Source: Candidatus Micrarchaeum acidiphilum ARMAN-2 (GTDB lineage: Archaea; Micrarchaeota; Micrarchaeia; Micrarchaeales; Micrarchaeaceae). From it: a stretch of DNA of 64,000 nucleotides. The stretch's first letter is position 1; every line of letters starts with the position of its first letter. Made by a program: the position numbers and the translations under genes. The stretch lies in the NCBI GenBank assembly GCA_009387755.1, contig GG697241.1, forward strand, positions 186,001 to 250,000, given 5' to 3'. The notes below the pieces were generated by a model. It had not been told where the DNA came from. It searched no databases and saw only the letters and a list, made by a program, of their open reading frames with translations. Positions 1 to 64,000 of this stretch are shown piece by piece.

Positions 1-1
1 G

Positions 2-607
2 TTCTACGATATGATAAAATACACTATAGAGGGCCAGTATATAGAGAACAAGTTTATAAACAACACAAAAGACTTGAGCAAGGCATCCGAAAGCATGTAT
101 TTTAGGATCGCCGATGGCAAAACGTGCTACTACACAATATACGGACCTATGCAAATAGGGGCGATGGCAGCTGGAGCTCCTGAAAAGGCCATCTCGGCAT
201 TCAAGGAAATCGGCACCAACACCGGCATCGCGTTCCAAATAATGGACGACATTCTTGACATGGCAGGAGACGAAAAGACCTTCGGAAAGAAGAGGTATGG
301 AGACCTTTATGAGGGGAAGCTAACCCTAATAGTGCTACACGCGTACGGGAAGGCGTCTCCAGAAGAAAGAAAAAAGATAGACGCCATATACCGCAAGAGT
401 AGGAGCGACAAAACCGAAGAAGAAATAAACTGGCTAGTCGAAATCATAAAAAAATACGGCGGGATAGAATACGCAATGAAGGTAGCAGACCATTACGGCG
501 AACTTGCAGAGAAAGCACTTCAGGACAACATGGATCTTTTTCCAGACAACGAATATAAAAATATACTTAAATCGGCGATCCAGGCGCAATACAAGCGCAA
601 AAGTTAG
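2..607 (+). CDS. isoprenyl diphosphate synthase, 3' part (cut by window start)
   Basis: This is the C-terminal half of a trans-isoprenyl diphosphate synthase, which builds the C15-C20 chains of archaeal lipids. The reading frame is open to the window edge, so the gene begins outside. The second aspartate-rich motif is visible (FQIMDDILDMAGDE), followed by the YGDLYEGKLTLIVLHA block typical of this family, where the lysine contacts diphosphate. The first aspartate-rich motif must lie upstream of the window. Only 49 bp separate its stop from the stop of a second, complete synthase on the opposite strand. The two proteins share the same fold, but their C-terminal sequences differ clearly, so they are diverged paralogs with perhaps different chain length or substrate. 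Confidence 0.9.
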   Translation, partial: FYDMIKYTIEGQYIENKFINNTKDLSKASESMYFRIADGKTCYYTIYGPMQIGAMAAGAPEKAISAFKEIGTNTGIAFQIMDDILDMAGDEKTFGKKRYGDLYEGKLTLIVLHAYGKASPEERKKIDAIYRKSRSDKTEEEINWLVEIIKKYGGIEYAMKVADHYGELAEKALQDNMDLFPDNEYKNILKSAIQAQYKRKS

Positions 608-656
608 CAAAATACTCCGGAAACTTCTGCGCCATCCATGGACGGGGTTGTTAAGG

Positions 657-1751
657 CTAAACGTTTCTGTTTATCAGCGTGGATGCAAGCATCCTCATCA
701 TGTTCTTGCCCTTGGAATCCGGGAGCGACTTGTCAAGCAGGCGCAACGCCTCATCAACAATGGATTTGCTTACACTCCTGGCATATTCGATTGAACCGGA
801 TTTTTCCATTATGGAGATTGCCTCTTTTATCTCAATTTTGCTTTTGGTGTGCGATTTAAGTATCTCTATAAGCCTGTCCCTGTCCTTTTTGCCTGCATGG
901 TTCAATGCGTGCACGACAATGAGCGTTACCTTGCCTTCCTGTATGTCGTCTCCTATCCCTCCTTTGTTGTCAGAAAGCTCTGATTTTGTTATGTTAAGAA
1001 TATCATCTTCTATCTGGAATGCGACGCCTATCATGGACGCGAATTTCCCAAGCCTCTCCACATCGGCGTCTTCGGCCCCTCCGATTATCGCCCCGAGCTC
1101 AGCTGCAAATCCGAGGAGTACTCCGGTCTTGTCAAAGGCTACACGCATGTAGTTCTCTTCAGTAATTTTGCCTATGTCTGTGAGTGCCCTGTGCCAAGCT
1201 ATGTCTGTGGCCTGGCCCAAACCTATCCGTATCATATGCTTCTCATGCGCTTTCAATATGCGGTACTTTACCGCATCGTCAAGCTTCTTGCTGTCCAGGA
1301 GCACCTTTATCGGGAAGAAAAATAAGAAATCTCCAAGGTTGAGCGCTATGTCCATCCCATATTTTTTGTAAACACTCTGCGCTCCCCTTCTGGTCTCAGA
1401 TCCATCCTCTATGTCGTCATGCATCAACGTGGCAGTGTGCAGTATCTCAGGTATCATGGAAAATTCTATATAGTCCATGGGGTCCTTCCCAAGCGCCTCT
1501 ATCACTAAAAGGGTTATTATCGGCCTTATCCTCTTGCCCCCTTTCTCAACAAGGTACCAAGAAGGCTCTATAATGCTCTTCTGTATAGCTTCAGAATCGT
1601 ATTCAAACCCGCCCCTTCCGAGCAACCTCTTTATATTGCGATCAGAGCGTTCGTTGCTCATATACTCCCAGAGCGCCTTGTTTATACTGGCCGAGACGCT
1701 CCCAATAAAATCTGCAAATTCCTCAGAAGTAACTTCGTTTTTTGCCGCCAT
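657..1751 (-). CDS. idsA: geranylgeranyl/farnesyl diphosphate synthase family protein
   Basis: A complete 364-residue trans-isoprenyl diphosphate synthase that condenses isopentenyl diphosphate with allylic diphosphates to make the C20 (or C15) precursor of archaeal ether lipids. Both catalytic metal-binding motifs are present: the first as MHDDIEDGSETRRG (DDxxD) around residue 113 and the second as FQIEDDILNIT around residue 250, with GDDIQEGKVTLIVVHAL just after it. The family is normally 290-360 residues, so this copy is at the long end, with about 40 extra N-terminal residues. It lies tail to tail with the partial paralog at the window start. HMG-CoA reductase and a UbiA prenyltransferase in the same window belong to the same pathway. 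Product chain length cannot be read with certainty from sequence. Confidence 0.9.
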   Translation of the reverse strand: MAAKNEVTSEEFADFIGSVSASINKALWEYMSNERSDRNIKRLLGRGGFEYDSEAIQKSIIEPSWYLVEKGGKRIRPIITLLVIEALGKDPMDYIEFSMIPEILHTATLMHDDIEDGSETRRGAQSVYKKYGMDIALNLGDFLFFFPIKVLLDSKKLDDAVKYRILKAHEKHMIRIGLGQATDIAWHRALTDIGKITEENYMRVAFDKTGVLLGFAAELGAIIGGAEDADVERLGKFASMIGVAFQIEDDILNITKSELSDNKGGIGDDIQEGKVTLIVVHALNHAGKKDRDRLIEILKSHTKSKIEIKEAISIMEKSGSIEYARSVSKSIVDEALRLLDKSLPDSKGKNMMRMLASTLINRNV

Positions 1752-1807
1752 TTTGCATTACCACCAGAATCCACGCAACTTAGACATTTAACTATTAGTA
1801 CAGACAG

Positions 1808-1820
1808 TTTAAATATATTT
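1808..1820 (+). promoter_or_regulatory. TATA box for the gene at 1839
   Basis: A TTTAAATATATTT element centred about 25 nt before the ATG at 1839. The spacing puts the transcription start at or next to the ATG, so this is a leaderless gene. There is no Shine-Dalgarno motif in between. Confidence 0.6.
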
Positions 1821-1838
1821 TCAGGCAATCAAAAGTGG

Positions 1839-2579
1839 ATGGGAATAGTGTTGTTGGGCAAGAACCCCGAAACAAAAAGGTGTAGCAATCAGGCTGCAGG
1901 GAGTTCAAGCGACGCAAGTGGGTATCTGCGGAACGATGCCGGTTCAAAGCAGTTCAAGGCCGGAAATGCGGTGGAAGACGAAGAAGACGACGGGTCAGAA
2001 CTTACAAATACGATAAAGTACCAGAGCATGGAGGACATACTGGAATACTACTACGAGCCCGAAAAGCTGGCCGAATTCGACGGCGTAAGCTATCTGGCTT
2101 CACCGCTTGAAAACATGCTTCTTAAAAAGGAGGACGTCGAATACCTGCTGCATGAAATAATGAACGACGAAACCGCTCCGCAGGAAGTGGCTGAACTTTC
2201 TGAAAAATCTACTGCAATACTCGAATCCTTCAAAAAATGCGAAGAGTTTGTCTCGGGCCATCAGGATGCAGATGCGGGCGATGCAATCGAAAAGGCCGCG
2301 AGAGACATTTCAGAACGCATAAATGACGAGCTGGGCGAGATGGGTCCCAACACTGCAAGATGGTTTACGGAAGACCTATACTACAAGATGATAATTCTAG
2401 ACCGCGCATACGGTTGCGATACGCACAAGATGGCAATCGAGCTAAATACGATGTCGGAGCCATACATAGCACAGAAGGCTGAAGCACTAAGGTCGGCACA
2501 AAAAGCGGCGCTATATGACAACGACAACTTTAATTCATCAGGATCTCAGTTCTCTTTTTACAAGACTCCGCCAGCATGA
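1839..2579 (+). CDS. hypothetical acidic protein
   Basis: A 246-residue protein I do not recognise. The first 55 residues are low-complexity and hydrophilic (Gly, Ser, Asn, Asp, Glu), ending in an acidic run around residues 45-53. The remainder reads as amphipathic helices with many Glu, Ala and Lys residues. No signal peptide, membrane segment, cysteine pair or nucleotide-binding motif is visible. The start is supported by a TATA box about 25 nt upstream, which implies a leaderless mRNA. It stands alone between the divergent prenyl synthase and the convergent acetyltransferase-like gene. Base composition matches the housekeeping flanks, so it is probably a lineage-specific native gene. Confidence 0.6.
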   Translation: MGIVLLGKNPETKRCSNQAAGSSSDASGYLRNDAGSKQFKAGNAVEDEEDDGSELTNTIKYQSMEDILEYYYEPEKLAEFDGVSYLASPLENMLLKKEDVEYLLHEIMNDETAPQEVAELSEKSTAILESFKKCEEFVSGHQDADAGDAIEKAARDISERINDELGEMGPNTARWFTEDLYYKMIILDRAYGCDTHKMAIELNTMSEPYIAQKAEALRSAQKAALYDNDNFNSSGSQFSFYKTPPA

Positions 2580-2656
2580 TTGCGCTGCCGCCTAAACTGT
2601 AAAGCTCCTCAAAACAGCAGAGATTTCCGCTCATTCCAGTTGCATATTCATATGAT

Positions 2657-3313
2657 TCATCTTCTAAGAAGCAGCTTAACGTCAATTGCGCATACATCTC
2701 CATTCTCATAATTGAGGTCCTTGTACTTTATTGGAGCTCCGTTTCGGTCCTTCGCCCACCCGTTTTTACCAAGAAGTGGTCCTTTATATACGTTTTCGAA
2801 CGTGGTCCTTAACATGTCAAAGCCCGCTATCCTGTTCGAGTAGACCATGGCCGTGAGTTCATTTTTAAGCGTGCGTTCCACTATCGGATTTTGTGTCGTG
2901 ACCCTGATGAATTTGCAACCATCAAGCACCGCCTTTTCCAACCTTATCCTGTCAAGGGCTGCATATAAGCCGCGGCCTCTGTCCTCCATGCGCACGAAGC
3001 CCAATGTAAAATGGCCTGCCGGATGGCAGCAATTGTAGTTCATTCCTGCAGCTGCGACCGGTTCTTCATGCACGTCGGTAATAACAAAAAGCGTTTCCTT
3101 GCGCTTTATTGCGGCCTCTATCAGATCCGGATACAAATCTGAAAAAGTGCTGTTTGACAATTCCGACAGCTTTTCTACAAGCTTGGCATCGATGGGCTTT
3201 CCATGCTCAAAAACAGACATGCAGTATCCTATCGGAAGAAGAGCCGTGGCATGCTCTACGATACTTGTTTCGGACTGTGCACTGCTTTTTATATGCGTTT
3301 TGTTCAAGCGCAT
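2657..3313 (-). CDS. GNAT-fold acetyltransferase-like protein
   Basis: About 218 residues. The middle holds a stretch resembling motif A of GCN5-related N-acetyltransferases: a beta strand (HFTLGFVRME) followed by the pyrophosphate-binding turn DRGRGLYAALD and a helix. The preceding segment (LFVITDVHEEPVAAAGM) fits the strand pair before it. The substrate is unknown, and the C-terminal 60 residues look divergent from ordinary GNATs. A longer reading from a TTG at 3325 is possible. I prefer the ATG at 3313 because a TATA box at 3341-3352 lies about 30 nt upstream, which suits transcription starting near that ATG and is too close for the TTG. The gene is monocistronic and points away from the 5S rRNA gene. 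Confidence 0.55.
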   Translation of the reverse strand: MRLNKTHIKSSAQSETSIVEHATALLPIGYCMSVFEHGKPIDAKLVEKLSELSNSTFSDLYPDLIEAAIKRKETLFVITDVHEEPVAAAGMNYNCCHPAGHFTLGFVRMEDRGRGLYAALDRIRLEKAVLDGCKFIRVTTQNPIVERTLKNELTAMVYSNRIAGFDMLRTTFENVYKGPLLGKNGWAKDRNGAPIKYKDLNYENGDVCAIDVKLLLRR

Positions 3314-3340
3314 CCACCACAGCAAATTATAAATCCACCC

Positions 3341-3352
3341 AAATATTTATAG
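3341..3352 (-). promoter_or_regulatory. TATA box for the GNAT-like gene
   Basis: CTATAAATATTT read on the minus strand, about 30 nt before the ATG at 3313. It decides the choice of start codon for that gene and implies a very short or absent leader. Confidence 0.5.
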
Positions 3353-3420
3353 GTTAATGGCGCTGCAAAACCAGCAGTTGCACTATATAAAATTATACTA
3401 TATTAAAACGTCCCAAATTA

Positions 3421-3432
3421 AACATATATAAA
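3421..3432 (+). promoter_or_regulatory. TATA box of the 5S rRNA gene
   Basis: AACATATATAAA, whose centre lies about 28 nt before the inferred first base of 5S rRNA (3455). The solitary 5S gene therefore appears to have its own promoter. Confidence 0.55.
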
Positions 3433-3454
3433 TTTTACCTTTCATATTATAAAC

Positions 3455-3569
3455 TGCCAAACGGTAACAGTGGCCGGGAAACGCCCGATCCCTTTCCGAA
3501 CTCGGAAGCTAAGCCGGCCAACGATATGCATTACTGCCTTAGGGCGGGAAAACATATTGCTGTTTGGCA
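3455..3569 (+). rRNA. rrf: 5S ribosomal RNA
   Basis: About 115 nt. Helix I is formed by TGCCAAAC at the 5' end and GTTTGGCA at the 3' end, a perfect 8-bp pairing. The internal segment CCGAACTCGGAAGCTAAGCC is the hallmark loop and helix III region of 5S rRNA. No 16S or 23S sequence lies nearby, so the 5S is transcribed on its own, as in several archaea with scattered rRNA genes. The 3' end sits only 18 nt before the ATG of the surface-protein gene that follows, so the two may be read from one promoter. An upstream TTG start for that gene would overlap the 5S and is rejected. Confidence 0.95.
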
Positions 3570-3587
3570 CTTAAAGCGGTGGATATA

Positions 3588-4715
3588 ATGTCGAATTATG
3601 CATCATATAATACTGGTAAGTACGCCTTGGCGCTGCTTGTTTTTGCTACGTTGATAGGAACATCTTTCGCAGGAGGCCTTGGAACCTCTTCCATAAGCAT
3701 GACATCTTCGAGCAGTTCTGTAAGTCCGGGGTCTAGCACCACAGCATCCTACACTGTAAACCTAGCCAGCGGAAACACATGGGGCACAACCCTAAGCGTT
3801 GTAAATGCATCTACCCTAAAGAGCGACGGAATAAGCGTGTCACTTAGCAATACCTACGCAGATCCACCCTATTCTGGCACAATGTCAATAAGCACTTCCT
3901 CAAGCACAAAGGCAGGAATTTACTACATAACCCTCGCAGCCACTGGGGACGATCCTTCAACCAGCCCAGCAAACTTCGTGCTTAACGTGACAAGCTTCAC
4001 GGCCCCAAGGACTACAGCACCTTCAACAAGCACAGTTCCAGTAACCCCTGAGATGAAGCTTTACAGCAGCAACACAATAGCATTCAGTTCAATAAACGGC
4101 ACAAGGAACGTTTCCGTAGTTGCACCTGACGGCGTAACGATAATCGCAACTATATCTAACGGAACCTATGCAGAGGTAAACAGCACAATGCTCAAAAACT
4201 TCAACTTCACACTTGCCACCTTCACGCTTACGCAAGGAATTACTAGTCCGCCGAACGAAAGCAACGAAGTCCCAGCATACGCTTATGCATTTGAGGTAAA
4301 CGGCAAGATAAGCCCGGCAATAAGCTTTGTAAACAGCTCAGGAAAGCCGATGCCGGTGGTAACAAACGCAAAGTATCCGCCGTCGTGGGGTTCATGGACG
4401 TTCCTGGGCGGCACATTCAACGGCACAGAATACGTGGGCGGAGCATACGCTTTCCATGACACATGGTCGTATAACAGCACTACCGGCCTAATAACAAACA
4501 CGCAGTTCTACAAGCCAGTGATGTGGGTATTTACAATAACGCAGAACAAGACAACCGCATCTACAACCGCCCCAACAACGCAGCCGACAACCCTGCCGAC
4601 AACAACAGTGCCAGTCACAACGCCGCCAAGTTCATCTCCGCCATACGCAATAATTGCTGTAGTAATAATCATTATAGTGGCAGTTGCGGCGTTTCTCCTG
4701 ATGAAAAAGAAATAG
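3588..4715 (+). CDS. membrane-anchored cell-surface protein with Thr/Pro stalk
   Basis: A 375-residue secreted protein. It has an N-terminal hydrophobic signal segment (about residues 11-28, ALALLVFATLIGTSFAGG) and a beta-rich ectodomain full of Asn-X-Ser/Thr sequons. A Thr/Pro-rich stalk (about 320-350) leads into a C-terminal membrane anchor (YAIIAVVIIIIVAVAAFLL) followed by KKK. This is the layout of archaeal S-layer-type or surface glycoproteins. The first 100 residues resemble a Ser/Thr-rich Ig-like repeat. The start is the ATG at 3588, preceded by a GCGGTGG ribosome-binding site. The next gene begins 16 nt downstream and encodes a small membrane protein, so the two are probably one operon. 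The exact role is unknown. Confidence 0.7.
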   Translation: MSNYASYNTGKYALALLVFATLIGTSFAGGLGTSSISMTSSSSSVSPGSSTTASYTVNLASGNTWGTTLSVVNASTLKSDGISVSLSNTYADPPYSGTMSISTSSSTKAGIYYITLAATGDDPSTSPANFVLNVTSFTAPRTTAPSTSTVPVTPEMKLYSSNTIAFSSINGTRNVSVVAPDGVTIIATISNGTYAEVNSTMLKNFNFTLATFTLTQGITSPPNESNEVPAYAYAFEVNGKISPAISFVNSSGKPMPVVTNAKYPPSWGSWTFLGGTFNGTEYVGGAYAFHDTWSYNSTTGLITNTQFYKPVMWVFTITQNKTTASTTAPTTQPTTLPTTTVPVTTPPSSSPPYAIIAVVIIIIVAVAAFLLMKKK

Positions 4716-4731
4716 CCGAGGCGTCAGAATC

Positions 4732-5154
4732 ATGGGTAGCAAGCTTAAATACACATTCTATACGTCGCTGATACTGGAGATACTGTCTGGAATGTACCTT
4801 CTGCTGTTCGATCAGCTTCTGCAGCAGACCGCATTCATACACTGGGCAGCCCTGCTTTTGTACCTTGCAATTGTGATAGTGCTGGCCATGGCATACTACA
4901 CAAGGCAGTCGAAGAAAGCGCTTCTTGGCATTACTGTGTTTTCAATATTGGCCATCATAGTCATGCTTCTGGATGCGGCTCTGGGCCTTCCACTAAGCCA
5001 GGATTATGCGCCAGGCACTGGATGGTCGTACCTGTTCGGCTTCGGAATAGTGCCAGGCTCATTTTTCGGCACATCCCTTGCATTTACCTTGATGCTGATT
5101 TTTTCAATAATACTGGCAGCAGCCTCATACTTGTTATATAAAAAGGACTTTTAA
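4732..5154 (+). CDS. small integral membrane protein, four predicted helices
   Basis: A 140-residue hydrophobic protein of unknown family. Four membrane helices can be read at about residues 7-27, 36-55, 64-85 and 108-135, joined by short loops. The C-terminus is LLYKKDF. No conserved polar residue pattern suggests a transporter or enzyme. It starts 16 nt after the stop of the surface-protein gene and shares its direction, so it is likely co-transcribed and may assist in surface-protein handling. That link rests only on adjacency. Confidence 0.55.
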   Translation: MGSKLKYTFYTSLILEILSGMYLLLFDQLLQQTAFIHWAALLLYLAIVIVLAMAYYTRQSKKALLGITVFSILAIIVMLLDAALGLPLSQDYAPGTGWSYLFGFGIVPGSFFGTSLAFTLMLIFSIILAAASYLLYKKDF

Positions 5155-5229
5155 AATTCATCAAAATATTTCAGCAATATTTCAAAAAAAGCAAACAGTA
5201 TTTAAGCTTAACTATGCACTATATATCTC

Positions 5230-5289
5230 AAGGTGTTAAGCAATAGGTGTTAACCCATTCCCCACCTACACCTCTTAACTTAACACCTT
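5230..5289. repeat. perfect 11-bp inverted repeat between convergent genes
   Basis: AAGGTGTTAAG at 5230-5240 is matched by its exact reverse complement at 5279-5289. A second GGTGTTAA copy (5246-5253) lies inside the loop, as do C-rich partner segments. Runs of T follow at about 5297-5312. The element sits between the 3' ends of the membrane-protein gene (plus strand) and the zinc-finger gene (minus strand). A terminator or processing hairpin for both directions is the simplest reading; a protein-binding site is the alternative. Confidence 0.5.
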
Positions 5290-5376
5290 AATTGACCTTT
5301 TTCTTTTTTCAATAATTTTCAATAATATAACACCCAGTGCCTCTGCACTAGATGTACGAAAAAGGCACCTACAAGC

Positions 5377-5520
5377 CTAAACCCTGCCCCTCTTGCAGCT
5401 TTTGCAAAGCCCGGTAGCCATATCAAAGTCGTCGTTGCAGATCCGCCTGCCGCAAAGCTTGCACACGTTTTTTGCAATCCTTTTTTTGCAAATGTCGCAC
5501 AAAACCTCAAATTCACTCAT
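5377..5520 (-). CDS. 47-residue zinc-finger protein
   Basis: A short gene coding for 47 residues. The cysteine pattern is C8-x2-C11, C20-x2-C23, C28 and C39-x2-C42, reading LCDICKK ... VCKLCGRRIC ... LCKSCKRG. The C-x2-C ... C-x2-C-G-x2-x-C ... C-x2-C order resembles B-box or HIT-type treble-clef zinc fingers found as tiny stand-alone proteins in archaea. The start is supported by GGGTGAG four nucleotides before the ATG. It follows the primase gene on the same strand with a 28-nt gap holding a small hairpin, so it may share that transcript. Zinc or nucleic-acid binding is inferred from the cysteines; no specific function is assigned. Confidence 0.75.
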   Translation of the reverse strand: MSEFEVLCDICKKRIAKNVCKLCGRRICNDDFDMATGLCKSCKRGRV

Positions 5521-5531
5521 TTTCTCACCCG

Positions 5532-5549
5532 GCTTAGCCTGAGCTAAGC
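5532..5549 (-). repeat. short intercistronic hairpin
   Basis: GCTTAG (5532-5537) and CTAAGC (5544-5549) form a 6-bp stem with a 6-nt loop in the gap between the primase stop and the zinc-finger start. It could be a processing or attenuation signal that separates expression of the two genes; this is inference from position only. Confidence 0.35.
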
Positions 5550-6475
5550 TATTCAAGTTCTACAAGACCGCCAAGCAGCTCCTTGGCCTTTTGAAGGGCC
5601 AGTGGCCGCATGCCTCGCTTCTTTGCGTAATTGCACTGGTACCTTATATACTGTTCCCCTATTTTGGTATCTGGGTTTACCTTTTTGCAGCGCTCTATGT
5701 AATCGTTTATCACCTTAAATGCATCTTCGGGAGACATGTTGCGCACGTTTACAAGATATGGCGCAAGTATGAGGTTAACCGTCCTGTGCCTGACATCCGG
5801 TATTGGGGTCTGAAGAAGCCTTTCTATCCATCTAAAAGTTTTCTGGCCCTTCTCCGGCAGTCTTATGCCAGACATGCTGGCAGGAAGCTTTATCTCGGCA
5901 GCAGCCTTTATTATCTCCTTTGGTATCTCCTGCCTTGGTATGGGCAGGCCGGCCATTATCTTCTTCTTGGCAGAACTCTTTACTATCTCTATAAAGGCAT
6001 TAACCCCAATAGAAACCTGCCCACCCTTTAGGTCTGCATTAACCAGCCTGAAGGAATCTGCCTCTGGAGCCTTTGCCACATACTCCTCAAAAGGCACTTT
6101 CACGTCGCTGCCAAATATCGAGTACCTTATCCCAAGTGCGTTTGCAACCATTTTGAGGTTCTCCGTGCTGTCTTTCTTTAGCGCCTGCGCTGACCTCTCG
6201 GCTTCGCCTTCTGCAAAAGGTTCAATGACAAAAGGCCCTGCCGCGCTGGCTACTAGCCTTGCGTAGGCGTAGCTCACGACATAGTTCAGCTTTATGCTGT
6301 CCATTTCAATGTCAAAATAAGTCGCCTTTCCTGAAATATCCTGCGCAACCCTATCTTTGCCGAGTTCAACATACTTGTAGTCTATTGCAGGCGAGCTGGC
6401 TTCTCCGACCACCCTCTTTGCCTCCTCGGAAAATGGATATTTGTATGCGATATCGAGTTCGAGTGGCGTATACAT
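5549..6475 (-). CDS. priL: DNA primase large subunit, PriL N-domain with PriX-like C-domain
   Basis: A 308-residue non-catalytic primase subunit that would partner PriS in making RNA primers. Residues about 60-165 match the helical PriL N-terminal domain (LNYVVSYAYARL; VPFEEYVAKAPE; FRLVNADLKGGQVSIG). Residues about 210-300 do not carry the usual four-cysteine [4Fe-4S] domain. They instead resemble the PriX module (TPIPDVRHRTVNLILAPYLV; then MSPEDAFKVINDYIERCKK; YIRYQCNYAKKRG). Only two cysteines remain. In Sulfolobus PriX is a separate protein and is thought to derive from the PriL C-domain; here both parts lie in one chain. PriS is not in this window. Confidence 0.75.
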   Translation of the reverse strand: MYTPLELDIAYKYPFSEEAKRVVGEASSPAIDYKYVELGKDRVAQDISGKATYFDIEMDSIKLNYVVSYAYARLVASAAGPFVIEPFAEGEAERSAQALKKDSTENLKMVANALGIRYSIFGSDVKVPFEEYVAKAPEADSFRLVNADLKGGQVSIGVNAFIEIVKSSAKKKIMAGLPIPRQEIPKEIIKAAAEIKLPASMSGIRLPEKGQKTFRWIERLLQTPIPDVRHRTVNLILAPYLVNVRNMSPEDAFKVINDYIERCKKVNPDTKIGEQYIRYQCNYAKKRGMRPLALQKAKELLGGLVELE

Positions 6476-6521
6476 AATAATATTTAGTTTTTAAAGATTA
6501 AATAATTGTCCCTTGAAATGC

Positions 6522-6594
6522 GGGGCTGTACGCTAACCTGGCAGACTTCCAGCCTCGGGCGCTGGATATCCGAGTTCAAATCTCGGCAGCCCCA
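6522..6594 (+). tRNA. tRNA-Pro (anticodon CGG)
   Basis: A 73-nt cloverleaf without intron. Acceptor GGGGCTG pairs with CAGCCCC, followed by discriminator A. The anticodon stem is CCAGC/GCTGG around loop CTCGGGC, giving CGG at 6556-6558, and the T-arm is CCGAG-TTCAAAT-CTCGG. The D-stem is weak: G11-C24 and T13-G22 can pair but position 12-23 is a C/A mismatch. It has the same length and arm layout as the processed form of the second tRNA-Pro (GGG) at 61050-61160, whose D-stem pairs properly. CCA is not encoded. Confidence 0.85.
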
Positions 6595-6818
6595 TGCTTT
6601 GCTTCAAATAGAAGGGAAAGGGTTCGGATATCGCACATTGTACCATATGGCTAGAACTACTGCCTTTGTTCAAATATCCGACACACATTGGTCTTTCGAG
6701 CTGGCAAACCAGCCAGTTGCGCCAGTGCAGCATAAACTTCTTATGTGCCTGTTCAAAATTGAGATGTTTATTATCCTTATCCTTTCAAATAATCCTGTCT
6801 ATGCTATAGGTGATTTGC

Positions 6819-7838
6819 ATGGAGGATTTGGTGGAGCTTAGGAAAGAAATAGATGAGGTAGACGCTAGCATAATAGGGCTTGTGGCAAAGCGTTTTACAA
6901 TAACAAACGAGATAGGCAATATAAAAAGAGCTTCTGGGCTAAACGTGCACGATCCCGAAAGGGAAGCATACCTACTAAAAAGGTGGGCAGGGCTCGGGAA
7001 GAAATACGGGCTTGAAAAAGATATATCCATACCAATATTGGAACATTTGCTCAAATTCTCCAAAGCAAAAGAGGCAGAGCAAATAGATCCAAAGAATATA
7101 GTTGTGCTTGGGACAGGAAGCATGGCCGCGGCGCTCGGAATGCTAGCAAGAAGCGCCGGGCACAACGTATACGTAAAGGGCAGGAACCGCGAAAAAGAAA
7201 AGAAGCTTGCCGAACTCATAGGTGCAAATGTATTGCCTGCGAGAGAAATTAATACAGATTACATAATACTGTGCGTGCCCCCCACCGCATTCACCAAAGA
7301 GACGATCAAGCTGGTATCAAACTGCCATGGCGGCGCCCTAATGGACATATCCTCTTCAAAGACCGAATACTTCAAAAAGGCGATAAAATTCGCTTCCGAA
7401 TCAGGAATGAAAATGATATCAACACACCCTTTATTTGGGTTAGAAGATGCAAAGCGCGGCTCAGGCATTGCAATAATAACTGATGGCAAGACTGCAAAGG
7501 ACGTGGAAGATGCTGCAAGCTTCTGGACATCAACAGGGTTAGTTGCAATAAAGATGAGTATGGATGAGCATGAAAAGGCAATGGCGGTATCACAAGTTCT
7601 AAGGCATGCTTATGCGCTCGGCTTTTATGACAGCGTATCGGAGCTTTCGAATATGCTTAAAGTGGATTACGAGAAGGCATGCACCGCCAAGTTCATGCAG
7701 ATGCTTGAAAACGCAAAGGCGATAAAGTCGGAGGAGTGGGTTGCCGCAGAGATAGCCAAAAGCAACCCCTATTCAAAGCTGGTATATGAGATAGCCGAAA
7801 GGAATCTTCGAAAGCATGCAAGCAGCTTGATTTTTTAG
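6819..7838 (+). CDS. tyrA: bifunctional chorismate mutase / prephenate dehydrogenase
   Basis: A 339-residue fusion in tyrosine synthesis. Residues 1-85 form an AroQ-type chorismate mutase helix bundle (LRKEIDEVDASIIGLVAKR, ending in the HDPERE block). The rest is a TyrA-like dehydrogenase with a Rossmann start VVLGTGSMAAALG, a strand DYIILCVPPTA, the STHPLFG motif and a helical C-domain. Chorismate would be turned to prephenate and oxidised to 4-hydroxyphenylpyruvate. The start is the ATG at 6819 because GGTGAT at 6809-6814 is an SD with a 4-nt spacer; an in-frame GTG at 6810 lies inside that site. No other aromatic-pathway gene is near, so the rest of the route must be encoded elsewhere or missing. 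Confidence 0.85.
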   Translation: MEDLVELRKEIDEVDASIIGLVAKRFTITNEIGNIKRASGLNVHDPEREAYLLKRWAGLGKKYGLEKDISIPILEHLLKFSKAKEAEQIDPKNIVVLGTGSMAAALGMLARSAGHNVYVKGRNREKEKKLAELIGANVLPAREINTDYIILCVPPTAFTKETIKLVSNCHGGALMDISSSKTEYFKKAIKFASESGMKMISTHPLFGLEDAKRGSGIAIITDGKTAKDVEDAASFWTSTGLVAIKMSMDEHEKAMAVSQVLRHAYALGFYDSVSELSNMLKVDYEKACTAKFMQMLENAKAIKSEEWVAAEIAKSNPYSKLVYEIAERNLRKHASSLIF

Positions 7839-8033
7839 CGCCTTCAGTTTCAAACCTGTTTTGAGCAGATTCTTAGCGAAACATGGCAAACCTAATTATC
7901 TATACGAAGCCTGTTAAAATGTAATCATATACCCTTATCAAGAAGCACAAGCCAAAACGCATATAACTTAATAAAGCTAATTAAACAACTGCGCTAAAAA
8001 CTAACAAAATCACAAATACTTACAAAACGTGAT

Positions 8034-9302
8034 ATGGTGCCTCTTAATCATCAAAATCGCAAACCTATGTCTTTTGGGGATTCACTAGAGCTAATAAACG
8101 GAACTATCGTACTAAATGACAAGGTAGATAATTGCAATTTATTTATAAAAAATGGAGTCATAACAAAAATCGGAGTAGATGTGGGCGAGCATAATAAAAT
8201 AGATGCTTCTGGTATGTTCGTACTTCCTGGTTTAATAAATTCCCACACGCATTTGGGCGAGACAGTATTTAAGAATCTTATATCCTTTAAGGGACTCTAT
8301 GAATACATACGAAAAACAGATGATATAAACACCAAGTTACGATCAAACACAAGTTTTGTAAGAGCAGCTTCTGGCTATAAGTCAATTGTGGATTTTATAA
8401 AAGAAGGCATAACTACAATATGTGCCGCCCGCTGTGCAACTGAATGTGATAATGCGGGACTAAGATCCTTTTCAGGATATATTTTTATGAAAAGCAAGAA
8501 GCTACAACATTTTATTGATGAATTTAACGAAGCATTCTATGACTATATTAACAATATAAAAACCTCAAAACTTTCAAAACCAATCCTTTTTCTACATTCT
8601 ATAGAATATGTAGACTCAGATACGTTGGAATTGATAAGTAAATTACACAAAACATACAAACTGCCATTTACTGTGCACTTGTCTGAAACCAAATATGGAG
8701 AAGCAAAAGTAAGAAAAAATTTTGGGTGCAGTAGCACCGAATTATTAAATTCCTATGGTTTGATAAATGAAAGCGCTTTACTTGTGCATTGCTGTTACAC
8801 CTCAGAAACCGACTTGCAACTTATTAAAAAAAAGAAGGCAAATGTAATACTTTGTCCTACATCAAATAAACGACTGAATAATCGTACACCATCCTTAAAA
8901 ACATTGCTTAAACTCGGAATTAACACATCTATAGCTACAGATGGACTGGCAACAAATCTGTCTCCGAGTTTGCTTGCAGAATATAAATATTTAGCTAAAA
9001 TAGAAAATATAAATATGGAAAACAAATCATTTGCAATGTTGACTACTAATCCGGCAAAGGCACTTGGAATTAAAGCCGGGGCTATCCAAAAAGGCAATCT
9101 TTCCGATCTTATACTGCTCCAACCAGAAAAAGGTTATAAATTTAATGGCAATATACCGAGTTTATTTTGGCATTCAAAAATAAAATACGTTATAGTGGGC
9201 GGAAAACCAATTTTACTAATGGATAAGTATACTACTTTAAATTTAAGTGAAGTTAAAGCTAAATTCGACTTAGCGCGTACCATGGTCTTTAAAGCAGTAT
9301 GA
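8034..9302 (+). CDS. amidohydrolase, SAH/chlorohydrolase-type deaminase family
   Basis: A 422-residue metal-dependent hydrolase of the amidohydrolase superfamily (deaminase and chlorohydrolase branch). Metal ligands are visible: H71-x-H73 in INSHTHLGE, a histidine in FTVHLSETK, a histidine in LVHCCYTS, and the aspartate of IATDGLATN. The C-terminal strand set (GNLSDLILLQPEK; IKYVIVGGKPIL) closes the small beta-sandwich domain typical of these enzymes. Relatives deaminate adenosine-like or guanine-like compounds; the substrate here is unknown. It opens an AT-rich block of five radical-chemistry and accessory genes, suggesting it tailors a small molecule or nucleoside-like intermediate. Base use differs plainly from the flanking housekeeping genes. 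Confidence 0.75.
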   Translation: MVPLNHQNRKPMSFGDSLELINGTIVLNDKVDNCNLFIKNGVITKIGVDVGEHNKIDASGMFVLPGLINSHTHLGETVFKNLISFKGLYEYIRKTDDINTKLRSNTSFVRAASGYKSIVDFIKEGITTICAARCATECDNAGLRSFSGYIFMKSKKLQHFIDEFNEAFYDYINNIKTSKLSKPILFLHSIEYVDSDTLELISKLHKTYKLPFTVHLSETKYGEAKVRKNFGCSSTELLNSYGLINESALLVHCCYTSETDLQLIKKKKANVILCPTSNKRLNNRTPSLKTLLKLGINTSIATDGLATNLSPSLLAEYKYLAKIENINMENKSFAMLTTNPAKALGIKAGAIQKGNLSDLILLQPEKGYKFNGNIPSLFWHSKIKYVIVGGKPILLMDKYTTLNLSEVKAKFDLARTMVFKAV

Positions 9303-9580
9303 TTTTTCATCAAAAGACTGATGTTTAATACACTTCCAATCCTCAAAAGTTTTTAAATCATCTAAGGCGTATCTGTTTTGGTAACAACCTTCGGAGTTAG
9401 GTTTGTAGACTAATTCGAGAAATAATACTAATTTAAACTATCTATCTAACACATCACTAACCACAAAATAAATATATATTTGAAAGGTATATTATTAATC
9501 GCAATTGGAGCGAAGATAAAATAATCCGAAGTTATGTTAGAAACATTCTAATAACTAAAAATGAATAGCGGGCATGCCAA

Positions 9581-10822
9581 ATGTTAGAATACACAAATAA
9601 CGCACCTGAAATAAGCTACAAAGAATATGATCCATTGGAACACTACAAAGGAAGTGTCGGCCCTACAAACGAATTCGGTGACGCAATCGAAACGCAACCA
9701 GACATAAAAAATGTAGGTTGGACTATCGGAAACGAATGTCCATATAGATGCAAACACTGTTATAGCATGTCTGCAAGACAAAAAGGAAAAGATTTGTCAA
9801 AAGAAATGGTCGATCGAATAGTAGATCAGCTTGCAATAAACCATATAAAAACCGTTAACTTGGGTGGCAACGAACCACTTTTTACAAACGGGTTAAATCC
9901 TCAAAAAACAATGCTGCCTTACATCATAAATGAATTAGTATCTCACGGTATGATTGTCGGACTGACTACTAGCGGAATTACCCTAACATACCTATACAAG
10001 CACTATAAAAAGGCATTCGAGCAGCTAAACGATGTTGATGTCTCACTTGATTCTCCCATACCCACAGAACATAATTTCAATAGGGGCGCAAAACTTTTTG
10101 ATACTGCCATAGAAGCAATAAAAATATGTCAGGATGCTGGCAAGCCCCATTCTTTTATAATGGCCGGAATGAAATGGAACTTCACTATAGATAGGCTTGA
10201 AATGTTGGTGGATCTTGCCAAAAAATACGATGCAGATGTTAGAATAAATCCAATCAAACCCGTGGAACCAAAACACCGTAATATTGCATTGCCCCCAGAA
10301 ATGTACTACGCCGGATTCTCCTACTTAATGAGTGTCTGCAAGCCCATTGATCTAGGCGAACCGCCACTGGCCGCATTGACTGACTATCAAGGTGCAAATC
10401 GCTGCCCGTGCGGTAGAACCTCATTTAGGATTCATTCAATAACACCAGATGGAAAGATTTACGTGAGTCCCTGTGTATATCTACATGATTACAAATCCAC
10501 GTATGACTTGTTAAAACATGATCTTATTGAAATAATAAATTCACCACAATTTAAAGTTTTTAGGCAGCGACATGCGAATCCACAAATGATTGAAGATTGT
10601 AAAGATTGCCTCTTTTTGGAAAAATGTGGAGGCGGCTGTATTTCACGAGCTTATTTAGAAAATTTGCATAATACTGGCAAAAGAAGCATGCTTACCAAGG
10701 ATCCCTATTGCCCATTGAAGATAGCACCAAACGACAAATTTCCTAAAAGGCCACGCATTGAAACAAGCGAATGCCTAGTTCATATGGACTACCTTTGCAC
10801 ATGGATAGGTAAACCAAAGTAG
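9581..10822 (+). CDS. radical SAM protein with SPASM domain
   Basis: A 413-residue enzyme. The radical SAM [4Fe-4S] motif is C53-x3-C57-x2-C60 (NECPYRCKHCY), followed by the SAM-contacting LGGNEP block. The C-terminal 130 residues carry a SPASM-type cysteine set (NRCPCGRT, VSPCVYLH, CKDCLFLEKCGGGC, DPYCPL) expected to bind auxiliary clusters. SPASM enzymes usually modify ribosomal peptides or proteins, or act in cofactor synthesis. The next gene, another radical SAM enzyme, begins 15 nt after the stop, and both starts are preceded by near-identical GGG-x-ATGCCA segments. Together they look like one transcription unit. The substrate is not known. Confidence 0.85.
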   Translation: MLEYTNNAPEISYKEYDPLEHYKGSVGPTNEFGDAIETQPDIKNVGWTIGNECPYRCKHCYSMSARQKGKDLSKEMVDRIVDQLAINHIKTVNLGGNEPLFTNGLNPQKTMLPYIINELVSHGMIVGLTTSGITLTYLYKHYKKAFEQLNDVDVSLDSPIPTEHNFNRGAKLFDTAIEAIKICQDAGKPHSFIMAGMKWNFTIDRLEMLVDLAKKYDADVRINPIKPVEPKHRNIALPPEMYYAGFSYLMSVCKPIDLGEPPLAALTDYQGANRCPCGRTSFRIHSITPDGKIYVSPCVYLHDYKSTYDLLKHDLIEIINSPQFKVFRQRHANPQMIEDCKDCLFLEKCGGGCISRAYLENLHNTGKRSMLTKDPYCPLKIAPNDKFPKRPRIETSECLVHMDYLCTWIGKPK

Positions 10823-10837
10823 AAATGGGAATGCCAC

Positions 10838-12406
10838 ATGAAAAACGGCATAATTGTATTAGCTACCCCTGCTCCAATATCTCATCGTACACCAGAAGAG
10901 AATTTAGGTTTGGGTTATTTAGCAGCGGTATTACGTCAAAAAGGTTATAATACTATCATAGTTGATGGCTGGCTTTCTAATATGTCCTATAGTGAAATAG
11001 CGTCAAATATACTCAATTACAAAAATATAATATGGGTGGGCTTCTCTTCCTACAGATCAAATATGGCCCAAACAATGAAAAGCGTAGAAATAATAAAGGC
11101 AGCCGATAAGTCGATTCCAATAGTTGTTGGCGGTTATGGTCCAACTTTCGACGCCGAAATCTTCTTAAAACGTGGAGCAGATGTGGCAGTAAGGGGCGAA
11201 GCAGAAAATATCGTTACGAAACTGACTGAACACTTCATATCTGGATTACCTTCGCTTAGCAATATAGAAGGGATAAGTTTTTTTGACGGGCATTCAATAG
11301 TGAATAACAAACCACTGCAAAAAATATCCAATCTAGATTCTTTACCGTTTCCTGCTAGAGACACAATGGGCAGTGTATTAAAGCGAAGAATCCCAGTTCA
11401 TGTTTTGAGCGCAAGGGGTTGCATGGCCAACTGCATATTTTGCTCTATAACATCGTTCTGGCACCTGTCAAGCGGGCCGCAATGGAGGCAAAGATCTATA
11501 AAAAATTTTGTAGATGAACTGGAGTTCCTTTCAAAACAGGGAGTACGCCATTTTAAAGTTGTAGACGACAGTATGTTGGAACCTCCCAGGGGCTTGAAAT
11601 GGTGCCGCGAACTAGCTGATGAAATTATAGCCAGAAACCTTTCTATAAGACTTCGCAGTTCTGTTAGGGCGGATAGGGTAAATGAAGATATAGTCAGAGA
11701 ATTATCAAGAGCAGGTTTTTTTTCATTTTCTTGCGGCATAGAAAACTTTTCCAATTCCGCACTCAAACGCATGAATAAGACAGCCACACTTGAGCAGAAT
11801 CTAACGGCCCTAAATGCTTTTAAGAAATATAAAATATATGTCCAGGCTGGCCATATCTTATTTGACTACGGAACTACATTGGATGAACTTTGGGAAAATT
11901 TAAGATATATGGAAAAGTACATATGGATAATAAGCAAAGGTGTTTTCACAGAAATGTACGCAGCAGATAATACCCCATACACGAGGTTACTACAAAAAAA
12001 AGGTCTGTTTGTGCGCGATGAAAGTGGCCTAGGCAACAATAAATATTTTGTACAGGATCAGAGCGCGCGTAATGTCTACGACGCACTTAAAGAGTGGCAC
12101 AAGAACCACATGAAATTATATGATAAGGCTATAGACCCCCTTTCAAGTCCAAAAGCATTAGAAGAGGACGAACTCGCATCCATATACCAACTTTACATAA
12201 AGTTACATAAAAAAGACATTGAAATATTTAAAGCTCTCATGAAAATGGCCAATTACAACGAAAAACGTGAAATTTTGTTGGACTTTGTAAAAAACGAAAT
12301 AGTGCAAAGCGCGGAATGGTACAATAACATAGATGCTGCAGTAAACCGTCTATATGAAAAATTCGGGTTGATCTATGACGCAATGGAAAATCCTTTTATA
12401 TATTAA
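10838..12406 (+). CDS. B12-binding-type radical SAM protein
   Basis: A 522-residue protein with an N-terminal Rossmann-like domain (residues about 1-150) as in cobalamin-binding radical SAM enzymes. The stretch IVVGGYGPTFDAEIFLKRG fits that fold, but the DxHxxG cobalamin-ligand motif is not evident. The radical SAM core follows, with CMANCIFC (C-x3-C-x2-C) after VLSARG. The last 130 residues are helical and family-specific. Members of this class methylate unactivated carbons, close rings or add methylthio groups. It directly follows the SPASM enzyme in the same direction and likely acts on the same product. The gene is AT-rich like its neighbours. Confidence 0.8.
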   Translation: MKNGIIVLATPAPISHRTPEENLGLGYLAAVLRQKGYNTIIVDGWLSNMSYSEIASNILNYKNIIWVGFSSYRSNMAQTMKSVEIIKAADKSIPIVVGGYGPTFDAEIFLKRGADVAVRGEAENIVTKLTEHFISGLPSLSNIEGISFFDGHSIVNNKPLQKISNLDSLPFPARDTMGSVLKRRIPVHVLSARGCMANCIFCSITSFWHLSSGPQWRQRSIKNFVDELEFLSKQGVRHFKVVDDSMLEPPRGLKWCRELADEIIARNLSIRLRSSVRADRVNEDIVRELSRAGFFSFSCGIENFSNSALKRMNKTATLEQNLTALNAFKKYKIYVQAGHILFDYGTTLDELWENLRYMEKYIWIISKGVFTEMYAADNTPYTRLLQKKGLFVRDESGLGNNKYFVQDQSARNVYDALKEWHKNHMKLYDKAIDPLSSPKALEEDELASIYQLYIKLHKKDIEIFKALMKMANYNEKREILLDFVKNEIVQSAEWYNNIDAAVNRLYEKFGLIYDAMENPFIY

Positions 12407-12410
12407 TATC

Positions 12411-12560
12411 TTAAAGAATTCTACCGACTTCGTAGGTAGTTAAAATATCTATCTATTTTTACATAAATATTCTTGGCAGCAGCATTGCCATGGTTTAACA
12501 CGACCTGATATTCTGCCTCCGAAGTGTAAACATGTCTAGTGCGAACTATAAACGGTTGGT
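12411..12560 (+). repeat. diverged direct repeat, copy A
   Basis: Starts with CTTAAAGAATTCTACCG and continues through TTCGTAGGTAGTTAAAATATC, later GAAGTGTAAACATG. It matches copy B at 13104-13230 in the same orientation: CTTAA-R-GAATTCTA-Y-CG near one end and a 13-nt identity (GAAGTGTAAACAT) near the other, with the middle poorly conserved. CTACC...GGTAG can form a small hairpin. The two copies flank the pyrophosphatase-like gene. Confidence 0.55.
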
Positions 12561-12729
12561 GAAAGGTGGTGTTTCGAACATCAACAATCAAACCATTTAT
12601 TCAATTAAGACGTTCAAGGATATCGCCTACTTTGTCTGTGGAGAGGATTCGAACGAAAAGGTTTATAAGGGCAAGGCCCCTATATCATTCTCTCCATATA
12701 AGCTTAGCTTTCATACCACCAAAGTTTAA
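12532..12729 (+). CDS. small ORF of 65 residues, possible peptide gene
   Basis: Begins inside repeat copy A and its 3' end overlaps the end of the pyrophosphatase-like gene on the other strand by 45 nt. The product is basic and hydrophilic (SSANYKRLVKGGVSNINNQ...), has a single cysteine and no signal peptide or membrane segment. No Shine-Dalgarno site is obvious. It is listed because it lies directly downstream of two radical SAM genes, where a peptide substrate gene could be expected. Copy B of the repeat has ATA where this ATG stands, so no second ORF exists there. Coding status is uncertain. Confidence 0.3.
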   Translation: MSSANYKRLVKGGVSNINNQTIYSIKTFKDIAYFVCGEDSNEKVYKGKAPISFSPYKLSFHTTKV

Positions 12730-13026
12730 AAAAGACTCAACCATTTTTGCCTCGCTGATACTCATGTTCCAAAGTATTTTAATCTCGGTATCGTGCTTTA
12801 CTGAATCTACTGTTTTTATAATCCCAACAACTCCTTTACCCTCTTTACCTACGAAAACATCAATTTCTTCGCCGTCTGTTCCAATAGTATTTTTTATATA
12901 GCCGTAATCCATAGGATAAATCCTATTGCTGTATCGCGGATGTGGTGTACCTCTTGGGCGGTCTATAAAAATACCATTTTTTTGGATCAATTCTTCAAAT
13001 TTCTGCCAATCTATAGTTTCGCTCAT
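12685..13026 (-). CDS. short inorganic pyrophosphatase-like protein
   Basis: 113 residues, against about 170 for normal family I pyrophosphatases. The core active-site strand is recognisable: YPMDYGYIKNTIGTDGEEID aligns with the family block YP-x2-YGYI...DGDPxD, with Glu in place of the middle metal-binding Asp. The second acidic pair is present in VDSVKHDTE. The N-terminal catalytic Glu-Lys-Glu strand appears reduced to FIDRPRGTPHPRY, and the C-terminal helix is absent. It may hydrolyse pyrophosphate released by a ligase or transferase, or a different phosphoanhydride. A TATA-like ATTTATAATC and a GGGTGA site precede the ATG. Two diverged direct repeats flank it. Confidence 0.65.
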   Translation of the reverse strand: MSETIDWQKFEELIQKNGIFIDRPRGTPHPRYSNRIYPMDYGYIKNTIGTDGEEIDVFVGKEGKGVVGIIKTVDSVKHDTEIKILWNMSISEAKMVESFLNFGGMKAKLIWRE

Positions 13027-13103
13027 TTATTCACCCTGTTATTGTTATTTTATCCGAATTTGATTATAAATGTATCTATGCAGTAAAATCTTGGAACTAT
13101 TCA

Positions 13104-13230
13104 GTCTTAAGGAATTCTATCGGTTTCGTTGGCAGTTTAAATATCCCTATGATGATCGTGCGCACAATATCCCTTGTTGATACTCGCTAGAGAAGTGTAA
13201 ACATAAATAGTCCGACAACTATTTTTGGGA
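13104..13230 (+). repeat. diverged direct repeat, copy B
   Basis: Second copy of the element at 12411-12560, same orientation. Begins AGTCTTAAGGAATTCTATCG and ends around GAAGTGTAAACATAAATAG. It is about 30 nt shorter in the middle than copy A. It lies between the 3' end of the HPr-kinase-like gene and the promoter of the pyrophosphatase-like gene. Confidence 0.5.
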
Positions 13231-13265
13231 GATAAAAGTGCTTATATCGGCAGGTGCCCTAATAA

Positions 13266-14312
13266 CTATCTGTTATTATCCCGTAGCAGCTTTGAACTAT
13301 CATAGTCTGTATGCGCACCGTTCTTAAGATACTGCTTTATGCTCCTTGCTATTTCGGGCAACCTCCCTTCAATGTATATTACTGGCTTTGAGGCTAGAAA
13401 CTGATTTGAAAAATATAATCGCTTTTTCTTTAGAGTATAAGAAACTTCATCAGGATAGGGAATCAAAGCACTCATTAAAATGGCTGGCATGCGTTCACTA
13501 TATTCAGACAAAGCGGTATAAAATGCCAATAATTCAGAATCTGTTTTTCCTTTTTTCTCTAGCACACACAAGTTGCTGTCCATTTTTCTAAGAATAATTA
13601 CAGCTTTAACTCTAAGTGGATAACCAGATTCACATATACCCAGTTGGCTTGGCCATACTGAAATACGGTTTACTTGAACCGCACTATCGGTGTCAAGATT
13701 ACCGCTTTTAATAGATTCTTTGGTTTGTAGGTTCTGAAATTCGTTAAATTCATTCCGTATAGATCCCAGTCTGAGTGACGATTTCTTAACACCACCTATC
13801 ACCCTCATATCTTTACTGTCCACAAAGATTCTGTTTCCTGCTGCGTATGCCAACTCTTTATCTAGCATGCACGTGTATACTGCCGTGGTAGTTTTACCTG
13901 CTCCTGACGGACCTATAATAAGTACACATTCATCGCCGTAAGATACTGCGCTACCATGTATTGAGAATATCCCTTTTTTATTGAGTTTCATTTCTATTAA
14001 TCTCGACGTTATAAGTACTGCATCTATTACAATTCGATCCAAGTCTGCTGGAGCCGAAAAACGTACGCTATAGCCATTTACTTTTAACGATCTAGGTCCA
14101 TATGCAATATTAATATCTATATCTATACTTAATTTTTTACCTGCAATAAACTGGACTTCCGGTAAAAATTGAGTGAATGTAGATTGAAACTTTTGATACA
14201 TGTCCTCCGGAAGTTTTAGATGTACTCCCACACCAAATAAATCAAAACCAGCATCAATTAGTCTTTGCTTAGTTTTATTTTTTGGCATTAACCTGTCAAT
14301 CATTCTTAACAC
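13266..14312 (-). CDS. HPr kinase/phosphorylase-like P-loop protein
   Basis: 348 residues. Residues 115-142 show the HprK family signature: a strand with IHGSAVSYGDECVLIIG running into the Walker A GPSGAGKTT, and later FVDSKDM as a possible Walker B-like strand. The N-terminal 110 residues are an uncharacterised mixed domain. HprK-like kinases phosphorylate Ser residues in proteins, and homologs occur in peptide-modification clusters with radical SAM enzymes. The start is either GTG 14312, which is leaderless about 26 nt after TATA box 14332-14343, or ATG 14303, which has GGTG upstream. It is convergent with the radical SAM genes and has the same AT-rich composition. Confidence 0.65.
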   Translation of the reverse strand: MLRMIDRLMPKNKTKQRLIDAGFDLFGVGVHLKLPEDMYQKFQSTFTQFLPEVQFIAGKKLSIDIDINIAYGPRSLKVNGYSVRFSAPADLDRIVIDAVLITSRLIEMKLNKKGIFSIHGSAVSYGDECVLIIGPSGAGKTTTAVYTCMLDKELAYAAGNRIFVDSKDMRVIGGVKKSSLRLGSIRNEFNEFQNLQTKESIKSGNLDTDSAVQVNRISVWPSQLGICESGYPLRVKAVIILRKMDSNLCVLEKKGKTDSELLAFYTALSEYSERMPAILMSALIPYPDEVSYTLKKKRLYFSNQFLASKPVIYIEGRLPEIARSIKQYLKNGAHTDYDSSKLLRDNNR

Positions 14313-14331
14313 CTTAGTAAAATCTGTGCTT

Positions 14332-14343
14332 ATTATATATATA
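14332..14343 (-). promoter_or_regulatory. TATA box for the HPr-kinase-like gene
   Basis: TTATATATATAA on the minus strand, centred about 26 nt before the GTG at 14312. It marks the right-hand border of the AT-rich island. Confidence 0.5.
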
Positions 14344-14540
14344 ACCGTTTCTATAGCCGAATTTCTAAAAGGTGTCTTACTACTATAAAAACGCTATGGC
14401 ATAACAACACAACGGATTATAATCATTAAAATATCTTTCGTCGATATTTTAACATTAATAATATAAAATCTATTTTCAAAGCAAGTTAAGCTCAATACCT
14501 GCTCTGCTGCTCGCACTTATCCAGAAAAGACTATATACCT

Positions 14541-14549
14541 ATAAAAATA
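14541..14549 (+). promoter_or_regulatory. TATA box for the gene at 14568
   Basis: ATAAAAATA centred about 24 nt before the ATG at 14568, implying a leaderless transcript. Confidence 0.5.
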
Positions 14550-14567
14550 AACCCATCCGGTGTAAAA

Positions 14568-15311
14568 ATGCCGTACATTCCTGCCGAGGACCGACCTGTG
14601 CTTGACAAGGCAGTCGATGCGCTTTCAGAATCCATTGTCAACGAGCTTGTTGGGGGAAATGACACAACAGACATTTCCGTATTGTACCGCCACAAAATAA
14701 GCGAAATACTAGTTAACCTATGTAGCATGGAAACTGGCGGATGGCCGCAAAAACTCGATACGCCTGCTGGAAAGCTTGGCGAAGAGATATTCAAAATTTC
14801 TGAAAAGTATAATTACAAGGGAGCATGGTTGGGCGAGCTGAATTACGCACTTACTAGGCTAATACAAGAAGTTCCGAAGAAGATGGTCGAATCAGGGCGC
14901 TGGAAGGAGGAGTTCAGGTATTGGATTTATGCGCAGACTGCTGGTGCGCTCGAAAGATCCGCGCTGCACTGGAACGAAATTTCGATGCCTCCTGGCGCAA
15001 AATGGGTTGCGGACGGTTTTGTGGGTGTGCTTTTTGACGTAAAGGATGAATACAAAAGAAGAGTAAATGCGGCATATGAAGCATTCCAGATACGCAAGTC
15101 AGGAGATGTTTACACGACTCCTTACAAGACCGAACTGGTAGAAAACAAGGGCGGATTTCAAGAGATTATGAAGCAAAACAAAAAAGAAGAAACAGTGATT
15201 GACGCCAAAAAAACACCGGAAGGCCTAATAAGGGCGCCTGATTCATCTAAAAATACCGACAACCTTAACACTTCCAGCTCAAAACCAGGGCTTTCAAAAT
15301 CTAAGGGCTAG
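14568..15311 (+). CDS. conserved hypothetical protein (MPYI-type)
   Basis: 247 residues. It opens with MPYIPAEDRPVLDKAVDAL and contains GELNYALTRLIQEV around residue 90. I associate this combination with a family of unknown function (possibly DUF6899) found in archaea and some phages. A Trp-rich helical middle (WKEEFRYWIYAQTAGALERSA) follows. The last 60 residues are low-complexity, polar and probably disordered. No enzyme motif is seen. The gene has a TATA box at leaderless spacing and also a GGTG four nucleotides before the ATG. The next gene on the opposite strand ends 8 bp beyond its stop. Confidence 0.5.
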   Translation: MPYIPAEDRPVLDKAVDALSESIVNELVGGNDTTDISVLYRHKISEILVNLCSMETGGWPQKLDTPAGKLGEEIFKISEKYNYKGAWLGELNYALTRLIQEVPKKMVESGRWKEEFRYWIYAQTAGALERSALHWNEISMPPGAKWVADGFVGVLFDVKDEYKRRVNAAYEAFQIRKSGDVYTTPYKTELVENKGGFQEIMKQNKKEETVIDAKKTPEGLIRAPDSSKNTDNLNTSSSKPGLSKSKG

Positions 15312-15318
15312 AGGCCAT

Positions 15319-15666
15319 TCATGCCTCGTTCTTGTCCTCACTTCTATGTATCCTGGCTAGCAGGCGCAGGTTGTTCGTCTGAACCATCCTGCCAATCCAA
15401 TACGCCCTTATTTCTGCATCTGTTGCAAGAGGCGTCAAATATACTGCTCCTATGCTGTCAAGCTTTTGCGATTCGGCAAGCGCGTTATTTTCGTATTCTT
15501 TGCCTTCCCACTTCCAATTGCTCTCAATAAGCTCCATGATCCTTTCGGCTTCGGTTTCATTGCGCAGCAGACGACTGCTACCTGAGCATACTTCTTTCTG
15601 CTCCCTCCTTTTATAAGATCCACGCTTTTCGGATTTATTATTTACCATAAAATCATCCATATGCAA
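15319..15666 (-). CDS. hypothetical protein, 115 residues
   Basis: Not recognised. The first 35 residues are strongly basic and polar, the rest reads as helices with aromatic residues (ESNWKWEGKEY; EIRAYWIGRMVQ). Its 3' end lies 8 bp from the stop of the MPYI-type gene, in convergent orientation. A later ATG (MVNNKS) is possible as the true start. No membrane segment or metal motif is visible. Confidence 0.45.
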   Translation of the reverse strand: MHMDDFMVNNKSEKRGSYKRREQKEVCSGSSRLLRNETEAERIMELIESNWKWEGKEYENNALAESQKLDSIGAVYLTPLATDAEIRAYWIGRMVQTNNLRLLARIHRSEDKNEA

Positions 15667-15718
15667 ATAATTCTAATGGAGCCAATAAATAAATCACCAT
15701 AAGCGCTAAAAACCAACT

Positions 15719-15728
15719 TTTATAAACT
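15719..15728 (+). promoter_or_regulatory. TATA box for guaB
   Basis: TTTATAAAC centred about 26 nt before the guaB ATG, consistent with leaderless transcription. Confidence 0.55.
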
Positions 15729-15748
15729 TTTATGCGATAAAATACTTA

Positions 15749-17170
15749 ATGGGAAAATTCAAGGACAAATATTATTCGGCTCCTCCCGCCTTCAACTTTG
15801 AAGACGTAATGCTGCTTCCGGGGCTTGCCAAGACCGAGCCCAAAAACATAGACATCACGAGCAGGTTCTCTAAAGGCATAAAGCTGAAGGTCCCGCTTAT
15901 ATCTTCTCCTATGGACTCTGTAACCGAATCCAGCATGGCTGTAGCCATTGCCAGGGAAGGCGGAATCGGCGTAATACACAGGAACTGCAGCCTAGAAGAG
16001 GAACTTGCCATGGTCAAGTCTGTAAAAAGGGCAGAATCGTTCATAATAAGAGACGTTGTAACTATAGGCAAGACTGCGAAGGTAAGCGAAGCCGACGAAC
16101 TGATGCAGAAGCACGGCATATCCGGCTTGCCGGTGGTTGATTCTGGGAAACTGATAGGAATAATAACGGGCAGGGATGTGCGCTCCAACGAGCCTGGTTC
16201 TACTGTAGAAGAAGCTATGACCAAGGATGTAATAAGCGCCTCTGAAGGCATAACCGAAGCTGAGGCAATATCGCTACTTAAGCAGCACAGGATAGAGAAG
16301 CTACCAGTGGTAGATTCAAAGGGCAATCTAAAAGGGCTTATAACCTACAAGGACGTGACGCTAAGGGACACCTACAAGAATGCCTTGCGCGACGAAGAGG
16401 GCAGGCTTAGGGTGGCAGCCGCGGTATCTCCTTTCGACTTGGAGCGTGCCAAAGTCCTTGCCAAACACGCAGACGCGTTGATCGTAGATGTTGCGCACTT
16501 CCACAACAATGCTGTAATCGAAGCTACAAAAAAGATAATTGTCGCAACGGGTGCAGAAGTCATAATAGGAAACCTCGGCACAATAAACGGAGTCAGGGAG
16601 TCAATAGACAGACTAGGCGATGGAGTTGCCGGGTTAAGGATGGGTATAGGCAGCGGTTCAATATGCATAACCAGCGATGTGACCAAGGCAGGCTCGCCAA
16701 CGCTGTTCGCAGTATCACAGGCGGCAGATGCTCTGGACGAAATAGGCATGAAAATACCCATAATAGCAGACGGGGGCATAAGGACTGCTGGTGACGTGGC
16801 GCTTGCATTCGCTTTCGGCGCCTCCGCCGCAATGCTTGGCTATGGTTTTGCCGGCTGCGATGAAAGCCCCGCCCCAAAAATAAGCCTAGACGGGAAATAC
16901 TACAAAATCCACAGAGGAATGGGTAGCGCCGCAGCAAAAGCAAAGAGGGCAGCTGTGGACAGGTACGCTGATTCTGGAGGCAAAAACGTAGACGAGGGCA
17001 TAGAAATCCTGGTTCCGTACCGCGGCAGCGTTTCTGAAGTGGTAAACTGGTACGTTGCAGGCATAAGGGCTGCAATGGGCTATGCTGGTGTCTCTAACAT
17101 ACCAGAAATGGCTGACGCAAAAGTAGCTCAACATCACGAAAAGCCAAAAGACGTCATAAAGAAGCTTTGA
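15749..17170 (+). CDS. guaB: IMP dehydrogenase
   Basis: 473 residues, the usual length. It oxidises IMP to XMP with NAD+, the committed step to GMP. The catalytic barrel begins FNFEDVMLLPG, is interrupted at about residues 95-215 by two CBS domains (DELMQKHGISGLPVVDSG; ISLLKQHRIEKLPVVDSKG), and resumes with the active-site loop GSGSICITSDV. In that loop Cys attacks IMP. The flap region contains HRGMGS and the C-terminal YRG segment. CBS domains bind adenine nucleotides and tune activity in this family. It is an isolated gene with its own promoter, and guaA is not in the window. Confidence 0.95.
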   Translation: MGKFKDKYYSAPPAFNFEDVMLLPGLAKTEPKNIDITSRFSKGIKLKVPLISSPMDSVTESSMAVAIAREGGIGVIHRNCSLEEELAMVKSVKRAESFIIRDVVTIGKTAKVSEADELMQKHGISGLPVVDSGKLIGIITGRDVRSNEPGSTVEEAMTKDVISASEGITEAEAISLLKQHRIEKLPVVDSKGNLKGLITYKDVTLRDTYKNALRDEEGRLRVAAAVSPFDLERAKVLAKHADALIVDVAHFHNNAVIEATKKIIVATGAEVIIGNLGTINGVRESIDRLGDGVAGLRMGIGSGSICITSDVTKAGSPTLFAVSQAADALDEIGMKIPIIADGGIRTAGDVALAFAFGASAAMLGYGFAGCDESPAPKISLDGKYYKIHRGMGSAAAKAKRAAVDRYADSGGKNVDEGIEILVPYRGSVSEVVNWYVAGIRAAMGYAGVSNIPEMADAKVAQHHEKPKDVIKKL

Positions 17171-17291
17171 TGCTAAAGTGTAGCAGCATGCCGCGCAGAC
17201 ATATTTACAAAACCTCAAATAAAACCTACTGATTTTTAAATAAAAACAGAGTTTAAATATCTTGTTGAAAGTAGGAATATTTGGTGTAACC

Positions 17292-17870
17292 ATGGAGGTC
17301 GCTCCAGATAGGCAGAACGATAAAAAGCTCAGCGAAGCTGTAAAGAATTTGGAAAGAAGGAGCAAAGAAGAGTTCCCTGACAGGGTAAATCAAGCTGCCG
17401 AAGATCTTGTAAAAATATTTAGTAAAAGGCCAGACGCATATGAAAGGTTTAAAGCACTGGCTTCTTTAAGGCTAAAAATAAAATCCGAAAGTAAAGAAAA
17501 TCAAGGCATGAAGGTATCGGATTTTCTTTCTGGCCAAGAAAGAATATTAAAAGTTGAGCTTGCGCTCAATGATTATGAAGCAAATTGGAAAATAAGCTCA
17601 ATAGAAGCAGAAGAGATACTAAACCAGTCTTTAGACGCAACGATTGGTATATACGAAGAAAATGTATTCTTTTATCCAAAGCTTGAAAGAAACCTTGCTG
17701 GAGAAAAACTCTCTGACGGAATATACTACGAAGACGAAATGTACGACCTACAAAAAGAAAAATACGATTTATTTAAAAACTACCCCGGAAACATACTTAC
17801 GGCTGCAGTAAACAAAATAGTGGACGAGATAATTCTAGCCAATGCGCTACTTCGCCACGACGAAAAGTAA
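17292..17870 (+). CDS. hypothetical helical protein
   Basis: About 192 residues, largely charged amphipathic helices (Glu, Lys, Asp, Leu), with two YE-rich turns (FFYPKLERNL; IYYEDEMYDL). No known domain is recognised. I chose the ATG at 17292 over an upstream TTG because a TTTAAATAT box at 17251-17260 and a GGTG just before the ATG fit it better. A palindromic element follows the gene before the next one. Possibly a coiled-coil or scaffold protein; function unknown. Confidence 0.5.
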   Translation: MEVAPDRQNDKKLSEAVKNLERRSKEEFPDRVNQAAEDLVKIFSKRPDAYERFKALASLRLKIKSESKENQGMKVSDFLSGQERILKVELALNDYEANWKISSIEAEEILNQSLDATIGIYEENVFFYPKLERNLAGEKLSDGIYYEDEMYDLQKEKYDLFKNYPGNILTAAVNKIVDEIILANALLRHDEK

Positions 17871-17901
17871 ATCCTCTATAGCCCCAGAAACATGCTGAAT
17901 A

Positions 17902-17938
17902 AATTGTAATGGGGTAAAAAACCCCGCAGTAAACAATT
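17902..17938. terminator. nested inverted repeat, likely terminator
   Basis: AATTGT ... GGGG-TAAAAAA-CCCC ... ACAATT: a 4-bp GC stem with an A-rich loop nested in an outer 6-bp arm, followed by TTTT. It sits 31 nt after the stop of the gene at 17292. The trailing TTTTAAAA doubles as a TATA-like box for the gene at 17965. Confidence 0.4.
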
Positions 17939-17964
17939 TTAAAATCTGCATCAGGATCTAAACT

Positions 17965-18282
17965 ATGCCAAACAAAAAGCCTTCTGGAAAGATTGCAGTA
18001 AAACGGCTCATAAACTGCTTCGAGACAGCCAACAAGGAGATAAACGAAGCTCTCGGCCAAAAAGTGCCTGAAAAAGAACTGAGAGCCCGGGTCCAGCTTT
18101 TTGTCGGAGACGCGTTCAAGAAATGCGATGTAGATGTAAACAACCCGACCAAAGACGGCCTCAGGCAGGCCATGGAGCTCTGCAAGATCAATACCGAAAA
18201 GATGCTCGGAGCTAAGGCAGAACCGATAATAAAGAAGCATTACAAGGAAATGAGCGAGATAATAGAAAAGCTTCCGGAATAG
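17965..18282 (+). CDS. hypothetical 105-residue helical protein
   Basis: Not recognised. It consists of three or four predicted helices with two Cys residues (INCFETANKEI; FKKCDVDV) and basic N- and C-terminal parts. The ATG lies about 25 nt after TTTTAAAA, so the mRNA is probably leaderless. It converges on the coaD gene with a 9-bp gap. No membrane segment. Confidence 0.5.
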   Translation: MPNKKPSGKIAVKRLINCFETANKEINEALGQKVPEKELRARVQLFVGDAFKKCDVDVNNPTKDGLRQAMELCKINTEKMLGAKAEPIIKKHYKEMSEIIEKLPE

Positions 18283-18291
18283 CTTGCACTG

Positions 18292-18831
18292 TCAATCGTT
18301 GTCTATCCCTGTGGGGTACCCTCCCCTCTTGCTGAATGCAAACTCTTTCTTTAAGTATCCTAGCACGTATCCGGGCACATATCCTGACACTATTTTCTCC
18401 CAGCCGCTGTTTCCAACTAGTCCCTTTACAAGGCTTGAGCTTACTGCGCTAAGCTTTGCAGGCGGCATCAGAAAAACGGTCAAGACATCCCTATTTATGT
18501 CTTCGTTAACGCTCCTTATGTTCTTCTCATATTCGAAGTCCTTTGAGTCACGGATGCCACGGACTATAAATCCGGCTCTAACACCCTTCGCAAAATCGAC
18601 CAAGAAAGTATCTTTGAAACTTGTTACAGATATGTTGCTCATCCCCTTTGTAATCTCCTTTATCATCGCCTTTCTTTGGTCTAAAGTAAAAGTATAGCTC
18701 TTTTCCGAATTTACGCCTATAGCTACAATAAGTTTGTCAAATATCTTGGCGCTTTGCTTTATCATCCAGAGGTGCCCATTTGTAGGCGGGTCAAAGCTTC
18801 CCGCATATACCCCTATCTTTTCAGTTGCCAT
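18292..18831 (-). CDS. coaD: phosphopantetheine adenylyltransferase, bacterial CoaD type
   Basis: 179 residues. It transfers AMP from ATP to 4'-phosphopantetheine in CoA synthesis. It shows the nucleotidyltransferase signature GSFDPPTNGHLWMI (with the HxGH-equivalent TNGH), the RGIRDSKDFEYE block and the SSSLVKGLVG motif near the C-terminus. These belong to the bacterial CoaD family. Most archaea carry a different enzyme lacking the RGIRxxxDFxYE block, so this gene looks bacterial in origin. Catalytic residues are intact. It stands alone, and other CoA genes are not near. Confidence 0.85.
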   Translation of the reverse strand: MATEKIGVYAGSFDPPTNGHLWMIKQSAKIFDKLIVAIGVNSEKSYTFTLDQRKAMIKEITKGMSNISVTSFKDTFLVDFAKGVRAGFIVRGIRDSKDFEYEKNIRSVNEDINRDVLTVFLMPPAKLSAVSSSLVKGLVGNSGWEKIVSGYVPGYVLGYLKKEFAFSKRGGYPTGIDND

Positions 18832-18882
18832 TCAATCCGTAGGAAATTGCGCATTCATCTTTAAATATTATAGTTTACGCAA

Positions 18883-19209
18883 TCACTTCTCCAATTTTTC
18901 AGCAATCTTTTTATTTAATCTAAGTACTGGTGTAACAATCACGTCTACCTTGTCATTCTTCCCACGTTTGCCACGGAGTAAACCAAGTTTATCTACTTCA
19001 TCTTTCCTAAGTTCGATCTTTGACACATACTTATTTCCCTGCTCATCATTAATTAGGCTACCGCTCAGCGAAACTTCCTCTTTGGCCATTGCCTCCATCA
19101 CGTTTTCCATCAATCTTAGCTCCGTTTCTGCTGCCGCCTCTTTATCCTTGTATCCAAAAGTACTTACAAACTGGTGTATAATTACTGGAAGCAGAAGGCC
19201 CGCCAACAT
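18883..19209 (-). CDS. hypothetical protein with N-terminal hydrophobic helix
   Basis: 108 residues. Residues 1-18 (MLAGLLLPVIIHQFVSTF) could be a membrane anchor or signal helix. The rest is charged, with an Asp/Glu/Lys-rich middle and a strand pair DKVDVIVTPVLRL. No recognised family. A TATA-like AATAAATAAG about 30 nt upstream on the minus strand supports the ATG. It is divergent from glyA, with a shared intergenic region of about 60 bp. Confidence 0.45.
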   Translation of the reverse strand: MLAGLLLPVIIHQFVSTFGYKDKEAAAETELRLMENVMEAMAKEEVSLSGSLINDEQGNKYVSKIELRKDEVDKLGLLRGKRGKNDKVDVIVTPVLRLNKKIAEKLEK

Positions 19210-19270
19210 CTTATTTTGCAGGCATACAAATGCTTATTTATTCTTGTAGCCAAACCAATACGGTGATTTT

Positions 19271-20614
19271 TTGGCACTAGAAGAGATAAAGGAATTTGAT
19301 TCTGAGCTGCACGATGCAATGAAGCAAGAGCTTTCAAGGCAAAGGAAATCAATAGAGCTAATACCTTCGGAGAACTTTGCAAGCGCGAGGGTGCTCGCAG
19401 CTTCGGGCTCGGTGCTGACAAACAAATACTCGGAAGGATATCCTGGAAAGCGCTACTATGGAGGCAACGAATTCATAGACAAGGTAGAGAGGCTCGCAAT
19501 AGAAAGGGCCAAGGCACTTTTTGGAGTTCCACATGCGAATGTACAGCCTTACTCCGGATCTCCTGCAAACTTCGCAATTTATTTCTCAATATGCAATCCG
19601 GGAGACACGATAATGGGTCAGAATCTTACAGACGGAGGCCATCTTACCCACGGCTGGAAGACCAGCATGAGCGGCCAGATATTCAAAAGCGTACCCTACC
19701 ACGTTACCCAAGCAGGCTACATTGACATAGAGGAAGCAAGAAGCCTGGCCGAAGCCAACCGGCCAAGGCTCATATGGATAGGCGCCTCCGCTTATCCAAG
19801 GGCCCTGCCCTTTAAGGAATTCTCAGAAATAGCAGATTCGGTCGGAGCTTACCTTGTCGCAGACATATCCCACATAGCAGGTCTTGTGGTGGCAGGCATG
19901 CACGAGAGCCCTGCAAAATATGTGCACATAATAATGACGACAACCCAAAAGACCATGCGCGGTCCGCGTGGAGCCATTATAATGGCAACAAAAAAAGGGT
20001 TGGAAAAAGATCCAGAGCTGGCAGACAAAATAGACAAAACAGTATTTCCAGGCATGCAGGGGGGGCCGCACGACCACACCACTGCAGCCATGGCGATCGC
20101 ATTCAAGGAAGCAATGTCGCAGGAGTTCAAAGATTATGCTAAGCAGATGCTGCTCAATTCAAAGGCCCTTGCAGAGGCAATGAAAAAGCGCGGGTTCAAG
20201 CTTGTAACCGATGGCACCGACAACCACATGGTTCTGGTGGACCTGACCAATTACGGAAAGGGTTTCGGGGTATTTGCCCAGGACGCACTTGACAGCATAG
20301 GCATAACAGTCAACAAGAATACAATACCTAAGGACCCCTCATCACCCTTTTATCCGAGTGGAATACGCATGGGCACTCCTGCAGTAACAACAAGGGGCAT
20401 GAAGGAGGCCCAGATGTCAGAGATAGCAGAGCTGATAAGCATGTGCATAAGCGAGGTAAAAGACTCTAAACTGCCAGAAAATAAGGATGAGCGGCAAGAA
20501 TACCTGAAAAGCTTCAAGAAGAGTCTGGAAGAAAACAAAGCGCTTGAAAACTTAAGGGAAAAGGTGATGGCACTTTGCGAAAGGTTTCCACTCTATCCTG
20601 GGCTAGAATACTGA
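19271..20614 (+). CDS. glyA: serine hydroxymethyltransferase
   Basis: 447 residues. It interconverts serine and glycine with tetrahydrofolate (or tetrahydromethanopterin) and needs pyridoxal phosphate. Family blocks are present: IELIPSENFAS, NKYSEGYPGKRYYGGNE, DGGHLTHGW, and the PLP lysine motif TTTQKTMRGPRG. The start is a TTG, supported by GGTGAT ending three nucleotides earlier (19262-19267). That is a well-formed ribosome-binding site and there is no better ATG. It is a single gene; the convergent neighbour ends 50 bp downstream. Confidence 0.95.
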   Translation: MALEEIKEFDSELHDAMKQELSRQRKSIELIPSENFASARVLAASGSVLTNKYSEGYPGKRYYGGNEFIDKVERLAIERAKALFGVPHANVQPYSGSPANFAIYFSICNPGDTIMGQNLTDGGHLTHGWKTSMSGQIFKSVPYHVTQAGYIDIEEARSLAEANRPRLIWIGASAYPRALPFKEFSEIADSVGAYLVADISHIAGLVVAGMHESPAKYVHIIMTTTQKTMRGPRGAIIMATKKGLEKDPELADKIDKTVFPGMQGGPHDHTTAAMAIAFKEAMSQEFKDYAKQMLLNSKALAEAMKKRGFKLVTDGTDNHMVLVDLTNYGKGFGVFAQDALDSIGITVNKNTIPKDPSSPFYPSGIRMGTPAVTTRGMKEAQMSEIAELISMCISEVKDSKLPENKDERQEYLKSFKKSLEENKALENLREKVMALCERFPLYPGLEY

Positions 20615-20664
20615 CCAAAAATTAACAAAAATGGGAATAAGAAAAAGAAAAAGCGCCGCAAAAT

Positions 20665-21060
20665 TTACAGTCTGTAGCCAACCATCGCTCCTACCAAGGA
20701 CAGTATGAAACCGCCTATCGCAAGAACCATATATCCGGTTCCAGTGGTCATAGCCACAAATGTAACACCCGTTATTACGGCTAGGTCCAGGCCCAAGTTC
20801 TTGGTATGCTCTCCTGATATTATCGCAGGCTCAGATAGATAAGTAAAGCTGAATATGAAAAGCCCAATTGCAGATACTACTGCAACGCCTGCAAACAAGG
20901 GCAGCCAGAACGCTCCCGAGCCTGTAAATACCACACTAACCGGCATCTCGTCAGCAGCTATCATGTAGGCAAGTATCAGGTAAAAAATACTGCCTATGAA
21001 CTCGAGTCCGAACACTCTTGCATCGGTCTGTCCTTTTGACATCATGGAATGTTTTGCCAT
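20665..21060 (-). CDS. small integral membrane protein
   Basis: 131 residues, with four hydrophobic helices at about 20-38, 50-72, 86-104 and 106-128 and an N-terminal polar tail (MAKHSMMSKGQTD). The loop LSEPAIISGEHTKNLG lies between helices 2 and 3. No recognised family. It is convergent with glyA. An AT-rich segment directly upstream (21061-21080) likely holds its promoter. Confidence 0.5.
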   Translation of the reverse strand: MAKHSMMSKGQTDARVFGLEFIGSIFYLILAYMIAADEMPVSVVFTGSGAFWLPLFAGVAVVSAIGLFIFSFTYLSEPAIISGEHTKNLGLDLAVITGVTFVAMTTGTGYMVLAIGGFILSLVGAMVGYRL

Positions 21061-21138
21061 TTTACCACATTTATATACTCAATTACAAGCCTTTTAAACC
21101 TTTGCCTATACTTTGTAAAGAAGCCAAATTCAGCATAA

Positions 21139-22851
21139 CTAAGTTTTCAGGGCTTTGCGCTTCTGCGCTATGCGAATCTCGGCTCCCAGCCTGCCGAGCT
21201 GTTTGTCTGACATGTCCACGAACGACATGTATCTTGTAATAGAAGGGTGCACCTTCTCAACCATCCTGAAAGATTCCTGCATGAGCTTCCTGTAGTCGGG
21301 ATGGCCGCTCGGGGTTGTCCTGAGCTCCACCACGTGGTAAAGCTCCCTGGCATTCATCCTGTAATACCATCTGGTCTTGAAGCCGAATGTGACAACGTAC
21401 TGCGCCTGCCATGGCATGCTTTCCCTAAGCTTTCCATACAAATCTACGACTTCTGACATTTTCGACTTGTAGTCATCTGTTATGCCTATGCTGTCATATT
21501 CCTTCCTAGTATCATATCCGTAATCAACGGTAAAGTTTTGCCTTTCCTGAGTTCCTATCCTGTGCCTCTGAAGGTCCCTGTAGATCCCTATCCTGCCTAT
21601 GAAGTCGAACAGATATTCGACATTTTCAAATGCCCTGCCAGGCCTGTGCCTCCTATTTCCTCTGTGTCCCACATACTTGGCTATTAGCGCATTCCTTTGT
21701 TCCGCAGGCATTGCCTCTGCCGCAGCCTGCGCTTCATGCATAGAAATGCGGCTTCCGTACTTGTAAAGCACCGCCGCGGCAACCTCCACCGCCGCACTCT
21801 TGTCAGGATCTTTGCTTCCCATTCCTGTATATTCAACAAGCTCAGATATGCCATTGCCACCTTTTCCATTCGCTCCAGTGGCCCTAACGCTTTCAAGTAC
21901 TGTGCTATCCCTACCGCGCAGAAATGAGACGAACTCATCTCCATGCTTGTCGCGCACCCTTCTTACCAAAGATGGCACTATCTTGTAAAGCTCTTCGTAA
22001 AGCCTGTTGCCGACATGCCTAGCTTCGGCAAGCTCTGAAGACAGCAGCCGTATCGCAAGTGCCTCGTACGCCCTGGCGTTGGCGCTTATGCCTACGTGGG
22101 TCAGAGTCGCCATGGGCAAATAGTCACGCATAAGGTCGAGCGCGTTGGCCCTGACAGAATTCTCATAGGCCCTAGTCAGGTCTTTCTCCGAGATTCCAAG
22201 GCGCTCTTCGGCCTTGCCGTCAAGTTCTACAATGCCTATCGAAGCATCCCCTACTCTAAACTTCTGGTCCTCTATTGGATTTATCTCGCCTATATACCTG
22301 ACCATCTTATCCATGTGCTTAGAATAGGAATCAAAAAGCCCATTCATAAGTTCAATGTACAGGTCCGCAAATCCTGAATCCATGATATCCTTGTCCTTAT
22401 AGAACATGTAGCTTCCATCCGAAAGCTTTTTGTCAAAAGAGACATACCTGGTAGATTTCTCTATATATGATGCAAACCTGCCATCCTCAATAATCTTTGC
22501 AAGCAGGTTCGAAACGAATTCGCACGATACCGGAAGGCCTCCGGCCATCTCTTGTATCGAGTCGTCTCCGTAGTCTACCAGCCAAGATTCAAAGAACTCC
22601 CGCCCGCGGTTGACATTAGGTAGGAACTCCCTCAAGAGTAGCTCGCGTCCGGTAAATGACGTTCTGCTATACCTGGAAAGAAGCGCTCCTGATTGTTCGG
22701 GGGTAAATAAATCCCCAAGCTTCCAAGCAAATATGTTGTCATCAGTATTTGTTACAAATTTGGCTAGCTTTGCTTCTTCATCATCTGAATGTTCGCCAAC
22801 AACAACTCCATTGTGGCCATCGTAAAATCTCAGAAAAGTTTTTGTTGGCAT
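21139..22851 (-). CDS. tandem ThyX-like protein (flavin-dependent thymidylate synthase family)
   Basis: 570 residues, more than twice the length of canonical ThyX. Two ThyX-like halves are visible. The first has FTGRELLLREF, then SYIEKSTRYVSF, which resembles the ExSxRY end of the ThyX motif but without RHR. The second has RDLQRHRIGTQERQNF, an RHR-x7 motif in which the usual Ser is Asn. Ends such as SGHPDYRKLMQESFRMV also match. ThyX makes dTMP from dUMP using FAD and methylenetetrahydrofolate. Whether this degenerate tandem form does so is uncertain. It is an isolated gene. Length and sequence suggest a distinct subfamily rather than an assembly error. Confidence 0.7.
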   Translation of the reverse strand: MPTKTFLRFYDGHNGVVVGEHSDDEEAKLAKFVTNTDDNIFAWKLGDLFTPEQSGALLSRYSRTSFTGRELLLREFLPNVNRGREFFESWLVDYGDDSIQEMAGGLPVSCEFVSNLLAKIIEDGRFASYIEKSTRYVSFDKKLSDGSYMFYKDKDIMDSGFADLYIELMNGLFDSYSKHMDKMVRYIGEINPIEDQKFRVGDASIGIVELDGKAEERLGISEKDLTRAYENSVRANALDLMRDYLPMATLTHVGISANARAYEALAIRLLSSELAEARHVGNRLYEELYKIVPSLVRRVRDKHGDEFVSFLRGRDSTVLESVRATGANGKGGNGISELVEYTGMGSKDPDKSAAVEVAAAVLYKYGSRISMHEAQAAAEAMPAEQRNALIAKYVGHRGNRRHRPGRAFENVEYLFDFIGRIGIYRDLQRHRIGTQERQNFTVDYGYDTRKEYDSIGITDDYKSKMSEVVDLYGKLRESMPWQAQYVVTFGFKTRWYYRMNARELYHVVELRTTPSGHPDYRKLMQESFRMVEKVHPSITRYMSFVDMSDKQLGRLGAEIRIAQKRKALKT

Positions 22852-22984
22852 AAGGCATCAGATATATTTGAAGGTGCAGTTTTAATTGCTTTTACCTATC
22901 AGATAGGCCTAATTTTGCAAAATACAAAAGCTTAAATAAACTTTATGTTTAAGCGTGCTTGACGAAGGATTTTAGGGTGATATT

Positions 22985-23224
22985 ATTACGGCAGCACCGG
23001 AGAAGATGTGGCTTTTAGAGGAAAAAGAAAGCAATTACAAGGAAGATGGCAAACAAAATGTTATTTCAAAGCTAAAAAAGATGCTCAGATTAAGCCACAG
23101 CAAGATGGAAAGCTCTAGCGGCAACTTATCTTTGACAATCGATTCGAAAGGACATGTAAAGAACATTGGAATTGGTGATTCAAATTTCAAAGTTGATGGT
23201 AAAAGAAAAGTCAAATTATACTGA
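22985..23224 (+). CDS. small hypothetical protein, probable non-AUG start
   Basis: About 79 residues if begun near the SD, 72 from the first ATG (23006). The product is charged (KEDGKQNVISKLKKML...), ending in a strand-turn-strand stretch (LTIDSKGHVKNIGIG; FKVDGKRKVKLY). A GGTGAT ribosome-binding site lies at 22976-22981. In the expected start window the in-frame codons are ATT, ATT and ACG, with no ATG, GTG or TTG until 25 nt after the site. A TATA-like GCTTAAATAAAC is at 22930-22941. Function unknown. The ATT at 22985 has the 3-nt spacing seen at glyA; ACG at 22988 is the alternative. Confidence 0.4.
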   Translation: MTAAPEKMWLLEEKESNYKEDGKQNVISKLKKMLRLSHSKMESSSGNLSLTIDSKGHVKNIGIGDSNFKVDGKRKVKLY

Positions 23225-23342
23225 ATACCAACAAAATATCAATAGGAACTAGCAAAATAATTTCGATGAGGGGCTTATAGGCTTCTGCCAAGAAATTAAT
23301 TGCCCTTGCTGCCCAATAATGAACGGTATCCGCCTGAACTTC

Positions 23343-23882
23343 CTAGGGTTTAACCCCAAATCTGATTTTAGCGTATCCTAACCTATTCAGGCGATCCTCT
23401 ATGTCAGAATAGGATTTGCCGCACAAGGTTCCTCCTGCAAGAAACTCCTCCTGCGTGACATCTGCAAGGCAAAACTCTGGAATTTCAAACGATTGCATGC
23501 CATTTTCATTCTTAAATTCAAAGTCCACAAGAATCAGGCCCTTAAGGCTTCCGGAAAAGACATCTATCTCTGCACGCATGCCTTCATATGGGTAGAAGTA
23601 CCTGGTTTTATGCACCCTTTTGCCCTCTAATAAGGCAAATTCGTCATATTCTTCCTTGGTCAGTCGGATCGTCTGCTCCAGCTGCTTTGACGAATCTCTG
23701 CCTAAAACAGGCTCCTTTTTGGTTATTTCGTACCTGTTTCCAGCCTTCCTTATTCTGATGTGTGGGTGGCTAGAAGACCTAGGTATGTAAATGTCAAGCA
23801 TTTCTTCATGATCGCAGTCGTTTAGTCCTTCAGGTATGTACTTTATCAGGAAAGTCCTTTCCAGTTCAATAGAGTCCACCAT
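23343..23882 (-). CDS. CYTH-domain protein
   Basis: 179 residues. The N-terminal IELERTFLIK is the ExExK-like signature of the CYTH tunnel fold (class IV adenylyl cyclase, thiamine triphosphatase and triphosphate hydrolases). Alternating charged strands follow (PHIRIRKAGNRYEITKKEPV; RYFYPYEGMRAEIDVFSG; LVDFEF), which supply the Arg/Lys/Glu lining of the tunnel. Members bind triphosphates with Mg or Mn. Substrate is unknown; triphosphatase is more likely than cyclase in archaea. A TATA-like TTTTAAATAG lies upstream on the minus strand. A second CYTH protein is encoded divergently about 190 bp away. Confidence 0.75.
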   Translation of the reverse strand: MVDSIELERTFLIKYIPEGLNDCDHEEMLDIYIPRSSSHPHIRIRKAGNRYEITKKEPVLGRDSSKQLEQTIRLTKEEYDEFALLEGKRVHKTRYFYPYEGMRAEIDVFSGSLKGLILVDFEFKNENGMQSFEIPEFCLADVTQEEFLAGGTLCGKSYSDIEDRLNRLGYAKIRFGVKP

Positions 23883-24072
23883 AATAAAACCCCCAGGCCA
23901 TAAATCTATTTAAAACTATGTAAATGCGCCGGCGCGATACATACATCATAAAGATTTGCGCATGCAACTTTAAAAAGCTAAACGAATCAATAATAAGAAC
24001 TTTGCTTGTAGCATCAAAAAAGGATACAAAAAGTATCACCGGTTGATAAACTATGGCTGCTAAGCATGCACT

Positions 24073-24627
24073 GTGGCGAATGAAATGGAGCAAGAGATAA
24101 GGTTGATAGTAAATGACTTCAAGGATGTAAAAAACCGTATTGTAAGTGCTGGTGCAGTTCTTGAATCTTCCAAAACGCAGTACGATACATACTACGGCAG
24201 CATTAGAGCAATGAGGGCTCTCGGAAAGTCCTTCATTCTTAGGGTAAGGAAGTCCGGAAGCTCCAACTTCCTGACATTCAAAGGTGCAACTGGGAAAGAA
24301 GGTTATTATGAGGAATACGAAACTAGGATAGCGAATGGTAAAAGCGCGGCAAAAATAATTGAGAGATCCGGCTTCGAAAAGATAATTTTTGTAAAAAAAC
24401 ATAGGGAGCTGTACAGATATAAGAACAGCACAATAAACTTGGATTCTGTAGACGAGCTTGGAAATTTTGTCGAAATAGAAATAATTTCTGAAAAGAACGC
24501 AGACAAAAGACTCAATTCAATAATCAAGGAACTGAGACTGGAAGAGTACAAAAGCATAAGGAAGGGTTATGTCTCTTTGCTGCTTGAGAAAAACGGGTCC
24601 AAATACCATAAATACATAAAAGAGTAA
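24073..24627 (+). CDS. CyaB-type CYTH-domain protein
   Basis: 184 residues. It begins MEQEIRLIVNDF (ExExR/K signature) and continues with the CyaB-like blocks KTQYDTYYGS, SFILRVRKSGSSNFLTFKG, EEYETRIA, LYRYKNSTINLDSVDELGNFVEIEI and KGYVSLLL. This is the class IV adenylyl cyclase (CyaB) branch of CYTH. In archaea the reaction is generally unproven; triphosphate binding is the safe statement. The start shown is GTG at 24073; ATG at 24085 is an alternative that keeps the signature. It is divergent from the other CYTH gene and clearly a different subfamily from it. Confidence 0.75.
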   Translation: MANEMEQEIRLIVNDFKDVKNRIVSAGAVLESSKTQYDTYYGSIRAMRALGKSFILRVRKSGSSNFLTFKGATGKEGYYEEYETRIANGKSAAKIIERSGFEKIIFVKKHRELYRYKNSTINLDSVDELGNFVEIEIISEKNADKRLNSIIKELRLEEYKSIRKGYVSLLLEKNGSKYHKYIKE

Positions 24628-24703
24628 TAATACTGCTCTGGCTTCTCGGCATCCACCAAATAAATTTTAGTACTTAATACAATTTGAACGTTTAATCCTG
24701 CAA

Positions 24704-24895
24704 TATTCGCCAGGGCAAGACTGGCATTATCGAGATTAACACCTACGGCTTTGAAAAGGTAAGGGAAAACAAGGGCAAGCTTTGTCAAGAACTTGCTAAG
24801 TAAAAATAAAGTGAAGATGCCTGAATATTGCTGCTTTGAGTCTCTTAATAATAAGCGATTTCAATAAAGCCTTACTTTGCTTGGAAATTTAAGCT
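24704..24895 (+). repeat. direct repeat R1 bracketing the lemA/GIDE gene pair
   Basis: About 190 bp, matching R2 at 27200-27398 in the same orientation. Shared landmarks in order: TTCGCCAGGGCA, ATTAACACC-Y-AC-R-GCTTTGAAA, GGTAAGGGAAAACAAGGGCAAG, AATATT-x-CTGCTT-like, CTCTTAATAATAAGCGATTT, TTTGCTT-S-GAAA. One plus frame is open in both copies and reads RQG(K/R)..., INT(Y/H)(G/S)FE(K/M)VRENKGK before a stop, so the repeats may be the remains of the end of a gene. R1 lies downstream of the GIDE-like gene. It takes up most of the 330-bp gene-free gap here. Confidence 0.65.
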
Positions 24896-24959
24896 ATGGG
24901 CTTTAAGCGTGTAGTCCACGACTTAATATAGAAAATCAGCTTAAACCATTTCCGTGTTT

Positions 24960-26546
24960 TCATCCTGAGAGTAGTATCTCTGCGGCACCACAGGAGCCAC
25001 CTCCACCGCCAGTTGAGATCTGCACCCTGTAGTTCTGCGCAGGCAGATAAATGCTACCCCTGCTGGTAGCGCATCTGCTGTTAGTGTAGTTGCTAACATA
25101 TACCACTCCATTGGCCCCGATTATCTTGAAGGAGACGAAGCCGCTGTTTCCTCCCCCCGCAAATATGTTTACTATGCCACCCTTCCATGTGCATATTGCA
25201 AAGCTTGTACTTCTGGTGCTAGAGCTGGAGAGGTTGAGAGTGCCGCAGTTACCAGAGAAGACCTGACCAGACGAACTTGTGATGGTGCTTGTTGATATTG
25301 GTATGGTTGTCGTGTAGTGCTGCGACGGCGCAGATCCTAAGAGCGCAATGGTGCTACCATTTATGTAGTGGCAGTATGGGCCGCTGTTATTTGTCTCAAG
25401 TACTAGGCATGAATACATGCTGTGGACTGGCGCAAGCCACGCTAGAAGCAGAACGATTATAGCAGCAACCGCAAACGAAACCACGGAATTTCTGAACTCT
25501 TTCTTGGAAAGCGTGCTCTTCTGGCCTTCAACCATTGAGAAAAGATTTGTGTTGCTTGTATCTCGTATCATCACATTAACTGGCTTGCCGCGCAGCGTTT
25601 CGTCCGTATGTTCCAGGTAACCCGCAGTCGCATAGCTCTGGTCAACTGGTAGGTAAGACTCTATAATGTAATAGTAACCTGCTTTCAGGGCACTCTTTTT
25701 GCTGCCTATCGGCACAAAACTGATTCCTGTGCTGCCAGTTATCGCATCAAGGCTTAGGTCTGTTCCGGAGTTTCTGGCATCTTCTAGCATTTTGCGAAGA
25801 GAGGCAACGTTATCTGGTACCGCAAGTTTGCTATACTGCGTGGGTCCTATTCCCATATGCTTAATTTTAATTGGCTCCCCGCTATTATCGTATAGCATGT
25901 AGGTATTTGCTTTTGGAAGGAAGCCATCCACCTTCTCAAACGGCAGAGCAGTATAGCCCGTGCCGTCTGTAAGATAGGTTGCTTCACCTTTCCAATCCGA
26001 GTCCAGAAAATATGTTACTGTGCTCGAATAACTGCCTTGATGCATCGTATAATAGGCAAACAAGGAAACGTCGTAGAATGTACATTTTGCCTTGGCCAGC
26101 GGGGCGCTTATCGTGTTTCCACTCTCAGATTCGAGCTTTGCTTCGAGTATGCCTAAGCCTGTTGATGCCGCTTCCATCTTTACGATAGGCGTATTGGCTA
26201 CCATCATATGAACTGCAAAATACGAGAAACCTAGATATAAAACTCCAATCACTATCATTATCGCAGCGAGGATTAGTACTGGGGGATATAGGAACGTAGT
26301 TGAGTTGATTGAATTAGAGTCGCCGCCGCTGAACACCATGCTGCCAATGAATAGAACTATGCCCACAACTATCAGGATTCCAGATATGGTTGCAAAAGCG
26401 GAGCTCTTTCTTTTGGCTGTTGGTGCATCGATATGCTCTTGCTGGCCTAAAACCTTCGGATCGGCATTGGCAAAATCCGCGCGCACTATGGCAATAGGTT
26501 TTTTTGCGGTGTTTACGTACCTGTTCCAGCCGCCACTAAGCTTCAC
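24960..26546 (-). CDS. GIDE-like membrane protein
   Basis: 528 residues. Two membrane helices lie at about 51-73 and 86-113, a cytoplasmic region spans about 120-360, a third helix lies near 370-390, and a Ser/Thr-rich C-terminal domain of about 140 residues is presumably outside. The middle resembles the GIDE/MULAN domain: a strand with LEAKLESESGNTISAPLAKAKCTFYDVSLF, then a tyrosine-rich segment YYYIIESYLPVDQSYATAGYLE, as in E3-ligase-like archaeal and bacterial homologs that lack the RING finger. The start is GTG at 26546 with GGTG upstream, 12 nt after the lemA stop, so the pair is an operon. LemA and GIDE-type genes are repeatedly paired in other genomes. The role in archaea is unknown. 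Confidence 0.65.
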   Translation of the reverse strand: MKLSGGWNRYVNTAKKPIAIVRADFANADPKVLGQQEHIDAPTAKRKSSAFATISGILIVVGIVLFIGSMVFSGGDSNSINSTTFLYPPVLILAAIMIVIGVLYLGFSYFAVHMMVANTPIVKMEAASTGLGILEAKLESESGNTISAPLAKAKCTFYDVSLFAYYTMHQGSYSSTVTYFLDSDWKGEATYLTDGTGYTALPFEKVDGFLPKANTYMLYDNSGEPIKIKHMGIGPTQYSKLAVPDNVASLRKMLEDARNSGTDLSLDAITGSTGISFVPIGSKKSALKAGYYYIIESYLPVDQSYATAGYLEHTDETLRGKPVNVMIRDTSNTNLFSMVEGQKSTLSKKEFRNSVVSFAVAAIIVLLLAWLAPVHSMYSCLVLETNNSGPYCHYINGSTIALLGSAPSQHYTTTIPISTSTITSSSGQVFSGNCGTLNLSSSSTRSTSFAICTWKGGIVNIFAGGGNSGFVSFKIIGANGVVYVSNYTNSRCATSRGSIYLPAQNYRVQISTGGGGGSCGAAEILLSG

Positions 26547-26557
26547 TATGATAACAC

Positions 26558-27133
26558 CTACTGAGTCATGTCAAAATTTATCTTGACATCTGCCTTTGCC
26601 TCATTTGGCACTTGGAACAGAGGCATTGCAGAGAAGCCCATTGCTCTGGCAAGCAGATTATATGGAAACTGCTGTATCCGTATGTTCAGGTCAGTAACTG
26701 ATTGGTTGTAGAACTCCCTCCTGTCGGCTATCTGAGATTCGATGGTCAGTATGCTCTGCTGCAATTGTATGAAGCTGTTGTTTGCCTTGAGGTCAGGATA
26801 GTTCTCTGCTACTGCAAATACGCTCTTGAGTGCGGAGGATACTTGATTAGATGCATTCATTTTTGCCTGAACGTCTTCCTGAGGCAGATTCATCCATTGG
26901 CTTCTCAATTGCGTAAGCTGCGTCATAAGTCCCTTCTCGTACTTCATGTAGCCGCTTACTGTATCGATCAGCTTGCCAAGGGCGTCATGCCTCTTCTCGA
27001 GGAGCACGTCTATGTCAGCCCAGGCCTTCTTCGCGTTGTTCTTCAATGCAACTAAAGAGTTGTATATTACTATTACCAACCCTGCTATTATTACCACAAC
27101 AAGGCCAACTATGGCATACAGTAAGAGACTCAT
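26558..27133 (-). CDS. lemA: LemA family protein
   Basis: 191 residues. A single N-terminal membrane helix (residues 5-27, LYAIVGLVVVIIAGLVIVIYN) is followed by the long-helix LemA domain: NNAKKAWADIDVLLEKRHDALGKL, then coiled-coil helices and the C-terminal NLLARAMGFSAMPLFQVP. These are the family's characteristic blocks, and the length is typical. LemA proteins are membrane-anchored helical hairpins of poorly known function, linked to envelope stress in bacteria. It is the first gene of a two-gene unit with the GIDE-like protein. A GTGAT motif precedes the ATG. Repeat R2 lies just upstream, so the promoter may sit between them. Confidence 0.85.
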   Translation of the reverse strand: MSLLLYAIVGLVVVIIAGLVIVIYNSLVALKNNAKKAWADIDVLLEKRHDALGKLIDTVSGYMKYEKGLMTQLTQLRSQWMNLPQEDVQAKMNASNQVSSALKSVFAVAENYPDLKANNSFIQLQQSILTIESQIADRREFYNQSVTDLNIRIQQFPYNLLARAMGFSAMPLFQVPNEAKADVKINFDMTQ

Positions 27134-27199
27134 TTAATCACACAATGTTATGCAATAACAATAATATAAAAACATTTGTTATAAAAACTCTGCGGATAC

Positions 27200-27398
27200 C
27201 GTTCGCCAGGGCAGGCCTGCATTCGCCGATATTAACACCCACAGCTTTGAAATGGTAAGGGAAAACAAGGGCAAGTTCTAAGCAAGTGCTTCGGGGAGAC
27301 ATAAACGGGAGAAGCCTCAATATTACGGCTTGCTGCCTCTTAATAATAAGCGATTTTAATTCCAGCCGTGCTTTGCTTCGAAAATTCTTCAAGCGAGC
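27200..27398 (+). repeat. direct repeat R2 bracketing the lemA/GIDE gene pair
   Basis: Second copy of R1, same orientation, about 2.5 kb away and on the other side of the lemA/GIDE unit. Divergence between copies is substantial in the middle, with long identical tracts such as GGTAAGGGAAAACAAGGGCAAG and CTCTTAATAATAAGCGATTT split across the unit. Its GTTCGCCAGGG start also matches the 3' end of the tRNA-Ser at 28258. Confidence 0.65.
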
Positions 27399-27418
27399 TT
27401 ATTATCTGTTCAGGCTAT

Positions 27419-28189
27419 TCATTCAAAATCTACATATAATGGCAGATGGTCTGACACAACATCATTTAGAACATTGAATTTGTTGATTTTTATTTTATCT
27501 GAGGCAAAGATATAATCTGCAAACCTGCCTTTACTTGATGGTGCGAGGGCACTGCGAGTAGAATTTATCTTGAACTCTTTTACTAAATTTACCGTCTCTT
27601 GCTCCAGCATGTGCACACTTTCTGTAGATATGTCAAGATTAAAATCTCCGCATAATATCTTGCGCTCGCCAAAACTGGACATTATCCTTAAAATGTTCCT
27701 TGACTGTTCGATCCTTTCTGGTGTATCTTCCTTTCCTCCGCCTTGCCAAAGCCCGTGCACGTTTGCTATAAAACATGTACCATTATCATTCGAAATTTTT
27801 GCATATTGCATAATGCTGCCTACCTCGAAGGGTTTTCCCCCATATAATACTCTGATCTGCTTGTGTGCCCAAGCGGTTCGCACATCTGCTTCTATTCCGT
27901 TCCTTACAAACATCGCCAGCTTCTCAGAACCTTCACTATAAGACGCTGACAGGAAACCCCTGAAGCCCGTTAGCACGTTTTCTAATCTGCCGTATAGATC
28001 CTGAACCTCTTCAAACTCGGTTCCTTGATATGACTGTTTGGTAGCTTTGGCTTCGTTTCCGGTTTTGGAATTGGCGTCTAAAACCTCCTGGAAACAGAAG
28101 ATGTCTACACCCGTTTTCTTACCCTCAAGAAATTCGGCAAGTTTGCTATATACCCTTCCGCCCCATACATTCAAAGAAACTATTCTCAT
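27419..28189 (-). CDS. endonuclease/exonuclease/phosphatase family protein
   Basis: 256 residues. The EEP fold is marked by MRIVSLNVWGG (metal-binding Asn), the catalytic Glu in IFCFQEVLD, the NVHG strand, the GDFNLD motif and the terminal SDHLPLYVDF with the catalytic Asp-His pair. Such enzymes cleave phosphodiester or phosphomonoester bonds in DNA, RNA, lipids or nucleotides. Substrate is not evident. It starts at an ATG with no strong ribosome-binding site. It lies between repeat R2 and tRNA-Ser. Confidence 0.8.
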   Translation of the reverse strand: MRIVSLNVWGGRVYSKLAEFLEGKKTGVDIFCFQEVLDANSKTGNEAKATKQSYQGTEFEEVQDLYGRLENVLTGFRGFLSASYSEGSEKLAMFVRNGIEADVRTAWAHKQIRVLYGGKPFEVGSIMQYAKISNDNGTCFIANVHGLWQGGGKEDTPERIEQSRNILRIMSSFGERKILCGDFNLDISTESVHMLEQETVNLVKEFKINSTRSALAPSSKGRFADYIFASDKIKINKFNVLNDVVSDHLPLYVDFE

Positions 28190-28257
28190 ATATTATCGTC
28201 CGTTCGTAACTTCATCCAAGTTTCACACTACTTACTGAAATTTGCCTATACTGCATT

Positions 28258-28380
28258 CGCCAGGGTAGGGATTTGAACCCTAAAGCCCTTGCGGGCACCG
28301 GTTTGCCTGTTTCGCATCACTGATCAGCTCTTGAGCCGAAAACTCAAGACCGGCGCATTACCGGATTCTGCCACCCTGGC
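28258..28380 (-). tRNA. tRNA-Ser (anticodon TGA) with 39-nt intron
   Basis: Acceptor GCCAGGG/CCCTGGC with discriminator G, T-arm TAGGG-TTCAAAT-CCCTA, and long variable arm GCCC-GCAA-GGGC identify a class II tRNA. The anticodon stem CCGGT/ACCGG encloses CTTGAG and, after a 39-nt insert, A. The processed loop CTTGAGA carries TGA (Ser). The insert begins TTTTCGGCTCAAGAG and lies at the canonical 37/38 position. Processed length is 84 nt. The 3' end sequence on the plus strand (ATTCGCCAGGG) recurs in repeats R1 and R2. Confidence 0.9.
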
Positions 28381-28637
28381 ACCTGAATATTTTAAACCAC
28401 AAAAATTTATAACGATTCTCAATTTATTGTGTGCTGCAAAGCGCCGTGTTCAATCCGCCGTAAATGCACTTAGATCAATGCATTCCTTTATAGCAAGATA
28501 TAAGATTGTTTACACGCATAAAAGGATTGAAAGACGCGCGGGCTGCGCTTTATAAATAGCCGATCTTTGGAACTCCTGTAAAATCTGCATCTGCAGTGCG
28601 CAGACCCTATTTGTCGATGTAAAAATTGGTGGTTGAA

Positions 28638-30452
28638 ATGAATAATATTTCTATAATAGTGGACACTATAAAGAAATTTGGAATGGGATTAAAATGCAAA
28701 CTGACATTTTTATTTAAGGCGCCATCCAGACTGGACTGCGGCAAACGCAAAGCACCCTCATTCTATATAGGCGAAAAGAAAAGACGCCTATGCAGAATTC
28801 GCAGCATTTCCGCCACATTGTCCGGCAAGCTAATTGTGGCAAAGGAAATGCATAAAACTGTTTGGCGGCGTTCGCATGGTAAACTTGCCATATTCCCTGC
28901 AAAGGAGCCCAACCCGCATATCATAATAACGGGCGCTTCTGGCTTCGGAAAGAGCACGCTTCTCAAAAGCATACTCCGTGAAATAAGCGGCAACGGCCTT
29001 CCTGCGCTGCTCTTCGACCCCCAAAACGAGCACGAGCCCCTTGTGCGCGAGATAGGCGGCAAAATATACAATGCAAGATTTAATTCCATAAACCTGCTGG
29101 CCCTGGACGGGCTTTCAATACGGGAAAGGATAGCGGAACTCTCAGATACGCTCTGCGAGGTGTATTCTCTGGGCCAGATACAAAGGGCAAAGCTGTCAAA
29201 GTGCCTCTGGTACTGCTATATGAACAGAGGCGCTATGGGCATGGACCAGCGCATACTCGAAGGCGAACCATCGTTGAGAGACCTGCAGCACGAGCTTTCA
29301 GTATTCATAAAAAATTCAAAAAGCGCGGCCGAGCGCAACAGTCTTATACCAATACTTGAAAGGGTCCGCCTGCTTGCGACTCCAGAGCCAAGGCAGTGCC
29401 TGAAAATTGGCGATATCAGGTCTGGTATAAACTCCATTTCATTCGCCTCCATCGGCACCAGGGAGGAGCGCCTGATATACATAACCGAGATCGCGAAGAG
29501 GCTCTACTATCTAATGCACACCTCTGAGGTCGTGCATAGTCCAAAGTTTTACATAGTAATAGACGAAGCACAGGCCATAATGGGAGAATCCGGAAGGAAC
29601 AGCGGCATGATATCAAGCATCATAGAGGAGGGCAGAAAGTACGGCTTCGGCACAATAATGGTGGTGCACGGCCTGTCGCAGTTAGACAAAGCAATCCCGG
29701 CAAATGCATCCACTATAATTGCGTTTCACAGCTCTGAGCCAACCGAACTTGCCTATATTTCGAGACTGCTTTCCGGAGGCGACGCGGAAGCCGCAAGGCT
29801 TTTGGGATACAAAATATCCACTCTAAGAATAAACCGGGCCCTTATCAAGACCAGTTCAATGGAAATAAGCGAGTTCGAACTGAGCCCAAAGAGGCTTGGG
29901 CGTCCTATTGCCATGCGGGAGTCGAATTCCTTGGGAAAAGTGACCGAGTCGTTGAAATATCCAATAAAAGAAAGCGAGATTGCCATTCTGGAAAGCCCAG
30001 GTGCAGAGGAGCTGCCTAAGATTGGCAGCACAATAGACTGCTACTACGGCTTCGGGGCAAAATGGTTCATGCTCAGGAAAAATCCGAGCATAGAGCATCA
30101 GGTATGTGTGCGCCAAATCTCCAGGATCCTGTCAGCCAGCGGCATAGCAAACAGGATAATGGGCGGCCCGCTGCGCCCGGATCTAGCAGCATCAATGTTC
30201 GGGGTGCGCATAGCAATAGAATACGAAACCGGAAAAAAGAAATTTCTCGAATCAAGGGCGATGGTGCTCTCCAGGCTCCTCAAATACGACATAGTTGTGG
30301 TCGTAGTAAACGATTTTGCAGAAGAGCGCTACGGGCGCATAAGAAGCAAAAAAGTAATCGTCCTGCCTGCCGGCAGGATGGCAGAAATGCCCGGCACGCT
30401 TGCAACAGCATGCGGGCATACGCAACAATCCGAATCCCCCCGCAAGGAATAA
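28638..30452 (+). CDS. HerA/VirB4-like ATPase with C-terminal nuclease-like domain
   Basis: About 604 residues. The FtsK/HerA-type motor has Walker A GASGFGKST (about residue 100), LLFDPQNEHEPL, Walker B FYIVIDEAQ and the sensor segment FGTIMVVHGLSQ. The last 110 residues (from about 490) read as a PD-(D/E)xK-like nuclease: RPDLAAS, a strand IAIEYETGKK with the catalytic E-x-E and Lys, then DIVVVVV. This suggests an ATP-driven DNA-processing or DNA-transfer protein. The start is ATG 28638 after GGTGG; an upstream TTG overlaps that site. The gene stands alone upstream of HMG-CoA reductase. NurA, the usual HerA partner nuclease, is not seen nearby. Confidence 0.7.
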   Translation: MNNISIIVDTIKKFGMGLKCKLTFLFKAPSRLDCGKRKAPSFYIGEKKRRLCRIRSISATLSGKLIVAKEMHKTVWRRSHGKLAIFPAKEPNPHIIITGASGFGKSTLLKSILREISGNGLPALLFDPQNEHEPLVREIGGKIYNARFNSINLLALDGLSIRERIAELSDTLCEVYSLGQIQRAKLSKCLWYCYMNRGAMGMDQRILEGEPSLRDLQHELSVFIKNSKSAAERNSLIPILERVRLLATPEPRQCLKIGDIRSGINSISFASIGTREERLIYITEIAKRLYYLMHTSEVVHSPKFYIVIDEAQAIMGESGRNSGMISSIIEEGRKYGFGTIMVVHGLSQLDKAIPANASTIIAFHSSEPTELAYISRLLSGGDAEAARLLGYKISTLRINRALIKTSSMEISEFELSPKRLGRPIAMRESNSLGKVTESLKYPIKESEIAILESPGAEELPKIGSTIDCYYGFGAKWFMLRKNPSIEHQVCVRQISRILSASGIANRIMGGPLRPDLAASMFGVRIAIEYETGKKKFLESRAMVLSRLLKYDIVVVVVNDFAEERYGRIRSKKVIVLPAGRMAEMPGTLATACGHTQQSESPRKE

Positions 30453-30457
30453 AAATA
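30448..30457 (+). promoter_or_regulatory. TATA box for hmgA
   Basis: AATAAAAATA centred about 25 nt before the HMG-CoA reductase ATG. It overlaps the end of the HerA-like gene, so hmgA has its own leaderless promoter. Confidence 0.5.
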
Positions 30458-30476
30458 CAGCAACCGATTTACTATT

Positions 30477-31739
30477 ATGAAACAGGACAAACTTGACAAT
30501 TACACGTCTGATTCGGATATAGTGAATGACCTGGCATCAGGAAAAAGGAAGCCACATGATTTGTATGCGACACTGCAGGACAAGTCCAGGGCCGCCCGCA
30601 TACTGCGCATGTATCTGGAGTCCTCAACAGGCTCAAAGCTGGAACATATAGGCTCGGCCACCATAGACTACAAGGACACCCTGTCAAGAAACGCGGAAAA
30701 CGTCATAGGGGCAGCCCAAGTGCCTCTCGGCTATGCCGGCAGGCTCAAGGTCGAAGGCGACTATGCGAAAGGCACATATCCCATACTGTTTGCAACTACT
30801 GAAGGCAGGCTGGTAGCAGGCGCCTCCAGGGCCCTGGCTGCAACGCTGAAGTTCGGAAGGATGACGACCAGGGTAATAAGAGACGGAATGGCAAGAGATA
30901 TACTTGTAAGATGTGAAGACCTGTCAGAGGCTGCGGCTCTCAATGCCTTCGTAAACGGCGCCGAAGGCTTTAAGCTGCTGCAAGACGAGTTCTCAAAACA
31001 CACTAGGCACGGCAGCCTATCATCTGTGGAGTGCTATCCTGCAGGGCGCGACGTGCATCTGCGCTTTATCGCGACCACAGGCGCGGCCATGGGCATGAAT
31101 ATGGTGACAATAGCCTCGTCAAGCGCTGCAAGAGCCCTAGTGTCCTTCATGAACGAAAGCAGGAAAATGCATCTCGAAGTGCTCGGAGAGTCCGGCAACA
31201 TGTGCGCCGACAAAAAGCCTTCCTACATAGACGTGCTGCGTGGCAGAGGGGTTTCCGTGATCGCCGAGGTCAGGATACCTGTAGAACGACTAAAACAGGC
31301 ATTCGGCTGCGATCCTAACGCAATGCTCGAGCTTGAGAAGGCAAAGAATCATATAGGATCCGAGCTTGCCGGCTCCAACGCATTCAATGCGCACGTTGCA
31401 AACACCCTGGCAGCGATGTACATTGCATACGGCCAGGATCCCGCCCAGATAGTCGAAGGCTCACAGGCCATAACAGACGTTGCAATAAAAAGCGGATTTT
31501 TCTACCTTTGGCTTTATATGCCTGCAATAGAGGTTGGCACCATTGGCGGCGGAACTGCAAGGGAAACACAAAAAGAGGCACTGGGGCTGCTAAACCTTGG
31601 CGATCTTGGTTCAGATGCCTCGCGAAAGGCCTTTGCAGAAATAGTTGCAGCTACGTGTGCTGCAAACGAGCTGAATCTTCTTGCCGTCGAAGCATCGTCA
31701 ACGCTGGCAAAAAGCCATTCAGAGCTGAAGAGGGGCTAG
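30477..31739 (+). CDS. hmgA: 3-hydroxy-3-methylglutaryl-CoA reductase
   Basis: 420 residues, the usual archaeal class I length. It reduces HMG-CoA to mevalonate with NADPH, the committed step of isoprenoid lipid synthesis. Catalytic residues are all visible: Glu in TTEGRLVAGAS, Lys in CADKKPSYI, Asp in YGQDPAQIVEGSQ and His in AKSHSEL near the C-terminus. The dinucleotide-binding segment TTGAAMGMNMV is intact. The gene supplies precursors to the prenyl synthases at the window start. Its stop overlaps by 4 bp the end of the convergent ABC permease gene. Confidence 0.95.
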   Translation: MKQDKLDNYTSDSDIVNDLASGKRKPHDLYATLQDKSRAARILRMYLESSTGSKLEHIGSATIDYKDTLSRNAENVIGAAQVPLGYAGRLKVEGDYAKGTYPILFATTEGRLVAGASRALAATLKFGRMTTRVIRDGMARDILVRCEDLSEAAALNAFVNGAEGFKLLQDEFSKHTRHGSLSSVECYPAGRDVHLRFIATTGAAMGMNMVTIASSSAARALVSFMNESRKMHLEVLGESGNMCADKKPSYIDVLRGRGVSVIAEVRIPVERLKQAFGCDPNAMLELEKAKNHIGSELAGSNAFNAHVANTLAAMYIAYGQDPAQIVEGSQAITDVAIKSGFFYLWLYMPAIEVGTIGGGTARETQKEALGLLNLGDLGSDASRKAFAEIVAATCAANELNLLAVEASSTLAKSHSELKRG

Positions 31740-32524
31740 CCGAGTATTGATTCCCGCCTAAAGCTCCTTATGCCGAAATATACTATAAGCGCGTCGGCTA
31801 TTGTAAGCCCCATTATGACATATACGAAGAACAGCGGATCAAGGCTGACAATCCCTATTATTGATGCGAAAGGCAGCACCAGTATCGGCAGCACAAGAAG
31901 CGTGCTTATCTGCTGCGCCTCCTTTATGCCCTTTACGTGCGAAGATACTATTACTACCATGCCTATGGCAGCTATGGAAAAGAACGGTGCGCTCAGCAGC
32001 ATGAGAAGCCAGGTGGTATTCGGCAGTATGTAGGTATGAAAGGTGCCTGCCGCCAGGTAGTTAACCACACCCCCGTATATGCCGAATATGGCTATTGTGA
32101 GGAACACCGCAGGCAGGAACGAGGCAAGCATCTTTCCCACCATAAGCTCGGATTTGGTCACTGGCGTTGCAAGCAGCGCCTCTGAAGTCTTCCTTTCCTT
32201 CTCACCTGCAAAGCTGTCAGCAGCTATGACTGAGGCCGTGAATATCGGCATTGTCAGGAATATCGGACCGAGCACGTTTACCGAGAAGAATATCATGAAC
32301 GCTACGCTTTTCAGGTTGTTTGCAGCACCGGGCGCAGCAGACGCAAAAGGCAGTATCCTGCTTGCCAGGCCCGGCCCAGCGTAAAGCGCTACATAGAAGG
32401 TCAGCAGGGGCAGCGTCACAGCAAAGAACAGCGGCACCCCTATCATAGGCCCGTAAATCGATATGCTGCTGAAGACTTCTTTCAGGTCTTTTACCCCTAT
32501 TGCGCGCGCTTTTGCAAAGTTCAT
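31736..32524 (-). CDS. ABC-2 type transporter permease
   Basis: 262 residues, with six hydrophobic helices at about 25-50, 83-108, 128-150, 160-185, 195-220 and 225-245. The cytoplasmic loop ADSFAGEKERKTSEALLATPVTKSELMVGK after the second helix is the family signature of ABC-2 exporters. It follows the ATPase gene with a 4-nt gap, so both form one operon and one exporter. The cargo is unknown; the family exports drugs, lipids, polysaccharides or sodium. Confidence 0.85.
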   Translation of the reverse strand: MNFAKARAIGVKDLKEVFSSISIYGPMIGVPLFFAVTLPLLTFYVALYAGPGLASRILPFASAAPGAANNLKSVAFMIFFSVNVLGPIFLTMPIFTASVIAADSFAGEKERKTSEALLATPVTKSELMVGKMLASFLPAVFLTIAIFGIYGGVVNYLAAGTFHTYILPNTTWLLMLLSAPFFSIAAIGMVVIVSSHVKGIKEAQQISTLLVLPILVLPFASIIGIVSLDPLFFVYVIMGLTIADALIVYFGIRSFRRESILG

Positions 32525-32528
32525 TCAA

Positions 32529-33434
32529 TCAACCAAAGAAAAGATTTTCTATAAGGGGTTCTGCATAGTCTATGCTTATCACGTACGCTCCCTTAGCTGA
32601 CAGGTAGTCTGTGCACTCCTTTATCTCCCTGTAGTCTCCAACCCTTACCTTAAGGAAGGTTCTGTTCTCGAGCTCGAACCCCATGAAGCCTCTTATACCT
32701 TTGGCTACTGAATTGCTTATGGGGTTTGCAAGCCTTATCCTAACTTCCATGCCCTTGAGCTCAGCCTTGTAAAGGCTCGAAGTGTCAGTGTCCTTTATCA
32801 GCTTTCCTTCCCTTATGACAACTATCCTGCCCCCAAACATTGTAGCTTCTTCTATGCGCTGCGTGACGAACACAACTATCCTGCCCTCCTTGGCGTACCT
32901 GAGCAGGATACTCCGTATGAGCTGCGCCGCATGCGCATCCAGAAACGCTGTAGGTTCGTCCAACAGGATAATCTGCGGCTCGTTTATCGTTGCCCTGCAA
33001 AATGCGATCTTCTGCTTAGTTCCCCTGCTCAACGTGTATATCCTGGAGTTGATGTACTGGTAGGCATCAAGCTCCTTGAGGAATTCTGACGCCTTTTCCA
33101 TGGTGGCGCTGTCTTCCAGGCCGTATAACCTTCCAAAGAACTTGAGGTTGTCCGCCACGGTAAGCTGGTCGTAGAGCGCGTAGTTCTCAGTGAGGAGCGA
33201 CATGGAAACGCGCAGGTTGTCATCAAGATACGGATTCCTAGAATTAACAAGCACGGTGCCGCTGTCGGGCGCATACTGGCCGTCTATGCACTTGAGCAGC
33301 GTGCTCTTTCCGGCTCCATTGGGCCCCAGCACGGTGTTCACGCCGGGCCCGAAGCTGACCGTTATACCATTTATGGCGTACAGCTTGTCAAATCTCTTAA
33401 CCAGTTTGTCAAGCTTTATGCTGTTCTCGGGCAT
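32529..33434 (-). CDS. ABC transporter ATP-binding protein
   Basis: 301 residues. Walker A GPNGAGKST, Q-loop (SLLTENYALYDQLT), signature LSRGTKQKI, Walker B IILLDEP, and an H-loop position occupied by Gln (VFVTQRIEEAT). The usual His of the H-loop is therefore replaced. After residue 210 there is an accessory domain of about 90 residues like those of ABC-2 drug or daunorubicin-type exporters. GGTGAG lies two nucleotides before the ATG. It pairs with the downstream permease. Confidence 0.9.
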   Translation of the reverse strand: MPENSIKLDKLVKRFDKLYAINGITVSFGPGVNTVLGPNGAGKSTLLKCIDGQYAPDSGTVLVNSRNPYLDDNLRVSMSLLTENYALYDQLTVADNLKFFGRLYGLEDSATMEKASEFLKELDAYQYINSRIYTLSRGTKQKIAFCRATINEPQIILLDEPTAFLDAHAAQLIRSILLRYAKEGRIVVFVTQRIEEATMFGGRIVVIREGKLIKDTDTSSLYKAELKGMEVRIRLANPISNSVAKGIRGFMGFELENRTFLKVRVGDYREIKECTDYLSAKGAYVISIDYAEPLIENLFFG

Positions 33435-33549
33435 GCCTCACCACTATTTATTTTAAAGCAACGCAAATTATATAGAGATAGCACGGCAATCGATAGAAGC
33501 CAGGAAAAGCCGAAAGTAACTCCAGAGCACCTGCAGCCGACCGCAATGG

Positions 33550-33560
33550 TATTTATTTAT
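33550..33560 (+). promoter_or_regulatory. TATA box for the CDP-alcohol phosphatidyltransferase gene
   Basis: TATTTATTTAT centred about 26 nt before ATG 33581. It decides against the longer reading from TTG 33560, which lies within the element. Confidence 0.5.
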
Positions 33561-33580
33561 TGGGCACTATAATAAAGCGC

Positions 33581-34219
33581 ATGAGAAATGCAGACCTGGT
33601 AACCGTTATCCGTACCATTATGATACTGGCATCGGCTTATCTAATAATATACAAGTTCAATCCCTTTGCAATAATCCTAATTATCGCAGTGGCCATGCTC
33701 CTAGACAGCGTGGACGGCTACTTTGCGGTCAGGGAGGTAAGCGAAAAAAAGGTCTCATTCCTGACCTATTCAAAATCAATAATGGGAAACCAAAAGGCCA
33801 GGGAGCAGATTTCCGAGCTCAAGCACAAGGTTTCAAAGGCTGCAAGATTCGGCCCAAGAATCGACATTGCCGGAGATCGCATAGCAGAATACGTCATGTG
33901 GATTGTATTCACATACCTGAACGTAATACCCTTGTTTGTAATATTCATAATCGTAATAAGGCATTCACTTGCCGACGCCTTGCTTGCATCCAAGGGAACA
34001 TCATCCAAGATGAAGTCCAAGCTGGCAAGAAGCCTGTACGCATCCAATTCGAGCAGGGCAGGCATACAAATACTAAAGTTCGTGACCTTCTCATACCTGG
34101 TATTGGTCTACATATCTGATTATCCAGTCATTCTGGGATATATACTGACCGCAGCATTGGTGACATTTATACTTGTCAGGGGCGCCGCAGAAATATACGA
34201 AAGCGTATACAAAGAATAG
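33581..34219 (+). CDS. CDP-alcohol phosphatidyltransferase family protein
   Basis: About 212 residues. It transfers a phospho-head group from a CDP-lipid or CDP-alcohol. The motif D-x2-D-G-x2-A ... G-x3-D-x3-D is present as LLDSVDGYFA and FGPRIDIAGDR, but the two halves are separated by about 50 extra residues instead of the usual 8-10. Predicted membrane helices surround both halves, four to five in total. It is a likely step in archaeal phospholipid head-group synthesis (archaetidyl-serine, -inositol or -glycerol type). Head group is not assigned. It begins leaderless after a TATA box. Confidence 0.75.
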   Translation: MRNADLVTVIRTIMILASAYLIIYKFNPFAIILIIAVAMLLDSVDGYFAVREVSEKKVSFLTYSKSIMGNQKAREQISELKHKVSKAARFGPRIDIAGDRIAEYVMWIVFTYLNVIPLFVIFIIVIRHSLADALLASKGTSSKMKSKLARSLYASNSSRAGIQILKFVTFSYLVLVYISDYPVILGYILTAALVTFILVRGAAEIYESVYKE

Positions 34220-34285
34220 CAGCAGCTTCGGGCAAGCGGTTAGACCAAAAAGCTATATATATTTGAACAGCCGAAATGTAATTCA

Positions 34286-34648
34286 ATGGAAGAGAGTAAT
34301 AACTGGCTAAAAGGACTATTTAGGAAAGCAGATTCTTATACAGGCGCCAAAGATACTGAAAGCAAAGATTCTATCCCGCAGCCGCCTGTGCAGATACCCT
34401 GGTCGCCAAACGTAATATCAAACCTAGAGTCAGGCATAACTCCAGAAGAGCACTCAATGGCGCTGATGGCAAAATACTCTGGCCTGGGAAGCATGGAGCG
34501 CGGAAAGGCAGCTGGGAAAGCGTTCAATCCTCACGATCTAAGCAATTACCATATATTCAAATCTAGAGAAGTCAATCGTGCACTCAAAAAGAGCAAGAGC
34601 CCCAAAATCTTAAAGCCAAAGGGCATAATTAGCCAGACAACAGAGTAG
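34286..34648 (+). CDS. hypothetical polar protein, 120 residues
   Basis: Not recognised. Polar and Lys/Ser-rich, with a Pro-rich stretch (IPQPPVQIPWSPNV) and no hydrophobic segment; probably partly disordered. A TATA element (CTATATATATTT, about 34252-34263) lies some 28 nt before the ATG. It precedes another hypothetical gene in the same direction with its own promoter-like region. Confidence 0.45.
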   Translation: MEESNNWLKGLFRKADSYTGAKDTESKDSIPQPPVQIPWSPNVISNLESGITPEEHSMALMAKYSGLGSMERGKAAGKAFNPHDLSNYHIFKSREVNRALKKSKSPKILKPKGIISQTTE

Positions 34649-34719
34649 AACAGGTGTGGGTGTAAACGTTCAAGTTTAAATCTAAAGATTTTGAGCCCAA
34701 CGATTTCCACAAAGGCATA

Positions 34720-35460
34720 ATGGATAAGCTCTCTAACAACGAAAGAGCGGCTATTGCGCAAAAGGCCAAATTTGTATATTCAAATTTCTTCAGCTTGCTA
34801 TACGATTACGATGAAAAATACCTGCGCAAGAGGGGCGTAATCGACGATGCAATAATACAGTTTGTTTACAAGCATCTTACGGACAGGCTGATGGAAAAGC
34901 CAACAGGTATAGCCGTTTTAGACCACAGGGCATATCATAACTGCGATACGGGCTTCATATTCATGGCAGACAAGATTGCAAAGCTCGGAAAGCAGGGCAG
35001 GCAGGACGAGATAACCGCGATATTCGAAGATCCGGCAAGCACCACCGAAATAAAGGAGCTCTGCATAGCCCAAATGGACGATTTCGAGAAGCTGAGCAGC
35101 ATACTCAGACGTTACGACAACCACTACATCAGTGTGGCCGTACTGTTAAATCAAAATTTTCTATTTGGTCCAAAGGACGAAGTGGCAAGAATATTGAAAG
35201 ACCTGACCTCAGGTCCAAGAAAAACCCAGGCATTCTACGTGCAGCTCGCTCTGGCATCCCTGTATCTGGATAAGAACACGCTCGGAGAGTTGATCGAAGA
35301 CCCTGCGGTAGAACTGCAGCGCGAAATACTCTACCACAACTACGATTACGATGTTATAAAGTGGCTCTCCGAGAATTCTAAAGAGCTAGAAATAAAACTC
35401 GTTGCAAGCTCCAAGCTAAGCCAAATGTCAAATATAATGCGCAAGTACGACAAGGACTAA
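34720..35460 (+). CDS. hypothetical alpha-helical protein
   Basis: 246 residues, almost entirely helical by composition. Its repeated helix pairs (AFYVQLALASLYLDKNTLGEL; LQREILYHNYDYDVIKWLSE) recall HEAT-like or other alpha-solenoid proteins, but no repeat is clear enough to name. Contains HNCDTGF and several Tyr/Asp pairs. No membrane segment. Its stop overlaps by 4 bp the end of the convergent DUF4382-type gene. Function unknown. Confidence 0.5.
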   Translation: MDKLSNNERAAIAQKAKFVYSNFFSLLYDYDEKYLRKRGVIDDAIIQFVYKHLTDRLMEKPTGIAVLDHRAYHNCDTGFIFMADKIAKLGKQGRQDEITAIFEDPASTTEIKELCIAQMDDFEKLSSILRRYDNHYISVAVLLNQNFLFGPKDEVARILKDLTSGPRKTQAFYVQLALASLYLDKNTLGELIEDPAVELQREILYHNYDYDVIKWLSENSKELEIKLVASSKLSQMSNIMRKYDKD

Positions 35461-36908
35461 CTTGCTGTGACATTGGCTTGCGCATAAGCTCCTTCTGTGC
35501 CTATAACCCTTATGGTATACGTCTGATTTACTAGTGGCACTATAACCGGGCCCTTTCCGAAGTATGACGCTATGGGCTGCCTAGCCCCAAGGAGCGCAAC
35601 GCTGTCGTATGTGAGGGTAACCTCGCTGCCTGCTGTAAGGTTATAGCCATTCGGGCCCTCAGCCTCGTTTTCAGCAAACGGCAGGCTGAGTGTTCCATTC
35701 GACATCACTACAAATGTCAGTACGTTGTGGAATCTGCGGTAGAACTCGTTGACATCGCCAACCTCGTGCAGCAGGCTCCTGTTAGACATGTTAAACGAAT
35801 GGAAATCCTCGAAAACAGAATAGTTCATTCTGCTCCTTAGTTCGTTCTGTATGTGCAGCAGCTCTGAGCTGTTAACTTTTTCGTGGAAGAAAGTCGAAGC
35901 CTCGCTAAGCCCCTCTGCGCTGTCATTAGAGCTTATGTTGAATACTTCAGACAGGTTGCCTCCAAGCATCTCCTTAGACATCTGCGAGAAGTTCGTAAGT
36001 TCTGCGCTTGACGGCCCTGACGAATAATTCATACTGTTTCCAACTCCGATATTGCCGTATAAGCCAGATCCGCCATATCCTGGCGCAGTCATGGGTACCG
36101 AGGCGTTGGCACCAAGCGAGAAGCTTGTATACCCTTCAAGTATCACATGCTTAAGCTGCACAGTCCTGTTAGCATTGTTCTTCACTGTAACAGAGAGATC
36201 AGTCCTGTTTCCTGTTATGGAAAGCGATTCTGAAACTATGCTTATATTTGGCCTTATGTGATCCAGCCTTGCCTTTGTCGTTGAATTGACACGGACTCTG
36301 AATCCCGCATGTACAGAGCTGGAATTTACTGCAGAGCTGCCTATCGCAACGGCCCTCGCGGATGGGACCAGCACAAACAGCGTCTGATTCTGTTCATATA
36401 TCTCGACTACTGTCGGCGTAAGGTCTATGACCGCACCCCTGCTCGTGCTGTTTGTTCCAGAAATCTTTACAAGCAACTCTGAGCTGGGCACTGTAACATT
36501 GTAGGTGGTGCCGTTTATTGTTATGCTTGCCGAAGTTATGTTAAAGCGTGCCATGTCAAATGTCTGGTTTGAGGACACATGCAGCGCAGCTATGGTCTGG
36601 GTGAAGTTCGTAAGGTTCATCAGGTTCACTGTGCCGCTTGCATTTGTAGATATAAAGCCTGAAGTATTGCCCTGTCCCGCCTCATGAAGCTCTACGTTCG
36701 AGTAGGTTACAACAAGCGCGCTGGTGCCAGCAGGAACCTGCGGAGGGTCCGTAAGCTGGACTATGTATGTGCTTGGAAGAAAAGCTGAAACCGTGCTGGG
36801 TACCGTAGTGGTTGACACCACCGGAGCCCTGGTCGTTGCCTCAACTACAACGTATATGACCGCCAAAACTATTATTATGCCTATTATGTATTTCAGTCCC
36901 TTATTCAT
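35457..36908 (-). CDS. membrane-anchored surface protein with DUF4382-like domain
   Basis: 483 residues. An N-terminal anchor (residues 5-25, LKYIIGIIIVLAVIYVVVEAT) is followed by a Thr/Val-rich linker. A domain at about 48-200 resembles DUF4382: YIVQLTDPPQVPAGTSALVV, VNLMNLTN, and a strand set with Asn-rich turns. The rest is a beta-rich ectodomain with more than twenty Asn-X-Ser/Thr sequons, so it is probably N-glycosylated on the cell surface. The role may be structural or adhesive. It is divergent from the next surface-protein gene, and both likely use promoters in the 110-bp gap. Confidence 0.65.
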   Translation of the reverse strand: MNKGLKYIIGIIIVLAVIYVVVEATTRAPVVSTTTVPSTVSAFLPSTYIVQLTDPPQVPAGTSALVVTYSNVELHEAGQGNTSGFISTNASGTVNLMNLTNFTQTIAALHVSSNQTFDMARFNITSASITINGTTYNVTVPSSELLVKISGTNSTSRGAVIDLTPTVVEIYEQNQTLFVLVPSARAVAIGSSAVNSSSVHAGFRVRVNSTTKARLDHIRPNISIVSESLSITGNRTDLSVTVKNNANRTVQLKHVILEGYTSFSLGANASVPMTAPGYGGSGLYGNIGVGNSMNYSSGPSSAELTNFSQMSKEMLGGNLSEVFNISSNDSAEGLSEASTFFHEKVNSSELLHIQNELRSRMNYSVFEDFHSFNMSNRSLLHEVGDVNEFYRRFHNVLTFVVMSNGTLSLPFAENEAEGPNGYNLTAGSEVTLTYDSVALLGARQPIASYFGKGPVIVPLVNQTYTIRVIGTEGAYAQANVTAS

Positions 36909-37021
36909 GTCCTCACCACGTGTTAATATCTACAATAGTAAAATATAAAAGCACAACTTATTTACTTTTACCCTTCTTAAACTTTTATGAATAAGGTTCC
37001 AAATACACACTGGGGATATGC

Positions 37022-37360
37022 ATGAGCCATAAACAAGCAGCGGCAATCATACTTATGGCATTGTTTATGCTGCCACACTACACATTTTCTACCACGGCCC
37101 CAGCCAACTTGAGCGCCAATGCCACTGTGATATGCCCTTTCAATATAACTGCAAATCCGAGCAATGCCAATCACACTTACATAAAGCCAGAGGCGGTAAG
37201 CATAACATACCGCGTAAGTACTACCGTGAATTGCAGCATCGCCAGCATGCCCGGGCACCTGAACCTCTCAATAATGGGCAATACTGCCGCATTTGCATCA
37301 CACGCACTGAACGTAACCAACGTAAGCAACACACCAAGTCACCGGCAGCCTGTCAATTGA
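37022..37360 (+). CDS. N-terminal fragment of a frameshifted surface protein
   Basis: 112 residues before a stop. Residues 4-24 form a signal peptide (KQAAAIILMALFMLPHYTFS), followed by a sequon-rich start of an ectodomain (NLSANATVICPFNITANPSN). Near codon 105 the sensible reading passes to the next frame, which continues in the same style at 37336. Past that point this frame gives only a short tail (SHRQPVN). It is best read as the 5' part of one gene split by a single-base deletion around CCAAGTC (37334-37340), either a real mutation or a sequence error. Confidence 0.6.
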   Translation: MSHKQAAAIILMALFMLPHYTFSTTAPANLSANATVICPFNITANPSNANHTYIKPEAVSITYRVSTTVNCSIASMPGHLNLSIMGNTAAFASHALNVTNVSNTPSHRQPVN

Positions 37361-39027
37361 GCCTCAAACTCCAATTCCCACGCGGCAATATAACCGTCAA
37401 TGTAAGCTTTTCTACGTTCCATTTCTACAACTACAGCAACACCCACTTCGAATTGCTATCGCCGGCCAACATGCTGATAGCGAACTTTTCGGCTACTTCG
37501 GTAAGTGTAGGAAGCCCAGAGCAGTTCACCCTAGGCCTATCAAACAAAGGGAATTTTTCAGCCGAAAATGTCTCAATCAGCATAAAGATTACAGGTCCGA
37601 GAAACTTCAGCCTGGACTACGCAATCGGCAATTTTACTCCTTATCCAACATCCAAAGTTTACCAGTTTGTTACTTCGAATCTAACATCACAGCAAGGGCT
37701 ATACAACGCAAGCGCGTATCTGAGCTACGAAAGCTCAGGGAAAAACCGCACATCGCCTTACTTCAACATAAGCTATTTCGTGTCACCTCCGCCAAGCCAT
37801 CATGTAGCCCCTAAAAAGATACATGTAATACCACAAATACCTAATGTGGATATAATAAGCATGCCGCTTTACATTGGGCTTGTGCCAAATACCACCTATA
37901 CCGAACTGATAGGGGTGAAAAACTCCGGCAACGCAACAGAAATCCTCAACGTTTCGCTGCCTAGTTATTTCTCAAACCTTTTCATGCTTTCAGCCAGTTC
38001 AATATCCCTGCTCCCGGGCCAGAGCGCATACATACAGATCTCGCCCGCACTGCCAACTCTGAAAGCGCCTGGAATATACGACGTGCCGGTCAACATCTCT
38101 GCATCGATAAAGAACAGAACGTTCTCCACATCCCAGATAGTATCATACATCATATACTCTAATTTGTCAAAACCAGACATAGGCTACTCAATTATCTCGA
38201 CAAACAATACCCGCAATGCAACTGCAACCATATCAATACAGAATCCGTTCAACAAATCCGCGGTCGGGGTAGTGGCCCAAACCTTCATCCCGGCCCTTCT
38301 GGTGAATAACACATCAGATATAATAGCGTACGGTCTGCCAAGCAGCATAACATATTTGAACGGTGAATACAAAATAAGCTGGCAGCTTCCGAACATGCCT
38401 CCTCATAGTACAATCTATGGATACATAAAGTTGCTGAACGTTTCAGATCCATACCTGCTCTATAATATACAAAATTCATTGCTCAGCCAGATATACATGC
38501 AGCCAAACCTGCTTCGCATAGTATCAGCTTCAGCCCCCTCCCTAAAAGTAAATCAATCCGGCAATGTAACCGTGGATCTTCTTTACACTGGGCCTTCTAT
38601 AACCGAACTATCTGCCCTGCTTACTGGGCCGAAGTCGCTCAATATAGAACCGTCTATAACAGACGACGATTTATACCCCGGAGAGCTAATAACCGAGAAC
38701 TTTTCTATCAAACCAGAAGAATCTGGTACAATTATCACTACATTTTTCGGCAGTGTTCCAGGTCAGAACGTAAGTGCGAGCATACCTATTATAGTAGCTC
38801 CAATACCCCTGGCGCCAGCTGCGCCCAAGATTACTGGAATAGCTGCAATATCCTATTTTATACATAGCGAGCTGATGTCATATCCTTTCTTACTGTACAT
38901 AATACCCCTCATAATAATACTTCTGGCGCTAGCGGGGGCATACATGGTCTACAGAGGCAGGCCGAAGTACCGCAAGGGCAGGGAGATAGCCATAAGGAGC
39001 CTTCAGGAGAAGATAAAGGTGCAATAA
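37336..39027 (+). CDS. main part of a large N-sequon-rich surface protein
   Basis: About 563 residues in the frame that continues the signal-peptide fragment. Ig-like or CARDB-like beta domains recur (SVGSPEQFTLGLSNKGNFSAENVSISI; TYTELIGVKNSGNATEILNVSL; KVNQSGNVTVDLLYTG), with dense Asn-X-Ser/Thr sites. A C-terminal membrane helix (SYPFLLYIIPLIIILLALAG) is followed by a basic tail. The region upstream of 37336 in this frame reads as nonsense, which supports the frameshift. The stop overlaps the ATG of the MinD-like gene (TAATG), so the two are translationally coupled. Likely a cell-surface anchored protein. Confidence 0.6.
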   Translation, partial: KSPAACQLSLKLQFPRGNITVNVSFSTFHFYNYSNTHFELLSPANMLIANFSATSVSVGSPEQFTLGLSNKGNFSAENVSISIKITGPRNFSLDYAIGNFTPYPTSKVYQFVTSNLTSQQGLYNASAYLSYESSGKNRTSPYFNISYFVSPPPSHHVAPKKIHVIPQIPNVDIISMPLYIGLVPNTTYTELIGVKNSGNATEILNVSLPSYFSNLFMLSASSISLLPGQSAYIQISPALPTLKAPGIYDVPVNISASIKNRTFSTSQIVSYIIYSNLSKPDIGYSIISTNNTRNATATISIQNPFNKSAVGVVAQTFIPALLVNNTSDIIAYGLPSSITYLNGEYKISWQLPNMPPHSTIYGYIKLLNVSDPYLLYNIQNSLLSQIYMQPNLLRIVSASAPSLKVNQSGNVTVDLLYTGPSITELSALLTGPKSLNIEPSITDDDLYPGELITENFSIKPEESGTIITTFFGSVPGQNVSASIPIIVAPIPLAPAAPKITGIAAISYFIHSELMSYPFLLYIIPLIIILLALAGAYMVYRGRPKYRKGREIAIRSLQEKIKVQ

Positions 39028-39761
39028 TGGAGCATGGAAAGACATACTCAATACGCGTTTCATCGCAGAAGGGCGGCGTGGGCAAGACCACAATTGCCGT
39101 CAATCTTGCCATAGCCTTGCAATTCCTGGGCTACAACACCCTTCTCGTAGATGGCGATACTGTAAATCCATCGGTAGTATACCAGCTCGACATGCTGGAC
39201 GCTGATACAGGGATATATTCCTGCATGGCTAAAAAAACAAGCGTGGAAAAGGCCATAGCCATACACCAAAAATCTGGCCTCAGGGTGCTGCCAGGCTGCG
39301 TAGGCGACCCGCAGTTCATACCTGACGACAAAATGCGTTCGGAACTGCTGAAAAGAGTCAACTCTCTGGGCTACGACTTCGTTGTGCTTGACAGTTCAAC
39401 AGGATACATATACAAGCACTACCTTGAGAACTACGACAACATGCTGCTAGTTTCGACCTTCAACATGCCCAGCTTAATGGGGGCTATGCGCATGGCAAAG
39501 ATGGCCGACAAAATGAAGATAGAGCATTCCCTTGTAATGAACCTGTACTACAAGTCTAGGTACGAACTGCAGATAAACGAGGTAAAAAACACGTATTCCG
39601 GCAACATCATAGCCATAGTGCCGAACGACAAGATAGTACTCAAGAGCATAGACATGCACGAGCCGGCGTTCATGCTGGGCAGGCGTTCCAAGTTTTCAAA
39701 GGCAATAACCAAGATAGCAAACTATTACATAGAGAAATACGAAAGAAAAAACAAAATTTAG
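39027..39761 (+). CDS. MinD/ParA-like ATPase
   Basis: 244 residues. Deviant Walker A KGGVGKTT at the N-terminus, switch-like LLVDGDTVNPS, and Walker B-like FVVLDSSTGY, the usual Asp-Thr-Ala-Gly being replaced here by DSSTG. These enzymes dimerise on ATP and place membranes, chromosomes or protein assemblies. The helix after the core (IANYYIEKYERKNKI) is amphipathic and could act as a membrane-targeting tail, as in MinD. Its start codon overlaps the stop of the surface-protein gene, which suggests a role in positioning or export of that protein. This is inference from coupling. Confidence 0.75.
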   Translation: MEHGKTYSIRVSSQKGGVGKTTIAVNLAIALQFLGYNTLLVDGDTVNPSVVYQLDMLDADTGIYSCMAKKTSVEKAIAIHQKSGLRVLPGCVGDPQFIPDDKMRSELLKRVNSLGYDFVVLDSSTGYIYKHYLENYDNMLLVSTFNMPSLMGAMRMAKMADKMKIEHSLVMNLYYKSRYELQINEVKNTYSGNIIAIVPNDKIVLKSIDMHEPAFMLGRRSKFSKAITKIANYYIEKYERKNKI

Positions 39762-39770
39762 AATCGCTCC

Positions 39771-40775
39771 TCACGGCTTTAGCACAATTGCGCCGTTCAC
39801 ATTTCCCTTCTTGAGTTTCTCCAACGCTTCATTGGCCTTTTCAAGGCCAACTGTCTCAACAACACTGCTTATTTTTAGCCTTCTAGAAAGAGCCAAAAAT
39901 TCAACCGCATCTTCGCGGGTATTGGCCTCTACGCTTTTGAGCTCCCTCTCGTTGAACAGATACCTTTCATAGCTGAAGGGCTCCATGTTGCCTACGTAAA
40001 TGTCCGCCACTATGACCCTGCCGCCGCTCTTTACAGACTCGAGGGCATCAAGTATTGGCCTGGAAGCAGGGGCGAAGACTATCGCGCTGTCAAGCTTTCC
40101 GCGTATGCTTTCAAGATTATCATAAGAATATGTCGCGGCGGCACCAAGCCTTTTGGCAAGATCAATATGCTCCCTATTCCTCGAGACTGCCACTGCCTCG
40201 AACCCGAGCTTAGAAGCGAGCTGCAAGGTAATGTGCGCAGAGCTGCCAAAGCCGAACATGCCAATACTGCCTCCAGGCGGCGGCGCAGCAAGCTTGAATG
40301 CCCTGTAACCTATTATGCCGGCGCAAAGCAGCGGCGCTGTCTTGTAAGGATCCGCATCATTTTCAAGCCTGAATGCGAATGTGCTCCTCGCCTTTACGTA
40401 TTCTGCATATCCCCCATTGACTGTATAACCTGTGAACTCCTTGCTATGGCAAAGGTTTTCCCTACCAGAAAGGCAGTATTCGCATTTGCCGCATGTAGAG
40501 TGCAACCAAGGCACGCCAACCAAGTCCCCTTTGGAAAGGTTCCATACTTCCTTGCCTACCTCTTCAACTTTGCCCACTATTTCATGTCCCGGAACCAAAG
40601 GCAAATTTGCGTTCCCAAGCTGGCCTTCGACTATATGCAAATCCGTTCTGCAGACTCCGCATGCAATTACCTTTACCAGAACCTCATCGCTTTTTATGCC
40701 GCCAGCCTCAAAGTTTTCCATGCTCAGCGGCCTGTCTTCCACCTTTGCATATTTGTGAAGAACCATGCCCTTCAT
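39771..40775 (-). CDS. adh: zinc-dependent alcohol dehydrogenase
   Basis: 334 residues, medium-chain dehydrogenase/reductase family. Catalytic zinc ligands: Cys in IACGVCRTDLH, the GHE of VPGHEIVG, and a Cys in LLCAGI. The structural zinc site CGKCEYCLSGRENLC is complete. The NAD(P) segment reads MFGFGSSAH in place of GxGxxG. It oxidises alcohols or reduces aldehydes with NAD(P)H; the real substrate is unknown. A TATA-like AATTTATATT lies about 29 nt before the ATG. It is divergent from the acylphosphatase gene with a short shared promoter region. Confidence 0.9.
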   Translation of the reverse strand: MKGMVLHKYAKVEDRPLSMENFEAGGIKSDEVLVKVIACGVCRTDLHIVEGQLGNANLPLVPGHEIVGKVEEVGKEVWNLSKGDLVGVPWLHSTCGKCEYCLSGRENLCHSKEFTGYTVNGGYAEYVKARSTFAFRLENDADPYKTAPLLCAGIIGYRAFKLAAPPPGGSIGMFGFGSSAHITLQLASKLGFEAVAVSRNREHIDLAKRLGAAATYSYDNLESIRGKLDSAIVFAPASRPILDALESVKSGGRVIVADIYVGNMEPFSYERYLFNERELKSVEANTREDAVEFLALSRRLKISSVVETVGLEKANEALEKLKKGNVNGAIVLKP

Positions 40776-40860
40776 GCGCTTACCAAATTATCTTGCACAA
40801 TATAAATTAAATATCCATTTGCACGGAAAGCAATTTTTATTTTTGTGCATCATGATTACC

Positions 40861-41151
40861 ATGCAAAGATTCTACAGAGTGCACGGGATAGTCCAGGGAG
40901 TTGGATATCGCTCATTCGTCAAATCTGTTGCGGACCGCATTGGAGTACACGGCAGTGTAAAAAATGCGGAAGACGGCAGCGTAGAAATATTTGCGGATGC
41001 AAGCTTGTCCAAACTTGAGAGATTCGAGAAGGAAATAAACGTAAGCATTCAAAATTCGATACAGGTTTTCAGCATAGAAAGCTACGAAGTCGGGACCTCG
41101 GCACTGCCAAAACGCAGGAACGTGCCTGAGCACTTTGAAATAGAGCACTAA
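40861..41151 (+). CDS. acyP: acylphosphatase
   Basis: 96 residues, standard size. The family signature RVHGIVQGVGYRSFV includes the phosphate-binding loop and catalytic Arg, and the second block GVHGSVKNAEDGSVEIFA includes the catalytic Asn. It hydrolyses acyl phosphates. A TATA-like AATTTTTAT at about 40832-40840 fits a leaderless start at ATG 40861; ATG 40852 is a close alternative. The 3' end is 3 bp from the convergent hypothetical gene. Confidence 0.9.
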   Translation: MQRFYRVHGIVQGVGYRSFVKSVADRIGVHGSVKNAEDGSVEIFADASLSKLERFEKEINVSIQNSIQVFSIESYEVGTSALPKRRNVPEHFEIEH

Positions 41152-41153
41152 AA

Positions 41154-41519
41154 CTACTCCTCGCAGATTACCGTGCTCTTTTTGTCTATCCGCTTTGCAA
41201 TGGTGCCTTCGCTGTCATATATATACGCGGTAACGCCCAGTTCGTACTCTGCAGGGAAATTGTTGGGCCTGGTGTAAACGTGTATGGGCTTTGCAATCCT
41301 GCCATTCGGCCCTATTATGCCCATCCTGGTCCTTCCGGTGCTGAGCTCCCTGTCGGATGCCAGCGAAAGAGGTGGTTTTACTTCTACATCGCACTCGCAC
41401 CAATAGCTGCTTTTTATGTCCCCACTGGTTATAGCAATGCTCATGTTAATTTCGTTGTTCCTATACGCCTTGAGCTTCTCCGGCTCTATGCCAATTTCAA
41501 CACCAAACCCGTCTTCCAT
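41154..41519 (-). CDS. hypothetical beta-rich protein
   Basis: 121 residues, cytosolic, reading as a beta-sandwich: INMSIAITSGDIKSSYWCECDVEV, then PLSLASDRELSTGRTRMGIIGP, then YELGVTAYIYDSEGTI. Two Cys form CEC. No signal peptide. I do not recognise the family. It is convergent with acylphosphatase and divergent from the regulator-like gene that follows. Confidence 0.5.
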   Translation of the reverse strand: MEDGFGVEIGIEPEKLKAYRNNEINMSIAITSGDIKSSYWCECDVEVKPPLSLASDRELSTGRTRMGIIGPNGRIAKPIHVYTRPNNFPAEYELGVTAYIYDSEGTIAKRIDKKSTVICEE

Positions 41520-41611
41520 GAATTCACCGCAAGCCTCATCAGCAAATTTATCGGCTAATATCTAAATACCTTTTCGCTTCATACAAATAGACTATAACAG
41601 AAGGTGGACAT

Positions 41612-42079
41612 ACGGAGATAAACGAGTCTGAGCTCATAGAGCGCGAGATAAAGCTGAGGAACATGAGGCTCACAAAGGAGGTCATGGAGACCCGAAGGTC
41701 CATGCTTCGATGGCTCGCCCTGTCCATGGGAATAATAAATCCGGGAGAGTCGAGGCTCAGTGCCATATACGTGCTAGACGCAATGATGCACTTTCAGTTT
41801 GCTGAGAAGAAAGATCCAAGCGTTGAGGAAATATCAGAATACATAAGCAGGGAATGGGGGCCGATAAACGAAAAGACGCTCAGATATCACCTGCTTCAGC
41901 TGAAGAATTCCAATATAGCCACGCATTCAAAGGGCAGGTACGCTTTGGTCCATCCAGAGTATGGCGACAGATACGACGAAAACGCCTGGATATCAGACTA
42001 TTTCGAAAAGGAGATATACCCGATAAAAGAAAAGATCGCATCGGTAATAAAAGAGCTGAAGAAGCGCCAGACAAGATGA
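41612..42079 (+). CDS. winged-helix-like regulatory protein, probable non-AUG start
   Basis: About 155 residues from ACG 41612, or 138 from ATG 41663. The C-terminal two thirds read as a helix-turn-helix: PSVEEISEYISREWGPINEKTLRYHLLQLKNSNIATHSKGRYALV, the helix-helix-wing order of small archaeal transcription factors. The N-terminal part is a long amphipathic helix that continues upstream of ATG 41663 (EINESELIEREIKLRN). AAGGTGG at 41601-41607 is a good SD, but the only codon at proper spacing is ACG. It is followed after 12 nt by a surface-protein gene, so it may regulate or belong to that operon. Confidence 0.5.
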   Translation, partial: TEINESELIEREIKLRNMRLTKEVMETRRSMLRWLALSMGIINPGESRLSAIYVLDAMMHFQFAEKKDPSVEEISEYISREWGPINEKTLRYHLLQLKNSNIATHSKGRYALVHPEYGDRYDENAWISDYFEKEIYPIKEKIASVIKELKKRQTR

Positions 42080-42091
42080 ATTGAAGGGACG

Positions 42092-43804
42092 ATGCTTATG
42101 GAAAACAAAAGAAACATTCTGCTGTACGCGCTTATTGTGGTGGTAGTTGCGGCGGTAGCGTTCGTTGTAGTATACACCGTGGTTGCGCCAGGTTCATATC
42201 CAATAAAAGTGCAGCTTAAGCCTGTAGGCTATAATCCATCCCAGGCCATCTACCCCTATCAGACGATGTACTTCAATCTTGTCCTGACAAACTATGGCAG
42301 GTACACGATAAAGAACATGCCAGTTGCAGTCTACGTCAACAATGTTCTATACGCGCAGTACAATGCGACCATACCCGGAAATCTGAACGTAACCGCACAC
42401 CTGAACTATACGTATCCCTATAACGGTACCTATGCGTTCAAGGCCGTGGCTGATCCTGCAGGAATACTAAAGATAACGAATCCCTCCCTTGCAACAAGCA
42501 TAGTCAAACTTAATGTTTCCGAGCCTGAAACACCGAATCTGTTTACAACTCTGCCAAACTCAAATGCAACCTACATAAAGACGTTCTCGTTAGTGGGCCA
42601 GGGTCCAGAGATAAGTTCAATTTTTGCCAACACTTACAACCTCTCAAGCTTCGAAAAGTTTTTTGAACCGGGCTACATCGTAGTGGATTCCATTCTTACA
42701 CAGCTGATACCTGAGATATACGTGGAGAACGGTGCATATTTGCACTATGCAAACAACTCAACCGCGCTGTCGGAATGGATACAGACAAGCGCCAACGGCA
42801 GCGACATTGCATACCTGCTTTCAAAATACGGCCTTAGGACAAGAGAGTTCGGACCTGGGTCATCCCCATCTTTCATATCCGTGCTTACAAACAAAACAAG
42901 CATATGCGTTACCTCCAATTCCGGATGGACAAAGATGATTGCCTATTTTAACAATTCTGGGCCGCAGACATGCGAAAACATCCTGGAGAACACGTATTCC
43001 CCAATGTATGCAAACACGCTTAAAGCAGATATAGCCGGAAGCAACACACTGCAATCAATATCGAATGATCTGGAATATGCAAACTCAACTTTCGCAGGAA
43101 AGGCAGTCACGATAAACTCTACTAACATGTCCGTCACTAACCTATTCTACAACAACTTCGGCTTCTTTGCGTCTTACGTCAGGCAGCACCCGCCAATAAA
43201 ATCGCTCAATGAAAGCTGCCGCGGCTTGTTATACTCTAATTCAACAACGAGAGTCAGCGCATGCTCGGTATACGCGATCCCTCAAAATGGAATAAACACA
43301 CACAATTTCTCACTCATAAATACTACGCAGGTAACTAGTAACTATACGATGTCGCTGTACTCCTTCGTAAACAGTACAAACCTTATAAATGCACACTACA
43401 ATGCAGTAAAGCTTATCGGATCCCTACGCTTAAATGAGACACCGTTCGCATGGTTCTCGCCTTTCAAAAATTCCTGCGAAACCGGGATACCTGGCCTTGA
43501 CTGCACGGTAAAATCCTTCAACCAGTCCGATTCTAAGCTGAACCTAGGCTTTTTCAACAGCCTGCATTCCGCAATAAAGATAAACACGCTCGGGTGCTAT
43601 CTGCTGCTTAATCTAAGGAACGAATCGGTAAATTCAGAAATAATGCCGAATTCGACTCTGGACTTAAATGCCACGTGCTCTGGAATAGCTTCCTCAGCTG
43701 CCGCAGTCACAACCAACTACACCATGGCGCTCAACTACACACTGGAAAACAAGACCTCGCAAAGCAAAGGCTACGCAGACGTTGTCAATAGCTATTTCCC
43801 ATAA
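42092..43804 (+). CDS. membrane-anchored N-sequon-rich surface protein
   Basis: 570 residues. An N-terminal anchor (about 8-31, LLYALIVVVVAAVAFVVVYTVV) is followed by a CARDB-like beta domain (MYFNLVLTNYGRYTIKNMPVAVYVNN) with a large ectodomain rich in Asn-X-Ser/Thr sequons and a few cysteines. It has no C-terminal helix, so it is held by the N-terminal segment. It begins 12 nt after the regulator-like gene and is likely co-transcribed. Resembles the surface proteins at 35457 and 37022 in style, not in close sequence. Confidence 0.6.
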   Translation: MLMENKRNILLYALIVVVVAAVAFVVVYTVVAPGSYPIKVQLKPVGYNPSQAIYPYQTMYFNLVLTNYGRYTIKNMPVAVYVNNVLYAQYNATIPGNLNVTAHLNYTYPYNGTYAFKAVADPAGILKITNPSLATSIVKLNVSEPETPNLFTTLPNSNATYIKTFSLVGQGPEISSIFANTYNLSSFEKFFEPGYIVVDSILTQLIPEIYVENGAYLHYANNSTALSEWIQTSANGSDIAYLLSKYGLRTREFGPGSSPSFISVLTNKTSICVTSNSGWTKMIAYFNNSGPQTCENILENTYSPMYANTLKADIAGSNTLQSISNDLEYANSTFAGKAVTINSTNMSVTNLFYNNFGFFASYVRQHPPIKSLNESCRGLLYSNSTTRVSACSVYAIPQNGINTHNFSLINTTQVTSNYTMSLYSFVNSTNLINAHYNAVKLIGSLRLNETPFAWFSPFKNSCETGIPGLDCTVKSFNQSDSKLNLGFFNSLHSAIKINTLGCYLLLNLRNESVNSEIMPNSTLDLNATCSGIASSAAAVTTNYTMALNYTLENKTSQSKGYADVVNSYFP

Positions 43805-43809
43805 ACGCA

Positions 43810-44073
43810 TCACAGCCCTATGAAATCCACTGCGCCGGTGCCATCTGGGAATGCCCTTACCTTCTCGGCCTCTACGGGCAGCCCTATTTCGTTGGCGAGC
43901 TTTTTCAGCTCTCCTACATCTATTATCCGGTCTACAAAAAGTTCCACAAACTGCTCTTTACCTATCGGCACTCTGCGCACTTTAAAAACTACGAATTGGA
44001 ACATTCCAGATCTTCGCACCCTCAGCCTGATTTCGCCTTTTCCTATTATCTCTTTCGCATTTTCGCTTAGCAA
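43810..44073 (-). CDS. hypothetical 87-residue protein
   Basis: A compact mixed alpha/beta sequence: IRLRVRRSGMFQFVVFKVRR, then VELFVDRIIDVGELKKLANEI, then PVEAEKVRAFPDGTGAVDFI. It starts with TTG and has GGGTGT about five nucleotides upstream. Not a recognised family. It ends 5 bp from the stop of the surface-protein gene, convergent, and is divergent from nuoH. Confidence 0.5.
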   Translation of the reverse strand: MLSENAKEIIGKGEIRLRVRRSGMFQFVVFKVRRVPIGKEQFVELFVDRIIDVGELKKLANEIGLPVEAEKVRAFPDGTGAVDFIGL

Positions 44074-44166
44074 CTATACACCCAATTAACTTTTTAGATT
44101 AATTTTATATAGTTAAGTAGCAAAGTAGATGTATTAAGGTTGCCTAAAATACGACCGCGGGATCAT

Positions 44167-45204
44167 ATGCAGATAAGCTCCCCATTCATAAGCAGCGTCT
44201 TCGGCTACGTCTACTCGAAGCTGTTGCAGCTGCTGCCTTCATCTATAGACAAGGCGGTATCATTACTTGTAGGCATGCTTGTATTTGCAATAATAATCGG
44301 CGTGCTCGTGACCCTGTTTGTGTACCTTTTCGGATGGGGAGAGAGAAAGCTGATGGCTAGGGCGCATTCAAGGCACGGCCCGACCTATGTGGGCAAGTTC
44401 GGCATACTCCAGAACCTCGCAGACGTCGTCAAGCTCCTTGCAAAGGAAAACATAATACCAGACAAGGCTGACAACCCTCTGTTCAAGCTGTCACTCCCGA
44501 TAGTATATGCTCTTTTTGTACTCATCGTAATATTTACTCCTCTTACCTCAACATTTGTCGGCATAAACACAAGCATAGCCCTAATTGCTGTGTTCCTTAT
44601 ACTGTCCTTCATACCTATACTGATGTTCATTATAGGATGGGCCTCTGGCAATAAATTCGGATCCATCGGCGCGCAGAGGTCCATAGTTATGCTCATAAGC
44701 TATGAGATTCCGCTTCTTCTAGTCATAGCCGCGATAGCAATGCTTGCTCACAGCTACAGCCTTTCCACAATAGTTAACGACCAGTCAAGTATCTGGTATG
44801 TGGCGCTCATGCCCATAGGGTTCGTAGTCTTTTTCATAGTAATGCTCGCGGAGATGGAAAGGCCCCCGTTCGACCTAAGGGAGGCCGACAGCGAGCTGAT
44901 AGCAGGGTGGCTTACCGACGTAAGCGCGCCATACTACGGCCTTGCTCTGTTCTTGGACTACACAAGGATATTCGTCGGAACCCTGCTTATAGCAGTGCTG
45001 TTCTTCGGGGGTTGGGGCGGTCCGCTGCTCCCGCCGTTTGCCTGGATACTCATCAAGATAGTAATACTTTCAATAGCGATTGTGATAATACGTGTTACCG
45101 TCGTCAGAATGAAGATAAACAGGCTGCTGAGGTTCGGATGGCTATACCTGTTGCCCCTGTCAATCATTAATTTAATTGTTACATTTGTATTATTCATAAG
45201 GTGA
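44167..45204 (+). CDS. nuoH: NADH-quinone oxidoreductase subunit H (complex I)
   Basis: About 345 residues with eight hydrophobic helices. The family motif EMERPPFDLREADSELIAGW lies around residue 230. It holds acidic residues of the quinone-to-proton path. NuoH links the quinone site to the antiporter-like subunits in the membrane. A longer reading from TTG 44140 is possible; ATG 44167 is preferred for its GGGAT-like site. It is first of a seven-gene run nuoHIJKLMN with tight spacing. TTTTATATAG at 44102-44111 may be the promoter. Confidence 0.9.
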   Translation: MQISSPFISSVFGYVYSKLLQLLPSSIDKAVSLLVGMLVFAIIIGVLVTLFVYLFGWGERKLMARAHSRHGPTYVGKFGILQNLADVVKLLAKENIIPDKADNPLFKLSLPIVYALFVLIVIFTPLTSTFVGINTSIALIAVFLILSFIPILMFIIGWASGNKFGSIGAQRSIVMLISYEIPLLLVIAAIAMLAHSYSLSTIVNDQSSIWYVALMPIGFVVFFIVMLAEMERPPFDLREADSELIAGWLTDVSAPYYGLALFLDYTRIFVGTLLIAVLFFGGWGGPLLPPFAWILIKIVILSIAIVIIRVTVVRMKINRLLRFGWLYLLPLSIINLIVTFVLFIR

Positions 45205-45208
45205 ACAG

Positions 45209-45574
45209 ATGATAGTGAAGCCCCTCATAAACGTTGCCAAGGAGGTCCTGAAGCCTCCGTCTACTCTGGAATTTCCGGAGAACAGGGAAAACCTAACGGA
45301 CAACTACAGGGGAATACACAAGCTCGACATGAAAACGTGCATAAGCTGCGCCGCGTGCGCAAGGATATGCCCTAATCAGACCATAGACATGGTCGACACG
45401 GAAACCCCAGACAAAGGTACAAAGAAAATGCCGCTCATAAATCTGGAGAGGTGCCTGTTCTGTGCGCTGTGCGAGGAAGTATGCCCTACAAAATGCCTTA
45501 TACTTACAAAGGACTACAGCTTCGAGGCTTATGACAGGCGCGACTACATAAAGAGACCCGAAGACCTGAAGTAA
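45209..45574 (+). CDS. nuoI: NADH-quinone oxidoreductase subunit I (two 4Fe-4S clusters)
   Basis: 121 residues. Two ferredoxin motifs, CISCAACARICP and CLFCALCEEVCP, bind the clusters N6a and N6b that pass electrons towards NuoB and quinone. It starts 4 nt after nuoH. Its presence shows the complex is a true electron-transfer complex and not a bare Mrp antiporter, although NuoB, C and D are not in this window. Confidence 0.9.
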   Translation: MIVKPLINVAKEVLKPPSTLEFPENRENLTDNYRGIHKLDMKTCISCAACARICPNQTIDMVDTETPDKGTKKMPLINLERCLFCALCEEVCPTKCLILTKDYSFEAYDRRDYIKRPEDLK

Positions 45575-45585
45575 ATAGTGTTTGC

Positions 45586-46062
45586 ATGCTGGAAACCGCA
45601 TTACTCGGAATAGTTGCGATACTGGATTTCATAGCGATATTCTCAATATTCGTGTTCAAGGACATATTCCACTCCGGAATAGCACTGGCATTCGCATTTC
45701 TCTTCAACTCCATAGCGTTTGTAGTGGTGGGCCAGCCCCTCCTCGCTATAATACAGCTTTTCATACTGATCGGGGGCATATCCACATATCTAATACTGGG
45801 TGTGGCTTCTTATGGGCTATCCAACTTTAGGCATTCGAACAGGCTGCTGCTTGCCATACTCTCGGTAGTTATCTTCATTGCAATGTCATATCCGCTAATA
45901 GGCACCACCCTCATTTCCGCCCGGCAAAACTACTTCACAGGCACGGCAATACCCGGAGGCATAGTTCCATACGTGGCCATATACTACCTCGCTGCATTCA
46001 TGGTTTTCACAACTTCAATAGGGTCGCTCCTTCTACTCAAGAGAATAGGTGCCAAAAAATGA
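45586..46062 (+). CDS. nuoJ: NADH-quinone oxidoreductase subunit J
   Basis: 158 residues with five hydrophobic helices. The early segment DIFHSGIALAFAFLFNSIAFVVVGQPLLAIIQLFILIGGI matches the NuoJ family pattern near helices 2-3, which takes part in coupling. It lies between nuoI and nuoK and overlaps nuoK by 4 bp (ATGA-type junction). Confidence 0.85.
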   Translation: MLETALLGIVAILDFIAIFSIFVFKDIFHSGIALAFAFLFNSIAFVVVGQPLLAIIQLFILIGGISTYLILGVASYGLSNFRHSNRLLLAILSVVIFIAMSYPLIGTTLISARQNYFTGTAIPGGIVPYVAIYYLAAFMVFTTSIGSLLLLKRIGAKK

Positions 46063-46361
46063 TACCGATATACCCGATACTATTCGCATTTGCAATATTC
46101 TCAATAGGTGCCGCAGGCATAGCAACCAGCAGGCACATGGTAATAATGGTGTTCGCAGTAGAGGTGGTGCTCGTGGCATCGGCCCTGCTCGGAACAGTAT
46201 TCTACTTTTACTTCGTTGGCAGCAGCTCAATACTGCCTTTCCTATTTGCAGTATGGGCCATTGCAGCAAGCGAGGCCATACTTCTGGTGATATTCTACAG
46301 GTACATGGTAAGGGCCGATGTGAGCCTTGACGTAACAAAGCTTTCAAGGATAAAGGAATGA
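46059..46361 (+). CDS. nuoK: NADH-quinone oxidoreductase subunit K
   Basis: 100 residues with three membrane helices, the normal size. The buried Glu residues important for proton transfer are seen in VFAVEVVLVAS and WAIAASEAILLV. Translationally coupled to nuoJ, followed 4 nt later by nuoL. Confidence 0.9.
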   Translation: MIPIYPILFAFAIFSIGAAGIATSRHMVIMVFAVEVVLVASALLGTVFYFYFVGSSSILPFLFAVWAIAASEAILLVIFYRYMVRADVSLDVTKLSRIKE

Positions 46362-46365
46362 TCAG

Positions 46366-48159
46366 ATGCTGCTAGAAATACTCCCAATAGTCCCCTTGGT
46401 CATAACCGCACTGGCAATATTTCCGATGAAGAGGGGCTACAGGTACATTGGATACGCCTCGCTGGCGGCAAGTCTGCTTTCGCTTCTAGTCATAGCATAC
46501 ATATTCCTTTACGTACCTGAGGGCATGTCCAGCATGCCATGGTTTGCTGTCGGCGGCTTCACGTTCAGCATAGCGACTTCGACTTTTGCACTGAATAAAA
46601 TGCTGCTCCTGCTTGTCGGAATAATAACTCCGCTGATACTCACCTACTCGATAGGATTCATGGACGTGATGAGCGAGCAGCCCAGGTACTACTTCGAGAT
46701 GCTCGTATTCGCTTCGTCGATGATGCTTTTTTCGGTCGCCGCGAATCTTATACTGATATTTCTGGCATGGGAACTTCTGGGAATAACAAGTTACCTGCTT
46801 ATAGGCTTTTGGTATCACAGGCCAAACGCACCTGGCGCAGCCAGAAAAGCGATAACCACGATACTGATAGGCGACGTCGCGCTGCTTGCTGCGATAGTGA
46901 TACTGTGGAACGCCTATCATACAATGAACATCTACTCGATACTGTCGGCGCCTTCCAGTGCCGTACTTCCGTTCGCCCTGGCTCTTGTGCTAATAGCAGC
47001 ATTCACTAAATCCGCACAGTTCCCGTTCCACGAATGGCTTTCTGACGCCATGGAGGGTCCAACTCCTGTCTCGGCATTCCTGCATTCGTCTACAATGGTC
47101 AAGGCCGGCGTGTTCCTCATAGCTGTGCTGCTTCCGCTGTTCGCACATGCGGGGCTACTCTGGGTTCTTGTTTCGGTTGGCCTAGTCACGGCTGCAATAG
47201 GGGCTGCAAACGCGCTTACATCACACCACATAAAGAAAATACTCGCCTACTCCACAATAGAAGACCTTGCCCTGATGTTCGTGGCCCTGGGCCTGAACGC
47301 GATACTGGCAGCCATGCTTTTCTTCATAGTGCAGGCATTTTACAAGGCGCTGCTTTTCATGAGCGCAGGATCAATGATGAAGGCGAACAACGGCGAGGAG
47401 GACATATACAAAATATACGGAAGCTACAAGAACAAGCTGCTCCTCGTGACTGCGGCCATAGGCGCGATATCCCTGGCGGGCGTGTTTCCGCTCAGCGGAT
47501 TCTTCGGCAAGGTTGCGATAGACACCAGCGCGGCAAACAATTTTGTGGTCTATGCTGTGATATCAGTAATAGAGATAGCCAGCAGCCTATACATATTCAG
47601 GTGGCTATTCATCCCAGCGAGGAAGCCGGCGCAAAACAAGGACTTCGCGCTTGGAGAAAGGTACTCCCATCTTCCAAAGACCATGCTGGCCCCGGCTGTG
47701 GTTCTGGCCGCACTGGTTTTCATAGGCTCAGCCGCCTATTTCATGCTGCCTTCATTCATAGTGCCTACGCAGTATGTCAAGATACCGTATGGCCTAAGCA
47801 TAGGGGTGCTTGACGCAGCGATAGAAACAGTCCTCGTGGCCCTGGGGCTATATTTTGCATACTACCTTTTCCGCAAAGGCAACGCCTCAAAGCTCCCATC
47901 CAAAACACCGCTGCGCTTCCTGCTGTACAACAGCCCTGCGGTGAACAGGTTCTACGACTATGTTGTGGCAGCCGCCATGGGCATTTCACGCGGATTTTAC
48001 AAGGCGGACTTTTCAATATACAGCATAATAAAGGCCGGCGCACGCGGCCTCCTCGGAATAGACAACGACATACGCCTGTCGGTCAACGGTCAGGTAAACA
48101 GGTATCTCATGGCTTTCATAATCGGTCTAATCCTGTTGGTGCTGTTCATGGCGATCTAG
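46366..48159 (+). CDS. nuoL: NADH-quinone oxidoreductase subunit L
   Basis: 597 residues, antiporter-like proton channel. Key elements: FLAWELLGITSYLLIGFWY (buried Glu), TKSAQFPFHEWLSDAMEGPTPVSAFLHSSTMVKAG (the Lys/His core), and a long C-terminal part that in this subunit forms the lateral helix. Slightly shorter than the bacterial form (about 610). It abuts nuoM directly, nuoM starting at the next base. Confidence 0.95.
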   Translation: MLLEILPIVPLVITALAIFPMKRGYRYIGYASLAASLLSLLVIAYIFLYVPEGMSSMPWFAVGGFTFSIATSTFALNKMLLLLVGIITPLILTYSIGFMDVMSEQPRYYFEMLVFASSMMLFSVAANLILIFLAWELLGITSYLLIGFWYHRPNAPGAARKAITTILIGDVALLAAIVILWNAYHTMNIYSILSAPSSAVLPFALALVLIAAFTKSAQFPFHEWLSDAMEGPTPVSAFLHSSTMVKAGVFLIAVLLPLFAHAGLLWVLVSVGLVTAAIGAANALTSHHIKKILAYSTIEDLALMFVALGLNAILAAMLFFIVQAFYKALLFMSAGSMMKANNGEEDIYKIYGSYKNKLLLVTAAIGAISLAGVFPLSGFFGKVAIDTSAANNFVVYAVISVIEIASSLYIFRWLFIPARKPAQNKDFALGERYSHLPKTMLAPAVVLAALVFIGSAAYFMLPSFIVPTQYVKIPYGLSIGVLDAAIETVLVALGLYFAYYLFRKGNASKLPSKTPLRFLLYNSPAVNRFYDYVVAAAMGISRGFYKADFSIYSIIKAGARGLLGIDNDIRLSVNGQVNRYLMAFIIGLILLVLFMAI

Positions 48160-49560
48160 ATGTTCCCGATAATACTGCTGATAATAGTTCCGTCAATAGC
48201 GCTGGTGGCAGCACTGCTTTCGGGCCCCCGCGCCAGCAGGCCGATATCCATCGCCTCTACGCTTATAGGCTTCCTGATAACCGCGTACATAACCTATAAC
48301 GCCTTTACCTCTTCGTCGATAAACATAATCGAGAAGTTTTCATACATTCCTTCCCTCGGAATAGGCCTGAGCTTCAGGATAAATTTCATAGCCATAGTGC
48401 TTCTGATAATGTCTTCGATAGTGCTGCTCGCGACGTCTGTGGCGGGCAACCCTGAAAGGGACAGGACAAGGCTCTCCAGTTCACTGATACTGCTTTTCCA
48501 GATCGCGGCGGCCGGGCTGTTCACCTCAGCCAACCTTTTCATGTTCTTCATATTCTGGGACATAGGCGTAATCGCGATGTTCTTCATGATAAACATACTG
48601 GGCTCGGCAAATAGGAAGATAGCATCAATGGAATTTCTAATATTCGAAATATTCGCGAGCATGATGCTGCTCCTCGGCATAATCGTGCTTTATTTCTACA
48701 CTCCTGGGCATTCGCTGAACATCACCACCATAACACAGACCGCCGCGGCCCTGCCTGCATCCATCCAGGAAATAATCTTCGTGCTGCTGTTCCTTGCATT
48801 CATGGTAAACATGCCTCTGTTCCCTACACACTTCTGGCTTCCGGACGCCCATTCGGAGGCGTCAACCCAGGGCTCGATGCTGCTTTCCGGCGTTCTGACC
48901 AAATTCGGCGGATTTGGAATGCTTCTGCTGTTTGAAATGCTTCCCATAGCGCAGTCCGCCTACATCTACGTTGCGGGGCTTGCAGTAATCTCAATATTTT
49001 ACTCAATCTTTGTGCTAATGCGACAGAACGACATGAAGAGAATCGTAGCGTACTCGACCATAGTCGAGATGGGCATAGTCATGCTGGGCATAAGCGCCCT
49101 GAACACATTCGGGACAAATGGCGCGCTCTACCTTATGCTTTCTCACGGCGTCACAATAGCCCTGCTTTTCCTCGTCGTCGGCTCAATGCACTACATATTC
49201 GGGGACAGGGACATAAGGAGCCTCCGCGGAGTAGTGAGCGGTGCAGCCTCATCCGCATACGCATTTGTAGCCGGCATACTGGCGATGACCGGCGTACCTC
49301 TGACATCTGGCTTCATAGCAGACCTGCTGCTTTTCATAGGAGCAGAGCAGCGCTTCGGATATTATGGAGTGCTGCCCCTTGCGGCTGTAATGCTGCTCGG
49401 AGCGTACATGTACTTCGCGGTTAACAAGTCAGTGCTATCAAACAGGGAAAAGTCCAACGTGGTGCACGTGCTACCGAGATCCGAAAAGCTTGGGTATGCC
49501 ATACTCTTAATAGCTGCGTTTGTGTTCGGAATATTTCCGTTTATAATATTTAGGATTTAA
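48160..49560 (+). CDS. nuoM: NADH-quinone oxidoreductase subunit M
   Basis: 466 residues, second antiporter-like subunit. Motifs: FFIFWDIGVIAMFFMI (the first buried acidic site appears as Asp), MPLFPTHFWLPDAHSEASTQGSMLLSGVLTKFGG, and the helix-broken second half typical of the Mrp family. The start ATG follows the nuoL stop with no gap. Confidence 0.95.
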   Translation: MFPIILLIIVPSIALVAALLSGPRASRPISIASTLIGFLITAYITYNAFTSSSINIIEKFSYIPSLGIGLSFRINFIAIVLLIMSSIVLLATSVAGNPERDRTRLSSSLILLFQIAAAGLFTSANLFMFFIFWDIGVIAMFFMINILGSANRKIASMEFLIFEIFASMMLLLGIIVLYFYTPGHSLNITTITQTAAALPASIQEIIFVLLFLAFMVNMPLFPTHFWLPDAHSEASTQGSMLLSGVLTKFGGFGMLLLFEMLPIAQSAYIYVAGLAVISIFYSIFVLMRQNDMKRIVAYSTIVEMGIVMLGISALNTFGTNGALYLMLSHGVTIALLFLVVGSMHYIFGDRDIRSLRGVVSGAASSAYAFVAGILAMTGVPLTSGFIADLLLFIGAEQRFGYYGVLPLAAVMLLGAYMYFAVNKSVLSNREKSNVVHVLPRSEKLGYAILLIAAFVFGIFPFIIFRI

Positions 49561-49591
49561 ATTATGTAAAAATCATGCAAAGGTCATTTTG

Positions 49592-50995
49592 ATGGCAACA
49601 AGTCAAATACTGCTTTTCTTGCCTGCGCTGATAGCCGTGCTGGCCTTCCTTGGCGTAATCGCGATTTTCCACAGGAAAAGCAGGTTTACCCTTGCTTCAA
49701 TGTCTGTGGTGCTGGCCATAATATCCATAGTCTCTGTCTATCTGCTCTCGGCATCAGTCAACACCACACTATTAGAGGTGCTTCACGTATACCCATTCTC
49801 AATGCTGCTGCTGTCGTTTTTCTCAGCTGCATTAATACTCATACTTGTGCTATTCTATGAAGACAAAGGAGAATTCAACGCGCTCGCGCTGCTTCTGTCT
49901 TTCTCGGCAGTCGGCATATTCATAATAGCGATGGCGAATTCGCTTATATCAATACTTCTGGCATCGGAATTGGTTGCGGTCCCAACAATATTGATGGTTG
50001 CGCTGAACGGATTCCACCGCACAGAAGCAGCGGCCAAGCTTTTCCTGCTGAGCGCCATTTCAATAGCCGTAATGTCCTTTGCAATTGCCCTGATATTCCC
50101 ATATGATGCAAGCTTCAGCCTCGCCGTCGCCTCTGCGAGCCTTCACATAAGCGGAAACTACATAGTGCTGCTCTCAATGGCGCTCTTCATAGCTGCGTTT
50201 GCCGTCGAAGCAGCATTTTTCCCGTTCAACCTATGGGTTTCAGATGTGTATTCTGGCTCTCCCGGCTACATCACGGCCTTTATAGCCGGAATAAACAAGA
50301 AGGTTGCCTTTGTAGCAACCCTAGAAGTGCTATTCATAGTGTTTGCCGCATACCACAGCCAGATATCATACATTTTCGAGATCCTTGCGATATTTACGAT
50401 GTTTTTTGGGAACCTTGTAGCGATGGCGCAGCGCAACATAAAGAAGATGTTCGCATACTCATCAATATCCCAGGCCGGATATATAGCCGTAGGGATAGCC
50501 GCGGTTTCTGCGCTAGGCATTACTGCGGTAATATTCCAGATCGTGGCCCACGCGTTCATGATAATAGGAGCGTTCGCAATAGTCTTCTGGCTGGAAGAAA
50601 AAGGGATAATAAGCCTGGACGACTACAGAGGGCTTGGCTCGAGGAACGGTCTTGCGGCAATTGCACTTACTCTCTTCATGCTTTCAATGGCGGGAGTGCC
50701 TCCACTGATGGGTTTCGTGGGCAAATTCCTTCTCTTTTCAAGCGCCATATACGGCGGGCTTCTCGCGCTGGCCCTGATCGGAGTCCTGAACAGCTTCCTG
50801 TCGATATACTACTATGGAAGGCTGATAAGCTACATCTATGAAGACAGGCCCAGCAAGCCCCTTCTCCTGCAATGGCAGGTAAAAGCGGTTGTCCTGGTAT
50901 CCCTAGCGGTCATTCTGATATTTGGCATATATCCAGAGCCGCTCATCAGCGGTGCAACCATAGCTGCAAAAAGCCTAATCAACTTTGTCCCTTGA
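49592..50995 (+). CDS. nuoN: NADH-quinone oxidoreductase subunit N
   Basis: 467 residues, third antiporter-like subunit, ending the module. Recognisable core: LLASELVAVPTILMVAL (buried Glu), AAFAVEAAFFPFNLWVSDVYSGSPGYITAFIAGINKKVAF, and the later KKMFAYSSISQAGY. The ATG at 49592 follows AGGTCA and a 31-bp gap after nuoM. Its last 21 bp overlap the end of cysS on the other strand. No nuoA-G follows. Confidence 0.95.
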   Translation: MATSQILLFLPALIAVLAFLGVIAIFHRKSRFTLASMSVVLAIISIVSVYLLSASVNTTLLEVLHVYPFSMLLLSFFSAALILILVLFYEDKGEFNALALLLSFSAVGIFIIAMANSLISILLASELVAVPTILMVALNGFHRTEAAAKLFLLSAISIAVMSFAIALIFPYDASFSLAVASASLHISGNYIVLLSMALFIAAFAVEAAFFPFNLWVSDVYSGSPGYITAFIAGINKKVAFVATLEVLFIVFAAYHSQISYIFEILAIFTMFFGNLVAMAQRNIKKMFAYSSISQAGYIAVGIAAVSALGITAVIFQIVAHAFMIIGAFAIVFWLEEKGIISLDDYRGLGSRNGLAAIALTLFMLSMAGVPPLMGFVGKFLLFSSAIYGGLLALALIGVLNSFLSIYYYGRLISYIYEDRPSKPLLLQWQVKAVVLVSLAVILIFGIYPEPLISGATIAAKSLINFVP

Positions 50996-52423
50996 CCTTT
51001 TTTTGAACCATATAGTTCCGTATTCTGTGTCTTCAAGAGCCAGCCCGTATTTTTCCAATAGCTCCTGCCTTATCCTGTCAGCATCTTCGAATTTCTTCTG
51101 GACGCGGAGCTTTTCCCTAGTTTTTATCAGTTCCATCGCCTCATCCTCCAGCCCGGTCTTATAGGCATCGCTCTCAAGCAGGCCCAGGGCCCCCGCGCAT
51201 TTCAACAGGCTTTTGTATACTGTCTCCTTGTTGCTGTGCCCGATTGACCTGTTAGACTCGAAATAGCTCCTTATGTCGGAGAACGCACCAAAAAGCTCCA
51301 TTACAGCCACAGAGGTGTTGAAATCTGCATTCATCAGCTCTTCAAATCTTGAGTCGAGCTTTACGGCCTTTTCAGCCAGATCATTTCCTTCCGCGTCATT
51401 GCCCTCCTTCGCGTTATAAAGAACGCCCATCGAGTTATACATGTAATCCAGCTTCTCCTGCGCCTCCTTGATCAGGCGCTCGGTATAGTTTATTTCTTTC
51501 CTGTAGTGGGTAGAAACCATAAGCAGCCTAAGCGCCTCGGCATCGTATTTGCCCAAAATCTCCCTTATTGTTATGAAGTTCTTCAAGCTCTTGCTCATTT
51601 TGATATTGTTGACATTCAATACTCCTGCATGCATCCAGTATCTAACGAAAGGCACCTTTCCGAATGCGGCTTCCGCCTGCGCTATCTCGTTGGAGTGGTG
51701 CGGAAAAATAAGTTCGCTTGCTCCGCCGTGTATATCGTACTGCGGCCCGAAAACCGCGTATGTCATAGCCGTATCCTCTATGTGCCATCCGGGCCTGCCT
51801 ACGAACTCAATCTCATTGCCGCCAATTCTGAGCTTAATCTTCCAGCTTGGTTCGCCCGGTTTAGAACCCTTCCAAAGCGCAAAATCGTACACGTTCCTTT
51901 TGCCCTCCCTGGGCTCTATCCTATGCTCTTTCAACTGCTCAAGCTTCATGCCTGACAGCTTTGTGTAATCCACAAACTTGTCCACGTCATAGTATATGTC
52001 GGAATCTATCTGGTAAGCATAGCCGCCGTCCAGTAGCATCTGTATCTGCATTACCATTGTGTCTATATAATCGTGGGACCTCAGATACTGGGTGACGTTC
52101 TTCTTTACCCCGATTGCCTCCATGTCCTCCAAAAATCTTTTTTCATAGTACCTTTCAAGCTCCTCAGCCGTAATTCCCCTCTCCTTTGCCCTGTTTATTA
52201 TTTTATCCTCAATATCCGTTATATTCTGTATGTATCTGACATCGTAGCCTAGATGCCTTAGCCACCTTACCACGACATCGAACACTATATAGTTGCGTGC
52301 GTGTCCAAGGTGTGCGTCATCGTACGGAGTCTGCCCGCATACGAACATATCCACCTTGCCTTCTAGCCTTGGCTTAAACTCCTCTACAGACCTAGAAAGC
52401 GTGTTATATATATGTAATTTCAT
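50975..52423 (-). CDS. cysS: cysteinyl-tRNA synthetase
   Basis: 482 residues. It charges tRNA-Cys. The HIGH motif reads HLGH in YDDAHLGHARNYI, the KMSKS motif is KMSKSLKN, and zinc-ligand Cys occurs in MFVCGQTPYD. The start is the ATG at 52423 (MKLHIYN, where the family begins); an upstream in-frame extension reads as nonsense. The 3' end overlaps nuoN by 21 bp. A separate cysS means the organism does not rely on the indirect SepRS route. Confidence 0.95.
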   Translation of the reverse strand: MKLHIYNTLSRSVEEFKPRLEGKVDMFVCGQTPYDDAHLGHARNYIVFDVVVRWLRHLGYDVRYIQNITDIEDKIINRAKERGITAEELERYYEKRFLEDMEAIGVKKNVTQYLRSHDYIDTMVMQIQMLLDGGYAYQIDSDIYYDVDKFVDYTKLSGMKLEQLKEHRIEPREGKRNVYDFALWKGSKPGEPSWKIKLRIGGNEIEFVGRPGWHIEDTAMTYAVFGPQYDIHGGASELIFPHHSNEIAQAEAAFGKVPFVRYWMHAGVLNVNNIKMSKSLKNFITIREILGKYDAEALRLLMVSTHYRKEINYTERLIKEAQEKLDYMYNSMGVLYNAKEGNDAEGNDLAEKAVKLDSRFEELMNADFNTSVAVMELFGAFSDIRSYFESNRSIGHSNKETVYKSLLKCAGALGLLESDAYKTGLEDEAMELIKTREKLRVQKKFEDADRIRQELLEKYGLALEDTEYGTIWFKKRSRDKVD

Positions 52424-52566
52424 AATAAAATCAACCCAGCAATACAATATTGCAAGGAATCGCCATCCGTTGCATCCGACCCCGCAAAATGAAAAGCTGC
52501 GCAAGAGTTAAATAGTTTTTGAATATTATACTACTACTTTAAACTAAGCTTTTTATAAAGATTTTG

Positions 52567-52576
52567 TTTAAATATA
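52567..52576 (+). promoter_or_regulatory. TATA box for the eS19 operon
   Basis: TTTAAATATA centred about 27 nt before the GTG start of eS19, placing transcription at the start codon. It probably drives the run from eS19 through ftsY. Confidence 0.6.
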
Positions 52577-52598
52577 CATGCATACCTGAAATGAAAGC

Positions 52599-53027
52599 GT
52601 GATAGTCGTGGCTAACCCATATGATGTCAAAGCATCTGAACTTATAGCACTTGCAGCGGAACGGCTTAAGGATAAAATAAAGAAGCCGGAGTATATAAAC
52701 TATGTAAAGTCCGGCTCAGGCAGGGACAGGCCTCCGGAAAACCAGGATTTCTGGTATATGCGCAGCGCATCAATACTGCGCCAAGTCTATGTCAACGGCC
52801 CTGTCGGCGTCTCAAGGCTGCGCACCAAGTACGGAAACAGAAAAGAGTCCGTGGTACACAGGAAGCACCATGTCAAGGCCGGAGGCAGCATAATACGCGA
52901 CTCGTTCCAGGCGCTAGAATCTATAAAGTTCATAAAGAAGACAAAGGCCGGGCGCGTGATAACTCCAGAAGGCAAGTCATTTATGGACAAAATCAGCAAC
53001 GAAATAATAAAGAACGGGGGCGCTTAG
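52599..53027 (+). CDS. rps19e: 30S ribosomal protein eS19
   Basis: 142 residues. The family blocks are present: PYDVKASELIALAAERLK, PENQDFWYMRSASILRQVYVNGPVGVSRLRTKYG, and the C-terminal winged-helix stretch IKKTKAGRVITPEGKSFMDKI. The start is a GTG at leaderless spacing from its TATA box; a second GTG nine bases later is possible. It is first of the ribosomal and secretion run and is followed by the PDCD5 homolog. Confidence 0.95.
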   Translation: MIVVANPYDVKASELIALAAERLKDKIKKPEYINYVKSGSGRDRPPENQDFWYMRSASILRQVYVNGPVGVSRLRTKYGNRKESVVHRKHHVKAGGSIIRDSFQALESIKFIKKTKAGRVITPEGKSFMDKISNEIIKNGGA

Positions 53028-53048
53028 CGGCCCTGCGGGATGTTCATC

Positions 53049-53345
53049 ATGGCAGAAGAGGAAGACAAAGAGATCAAGAAGGAACTAAACAGAATGTACA
53101 AAGAGATGGAGCAGGAGCGCCAGATAAGGCAGCTCATGCATCAACTGCTTGAACCCAGTGCCTATGAACGCCTTATGAACATAAAAGTATCAAACAACGA
53201 GCTCTATATGCAGCTCGTGAACATGATTGTGACACTGGTACAGTCAAACCAGATAATGGGCAAGGTGTCCGAGCGCAACCTTCTCGCATTGCTCAGCAAA
53301 ATAAACCGCCGCCCGGAAACGCACATAGAATTTAAGCACAAATAG
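53049..53345 (+). CDS. PDCD5-like DNA-binding protein
   Basis: 98 residues. A three-helix bundle with the family's LMHQLLEPSAYERLMNIKVSN core and LLALLSKINRRPETHIEF tail. The PDCD5/TFAR19 family is conserved in archaea next to eS19 and eL39, as here. It binds DNA or ribosome-associated partners; precise role unclear. ATG 53049 is preferred to 53040 because family members begin MA-acidic. Confidence 0.85.
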   Translation: MAEEEDKEIKKELNRMYKEMEQERQIRQLMHQLLEPSAYERLMNIKVSNNELYMQLVNMIVTLVQSNQIMGKVSERNLLALLSKINRRPETHIEFKHK

Positions 53346-53354
53346 GTGTTTTTA

Positions 53355-53513
53355 ATGTCAAAAAAAACTTTTGAAGACAAGCTGAAACTCGGCAAGCACT
53401 TAAAGAAGGCAAGGAGGATACCGCTGCTTGCCGTGCTGCGAACGCATAAGGGCATAGAATACAACCAGTTTACCAGAAACTGGCGCCATACGAAGATAAA
53501 GAACAAGAAGTGA
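53355..53513 (+). CDS. rpl39e: 50S ribosomal protein eL39
   Basis: 52 residues, a very small basic protein lining the ribosome exit tunnel. The sequence runs MSKKTFEDKLKLGKHLKKAR, then RRIPLLAVLRTHKG, then FTRNWRHTKIKNKK, with the family's WR-x2-K end. It lies between PDCD5 and eL31, the standard archaeal order. Start ATG 53355, stop 53511-53513, 4 nt before eL31. Confidence 0.95.
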   Translation: MSKKTFEDKLKLGKHLKKARRIPLLAVLRTHKGIEYNQFTRNWRHTKIKNKK

Positions 53514-53517
53514 AATC

Positions 53518-53910
53518 ATGCCAGAAAAATTGCTTACCATAAACATAAGAAAATACCTAGTGACCCAGCCAAGGGTGAAAAGGCACAGGAAGGCCGCCGC
53601 ATTCATACGTGAGGCCGTTGCCCATTACACAAAAACCGACTTAGACAAGGTAAGGCTGGATCCGTCGCTGAACACCTTAATATTCAAAAGCCACTACAGG
53701 AGCATGCTTCCTATAAAGGTAACCGTTACGATGGATAACGGAATAGCCAAGGTAAAGCCGCTATCCGATAAGGCCGCTGCGCAGCCAGAAAAGACCAAGA
53801 AGGAGGAGAAGAACGACAAGAAAAAGGCAAAGGAGGCCCCCGCGCAGAAACCGAAAAGGCCGGATGCTACCAAGGCAAAGGAAAATGGCGCCGAAAACAA
53901 GCCTAAATGA
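53518..53910 (+). CDS. rpl31e: 50S ribosomal protein eL31 with charged C-terminal tail
   Basis: 130 residues. The first 85 match eL31 (LTINIRKYLVTQPRVKRHRKAAAFIREAV; VRLDPSLNTLIFKSHY). The last 45 residues are an extension of Lys, Glu, Ala and Pro, absent from most archaeal eL31 proteins and probably disordered. Confidence 0.95.
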   Translation: MPEKLLTINIRKYLVTQPRVKRHRKAAAFIREAVAHYTKTDLDKVRLDPSLNTLIFKSHYRSMLPIKVTVTMDNGIAKVKPLSDKAAAQPEKTKKEEKNDKKKAKEAPAQKPKRPDATKAKENGAENKPK

Positions 53911-53955
53911 TCGACATAAATCGGTCCTGATTCAGATTCAGCAACGGTGTTACTG

Positions 53956-54627
53956 ATGGGTGCAGCAAAGTTAAGGATAAACGGCAGCGACTACGTCGGA
54001 GCCTTCATAACTGCAACTGACGATTATGCGTTTATAGGGAATGCAACTACCCCAAAAAGCATGGACATCATAAGCGAAATCCTGGGGGTAAGCCCAGTGC
54101 GCCTGTCGGTATTCAGCTCAGACCTGATAGGCATATTCTCGAGGGCGAATTCGAACGGCATCGTGCTCTCATCAATGATTACAGCGTCGGAGTTGGAGTC
54201 CCTTAAATCTAAAGGGCTTGGCATAAATGTTGCAGTGCTTGACAGCAGCCTCAACGCAATAGGCAATAACCTTCTCGCAAATGACAAGTTTGCCATAGTA
54301 AATCCAGAATACTCGAAGCCAGAGATAAAGGAGATTGGAGACACCCTCGGCGTAGAAACTATTCCAATCGAAATTGGCGGATTCAAAACACCAGGAGCAA
54401 ACAACATACTCACAAATAAGGGCCTTGTAGTAAATAACCGGTGCTCTGACGAGGAGAAGGAAAGACTAGACGAGATACTCGGCTTCGATTCAGTAAGGAC
54501 TACTTCAAATATGGGCTCCCTAAGTATAGGGATATCAACTGTCGCCAACTCAAAAGGGGCAATCGTTGGCGAGACTGCCACGGGATATGAGTTCGGAAGG
54601 ATTATTGACGCTTTGCATATAGAATAA
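53956..54627 (+). CDS. eif6: translation initiation factor aIF6
   Basis: 223 residues with the fivefold pseudo-symmetric pentein fold, seen as repeats of the type VGAFITATDDYAFIGN, DLIGIFSRANSNGIVLS, NNLLANDKFAIVNPEY, NNILTNKGLVVNN and STVANSKGAIVG. It binds the 50S subunit and blocks premature joining. GGTG upstream fits ATG 53956; the GTG at 53947 is inside the leader. It sits between eL31 and LX, as in many archaea. Confidence 0.95.
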   Translation: MGAAKLRINGSDYVGAFITATDDYAFIGNATTPKSMDIISEILGVSPVRLSVFSSDLIGIFSRANSNGIVLSSMITASELESLKSKGLGINVAVLDSSLNAIGNNLLANDKFAIVNPEYSKPEIKEIGDTLGVETIPIEIGGFKTPGANNILTNKGLVVNNRCSDEEKERLDEILGFDSVRTTSNMGSLSIGISTVANSKGAIVGETATGYEFGRIIDALHIE

Positions 54628-54640
54628 TGGTGTGATATAC

Positions 54641-54811
54641 ATGAAATACAATATAAGCGGTTTCATAAAGCGCGGCCATGCCGCCTTCAGCATAGAAATC
54701 AGCGCGGAGAACGAGACGCATGCAAAAAACATCGCGCTGATAAAGCTGGGGAGCAAGCAAGGGCTTAAAAAGAGCGAGATAGAAATAAGCAATATAAAGA
54801 AATTGGAATAA
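54641..54811 (+). CDS. rplX: 50S ribosomal protein eL20 (LX/L18Ae)
   Basis: 56 residues. The LX pattern is clear: FIKRGHAAFSIEISAENETHA, then IALIKLGSKQGLKKSEIEI. GGTGTGAT lies 4 nt before the ATG. It follows aIF6 by 13 nt and precedes prefoldin alpha, the standard order of this operon. Confidence 0.9.
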   Translation: MKYNISGFIKRGHAAFSIEISAENETHAKNIALIKLGSKQGLKKSEIEISNIKKLE

Positions 54812-54850
54812 AGCCAAAATCTAGGGCAAACCAGAGCAAGGCGTTTGAAA

Positions 54851-55279
54851 ATGGCAGAAAACGTTCCGGACAAAGAAAAAAGCGAGTCCATATTTACCCT
54901 CAACTATATACGGCAAGTCTACCAGAACCAGTACTTGCTCACGACAAAGGCCATAGAAGCAAGCATGGACTTGCTCAACGACCTGAACACGACAAAAGTC
55001 ACGCTGGAAAATATGGACTCGATAAAAGGCCATAACATACTGGCACCGATAAGCAATTCCTCATACCTATACGGAAAGGTCGAGGCGGGGGACAAAATAA
55101 TAATAAACATAGGTGCGGGCTACATGATTGAAGAAACCGTAGAAGAGGCAAAATCGTTCGTTTCGCGCATGATAGAAAAGGAGAGCAAGTACATAACAGA
55201 GCTTTCCAAGAACAAAGGCGAACTAGAAAGCGCGATCCTAGATCTCAATTACAGGCTAGAGCAACTTAGCAATCAATAG
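54851..55279 (+). CDS. pfdA: prefoldin alpha subunit
   Basis: 142 residues. Long N- and C-terminal coiled-coil helices (NYIRQVYQNQYLLTTKAIEASMDLLN; FVSRMIEKESKYITELSKNKGELESAI) with the central beta segment ILAPISNSSYLYGKV and IINIGAGYMIE, the family signature. It forms the jellyfish-like hexameric chaperone with the beta subunit. It is followed by ftsY, as in many archaea. The ATG at 54851 is preferred to TTG 54845. Confidence 0.9.
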   Translation: MAENVPDKEKSESIFTLNYIRQVYQNQYLLTTKAIEASMDLLNDLNTTKVTLENMDSIKGHNILAPISNSSYLYGKVEAGDKIIINIGAGYMIEETVEEAKSFVSRMIEKESKYITELSKNKGELESAILDLNYRLEQLSNQ

Positions 55280-55350
55280 CGAAATTAAATGGTGCAGTGG
55301 TTGTATGAAGCAAAGGAAGCCTGCACCGTTTACGGGTTGGTGTTGTCACT

Positions 55351-56463
55351 ATGTTTGATGAACTAAAAAAGAAGCTGTCTGGGATCATACACAATTTCAC
55401 TGAAAAAGAGGAATCAGAAGAGCCTTCACAGCAGCAGCCACAAACTGCCCCGCAAGAAACCCAAAAGTATGAAGTGCCGCAGCTCCAGCCAAAAGAGCAA
55501 AATCTTGAAGAAAAACCAAAGGAAATGATGCCTCCACCCAAGCAAAAAAACGATGAAGTAAATCTCTCAATACAGACAAAAATAAAGGGCGTGTTCCTGA
55601 AAAGTATAAAGCTTAGCGATTCGGATATAGAAAATTTCACTGAAGAACTCAAAATTTCGATGCTGCAATCTGACGTTTCATACAAGACCACAGAGGAATT
55701 TATATCCAAGCTCTCACAGTCAATGCGCGAGTCGAAATATGACTCTAAGAACATAGGCTCCCAACTCAAAAGAGATGTCAAAGGGGCCCTCCTAGAAGTT
55801 CTCAAAATAAATAATTCCGGGATAGATGTGTTCGATTACGTGCTGAAAAGGGCCGAGGAGGGGAGCATACCAGTAAAAATCCTGTTTCTCGGACCAAACG
55901 GCACCGGTAAAACCACCACAATAGCCAAGGTGGCTTACAAGCTGAAGAAAATGAACATTCCAACCGTAATAAGCGCAAGCGACACATTTAGGGCAGCTGC
56001 CATAGAGCAGACCGAATACCACGCAAAAGCCGTTGGCGCCGAAGTAATAAAAAGCGGCTACGGGGCGGATCCTGCAAGCGTGGCATTCGATGCGATAAAC
56101 TATGCAAGGTCGCATGGCATGCCCGCAGTGCTTATAGACACGGCAGGCCGCCAGGAGACGAACAAGAATCTGCTATCGGAAATGCAGAAGATTGTCAGAG
56201 TAGTGCAGCCCGACATAACCTTATTTGTAGGAGAAAGCACTGCAGGCAGCATAATAGCCGAGCAAATAAAAGAGCTTTCAAAAGCAATAAAAATAGACGG
56301 CATAATATTAACCAAGATCGACTGCGATGCCAAGGGCGGAAGTGTAATATCAATAGCTGACACGACCGGGATACCCGTTCTTCTTCTAGGAAGCGGCGAA
56401 TCTTATGAGGCGCTATCCAAATACAGCAACGACTTCATAATTGATTCATTGCTAAACAACTGA
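55351..56463 (+). CDS. ftsY: signal recognition particle receptor FtsY
   Basis: 370 residues. After an N-terminal charged, Gln/Pro-rich segment (about 20-65) comes the NG domain: Walker A/G1 GPNGTGKTT, DTFRAAAIEQ, DTAGRQ (G3), TKIDCDAKGG (G4) and LLLGSGE. The GTPase docks SRP to the membrane for co-translational secretion. A longer N-terminal tail than usual may be a membrane-binding region. It closes the conserved eS19-to-ftsY run. Confidence 0.95.
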   Translation: MFDELKKKLSGIIHNFTEKEESEEPSQQQPQTAPQETQKYEVPQLQPKEQNLEEKPKEMMPPPKQKNDEVNLSIQTKIKGVFLKSIKLSDSDIENFTEELKISMLQSDVSYKTTEEFISKLSQSMRESKYDSKNIGSQLKRDVKGALLEVLKINNSGIDVFDYVLKRAEEGSIPVKILFLGPNGTGKTTTIAKVAYKLKKMNIPTVISASDTFRAAAIEQTEYHAKAVGAEVIKSGYGADPASVAFDAINYARSHGMPAVLIDTAGRQETNKNLLSEMQKIVRVVQPDITLFVGESTAGSIIAEQIKELSKAIKIDGIILTKIDCDAKGGSVISIADTTGIPVLLLGSGESYEALSKYSNDFIIDSLLNN

Positions 56464-56540
56464 GAAACAAAGCAAAGAATTTTTACTTATTCTTATATAT
56501 TTTTATCCTGCCATCTATATACCAAAGACGAGGGTTTTTT

Positions 56541-57857
56541 ATGGATGGCGCGCTGTTGGATATAGAAGATCAAATACTGGACAAACTTATCGGTAAGTTC
56601 ATTAGCGTCGTCAAGGACGATAAGAGGAAGGAACTGGTCACAAATGTGGCCAAGAGCATAAATGCCGACATATCCGACCAGCAAATAGACGAGATATACA
56701 AGGACATGAACGACCTCTCCCCAATAACCCCCCAGCTCATAAACCAGGACGTAGAAGACATAATGATAAACAATACCAAGAACATATTTGTGTATGATTC
56801 CAAGGTCGGCCAAAAGAAACTCGAAAGCGGGTTTGAGGACAGGGAGCAACTGGCGAGATTCGTAAAGAAAATGAAGCTCTACACCACAAATCAGGCTGCG
56901 GGTGGCAACATACAAGACATACATCTTCCAACCGGAAGCAGGTCCAATGTCATATACTCTCCGGAGGGCTACGATATAACCATAAGGAACTTCAAAAAGC
57001 AGACCCTTAGTGTGATTGACCTTGTAAACTCTGGGACATTTGATTATTCTATAGCTGCAAGACTCTGGCTTTACATGGACGGATTCAGGGTTAGGCCTGC
57101 CAACATACTAATCGGCGGGATGCCGGCAGCCGGAAAAACTACTCTTCTCAACTCGCTGCTCTCATTTACCAGGCCCGAGCAGAGGATAATCGCGATAGAG
57201 GAAACCCGCGAACTTGACATGAGCATGCAGGAAAATGCGGTAAGCCTCGAAACAAACAACGAGATGCCAATGGTAGAACTGGTGAAGAACTCCCTAAGGA
57301 TGAGGCCCGACCTTGTCATAATAGGAGAGGTAAGGGGCGAGGAAGCCAATGACATGATAACTGCAATGAACATTGGAAAGATAGCGCTCGGAACAATCCA
57401 TTCGTCTTCTACCAGAGATATAATAAACAGGCTCGAGCATTCGCCAATGAACGTTCCAAAGGACATAATACCTGTCATAGACGCGCTCATGGTGGTGTCA
57501 AACGTATGGGAAAACGGAAAGCCGCACAGGAAGGTGATACAGATATCTGAAATAACCGGCATAGAGACGCAAATACTGCTTTCCGACCTGTACAAATTCG
57601 ACTACAAGACCCACAAGGCGTCTCCGATCCTGCCCAGCGTGCAGTACAGGGACCTCCTGTCCGGGATCATGGGCGTTCCGCCATCAGACATACTGGCAGA
57701 GGAAAACGTGAGGGCCGCCATACTGGCCCAGCTCAACAGAATCGGCAAGCGCGACATAAGGAGCATAAGCGAAATAGTAAGGGATTACTATGCGGAACCT
57801 GATGCCACACTGAAGAAAATAGGACTGCCGCAACTTCAGCCCATAGTGCGCCTATAA
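56541..57857 (+). CDS. type II/IV secretion (CpaF/TadA-like) ATPase
   Basis: 438 residues. Walker A GGMPAAGKTT, Asp-box IIAIEETREL, Walker B-type LRMRPDLVIIGEVRGEEANDM and His-box LGTIHSSSTRD are the hallmarks of the secretion ATPase superfamily that drives pili, archaella and T2SS-like machines. The N-terminal domain (residues 1-150) has a typical acidic pattern (DVEDIMINNTKNIFVYD). It lies 77 bp after ftsY with its own TATA-like TTATATATTTTTAT. Partner membrane protein genes (TadB/TadC-like) are not adjacent here. Confidence 0.85.
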   Translation: MDGALLDIEDQILDKLIGKFISVVKDDKRKELVTNVAKSINADISDQQIDEIYKDMNDLSPITPQLINQDVEDIMINNTKNIFVYDSKVGQKKLESGFEDREQLARFVKKMKLYTTNQAAGGNIQDIHLPTGSRSNVIYSPEGYDITIRNFKKQTLSVIDLVNSGTFDYSIAARLWLYMDGFRVRPANILIGGMPAAGKTTLLNSLLSFTRPEQRIIAIEETRELDMSMQENAVSLETNNEMPMVELVKNSLRMRPDLVIIGEVRGEEANDMITAMNIGKIALGTIHSSSTRDIINRLEHSPMNVPKDIIPVIDALMVVSNVWENGKPHRKVIQISEITGIETQILLSDLYKFDYKTHKASPILPSVQYRDLLSGIMGVPPSDILAEENVRAAILAQLNRIGKRDIRSISEIVRDYYAEPDATLKKIGLPQLQPIVRL

Positions 57858-58196
57858 TCTTGTCTCTGCGGCAGGCTTCTGCTGCTCGTCAGCGACCTGC
57901 CCGGCAGTCTGCTTTGCGCTCTGCAGCCAGGAGTACATGTTGGCTATGAGATTTGCTATTTGTATGCCTTTGTCTGTCAGCCTTATCTGCTTTATCTTTC
58001 CGTGCCTTTCGCTCTTTACTATGCCTAGGTGTTCGCAGGTGTTTATAAAGTTGCACGTGTGCACATATGTGGCATTGGCATACTCGGCCAGATTGCTGAT
58101 GTATGAGCTGTCAGCGTTGTCCCTAAGATAAAGCAGTATCTTTGCCTGTTTGTCCTTGAGTATTATCCCAGAATCAGGGGCCTGCGAATCTTGCAT
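57852..58196 (-). CDS. winged-helix transcriptional regulator
   Basis: 114 residues. KQAKILLYLRDNADSSYISNLAEYANATYVHTCNFINTCEHLGIVKSERHGKIKQIRLTDKG is a clear winged helix of the MarR/PadR-like type common in archaea, with the recognition helix around YVHTCNFINTC. The C-terminal part is a helix and a polar tail. It converges on the secretion ATPase with a 6-bp overlap and is divergent from the PRC-barrel gene. Target genes unknown. Confidence 0.75.
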   Translation of the reverse strand: MQDSQAPDSGIILKDKQAKILLYLRDNADSSYISNLAEYANATYVHTCNFINTCEHLGIVKSERHGKIKQIRLTDKGIQIANLIANMYSWLQSAKQTAGQVADEQQKPAAETRL

Positions 58197-58335
58197 CGTT
58201 GCACCAAATTTTTCTATTCTGACAGAAATTTAAGCATTGTTGCGGGTCACTGCCATAAAAGGTTTAAAAACATAAAACTATTTAAATACTCTATAAATAA
58301 ATAGTATTGAGAATATTAGGTCCGAAGGTGAAAAA

Positions 58336-58587
58336 ATGGTAAAATTCATAATAGGAAGGCAACTAGTGAACAAGAAAGTGATAACCAACGACGGTTTTGA
58401 TGTAGGCAGATTCCTAGATGCAGAGATCAATCCACTAACCGGAAAGATAAACGCCTTCATCATAGAGCCGAACCCCGACAGCAACCTGTTTTCAAAAATG
58501 AAGGTCGATGCCGGGCAAATGAAGATACCCTACAATGCTATACACGCTGTCAATGACTATATAGTTGTGGACAGAAAGCTAATTTGA
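58336..58587 (+). CDS. PRC-barrel domain protein
   Basis: 83 residues. The beta-barrel of PRC type: LVNKKVITNDGFDVGRFLDAEINPLTGKINAFIIEP, then KIPYNAIHAVNDYIVVD. Free-standing PRC proteins in archaea are thought to take part in RNA handling or cell division (CdpB-like). GGTG precedes the ATG and a TATA box CTATAAATAAAT (58291-58302) lies upstream. RNase HII follows 36 bp later. Confidence 0.85.
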   Translation: MVKFIIGRQLVNKKVITNDGFDVGRFLDAEINPLTGKINAFIIEPNPDSNLFSKMKVDAGQMKIPYNAIHAVNDYIVVDRKLI

Positions 58588-58623
58588 CGCGTTCCTGCGC
58601 GTACCTTTTGCGTGGGTGGTTAA

Positions 58624-59325
58624 ATAATAATCTGTGGCGGAGATGAAGCCGGCAGGGGCGCGCTACTCGGCCCGCTTGTGATAGCATTGGTCGCCGTAAA
58701 AAAATCTAACGAGCGCAAGTTCGCCGAAATAGGCGTGCGTGATTCCAAAATGCTTTCGCGTAAGCGCCGTGAACTGCTTTTCAAATCCATAAATTCCATA
58801 TCAGACGCCATAGCCGTGGACAAGATAACACCTGCCGAAATAAACCAGGCCATGTCAAACAAAATATCGCTAAACGAACTTGAGGCAATACGCTTCGCCA
58901 AGCTCTTCGACCAGCTAAAGGAGGACATAGGCACCGTGTACTTGGATTCGCCAGACGTGATACAGGAAAAGTTCGGCATACGGTTCAAGATGTCTTCTGG
59001 CAAGCCCCTAAAGGTAATCGGCCTAAAGCAAAAGGCCCAGAAGGGCATAAAATTTACAAAGGTGATATCCGAGCACAAGGCAGACTCAAAGTACCCTGTG
59101 GTATCCGCGGCAAGCATAATAGCCAAGGTGGTGCGCGACCGCGAAGTAAAAAAAATAGAAAAGAGCCTCCGGATAAGAATAGGCTCTGGATACCCTTCGG
59201 ATTCAAAGACGATAGATGCCGTGCGCGGCAATCTGACCAATTCAGCGCTCCTCTCACACGTGCGCGAGCACTGGAGCACCATGCGCAGCATAAAGCAGAC
59301 AAAAATCTCGTACTTTACCGAATGA
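58624..59325 (+). CDS. rnhB: ribonuclease HII, apparent ATA start
   Basis: 233 residues if begun at ATA 58624. It removes RNA from RNA-DNA hybrids and single ribonucleotides. The catalytic motif GGDEAGRGALLGPLVIA lies at the very N-terminus; other acidic residues are in GVRDSKML and YLDSPDV. The first ATG, GTG or TTG in frame is GTG 58678, which would remove the essential Asp-Glu. An in-frame stop (TAA 58621) just before leaves only ATA, ATA, ATC, TGT as possible starts. GGGTGGT at 58614-58620 is a good SD three bases before ATA 58624, where the family's Met falls. The protein is otherwise complete. Confidence 0.9.
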   Translation: MIICGGDEAGRGALLGPLVIALVAVKKSNERKFAEIGVRDSKMLSRKRRELLFKSINSISDAIAVDKITPAEINQAMSNKISLNELEAIRFAKLFDQLKEDIGTVYLDSPDVIQEKFGIRFKMSSGKPLKVIGLKQKAQKGIKFTKVISEHKADSKYPVVSAASIIAKVVRDREVKKIEKSLRIRIGSGYPSDSKTIDAVRGNLTNSALLSHVREHWSTMRSIKQTKISYFTE

Positions 59326-59341
59326 AAGGAAAAAATGAATG

Positions 59342-59437
59342 CGGATCTGGCGGGATTTTCATGCGTAAAGCTGCATTTTGAACCCGCAACCATTCGGTCC
59401 GAAGCCGAACGCGCTGTCCAAGTTGCGCCACAGATCC
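59342..59437 (-). tRNA. tRNA-Arg (anticodon TCG) with T-loop intron
   Basis: Acceptor GGATCTG/CAGATCC with discriminator G, a perfect D-stem GCGC/GCGC, and anticodon stem TTCGG/CCGAA around CTTCGGA, giving TCG. The T-stem GCGGG/CCCGC encloses 28 nt rather than 7: TTCAAA, then about 21 nt containing the hairpin ATGC...GCAT, then T. Removing 21 nt restores TTCAAAT and a 75-nt tRNA. The intron therefore lies in the T-loop, near position 59/60. Confidence 0.85.
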
Positions 59438-59492
59438 ACAAACACAAAATCCATTATCCTTTATTAAATTTTAATATTTATTAATACCTCTG

Positions 59493-60377
59493 ATGCAAAT
59501 GGCAAGTTTATCAGCAGTACTGAAACTCACGCGCATAGAGCATAGCGTCATGCTAGCAATAGCAGTCGTGGCTGCAGAGCTGATCTCCGGCGTGCTTCCT
59601 TCACCTGGAATATTCGTACTCGCACTCATACCTCCAATATTCGTAAGCATGGGCGCCTTTGCAGTGAACGACTATTTCGACATAAAAGTGGACAGGTTCA
59701 ACAAAAGGTATGATCGCCCATTGGTGTCGAAAAAGATTTCAAAAAAGGGCGCCATGTACGTAATCATATCCTGCTTCATTATTGGGATACTGCCGAGCGT
59801 ATTTATCAACGCGTATGCGTTTATCATAGTGGTAGCTTTTGCAGTGCTTGCAATACTCTATAGCTACAAGCTCAAGGAGGTGCTTCTCGTCGGTAATCTT
59901 TACATAGCATTTACTATGGTGATACCGTTCATATACGGCAACTTTATAGTAGCAGACTCATTCAATACTAACATAATACTGATATCGTTTGTAATATTCC
60001 TAAGCGGACTGGCAAGGGAGATTCATGGAATGATGCGCGATTATTCCGGCGACACAAAGGGAAGACACATAAAAAACGTGGTCTACTATCTTAAGCTGCG
60101 AAACTCCGGAGCCGTAGCGGCCGTGCTCTATTTCGAAGCCATAGCCATAAGCATTGCAATGTTCTTCCTTTACCTGCCGTTTCAGGGCAATGCGGTATAC
60201 CTAATCCCGATAGTCATGGTAGACATAGCACTCGCATATGTTGCCGTGCTCGGAATCTACAAAGGCAAAAATCCAAAGTCCGCTGCATATTCTATAATCA
60301 GAAATGCAAGCCTGGGCGCCATGTCCGTTGCCCTTCTGACATATCTGGCAGCTGCGCTGTTCTATGTAGCTATATAA
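59493..60377 (+). CDS. ubiA: UbiA-family prenyltransferase (DGGGP synthase-like)
   Basis: 294 residues with eight to nine membrane helices. Both aspartate-rich motifs are present: AVNDYFDIKVDRFNKRYDRPLVS (NDxxDxxxD) and the second, MMRDYSGDTKGRH. In archaea such enzymes add the second geranylgeranyl chain to geranylgeranylglyceryl phosphate, forming the lipid core; other UbiA roles are possible. A TTTAATATTTATT box lies about 20-25 nt before the ATG. Fits with hmgA, prenyl synthases and CDP-alcohol transferase in the window. Confidence 0.85.
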   Translation: MQMASLSAVLKLTRIEHSVMLAIAVVAAELISGVLPSPGIFVLALIPPIFVSMGAFAVNDYFDIKVDRFNKRYDRPLVSKKISKKGAMYVIISCFIIGILPSVFINAYAFIIVVAFAVLAILYSYKLKEVLLVGNLYIAFTMVIPFIYGNFIVADSFNTNIILISFVIFLSGLAREIHGMMRDYSGDTKGRHIKNVVYYLKLRNSGAVAAVLYFEAIAISIAMFFLYLPFQGNAVYLIPIVMVDIALAYVAVLGIYKGKNPKSAAYSIIRNASLGAMSVALLTYLAAALFYVAI

Positions 60378-60414
60378 AAATAAAAATCAGTTCGGCAGTT
60401 TTGCCGCGCTAAAG

Positions 60415-61038
60415 TTATTGCGCCTGCTGCTTCATCTCGACCTTTGCTTCGAAGTCGTCCACCTTGTAAGCGAATTCCTCGTTGGCCTTTATGGTCCCCC
60501 TTTTCTTAAGCACTTCCCTTGCAAGAAGGTAGTAGACGAAAGCGAGCGACCTTCTCCCCCTGTTGTTCACCGGAACTATGAGGTCTATGAATTTGGTTAT
60601 ATTGTCGGTGTCGGAAAGTGCTATTATCGGTATCCCTATCTTGCTGGCCTCCTTTACCGCCTGCTTCTCGTTTCTAGAATCGCTTATGAATATGAGCTTG
60701 GGCTCCATGAAATTCTCCCTGAGCGGATTTGTGAATATGCCCGGAGTGACCCTTCCACGGATGAACTTCGCGTTTATGGCCTCCGCGAATTTTTCCGCTG
60801 CCGGTATGGCGTAAATCCTTGAAGCTGTCACTATTATGTCCTTCGGATCGTACCTGGCCACCATGCTGGCAGCTACGCTGACCCTTGAATCTATGGTTTT
60901 GAGGTCCAGCAGGTAAAGCCCATCGTCCCTAACCTTGTATATGAATTTCTTCATTCCCGGGGTCTTTACCTTTGTTGCTATATGTATTCCTGCCTCTAGG
61001 TAATCGTTCTGGTTTGCCATAAATGCTTCTTCGCTCAT
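60415..61038 (-). CDS. rps2: 30S ribosomal protein uS2
   Basis: 207 residues. Family blocks: DYLEAGIHIATKVKTPGMKKFIYKVR, DLKTIDSRVSVAASMVARYDPKDIIVTASR, RVTPGIFTNP, IALSDTDNITKFIDLIVPVNNRGRRSLAFVYYLLAREVL. AAGGTG precedes the ATG and starts immediately after the 3' end of tRNA-Pro, so the gene is read in the same transcript and freed by tRNA processing. It is last in the operon. No enolase gene lies between, unlike in haloarchaea. Confidence 0.95.
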   Translation of the reverse strand: MSEEAFMANQNDYLEAGIHIATKVKTPGMKKFIYKVRDDGLYLLDLKTIDSRVSVAASMVARYDPKDIIVTASRIYAIPAAEKFAEAINAKFIRGRVTPGIFTNPLRENFMEPKLIFISDSRNEKQAVKEASKIGIPIIALSDTDNITKFIDLIVPVNNRGRRSLAFVYYLLAREVLKKRGTIKANEEFAYKVDDFEAKVEMKQQAQ

Positions 61039-61049
61039 TTAAACACCTT

Positions 61050-61160
61050 TGGGGCCGCCGAGATTTTCAGCACATGCAAAGAGCGCTTTTGAATTCCCGA
61101 ATTTTTTCTCGGGTCGCCAGCACCCCAAGCTGGAAGCCTACCAAGCTAGCAGACGGCCCC
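61050..61160 (-). tRNA. tRNA-Pro (anticodon GGG), T-arm interrupted by about 38 nt
   Basis: Acceptor GGGGCCG/CGGCCCC with discriminator A, D-stem pairs G11-C24 and C12-G23, anticodon stem CCAGC/GCTGG around TTGGGGT, giving GGG. The T-stem CCGAG/CTCGG encloses 45 nt. Only TTCAAA (inner) and the final T fit the loop, so about 14 nt (AAAAAATTCGGGAA) lie before position 54 and about 24 nt after. Removing both gives 73 nt, the same as the intron-free tRNA-Pro(CGG). Two T-arm introns are the best reading. Confidence 0.75.
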
Positions 61161-61184
61161 ATACTTAACGCCACTTCAAATTGC

Positions 61185-61394
61185 TTACTTCCTTCCCATA
61201 TTTATAAATTCATCTATAAGCTCTACGTTGCTTATGAACATCCTTCTGCAGCAGTATCTCTTGAATCCAAGTTCATCGAGGACCTTGCTTGCGTCTTCGC
61301 CGTTCTTGTTTACCCTGTTGTTGTACTCCTCCCATTTGTCTGCGACAACTGCGCCGCATGTGAAGCACCTTACCGGCATCATCATTTTTATCAT
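61185..61394 (-). CDS. rpoN: RNA polymerase subunit N
   Basis: 69 residues, the Rpb10 homolog. Zinc ligands PVRCFTCG and YCCRRM are intact, with the loop [10 protein letters not shown]. It is a small structural subunit of the archaeal polymerase that joins RpoD and RpoL. It follows uS9 and precedes tRNA-Pro; rpoK is not found in between. The true start may be one of the later Met codons, just before PVRC. Confidence 0.95.
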
Positions 61395-61411
61395 CTACAA
61401 ATCTTAAACGT

Positions 61412-61918
61412 CTATCTATACGAAGTCTGGAATCTGGCCCTTGCTTTGGTTCCCAGGAACTTCTTCGACTCTACCCTTCTAGGATCATCTATGAGCAGCG
61501 TCCTGTCATACCTAATAATCTCCTTTCTAACAGTATCGCTTCCGGCGAAGTCTGATATTATCCTTGCAATTACGCCTGCAACCGCCTGCGCCCTTGAGCT
61601 GACTCCGCCGCCGTGTACATTTATATCGATATCTATCCCGTTTGTGACCGACCGGGTTATATCAGAAACGTGAACGGGCTTCAGCATCTCCTCTCGGAGC
61701 TCACGCGGCTCAATTATCTCAATAAGCTCGCCATTGACCCTTATGATGCCGCTTCCTGGTTTGCCCGATCCTCTGGCAATGCAGTTTTTGCGTTTGCTCT
61801 TCTTGAATATGACTTTTTCATCCTTCTTCTTCCTGGCTGCTCTGCTAGACCTTTTCGGCTGTGCCTTTTGTGGCTCGTCGACCTTAACCTTCGCTTCTTC
61901 TGTGGCTTCTGCTGCCAT
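61412..61918 (-). CDS. rps9: 30S ribosomal protein uS9 with N-terminal extension
   Basis: 168 residues. The uS9 core (KNCIARGSGKPGSGIIRVNGELIEI; NVHGGGVSSRAQAVAGVIARII; DDPRRVESKKFLGTKARARFQTSYR) starts around residue 45. Before it lies a 40-residue Lys/Glu/Ala tail not found in most relatives. The SYR end is a conserved tail that reaches the P-site tRNA. Confidence 0.95.
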   Translation of the reverse strand: MAAEATEEAKVKVDEPQKAQPKRSSRAARKKKDEKVIFKKSKRKNCIARGSGKPGSGIIRVNGELIEIIEPRELREEMLKPVHVSDITRSVTNGIDIDINVHGGGVSSRAQAVAGVIARIISDFAGSDTVRKEIIRYDRTLLIDDPRRVESKKFLGTKARARFQTSYR

Positions 61919-61929
61919 AAAAACCATCT

Positions 61930-62409
61930 TTAATACTTCTCAAACCTATCGTAGCCAAGCAGTTTTGAAAGCTCTGCCACGGTTATGTATCCAGAGTAAA
62001 TACTCTTTGGGTCCTTAATATTTAAATCTACTGGTTTTACCCCTTTAAGCTCATCTGGAACGCCCATAAACACCTTAAGCCTCCTAAACGCCTCCTTGCC
62101 CCTGGGCATTCTGTATGGAAGCATGCCCCTGACTACACGCTTTACCAGCATGTCCGGCCTTCTAGACCAGTAAGGCGAGTGCTCCGGATTCTCCTTTTCC
62201 TGGAGATCAAGCCTTGTCTTGTATTTCTCCTTTATGACCTTCTTGCTGCCGCTTATGACTGCGGACTCTGCATTTACTATATAAACGTCCTTGCCGCTGA
62301 GCAGTTCCTTGGCCACTACGCTGGCCAGCCTGCCCAGAATCATGTTTTTTGCGTCAAAAACCCGCTTTTCGGAATCCTTGGACCTTTCAGTTCCGTTTTT
62401 AGATTTCAT
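61930..62409 (-). CDS. rpl13: 50S ribosomal protein uL13
   Basis: 159 residues. VFDAKNMILGRLASVVAKELLSGKDVYIVNAE and RRPDMLVKRVVRGMLPYRMPRGKEAFRRLKVFMGVP are diagnostic. The start MKSKNG at 62409 is preferred to an upstream TTG within eL18. A basic N-terminal extension of about 15 residues precedes the core. Overlaps nothing; 11 nt separate it from uS9. Confidence 0.95.
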   Translation of the reverse strand: MKSKNGTERSKDSEKRVFDAKNMILGRLASVVAKELLSGKDVYIVNAESAVISGSKKVIKEKYKTRLDLQEKENPEHSPYWSRRPDMLVKRVVRGMLPYRMPRGKEAFRRLKVFMGVPDELKGVKPVDLNIKDPKSIYSGYITVAELSKLLGYDRFEKY

Positions 62410-62419
62410 ATCAATGCGC

Positions 62420-62770
62420 CTATATAACAATCTTTATCTTCTTCTGCTTCAGCGCCTCGGAAAACGGCAATATGCTGCAATTGGCCTTTTCGAGCGTTTT
62501 TTTTGCGCTTTGCGAATACCAGATTGCAGACAAGCTTATCTTGTGGTCTATGCTTCCCTTTGACAAGACCTTGCCAGGCACTATTACCACATCGCCATCA
62601 TTCGAGTTTTCATTTATCTTGTAGAGGTCCACTACGTGCCTCTTCCTCTTCGGCATGTCAACCATCTTGATCAGCTTGCCATAGAGCTTTCTGTCCCGGT
62701 TCTTGCTCCTCTCGCTTTTCAAAAGGCCAATCCATTCCTTTATCTGATTGTTTTCAGCATTTGTCTTCAT
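62420..62770 (-). CDS. rpl18e: 50S ribosomal protein eL18
   Basis: 116 residues. VDLYKINENSNDGDVVIVPGKVLSKGSIDHKISLSAIWYSQSAKKTLEK is the family signature. Placed between tRNA-Leu and uL13 in the conserved operon. ATG 62770 is taken as start; ATG 62779 and 62776 are alternatives. Confidence 0.95.
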   Translation of the reverse strand: MKTNAENNQIKEWIGLLKSERSKNRDRKLYGKLIKMVDMPKRKRHVVDLYKINENSNDGDVVIVPGKVLSKGSIDHKISLSAIWYSQSAKKTLEKANCSILPFSEALKQKKIKIVI

Positions 62771-62783
62771 TATCATCACTTAT

Positions 62784-62908
62784 TGCGGAGGGTGAGATTT
62801 GAACTCACGCAGTCCCTAAAGACACAGGAGTTCCAAACAATTTTAATAATTAATTATTAAAAATTGATCCTCAGTCCTGCGCATTTGGCCATGCTCTGCC
62901 ACCTCCGC
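62784..62908 (-). tRNA. tRNA-Leu (anticodon GAG) with 38-nt intron
   Basis: Acceptor GCGGAGG/CCTCCGC with discriminator A, T-arm GTGAG-TTCAAAT-CTCAC, and a variable arm GTCT-TTAG-GGAC. The anticodon stem CAGGA/TCCTG encloses CTGAGG, a 38-nt AT-rich insert (ATCAATTTTTAATAATTAAT...), then C. The anticodon is GAG (Leu). The insert is at the standard 37/38 site. It lies 3 nt from the rpoD stop and just before eL18, so it is embedded in the operon. Confidence 0.9.
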
Positions 62909-62911
62909 ATA

Positions 62912-63487
62912 TCATTCAAGCTTTTTCAATACCTTGGAGAATTCCTTCATGTTTTCCTTTATTGCGTCGCAAGCTTTAATAATGATATCCCTAGGCGGCA
63001 TCTGGCCGAAAGTTTCAACATAAAACTTGAATTCATCATCTGCGGTGGCTTCGTATGTCACAAGCCCGGGCTGGAACTTTGCATGCTTCAATGCAGAGCC
63101 CATAACTGCCTTGCCCTCAATCCTTATCTTCTGGTCCCTGCCTAATTTTATAATCGGTATATTCGGGTTTGCCACAACCACGCTCTTATCCGAGCTTTCC
63201 AGACTTTTGGAATAAATCGTGCCAGGCCCGGCCGCCTCCAGCGTAAAAAGTATTTCGTCTTTGTCCGACGAGCCGTGCGGTGTAATCAATGGCACCAGGC
63301 CTATCCTGTGCGCGATGTATTCGTCGAACATGGAACTGGTATTCTCGTACACTGTTACCTTGTCTATTGCAAATGCCTTTATGCCGTTTATCGCAATCCT
63401 TCGAAGGGCATTTGCATAATTTGCAGTGGCACCTTTGAGCACGAATTCGAATACCTTATCATCGTCTCTCAGAACTTCTATTTCCAT
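62912..63487 (-). CDS. rpoD: RNA polymerase subunit D
   Basis: 191 residues, Rpb3 homolog without a ferredoxin-like insert: the region after VPLITPHGSSDKDEILF has no cysteine cluster. Family blocks: FVLKGATANYANALRRIAINGIKAFAIDKV, FDEYIAHRIGLVPL, HAKFQPGLVTYEA and MPPRDIIIKACDAIKENMKEF. Together with RpoL, N and P it seeds polymerase assembly. First gene of the operon on the minus strand. Confidence 0.95.
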   Translation of the reverse strand: MEIEVLRDDDKVFEFVLKGATANYANALRRIAINGIKAFAIDKVTVYENTSSMFDEYIAHRIGLVPLITPHGSSDKDEILFTLEAAGPGTIYSKSLESSDKSVVVANPNIPIIKLGRDQKIRIEGKAVMGSALKHAKFQPGLVTYEATADDEFKFYVETFGQMPPRDIIIKACDAIKENMKEFSKVLKKLE

Positions 63488-63657
63488 TTAAGAACCCCGA
63501 TAGCGGTTTCACATTTTATTGCAGGCCAATCAAAGGCGCCGGCAAAAGAAAGCAAAATAAAGTTGCATTTTCTTTATGCTTGTCACATTTATTAAACTAT
63601 CTGTAATAATATATTTTTATACTACAAAATATCTATAAATCTTTATGTGGTGATGCC

Positions 63658-64000
63658 TTGAGCTTTGAGGATGTCCTTTCTGCAAAAATCTCTGACAAAT
63701 CTGTTGCGCAAAAGCAGCTCATCCTGACCTTCAAGGAGCGGCCGCACGTTTCAAAGTCCAAAATTGACGCAAATGAGGATTCAAAGTACCTAAACGTGGG
63801 CGAATCCGCATCAACGGTCTACGGCGAGACAAGCCAGAGGTACATATCCGCGCAGAACATCTCCTATGACTTGATACTCTCAATATATGACGTCAATTCA
63901 TCCGCCCTTTTCTGCGCCAGGGCATACAAGACGGTGCTGCCCCTAGAGCCGAAGATAGCCTCATTTCTGAAATCCTTGCACGGTCCGCACCTGGAAGCTA
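63658..64000 (+). CDS. hypothetical protein, cut by window end
   Basis: At least 114 residues, open at the window edge. Start TTG at 63658, supported by GGTGAT at 63649-63654 (3-nt spacer) and a TATA-like ATCTATAAATC at 63630-63640. Not recognised: begins LSFEDVLSAKISDKSVAQKQ, then a mixed stretch with RYISAQNISYDLILSIYDV. No membrane segment in the visible part. It is divergent from rpoD. Confidence 0.55.
   Translation, partial: MSFEDVLSAKISDKSVAQKQLILTFKERPHVSKSKIDANEDSKYLNVGESASTVYGETSQRYISAQNISYDLILSIYDVNSSALFCARAYKTVLPLEPKIASFLKSLHGPHLEA

Follow-up and report, generated by a model that had tools for sequence, protein, structure and literature searches.

Albucidin, a nucleoside from Streptomyces albus subsp. 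chlorinus, requires only two radical SAM genes (AlbA/AlbB, equivalent to AlsA/AlsB), and one of the two enzymes is OxsB-like and B12 dependent (PMC7074753; PMC13331322); a thymidylate kinase gene and a PPDK gene lie in the albucidin region but are dispensable for albucidin (PMC7074753). Oxetanocin A is the product of a two-gene pathway in which the HD phosphohydrolase OxsA is paired with the B12 radical SAM enzyme OxsB, and the gene sets of the bacimethrin/hydroxymethylpyrimidine pathways include TS-like, glycosidase, and ThiD functions, the bacimethrin pathways starting from CMP (PMC12345177). Only a few known pathways use a pair of radical SAM enzymes directed at nucleotides. In the window, by which we mean the entire 64,000-nucleotide stretch of Candidatus Micrarchaeum acidiphilum ARMAN-2 DNA that was analyzed, a block of five genes resembles the albucidin system in holding a pair of radical SAM enzymes, of which one is B12 dependent and remotely OxsB-like, and resembles the oxetanocin A pathway in having a B12 radical SAM enzyme. 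It differs from albucidin in that no HprK, pyrophosphatase-like, or deaminase gene has been reported as required there, and from oxetanocin A in having a SPASM enzyme and no HD gene. AlbA has been described as biotin-synthase-like, a description that differs from that of the SPASM enzyme of the window. We favor the view that the block represents a two-radical-SAM type of nucleoside pathway, built on a SPASM family that falls below the cut-offs of all named families; a described pathway with this gene set was not found, as an earlier note on this DNA had anticipated.

Open reading frames in the window confirmed the five AT-rich genes at positions 8034 to 14312, where that note had placed them, and Pfam agrees with the five protein families that it named, the HprK-like assignment being borne out also by a predicted PEPCK/HprK fold. 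Genes for an amidohydrolase, a SPASM enzyme, and a B12-binding enzyme, in that order on the plus strand, converge with genes for a pyrophosphatase-like and an HprK-like protein on the minus strand. The block is indeed AT richer than its flanks: the GC content of its genes is 0.33 to 0.40, against 0.468 ± 0.031 in the 41 other genes of the window, and their GC3 is 0.27 to 0.36, against 0.538 ± 0.061, with all five falling within the six lowest GC3 values among the 46 window genes. Regions upstream of the block genes are also AT rich. The source is an archaeal genome of about 1.01 Mb (8 contigs; 96.6% complete), and the nearest relative of the SPASM enzyme comes from a micrarchaeote, both of which accord with the DPANN-type host that had been proposed.

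The core of the system is the SPASM radical SAM enzyme (9581 to 10822, plus strand), characterized by Pfam/NCBIfam searches, alignment, and a structure model. It matches Radical_SAM, Fer4_12, and SPASM (PF13186) and no other Pfam domain, and its core cofactor motifs are intact: the SAM-cluster motif CxxxCxxC is present as C53/C57/C60, and nine further cysteines are invariant (C275, C277, C298, C340, C343, C349, C353, C377, and C406), of which C340-C343-C349-C353-C377, invariant in 31 sequences, reproduce the SPASM pattern CX2CX5CX3C-gap-C. A C-terminal LVHxDYLCTxIxxP motif is conserved in the family. The enzyme nevertheless lies below the cut-off of every named NCBIfam SPASM family, including MftC, NirJ, and PqqE (best score, 82 bits versus 265), and a phmmer search of the PDB with the single sequence returned no match. 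The best fold matches of the structure model (pLDDT 90) are mixed, with anSME, BlsE, ChlB, and MoaA about equal and with some likeness to viperin structures and SuiB; such predicted likenesses point to no single substrate. The neighboring enzyme (10838 to 12406, plus strand) combines B12-binding (PF02310) and Radical_SAM (PF04055) domains and has invariant C195, C199, and C202, as expected of a B12-dependent radical SAM enzyme. Its nearest solved structure, among the few available for B12-radical SAM enzymes, is that of OxsB, to which, as a representative of the ring-contracting OxsB/AlbB type, it is homologous over some 350 residues (E = 1.4e-34) but only remotely similar; by sequence family, BchE scores best. 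It was the sole PF02310 protein found in the source genome, which contains ten radical SAM matches overall.

The amidohydrolase (8034 to 9302, plus strand; Pfam/NCBIfam, tree, and residues) is of the deaminase type, matches Amidohydro_1 at 1e-39, and retains the metal ligands H71, H73, H215, E218, H252, and D303. Seven amidohydrolases that stand beside these radical SAM enzymes form one clade with 100/100 support that spans archaea and bacteria, drawn from the window, from L069 and L070 (loci in two other genomes of the same class, in which the amidohydrolase adjoins a divergent SPASM enzyme), from two Patescibacteria, and from two Thermoactinomycetaceae. Outside this clade fall 15 ordinary amidohydrolases from the phylum, among them paralogs encoded in the genomes of the window, L069, and L070. 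The clade is the strongest single argument for the block as one system, since a single specialized enzyme accompanies these radical SAM enzymes in both domains. Compared with SAH/MTA/5'-deoxyadenosine deaminases, its members share the metal ligands but carry distinct residues, E76, R133, S147, and K156, at positions where the ordinary SAH/MTA-deaminase-like paralogs differ and which, from their proximity to the metal site, are predicted to line the pocket. A role as a mere scavenger of SAH or 5'-deoxyadenosine is less likely, given the separate generic paralog in the genome and the altered predicted pocket residues, and a dedicated substrate appears the more likely alternative.

Two genes lie on the minus strand. 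The small pyrophosphatase-like protein (12685 to 13026; 113 amino acids; Pfam and alignment) gives a weak, above-cut-off Pyrophosphatase/InPase match and preserves only a homologous core of the class I enzymes, with DGEEID (D51, E53, and D56) where DxDxxD is canonical, an invariant K83, and a length below the roughly 170 residues of the full domain. Across loci, such cores occur in two forms, one ending NDxDDK and the other with the KxDxExK of the window. The P-loop protein with a Walker A motif (13266 to 14312; alignment, predicted fold, and hhalign) is modeled at pLDDT 72 with an HprK/PEPCK fold, its best matches being PEPCK, and shows remote homology to its actinomycete HprK-like counterparts (hhalign E = 8e-7). 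Fold and Walker A are those of HPr kinase/phosphorylase, but the catalytic Asp pair (NDD) is not kept: where actinomycete members read SNDD, the archaeal members aligned invariably read GNR, so kinase activity of the archaeal protein is uncertain. It may employ another phosphoryl-transfer arrangement, bind nucleotides without transfer, or have been recruited from a resident family. Given the missing Asp pair and the presence of the archaeal form, without SPASM, in five related genomes, it may lack kinase activity or may adjoin the block by chance.

We compared 35 loci, the window included, whose members were found by HMM searches. A B12-enzyme ortholog adjoins the SPASM gene in 23, some of them fragments at contig ends, and the pyrophosphatase-like protein is present in 14. 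A third slot is filled by an HprK-like protein (12 loci), a thymidylate-kinase-like (TMK) protein matching PF02223 (9 loci), or an HD protein with profile matches to SAMHD1 among other HD phosphohydrolases (7 loci), and these three never share a locus. Their mutual exclusivity partly tracks phylogeny, but the supported branches of the tree require HprK to have changed at least twice, and TMK likewise. The HD-type loci recall the pairing of phosphohydrolase and radical enzyme in oxetanocin A, and the TMK genes, together with a PPDK-like gene adjoining SPASM in two Nitrospirota loci, recall the albucidin region. Actinomycete loci contain a conserved run of B12-radical SAM, SPASM, APH, HprK, PNP-like, thymidylate-synthase-like, deoxyribosyltransferase-like, ThiD, DAO, TenA, and CodA-like genes, with PF00303, PF05014, PF01048, PF08543, and PF03070 among the families represented. 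Their TS-, NDT-, ThiD-, and TenA-like genes are reminiscent of bacimethrin-type pathways, but such genes are absent from the archaeal block and a bacimethrin-type O-methyltransferase was not seen as a conserved member. In the related micrarchaeal loci L069 and L070, the divergent SPASM enzyme is accompanied by two HprK-like proteins, a B12-radical SAM enzyme, and the deaminase of the system clade.

Enzymes of nucleotide metabolism (TMK, SAMHD1-like HD, TS, NDT, PNP, ThiD, and deaminases) thus recur across lineages, and phosphorylation, dephosphorylation, and deamination of nucleotides recur around the radical enzymes in a way that a conserved precursor peptide does not; for these reasons, we consider it probable that the block encodes a horizontally spread pathway for a modified nucleoside or nucleotide, and we rank this reading above the alternatives discussed below. 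We infer the nucleotide substrate from gene neighbors only, and the order of steps and the product are proposed in the same spirit. The kinase slot (HprK/PEPCK-fold here and TMK-like elsewhere) would hold or make the nucleoside as a phosphate; the SPASM and B12 enzymes would then carry out two consecutive 5'-deoxyadenosyl-radical steps that could rearrange, dehydrogenate, or alkylate the sugar or base, in a manner akin to the radical SAM pair that makes albucidin and to OxsB in the making of oxetanocin A; the pyrophosphatase-like protein, or the HD hydrolase of other lineages, would remove pyrophosphate or phosphate; and the dedicated amidohydrolase would deaminate an intermediate or the product. 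End products probably differ between lineages and may be amino acid linked in some loci.

This last point bears on the best placed of the alternatives, in which the two radical SAM enzymes act on an amino acid or sugar en route to an amino-acid-derived or other non-nucleotide small molecule, possibly NRPS linked, and the nucleotide-type neighbors supply other moieties. An AMP-binding/carrier protein of the NRPS type in an Enterococcus locus, aminotransferases, MFS/MATE transporters, and a PAPS-reductase-domain protein beside SPASM elsewhere, and NRPS-type, aminotransferase, or transporter genes in L005, L016, and others point in this direction; such partners, however, vary by lineage, whereas TMK, HD, pyrophosphatase-like, and deaminase-type genes recur, some of independent origin, and we judge this explanation unlikely. 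The earlier note had proposed a biosynthetic or peptide-tailoring system, and only the first half of that proposal is supported. SPASM enzymes and HprK-related kinases do occur in RiPP clusters, the model of the SPASM enzyme resembles anSME and SuiB, and the HprK-like protein shares its fold and Walker A with the RiPP/lasso kinases of TIGR04352/TIGR04355; its match to TIGR04355 is weak (21.8 bits against a cut-off of 200), however, and the Asp pair is missing. A search for a precursor peptide among the small ORFs in and next to the block yielded none conserved at E ≤ 0.01 in any other locus, no peptide-binding domain is among the Pfam matches of the SPASM enzyme, most bacterial loci lack HprK or have another protein in its place, and the recurrent partners are nucleotide enzymes; the action of kinase and SPASM enzyme on a ribosomal peptide is therefore improbable. 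We give equally little credence to a viperin-like defense in which the SPASM enzyme would counter viruses by producing a chain-terminating nucleotide. TMK-like kinases accompany SPASM in Patescibacteria and viperin structures appear among the fold matches, but a defense-library search of the block returned only weak PADLOC pVip matches and one candidate model, the pVip match (40 bits) covers only the radical SAM core of a protein that has an extra SPASM domain, and actinomycete versions resemble antibiotic clusters with transporters and APH. A chance assembly of unrelated AT-rich genes, suggested by the HprK-like gene standing alone in relatives and by a gene order that differs from that of the bacterial loci, is refuted by the single deaminase clade and by the co-occurrence of the families in many phyla, the opposite of what the note had named as refuting a system and in keeping with a real, co-inherited one.

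Acquisition of the block by horizontal transfer, also put forward at the outset, is supported by its AT richness, by the SPASM tree, in which the window and the other micrarchaeote pair (99/96) within a group that is otherwise bacterial (100/99), and by a patchy distribution: among 295 genomes sampled from the phylum, a SPASM relative reached the search threshold in only 4, and two of the four relatives were divergent. Relatives of the block were absent from viral contigs, giving no sign of phage carriage. The gene immediately upstream, chorismate mutase/prephenate-dehydrogenase-like, occurs in only 2 of 30 relatives (32 to 33% identity), so the insertion boundary is not definable by empty-site comparison. 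The spread across distant bacteria and archaea is wide, with SPASM relatives 46 to 67% identical in Actinomycetota, Pseudomonadota, Bacillota, Nitrospirota, Patescibacteria, Woesearchaeota, and another micrarchaeote, and a SPASM family below named-family cut-offs is strongly conserved across two domains of life. It is tempting to go further and propose, with something short of an even chance of being right, that a DPANN archaeon with a reduced genome uses a previously unrecognized SPASM class to produce a modified nucleoside metabolite and that the nucleoside-tailoring module circulates among Streptomyces, Patescibacteria, Proteobacteria, and archaea, its kinase or phosphohydrolase components being interchangeable. 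If true, it would be unexpected for so small an archaeon, in which no other B12-binding-domain gene was found, to devote a pathway to a nucleoside-type compound. Relatives in named bacterial genomes (Streptomyces, Phaeobacter, Paenibacillus, and others) make substrate and product directly determinable, and the system may prove a source of novel nucleoside antimetabolites and radical chemistry. At least 31 SPASM loci in the phyla listed above, a lower bound, came from scanning genome contigs with short patterns, and tblastn located SPASM proteins 54 to 62% identical on plasmids of Phaeobacter, Streptomyces clavuligerus, and Enterococcus. Within groups, the family is sparse: in one phylum-level group of Patescibacteria, it was found in 1 of 380 genomes, namely, the genome that served as the center, and an orthologous B12 enzyme scored above 800 bits in 2 of 394 Streptomyces genomes, the next best match reaching 241.

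Clusters from two other genomes of the window organism's class (loci L069 and L070) are a sister system to the AT-rich block at window positions 8034-14312. Their SPASM radical SAM enzyme is short (~320 aa) and divergent, with a C terminus that reads HAGYLCTIIL or HASYLCTIIL, and it is accompanied by a B12-binding radical SAM enzyme, the system deaminase, two HprK-like proteins, and methyltransferase-like and HAD-like ORFs. HprK-like proteins carrying the GNR motif were also found as solitary genes in related genomes (loci L064, L065, and L066), adjoined by HAD-like and TMK-like ORFs in L064 and by a NUDIX-like ORF in L066; these proteins represent an older archaeal family.

In actinomycetes, a cluster of ~11 genes (B12-binding radical SAM enzyme, SPASM enzyme, APH, HprK, PNP, TS, NDT, ThiD, DAO, TenA, and CodA-like) is conserved at loci L017, L018, L019, L020, L021, L023, L025, and L026 and looks like a pathway of the pyrimidine or thiamin-antivitamin type to which radical chemistry has been added.

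Elsewhere in the window, positions 6810-7838 encode a fusion of chorismate mutase with a prephenate-dehydrogenase-like domain; of the 30 relatives sampled, just 2 carry it, at 32 to 33% identity. Two ORFs that by eye resemble CYTH/CyaB-type triphosphatases lie adjacent in divergent orientation (23343-23882, minus strand; 24073-24627, plus strand). Inspection by eye also pointed to a Complex-I-like gene run of NuoH, I, J, L, M, and N types (44140-50995), in an archaeal genome of ~1 Mb.

Follow-up and report, generated by a model that had tools for sequence, protein, structure and literature searches.

A tRNA-Pro(GGG) gene of Candidatus Micrarchaeum acidiphilum ARMAN-2 with two predicted introns in a single T-arm

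Multiple-intron tRNAs are known in the Thermoproteales and, in the portion of the source available to us, are also listed for ARMAN-1 and ARMAN-2 (PMC4033280). In tRNA-Ile(UAU) of Cyanidioschyzon merolae, intron removal is described as partly ordered, and T-arm introns are described as blocking the formation of Psi55 by Pus4 (PMC9602550, partial text). The structures PDB 4FZ2 and 9W2K are those of the epsilon-2 splicing endonuclease from ARMAN-2 (Candidatus Micrarchaeum acidiphilum), an enzyme for which the accessible parts of the published accounts report broad specificity and cleavage of relaxed motifs (PMC6379350, PMC12397907). In a literature search whose coverage was partial, and which left outside it the 2011 ARMAN-2 endonuclease paper likeliest to list the gene, no report of a T-arm interrupted by two introns came to light. 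Here we describe a tRNA-Pro(GGG) gene of ARMAN-2, located in a window (the whole stretch of DNA that was analysed) of 64,000 nt, which, judging from sequence comparison, very probably works and carries, within a single T-arm, a pair of small introns of the archaeal bulge-helix-bulge (BHB) type.

The predicted exons, introns and splicing motifs of the gene are listed in Table 1. All stems of the tRNA are intact, including the acceptor (GGGGCCG/CGGCCCC) and the anticodon arm (CCAGC-TTGGGGT-GCTGG), and the T-stem CCGAG/CTCGG spans 45 nt in the unspliced molecule, as an earlier note on this DNA had stated. That note had also proposed the removal of about 14 nt before position 54 and about 24 nt within the loop; both segments hold to the base, and the predicted product has a T-loop TTCAAAT and, as anticipated, the 73-nt length of the window's tRNA-Pro(CGG) (6522-6594). 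By eye, a paired T-stem combined with a standard T-loop arises only when the full CCGAG joins TTC. A split into 6 + 32 nt at an earlier TTC would give an identical mature tRNA, but was rejected, with no 4-bp central helix seen at its cuts and with the relatives in disagreement. The gene was missed by ARAGORN and by the Rfam tRNA model, by the latter at the gathering threshold as well as at E 1. Because the other two proline tRNAs read in the genome differ in anticodon (CGG and TGG) and the tRNA-Pro(GGG) query gave a single match in its own genome (G000), this is the sole GGG gene found. In many relatives, an S2-like reading frame starts 3' of the tRNA-Pro, based on flanks inspected by eye.

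Table 1 Coordinates of the tRNA-Pro(GGG) gene, its predicted introns and splicing motifs, and the adjacent gene, given as positions in the window
Feature	Position	Strand	Remarks
tRNA-Pro(GGG) gene	61050-61160	minus	111 nt unspliced; 73 nt without both inserts
5' exon, tRNA positions 1-53	61108-61160	minus	ends with T-stem 5' strand CCGAG; supported by intronless orthologues (L098, L147-L149)
Intron 1, between positions 53/54	61094-61107	minus	14 nt, AAAAAATTCGGGAA
Internal exon TTCAAA, T-loop positions 54-59	61088-61093	minus	six nt
Intron 2, between positions 59/60	61064-61087	minus	24 nt, AGCGCTCTTTGCATGTGCTGAAAA
3' exon, positions 60-73	61050-61063	minus	T60, CTCGG, CGGCCCC, A
Anticodon GGG	61124-61126	minus	
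Intron 1 central helix, exon strand CCCG (positions 48-51)	61110-61113	minus	4/4 pairs
Intron 1 central helix, intron strand CGGG	61096-61099	minus	
Intron 2 central helix, exon strand TTCA (positions 54-57)	61090-61093	minus	4/4 pairs
Intron 2 central helix, intron strand TGAA	61066-61069	minus	
Intron 2 inner helix, 5' strand GCGC	61083-61086	minus	
Intron 2 inner helix, 3' strand GTGC	61070-61073	minus	
Ribosomal protein S2 gene, directly downstream of tRNA-Pro(GGG)	60415-61038	minus	Pfam PF00318

Both inserts fit the archaeal BHB geometry, and each forms the splicing motif of its own that the earlier note had called for: CCCG/CGGG in intron 1, and TTCA/TGAA together with GCGC/GTGC in intron 2. 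Every bulge is cut after its second of three nucleotides. In intron 1, a central helix of 4 bp is accompanied by 3-nt bulges, AG/A and AA/T (slash at the cut), and a fifth pair, A52-T, can lengthen this helix in ARMAN-2. The stable inner helix of a strict BHB motif was not found in intron 1 of ARMAN-2, where only AA/TT is present; in some relatives, for example G007, G107, G109, G110, G111 and G141, the inner helix reaches 4-6 bp. Intron 2 has a 4-bp central helix, 3-nt bulges AA/A and AA/T, an inner helix and, as its outer helix, the T-stem. By these features of sequence, ARMAN-2 intron 1 is classed as a reduced, relaxed BHB motif and intron 2 as a full one. Folded as a whole, the T-arm has a modest z-score (-1.38).

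Motif statistics covered the six genomes with the 53/54 intron only and, within the order, every double-intron genome but G060, which was found later (45 of 46). Of the 51 intron 1 sequences (11-35 nt), 49 have a fully paired central helix, as do all 45 intron 2 sequences (11-27 nt); this conservation is partly built in because the search patterns presuppose motif parts (GGG and GAA). The inner helix was not built into these patterns. Among distinct loops, 11 of the 44 from intron 1 (shuffle mean 1.07) and 10 of the 36 from intron 2 (shuffle mean 0.90) contain an inner helix of at least 3 bp, with 0/2000 shuffles reaching the observed count in either case. Intron 1 is thus either derived from a full BHB intron or able to exist as one.

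A total of 164 genomes of the order were surveyed, and the orthologue was typed in 128 of these, leaving 36 untyped. Both introns are present in 46 orthologues, only the 59/60 intron in 72, only the 53/54 intron in six, and neither in four (G004, G133, G134 and G135), so that intron 1 is missing from 76 typed orthologues (the 72 and the four) and is the sole intron in six. The first three counts comprise 44, 66 and five genomes obtained by pattern search, respectively, to which were added G111 (orthologue read) and G060 (relaxed pattern) for both introns, G025, G106, G125, G126, G131 and G073 (orthologues read) for 59/60 only, and G109 (orthologue read) for 53/54 only. The intronless-pattern search gave 15 rows, four of which were counted; the remaining 11 either belonged to different tRNAs or had not been confirmed as Pro(GGG). 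Further orthologues were recovered with a query holding just 7 nt of intron 1 and then read by hand. BLAST with the tRNA-Pro(GGG) gene gave matches in 40 of 41 related genomes, several of which are other proline tRNAs. The double-insert pattern occurs in 44/164 genomes, representing 26 of 54 genera and two families, compared to 0/164 for the reversed pattern, and the layout is therefore not due to chance.

Intron 1 varies even within genera: in g16, G146 carries both introns, and G016 and G145 the 59/60 intron only, and mixtures are likewise seen within g7, g19, g30 and g49. The intronless copies (L098, L147-L149) read CCGAG-TTCAAAT-CTCGG, which is the predicted exon junction, and orthologues that lack one or both introns otherwise keep their exons intact, as expected of archaeal BHB introns. 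With the first only, the second only, both or neither present among relatives, the two inserts behave as independent units, and this distribution shows them to be real introns and not an error. The view in the earlier note that two introns per T-arm would be very unusual has to be qualified: the layout is common in this archaeal order, and multi-intron tRNAs in ARMAN-1 and ARMAN-2 are published, according to the part of PMC4033280 consulted.

A relaxed search showed that two genomes from other families of the class, G260 (L165) and G263 (L166), also match the double-intron pattern. At both loci, a third insert appears to lie close to the anticodon, in addition to the pair in the T-arm. A pattern match in G295 looked like chance and was left out of the counts. 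In G012 (L076/L093), the tRNA-Pro(GGG) sequence gives way after its 5' half to unrelated DNA containing a CATGGGG/CCCCATG match; the vicinity yielded no 3' half, and the genome was left untyped. Based on synteny, rpsB was found in four of eight genomes without a match, and no tRNA-Pro was seen by eye in three rpsB stretches (L161-L163).

Two other explanations of the locus were weighed. One continuous intron, with a valid T-loop obtained through another folding, would need just one splicing event, and a 5-bp hairpin CCCGA/TCGGG does exist, the TCGGG of which might form a different T-stem with CTCGG. This stem, however, has a loop of nine nt (AATTCAAAT), joining the outermost cut sites leaves one nt, and no single excision produces a 5-bp T-stem with a 7-nt TTCRANY loop. 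The occurrence of each insert alone in relatives (53/54-only and 59/60-only orthologues) refutes a single intron, to which we assign a negligible probability. The second explanation, that the gene is a degenerate copy or a pseudogene, or that the sequence was misassembled, would fit with the gene being missed by the standard finders, but is hardly credible given that all stems are intact, that no second GGG gene was found, and that the layout is common to 46/164 genomes in which the loops diverge and the splice motifs are kept. A continuous intron and a misread base were the alternatives put forward in the earlier note; neither survives, the former because it yields no T-loop and relatives carry the inserts separately, and the latter because the same layout recurs in 46 genomes.

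Lone T-loop introns with the layout of intron 2 (59/60) were also found in the tRNA-Arg (L003), tRNA-Ala (L004) and tRNA-His (L005) of ARMAN-2, and similar T-loop introns were seen by eye in a second tRNA-Arg (L006) and in tRNA-Cys (L010). In tRNA-Leu (L017), the T-loop insert is shifted by one position. L006 (window 59379-59437, minus strand) is a weak Rfam tRNA match corresponding to tRNA-Arg, the 3' half of which the model misplaces because the T-loop seems to hold a 59/60 intron. Several of the low-scoring tRNA matches L007-L011 resemble either incomplete copies or tRNAs in which the D-arm or T-arm carries an insert.

The orthologous tRNA-Pro of a neighbouring family, f2, has the anticodon AGG (A34) in 31/31 genomes read (loci L067, L069, L071, L080-L090, L094, L095, L100-L114, L130, L131, L150 and L167), and that of f1 reads GGG in 35/35 genomes read (3/38 were not read by the script). 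According to the available part of a review (PMC8007984), inosine at position 34 has not been found in archaea and no A34 deaminase is known there. A deaminase-family search (E <=0.01) gave matches in 3/14 f2 and 3/8 f1 genomes and therefore does not account for the AGG anticodon.

The genome encodes a splicing endonuclease that is identical to PDB 4FZ2/9W2K in 387/387 aligned residues and is, like ARMAN-2 EndA, a three-unit single-chain protein of the epsilon-2 type in which the Pfam domains were found, and an RtcB ligase is also present (E 1.7e-165). The identity of the endonuclease assigns the window to ARMAN-2 or to a strain nearly identical to it. In the two-intron reading, the endonuclease would cut the precursor at four places, RtcB would rejoin the exons twice, and the six-nt exon TTCAAA would be retained in the mature tRNA.

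The central helix of intron 1 occupies nt 48-51 and therefore cannot coexist with the T-stem. For the whole ARMAN-2 precursor, the folding model, applied with stepwise removal as suggested in the earlier note, gives a T-stem probability of 0.00 and an intron 1 helix probability of at least 0.99; the T-stem rises to 0.78-0.98 when intron 1 is removed, and stays at 0.00 when intron 2 alone is removed. Milder values (0.19, 1.00 and 0.12) are obtained when the T-arm is folded alone. Since the intron 1 helix excludes the T-stem, and the T-stem is the outer helix of intron 2, the likelier order in ARMAN-2 is plausibly that intron 1 is excised first and intron 2 afterwards. We see an even chance that the same two introns are instead removed without a fixed order, or with intron 2 first. 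Among 36 distinct double-intron T-arms, the T-stem is modelled as already formed in the precursor in 22 and falls below 0.5 in 14; it exceeds 0.5 without intron 1 in 36/36 and without intron 2 in 14/36, and the median probability of the intron 1 helix is 0.09. Intron 1 also occurs alone in six genomes and intron 2 alone in 72, indicating that neither depends on the other. The values of the ARMAN-2 precursor, with its T-stem restored only by removing intron 1, speak against a free or reversed order in this organism. Based on these models, an intron 1-first order is not a rule across the group. The central helix of intron 2 is weak in the folding model (0.02-0.05 with intron 1 removed), and the corresponding helices of tRNA-Arg and tRNA-Ala, where the T-loop intron is the only one, score similarly low (0.05-0.07). 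A stronger version of the intron 1-first order, which we consider rather unlikely, is that T-arm folding is a gated step: the intron 1 hairpin would hold the T-stem open until excised, its excision would build the outer helix of intron 2, and T-loop formation, modifications and end processing would follow two ordered splicings around the six-nt exon.

A series of both, either and neither intron at one gene in dozens of species would allow direct tests of intron gain, intron loss and splicing-order rules, and an endonuclease of solved structure is available for tests of splicing rules. The six-nt exon represents a hard test of archaeal splicing precision. ARAGORN and Rfam miss such genes in this group.

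The epsilon-2 endonuclease of ARMAN-2 (4FZ2, 9W2K) is the same enzyme as the one encoded here, and the accessible text of the published accounts contains no test on a tRNA-Pro(GGG) precursor. The multiple-intron tRNA genes of the Thermoproteales and of ARMAN-1 and ARMAN-2 (PMC4033280, PMC4390854) likewise have at least two BHB introns at non-standard positions per gene, but in the available portions of these sources no arm holds both, whereas in tRNA-Pro(GGG) the two introns are separated by an exon of only six nt. The tRNA-Ile(UAU) of C. merolae, whose introns lie at 12/13, 37/38 and 53/54, shares the 53/54 site and the presence of multiple introns, but belongs to a red alga and, as described in the partial text (PMC9602550), has a single intron per arm, compared to two in one T-arm here. 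Of the two introns of Caldiarchaeum tRNA-Thr(GGU), at 24/25 and 45/46, one is likewise present or absent among close relatives; these introns are, however, located in different parts of the molecule, according to the accessible text (PMC3293823), whereas those of tRNA-Pro(GGG) lie within one T-arm.
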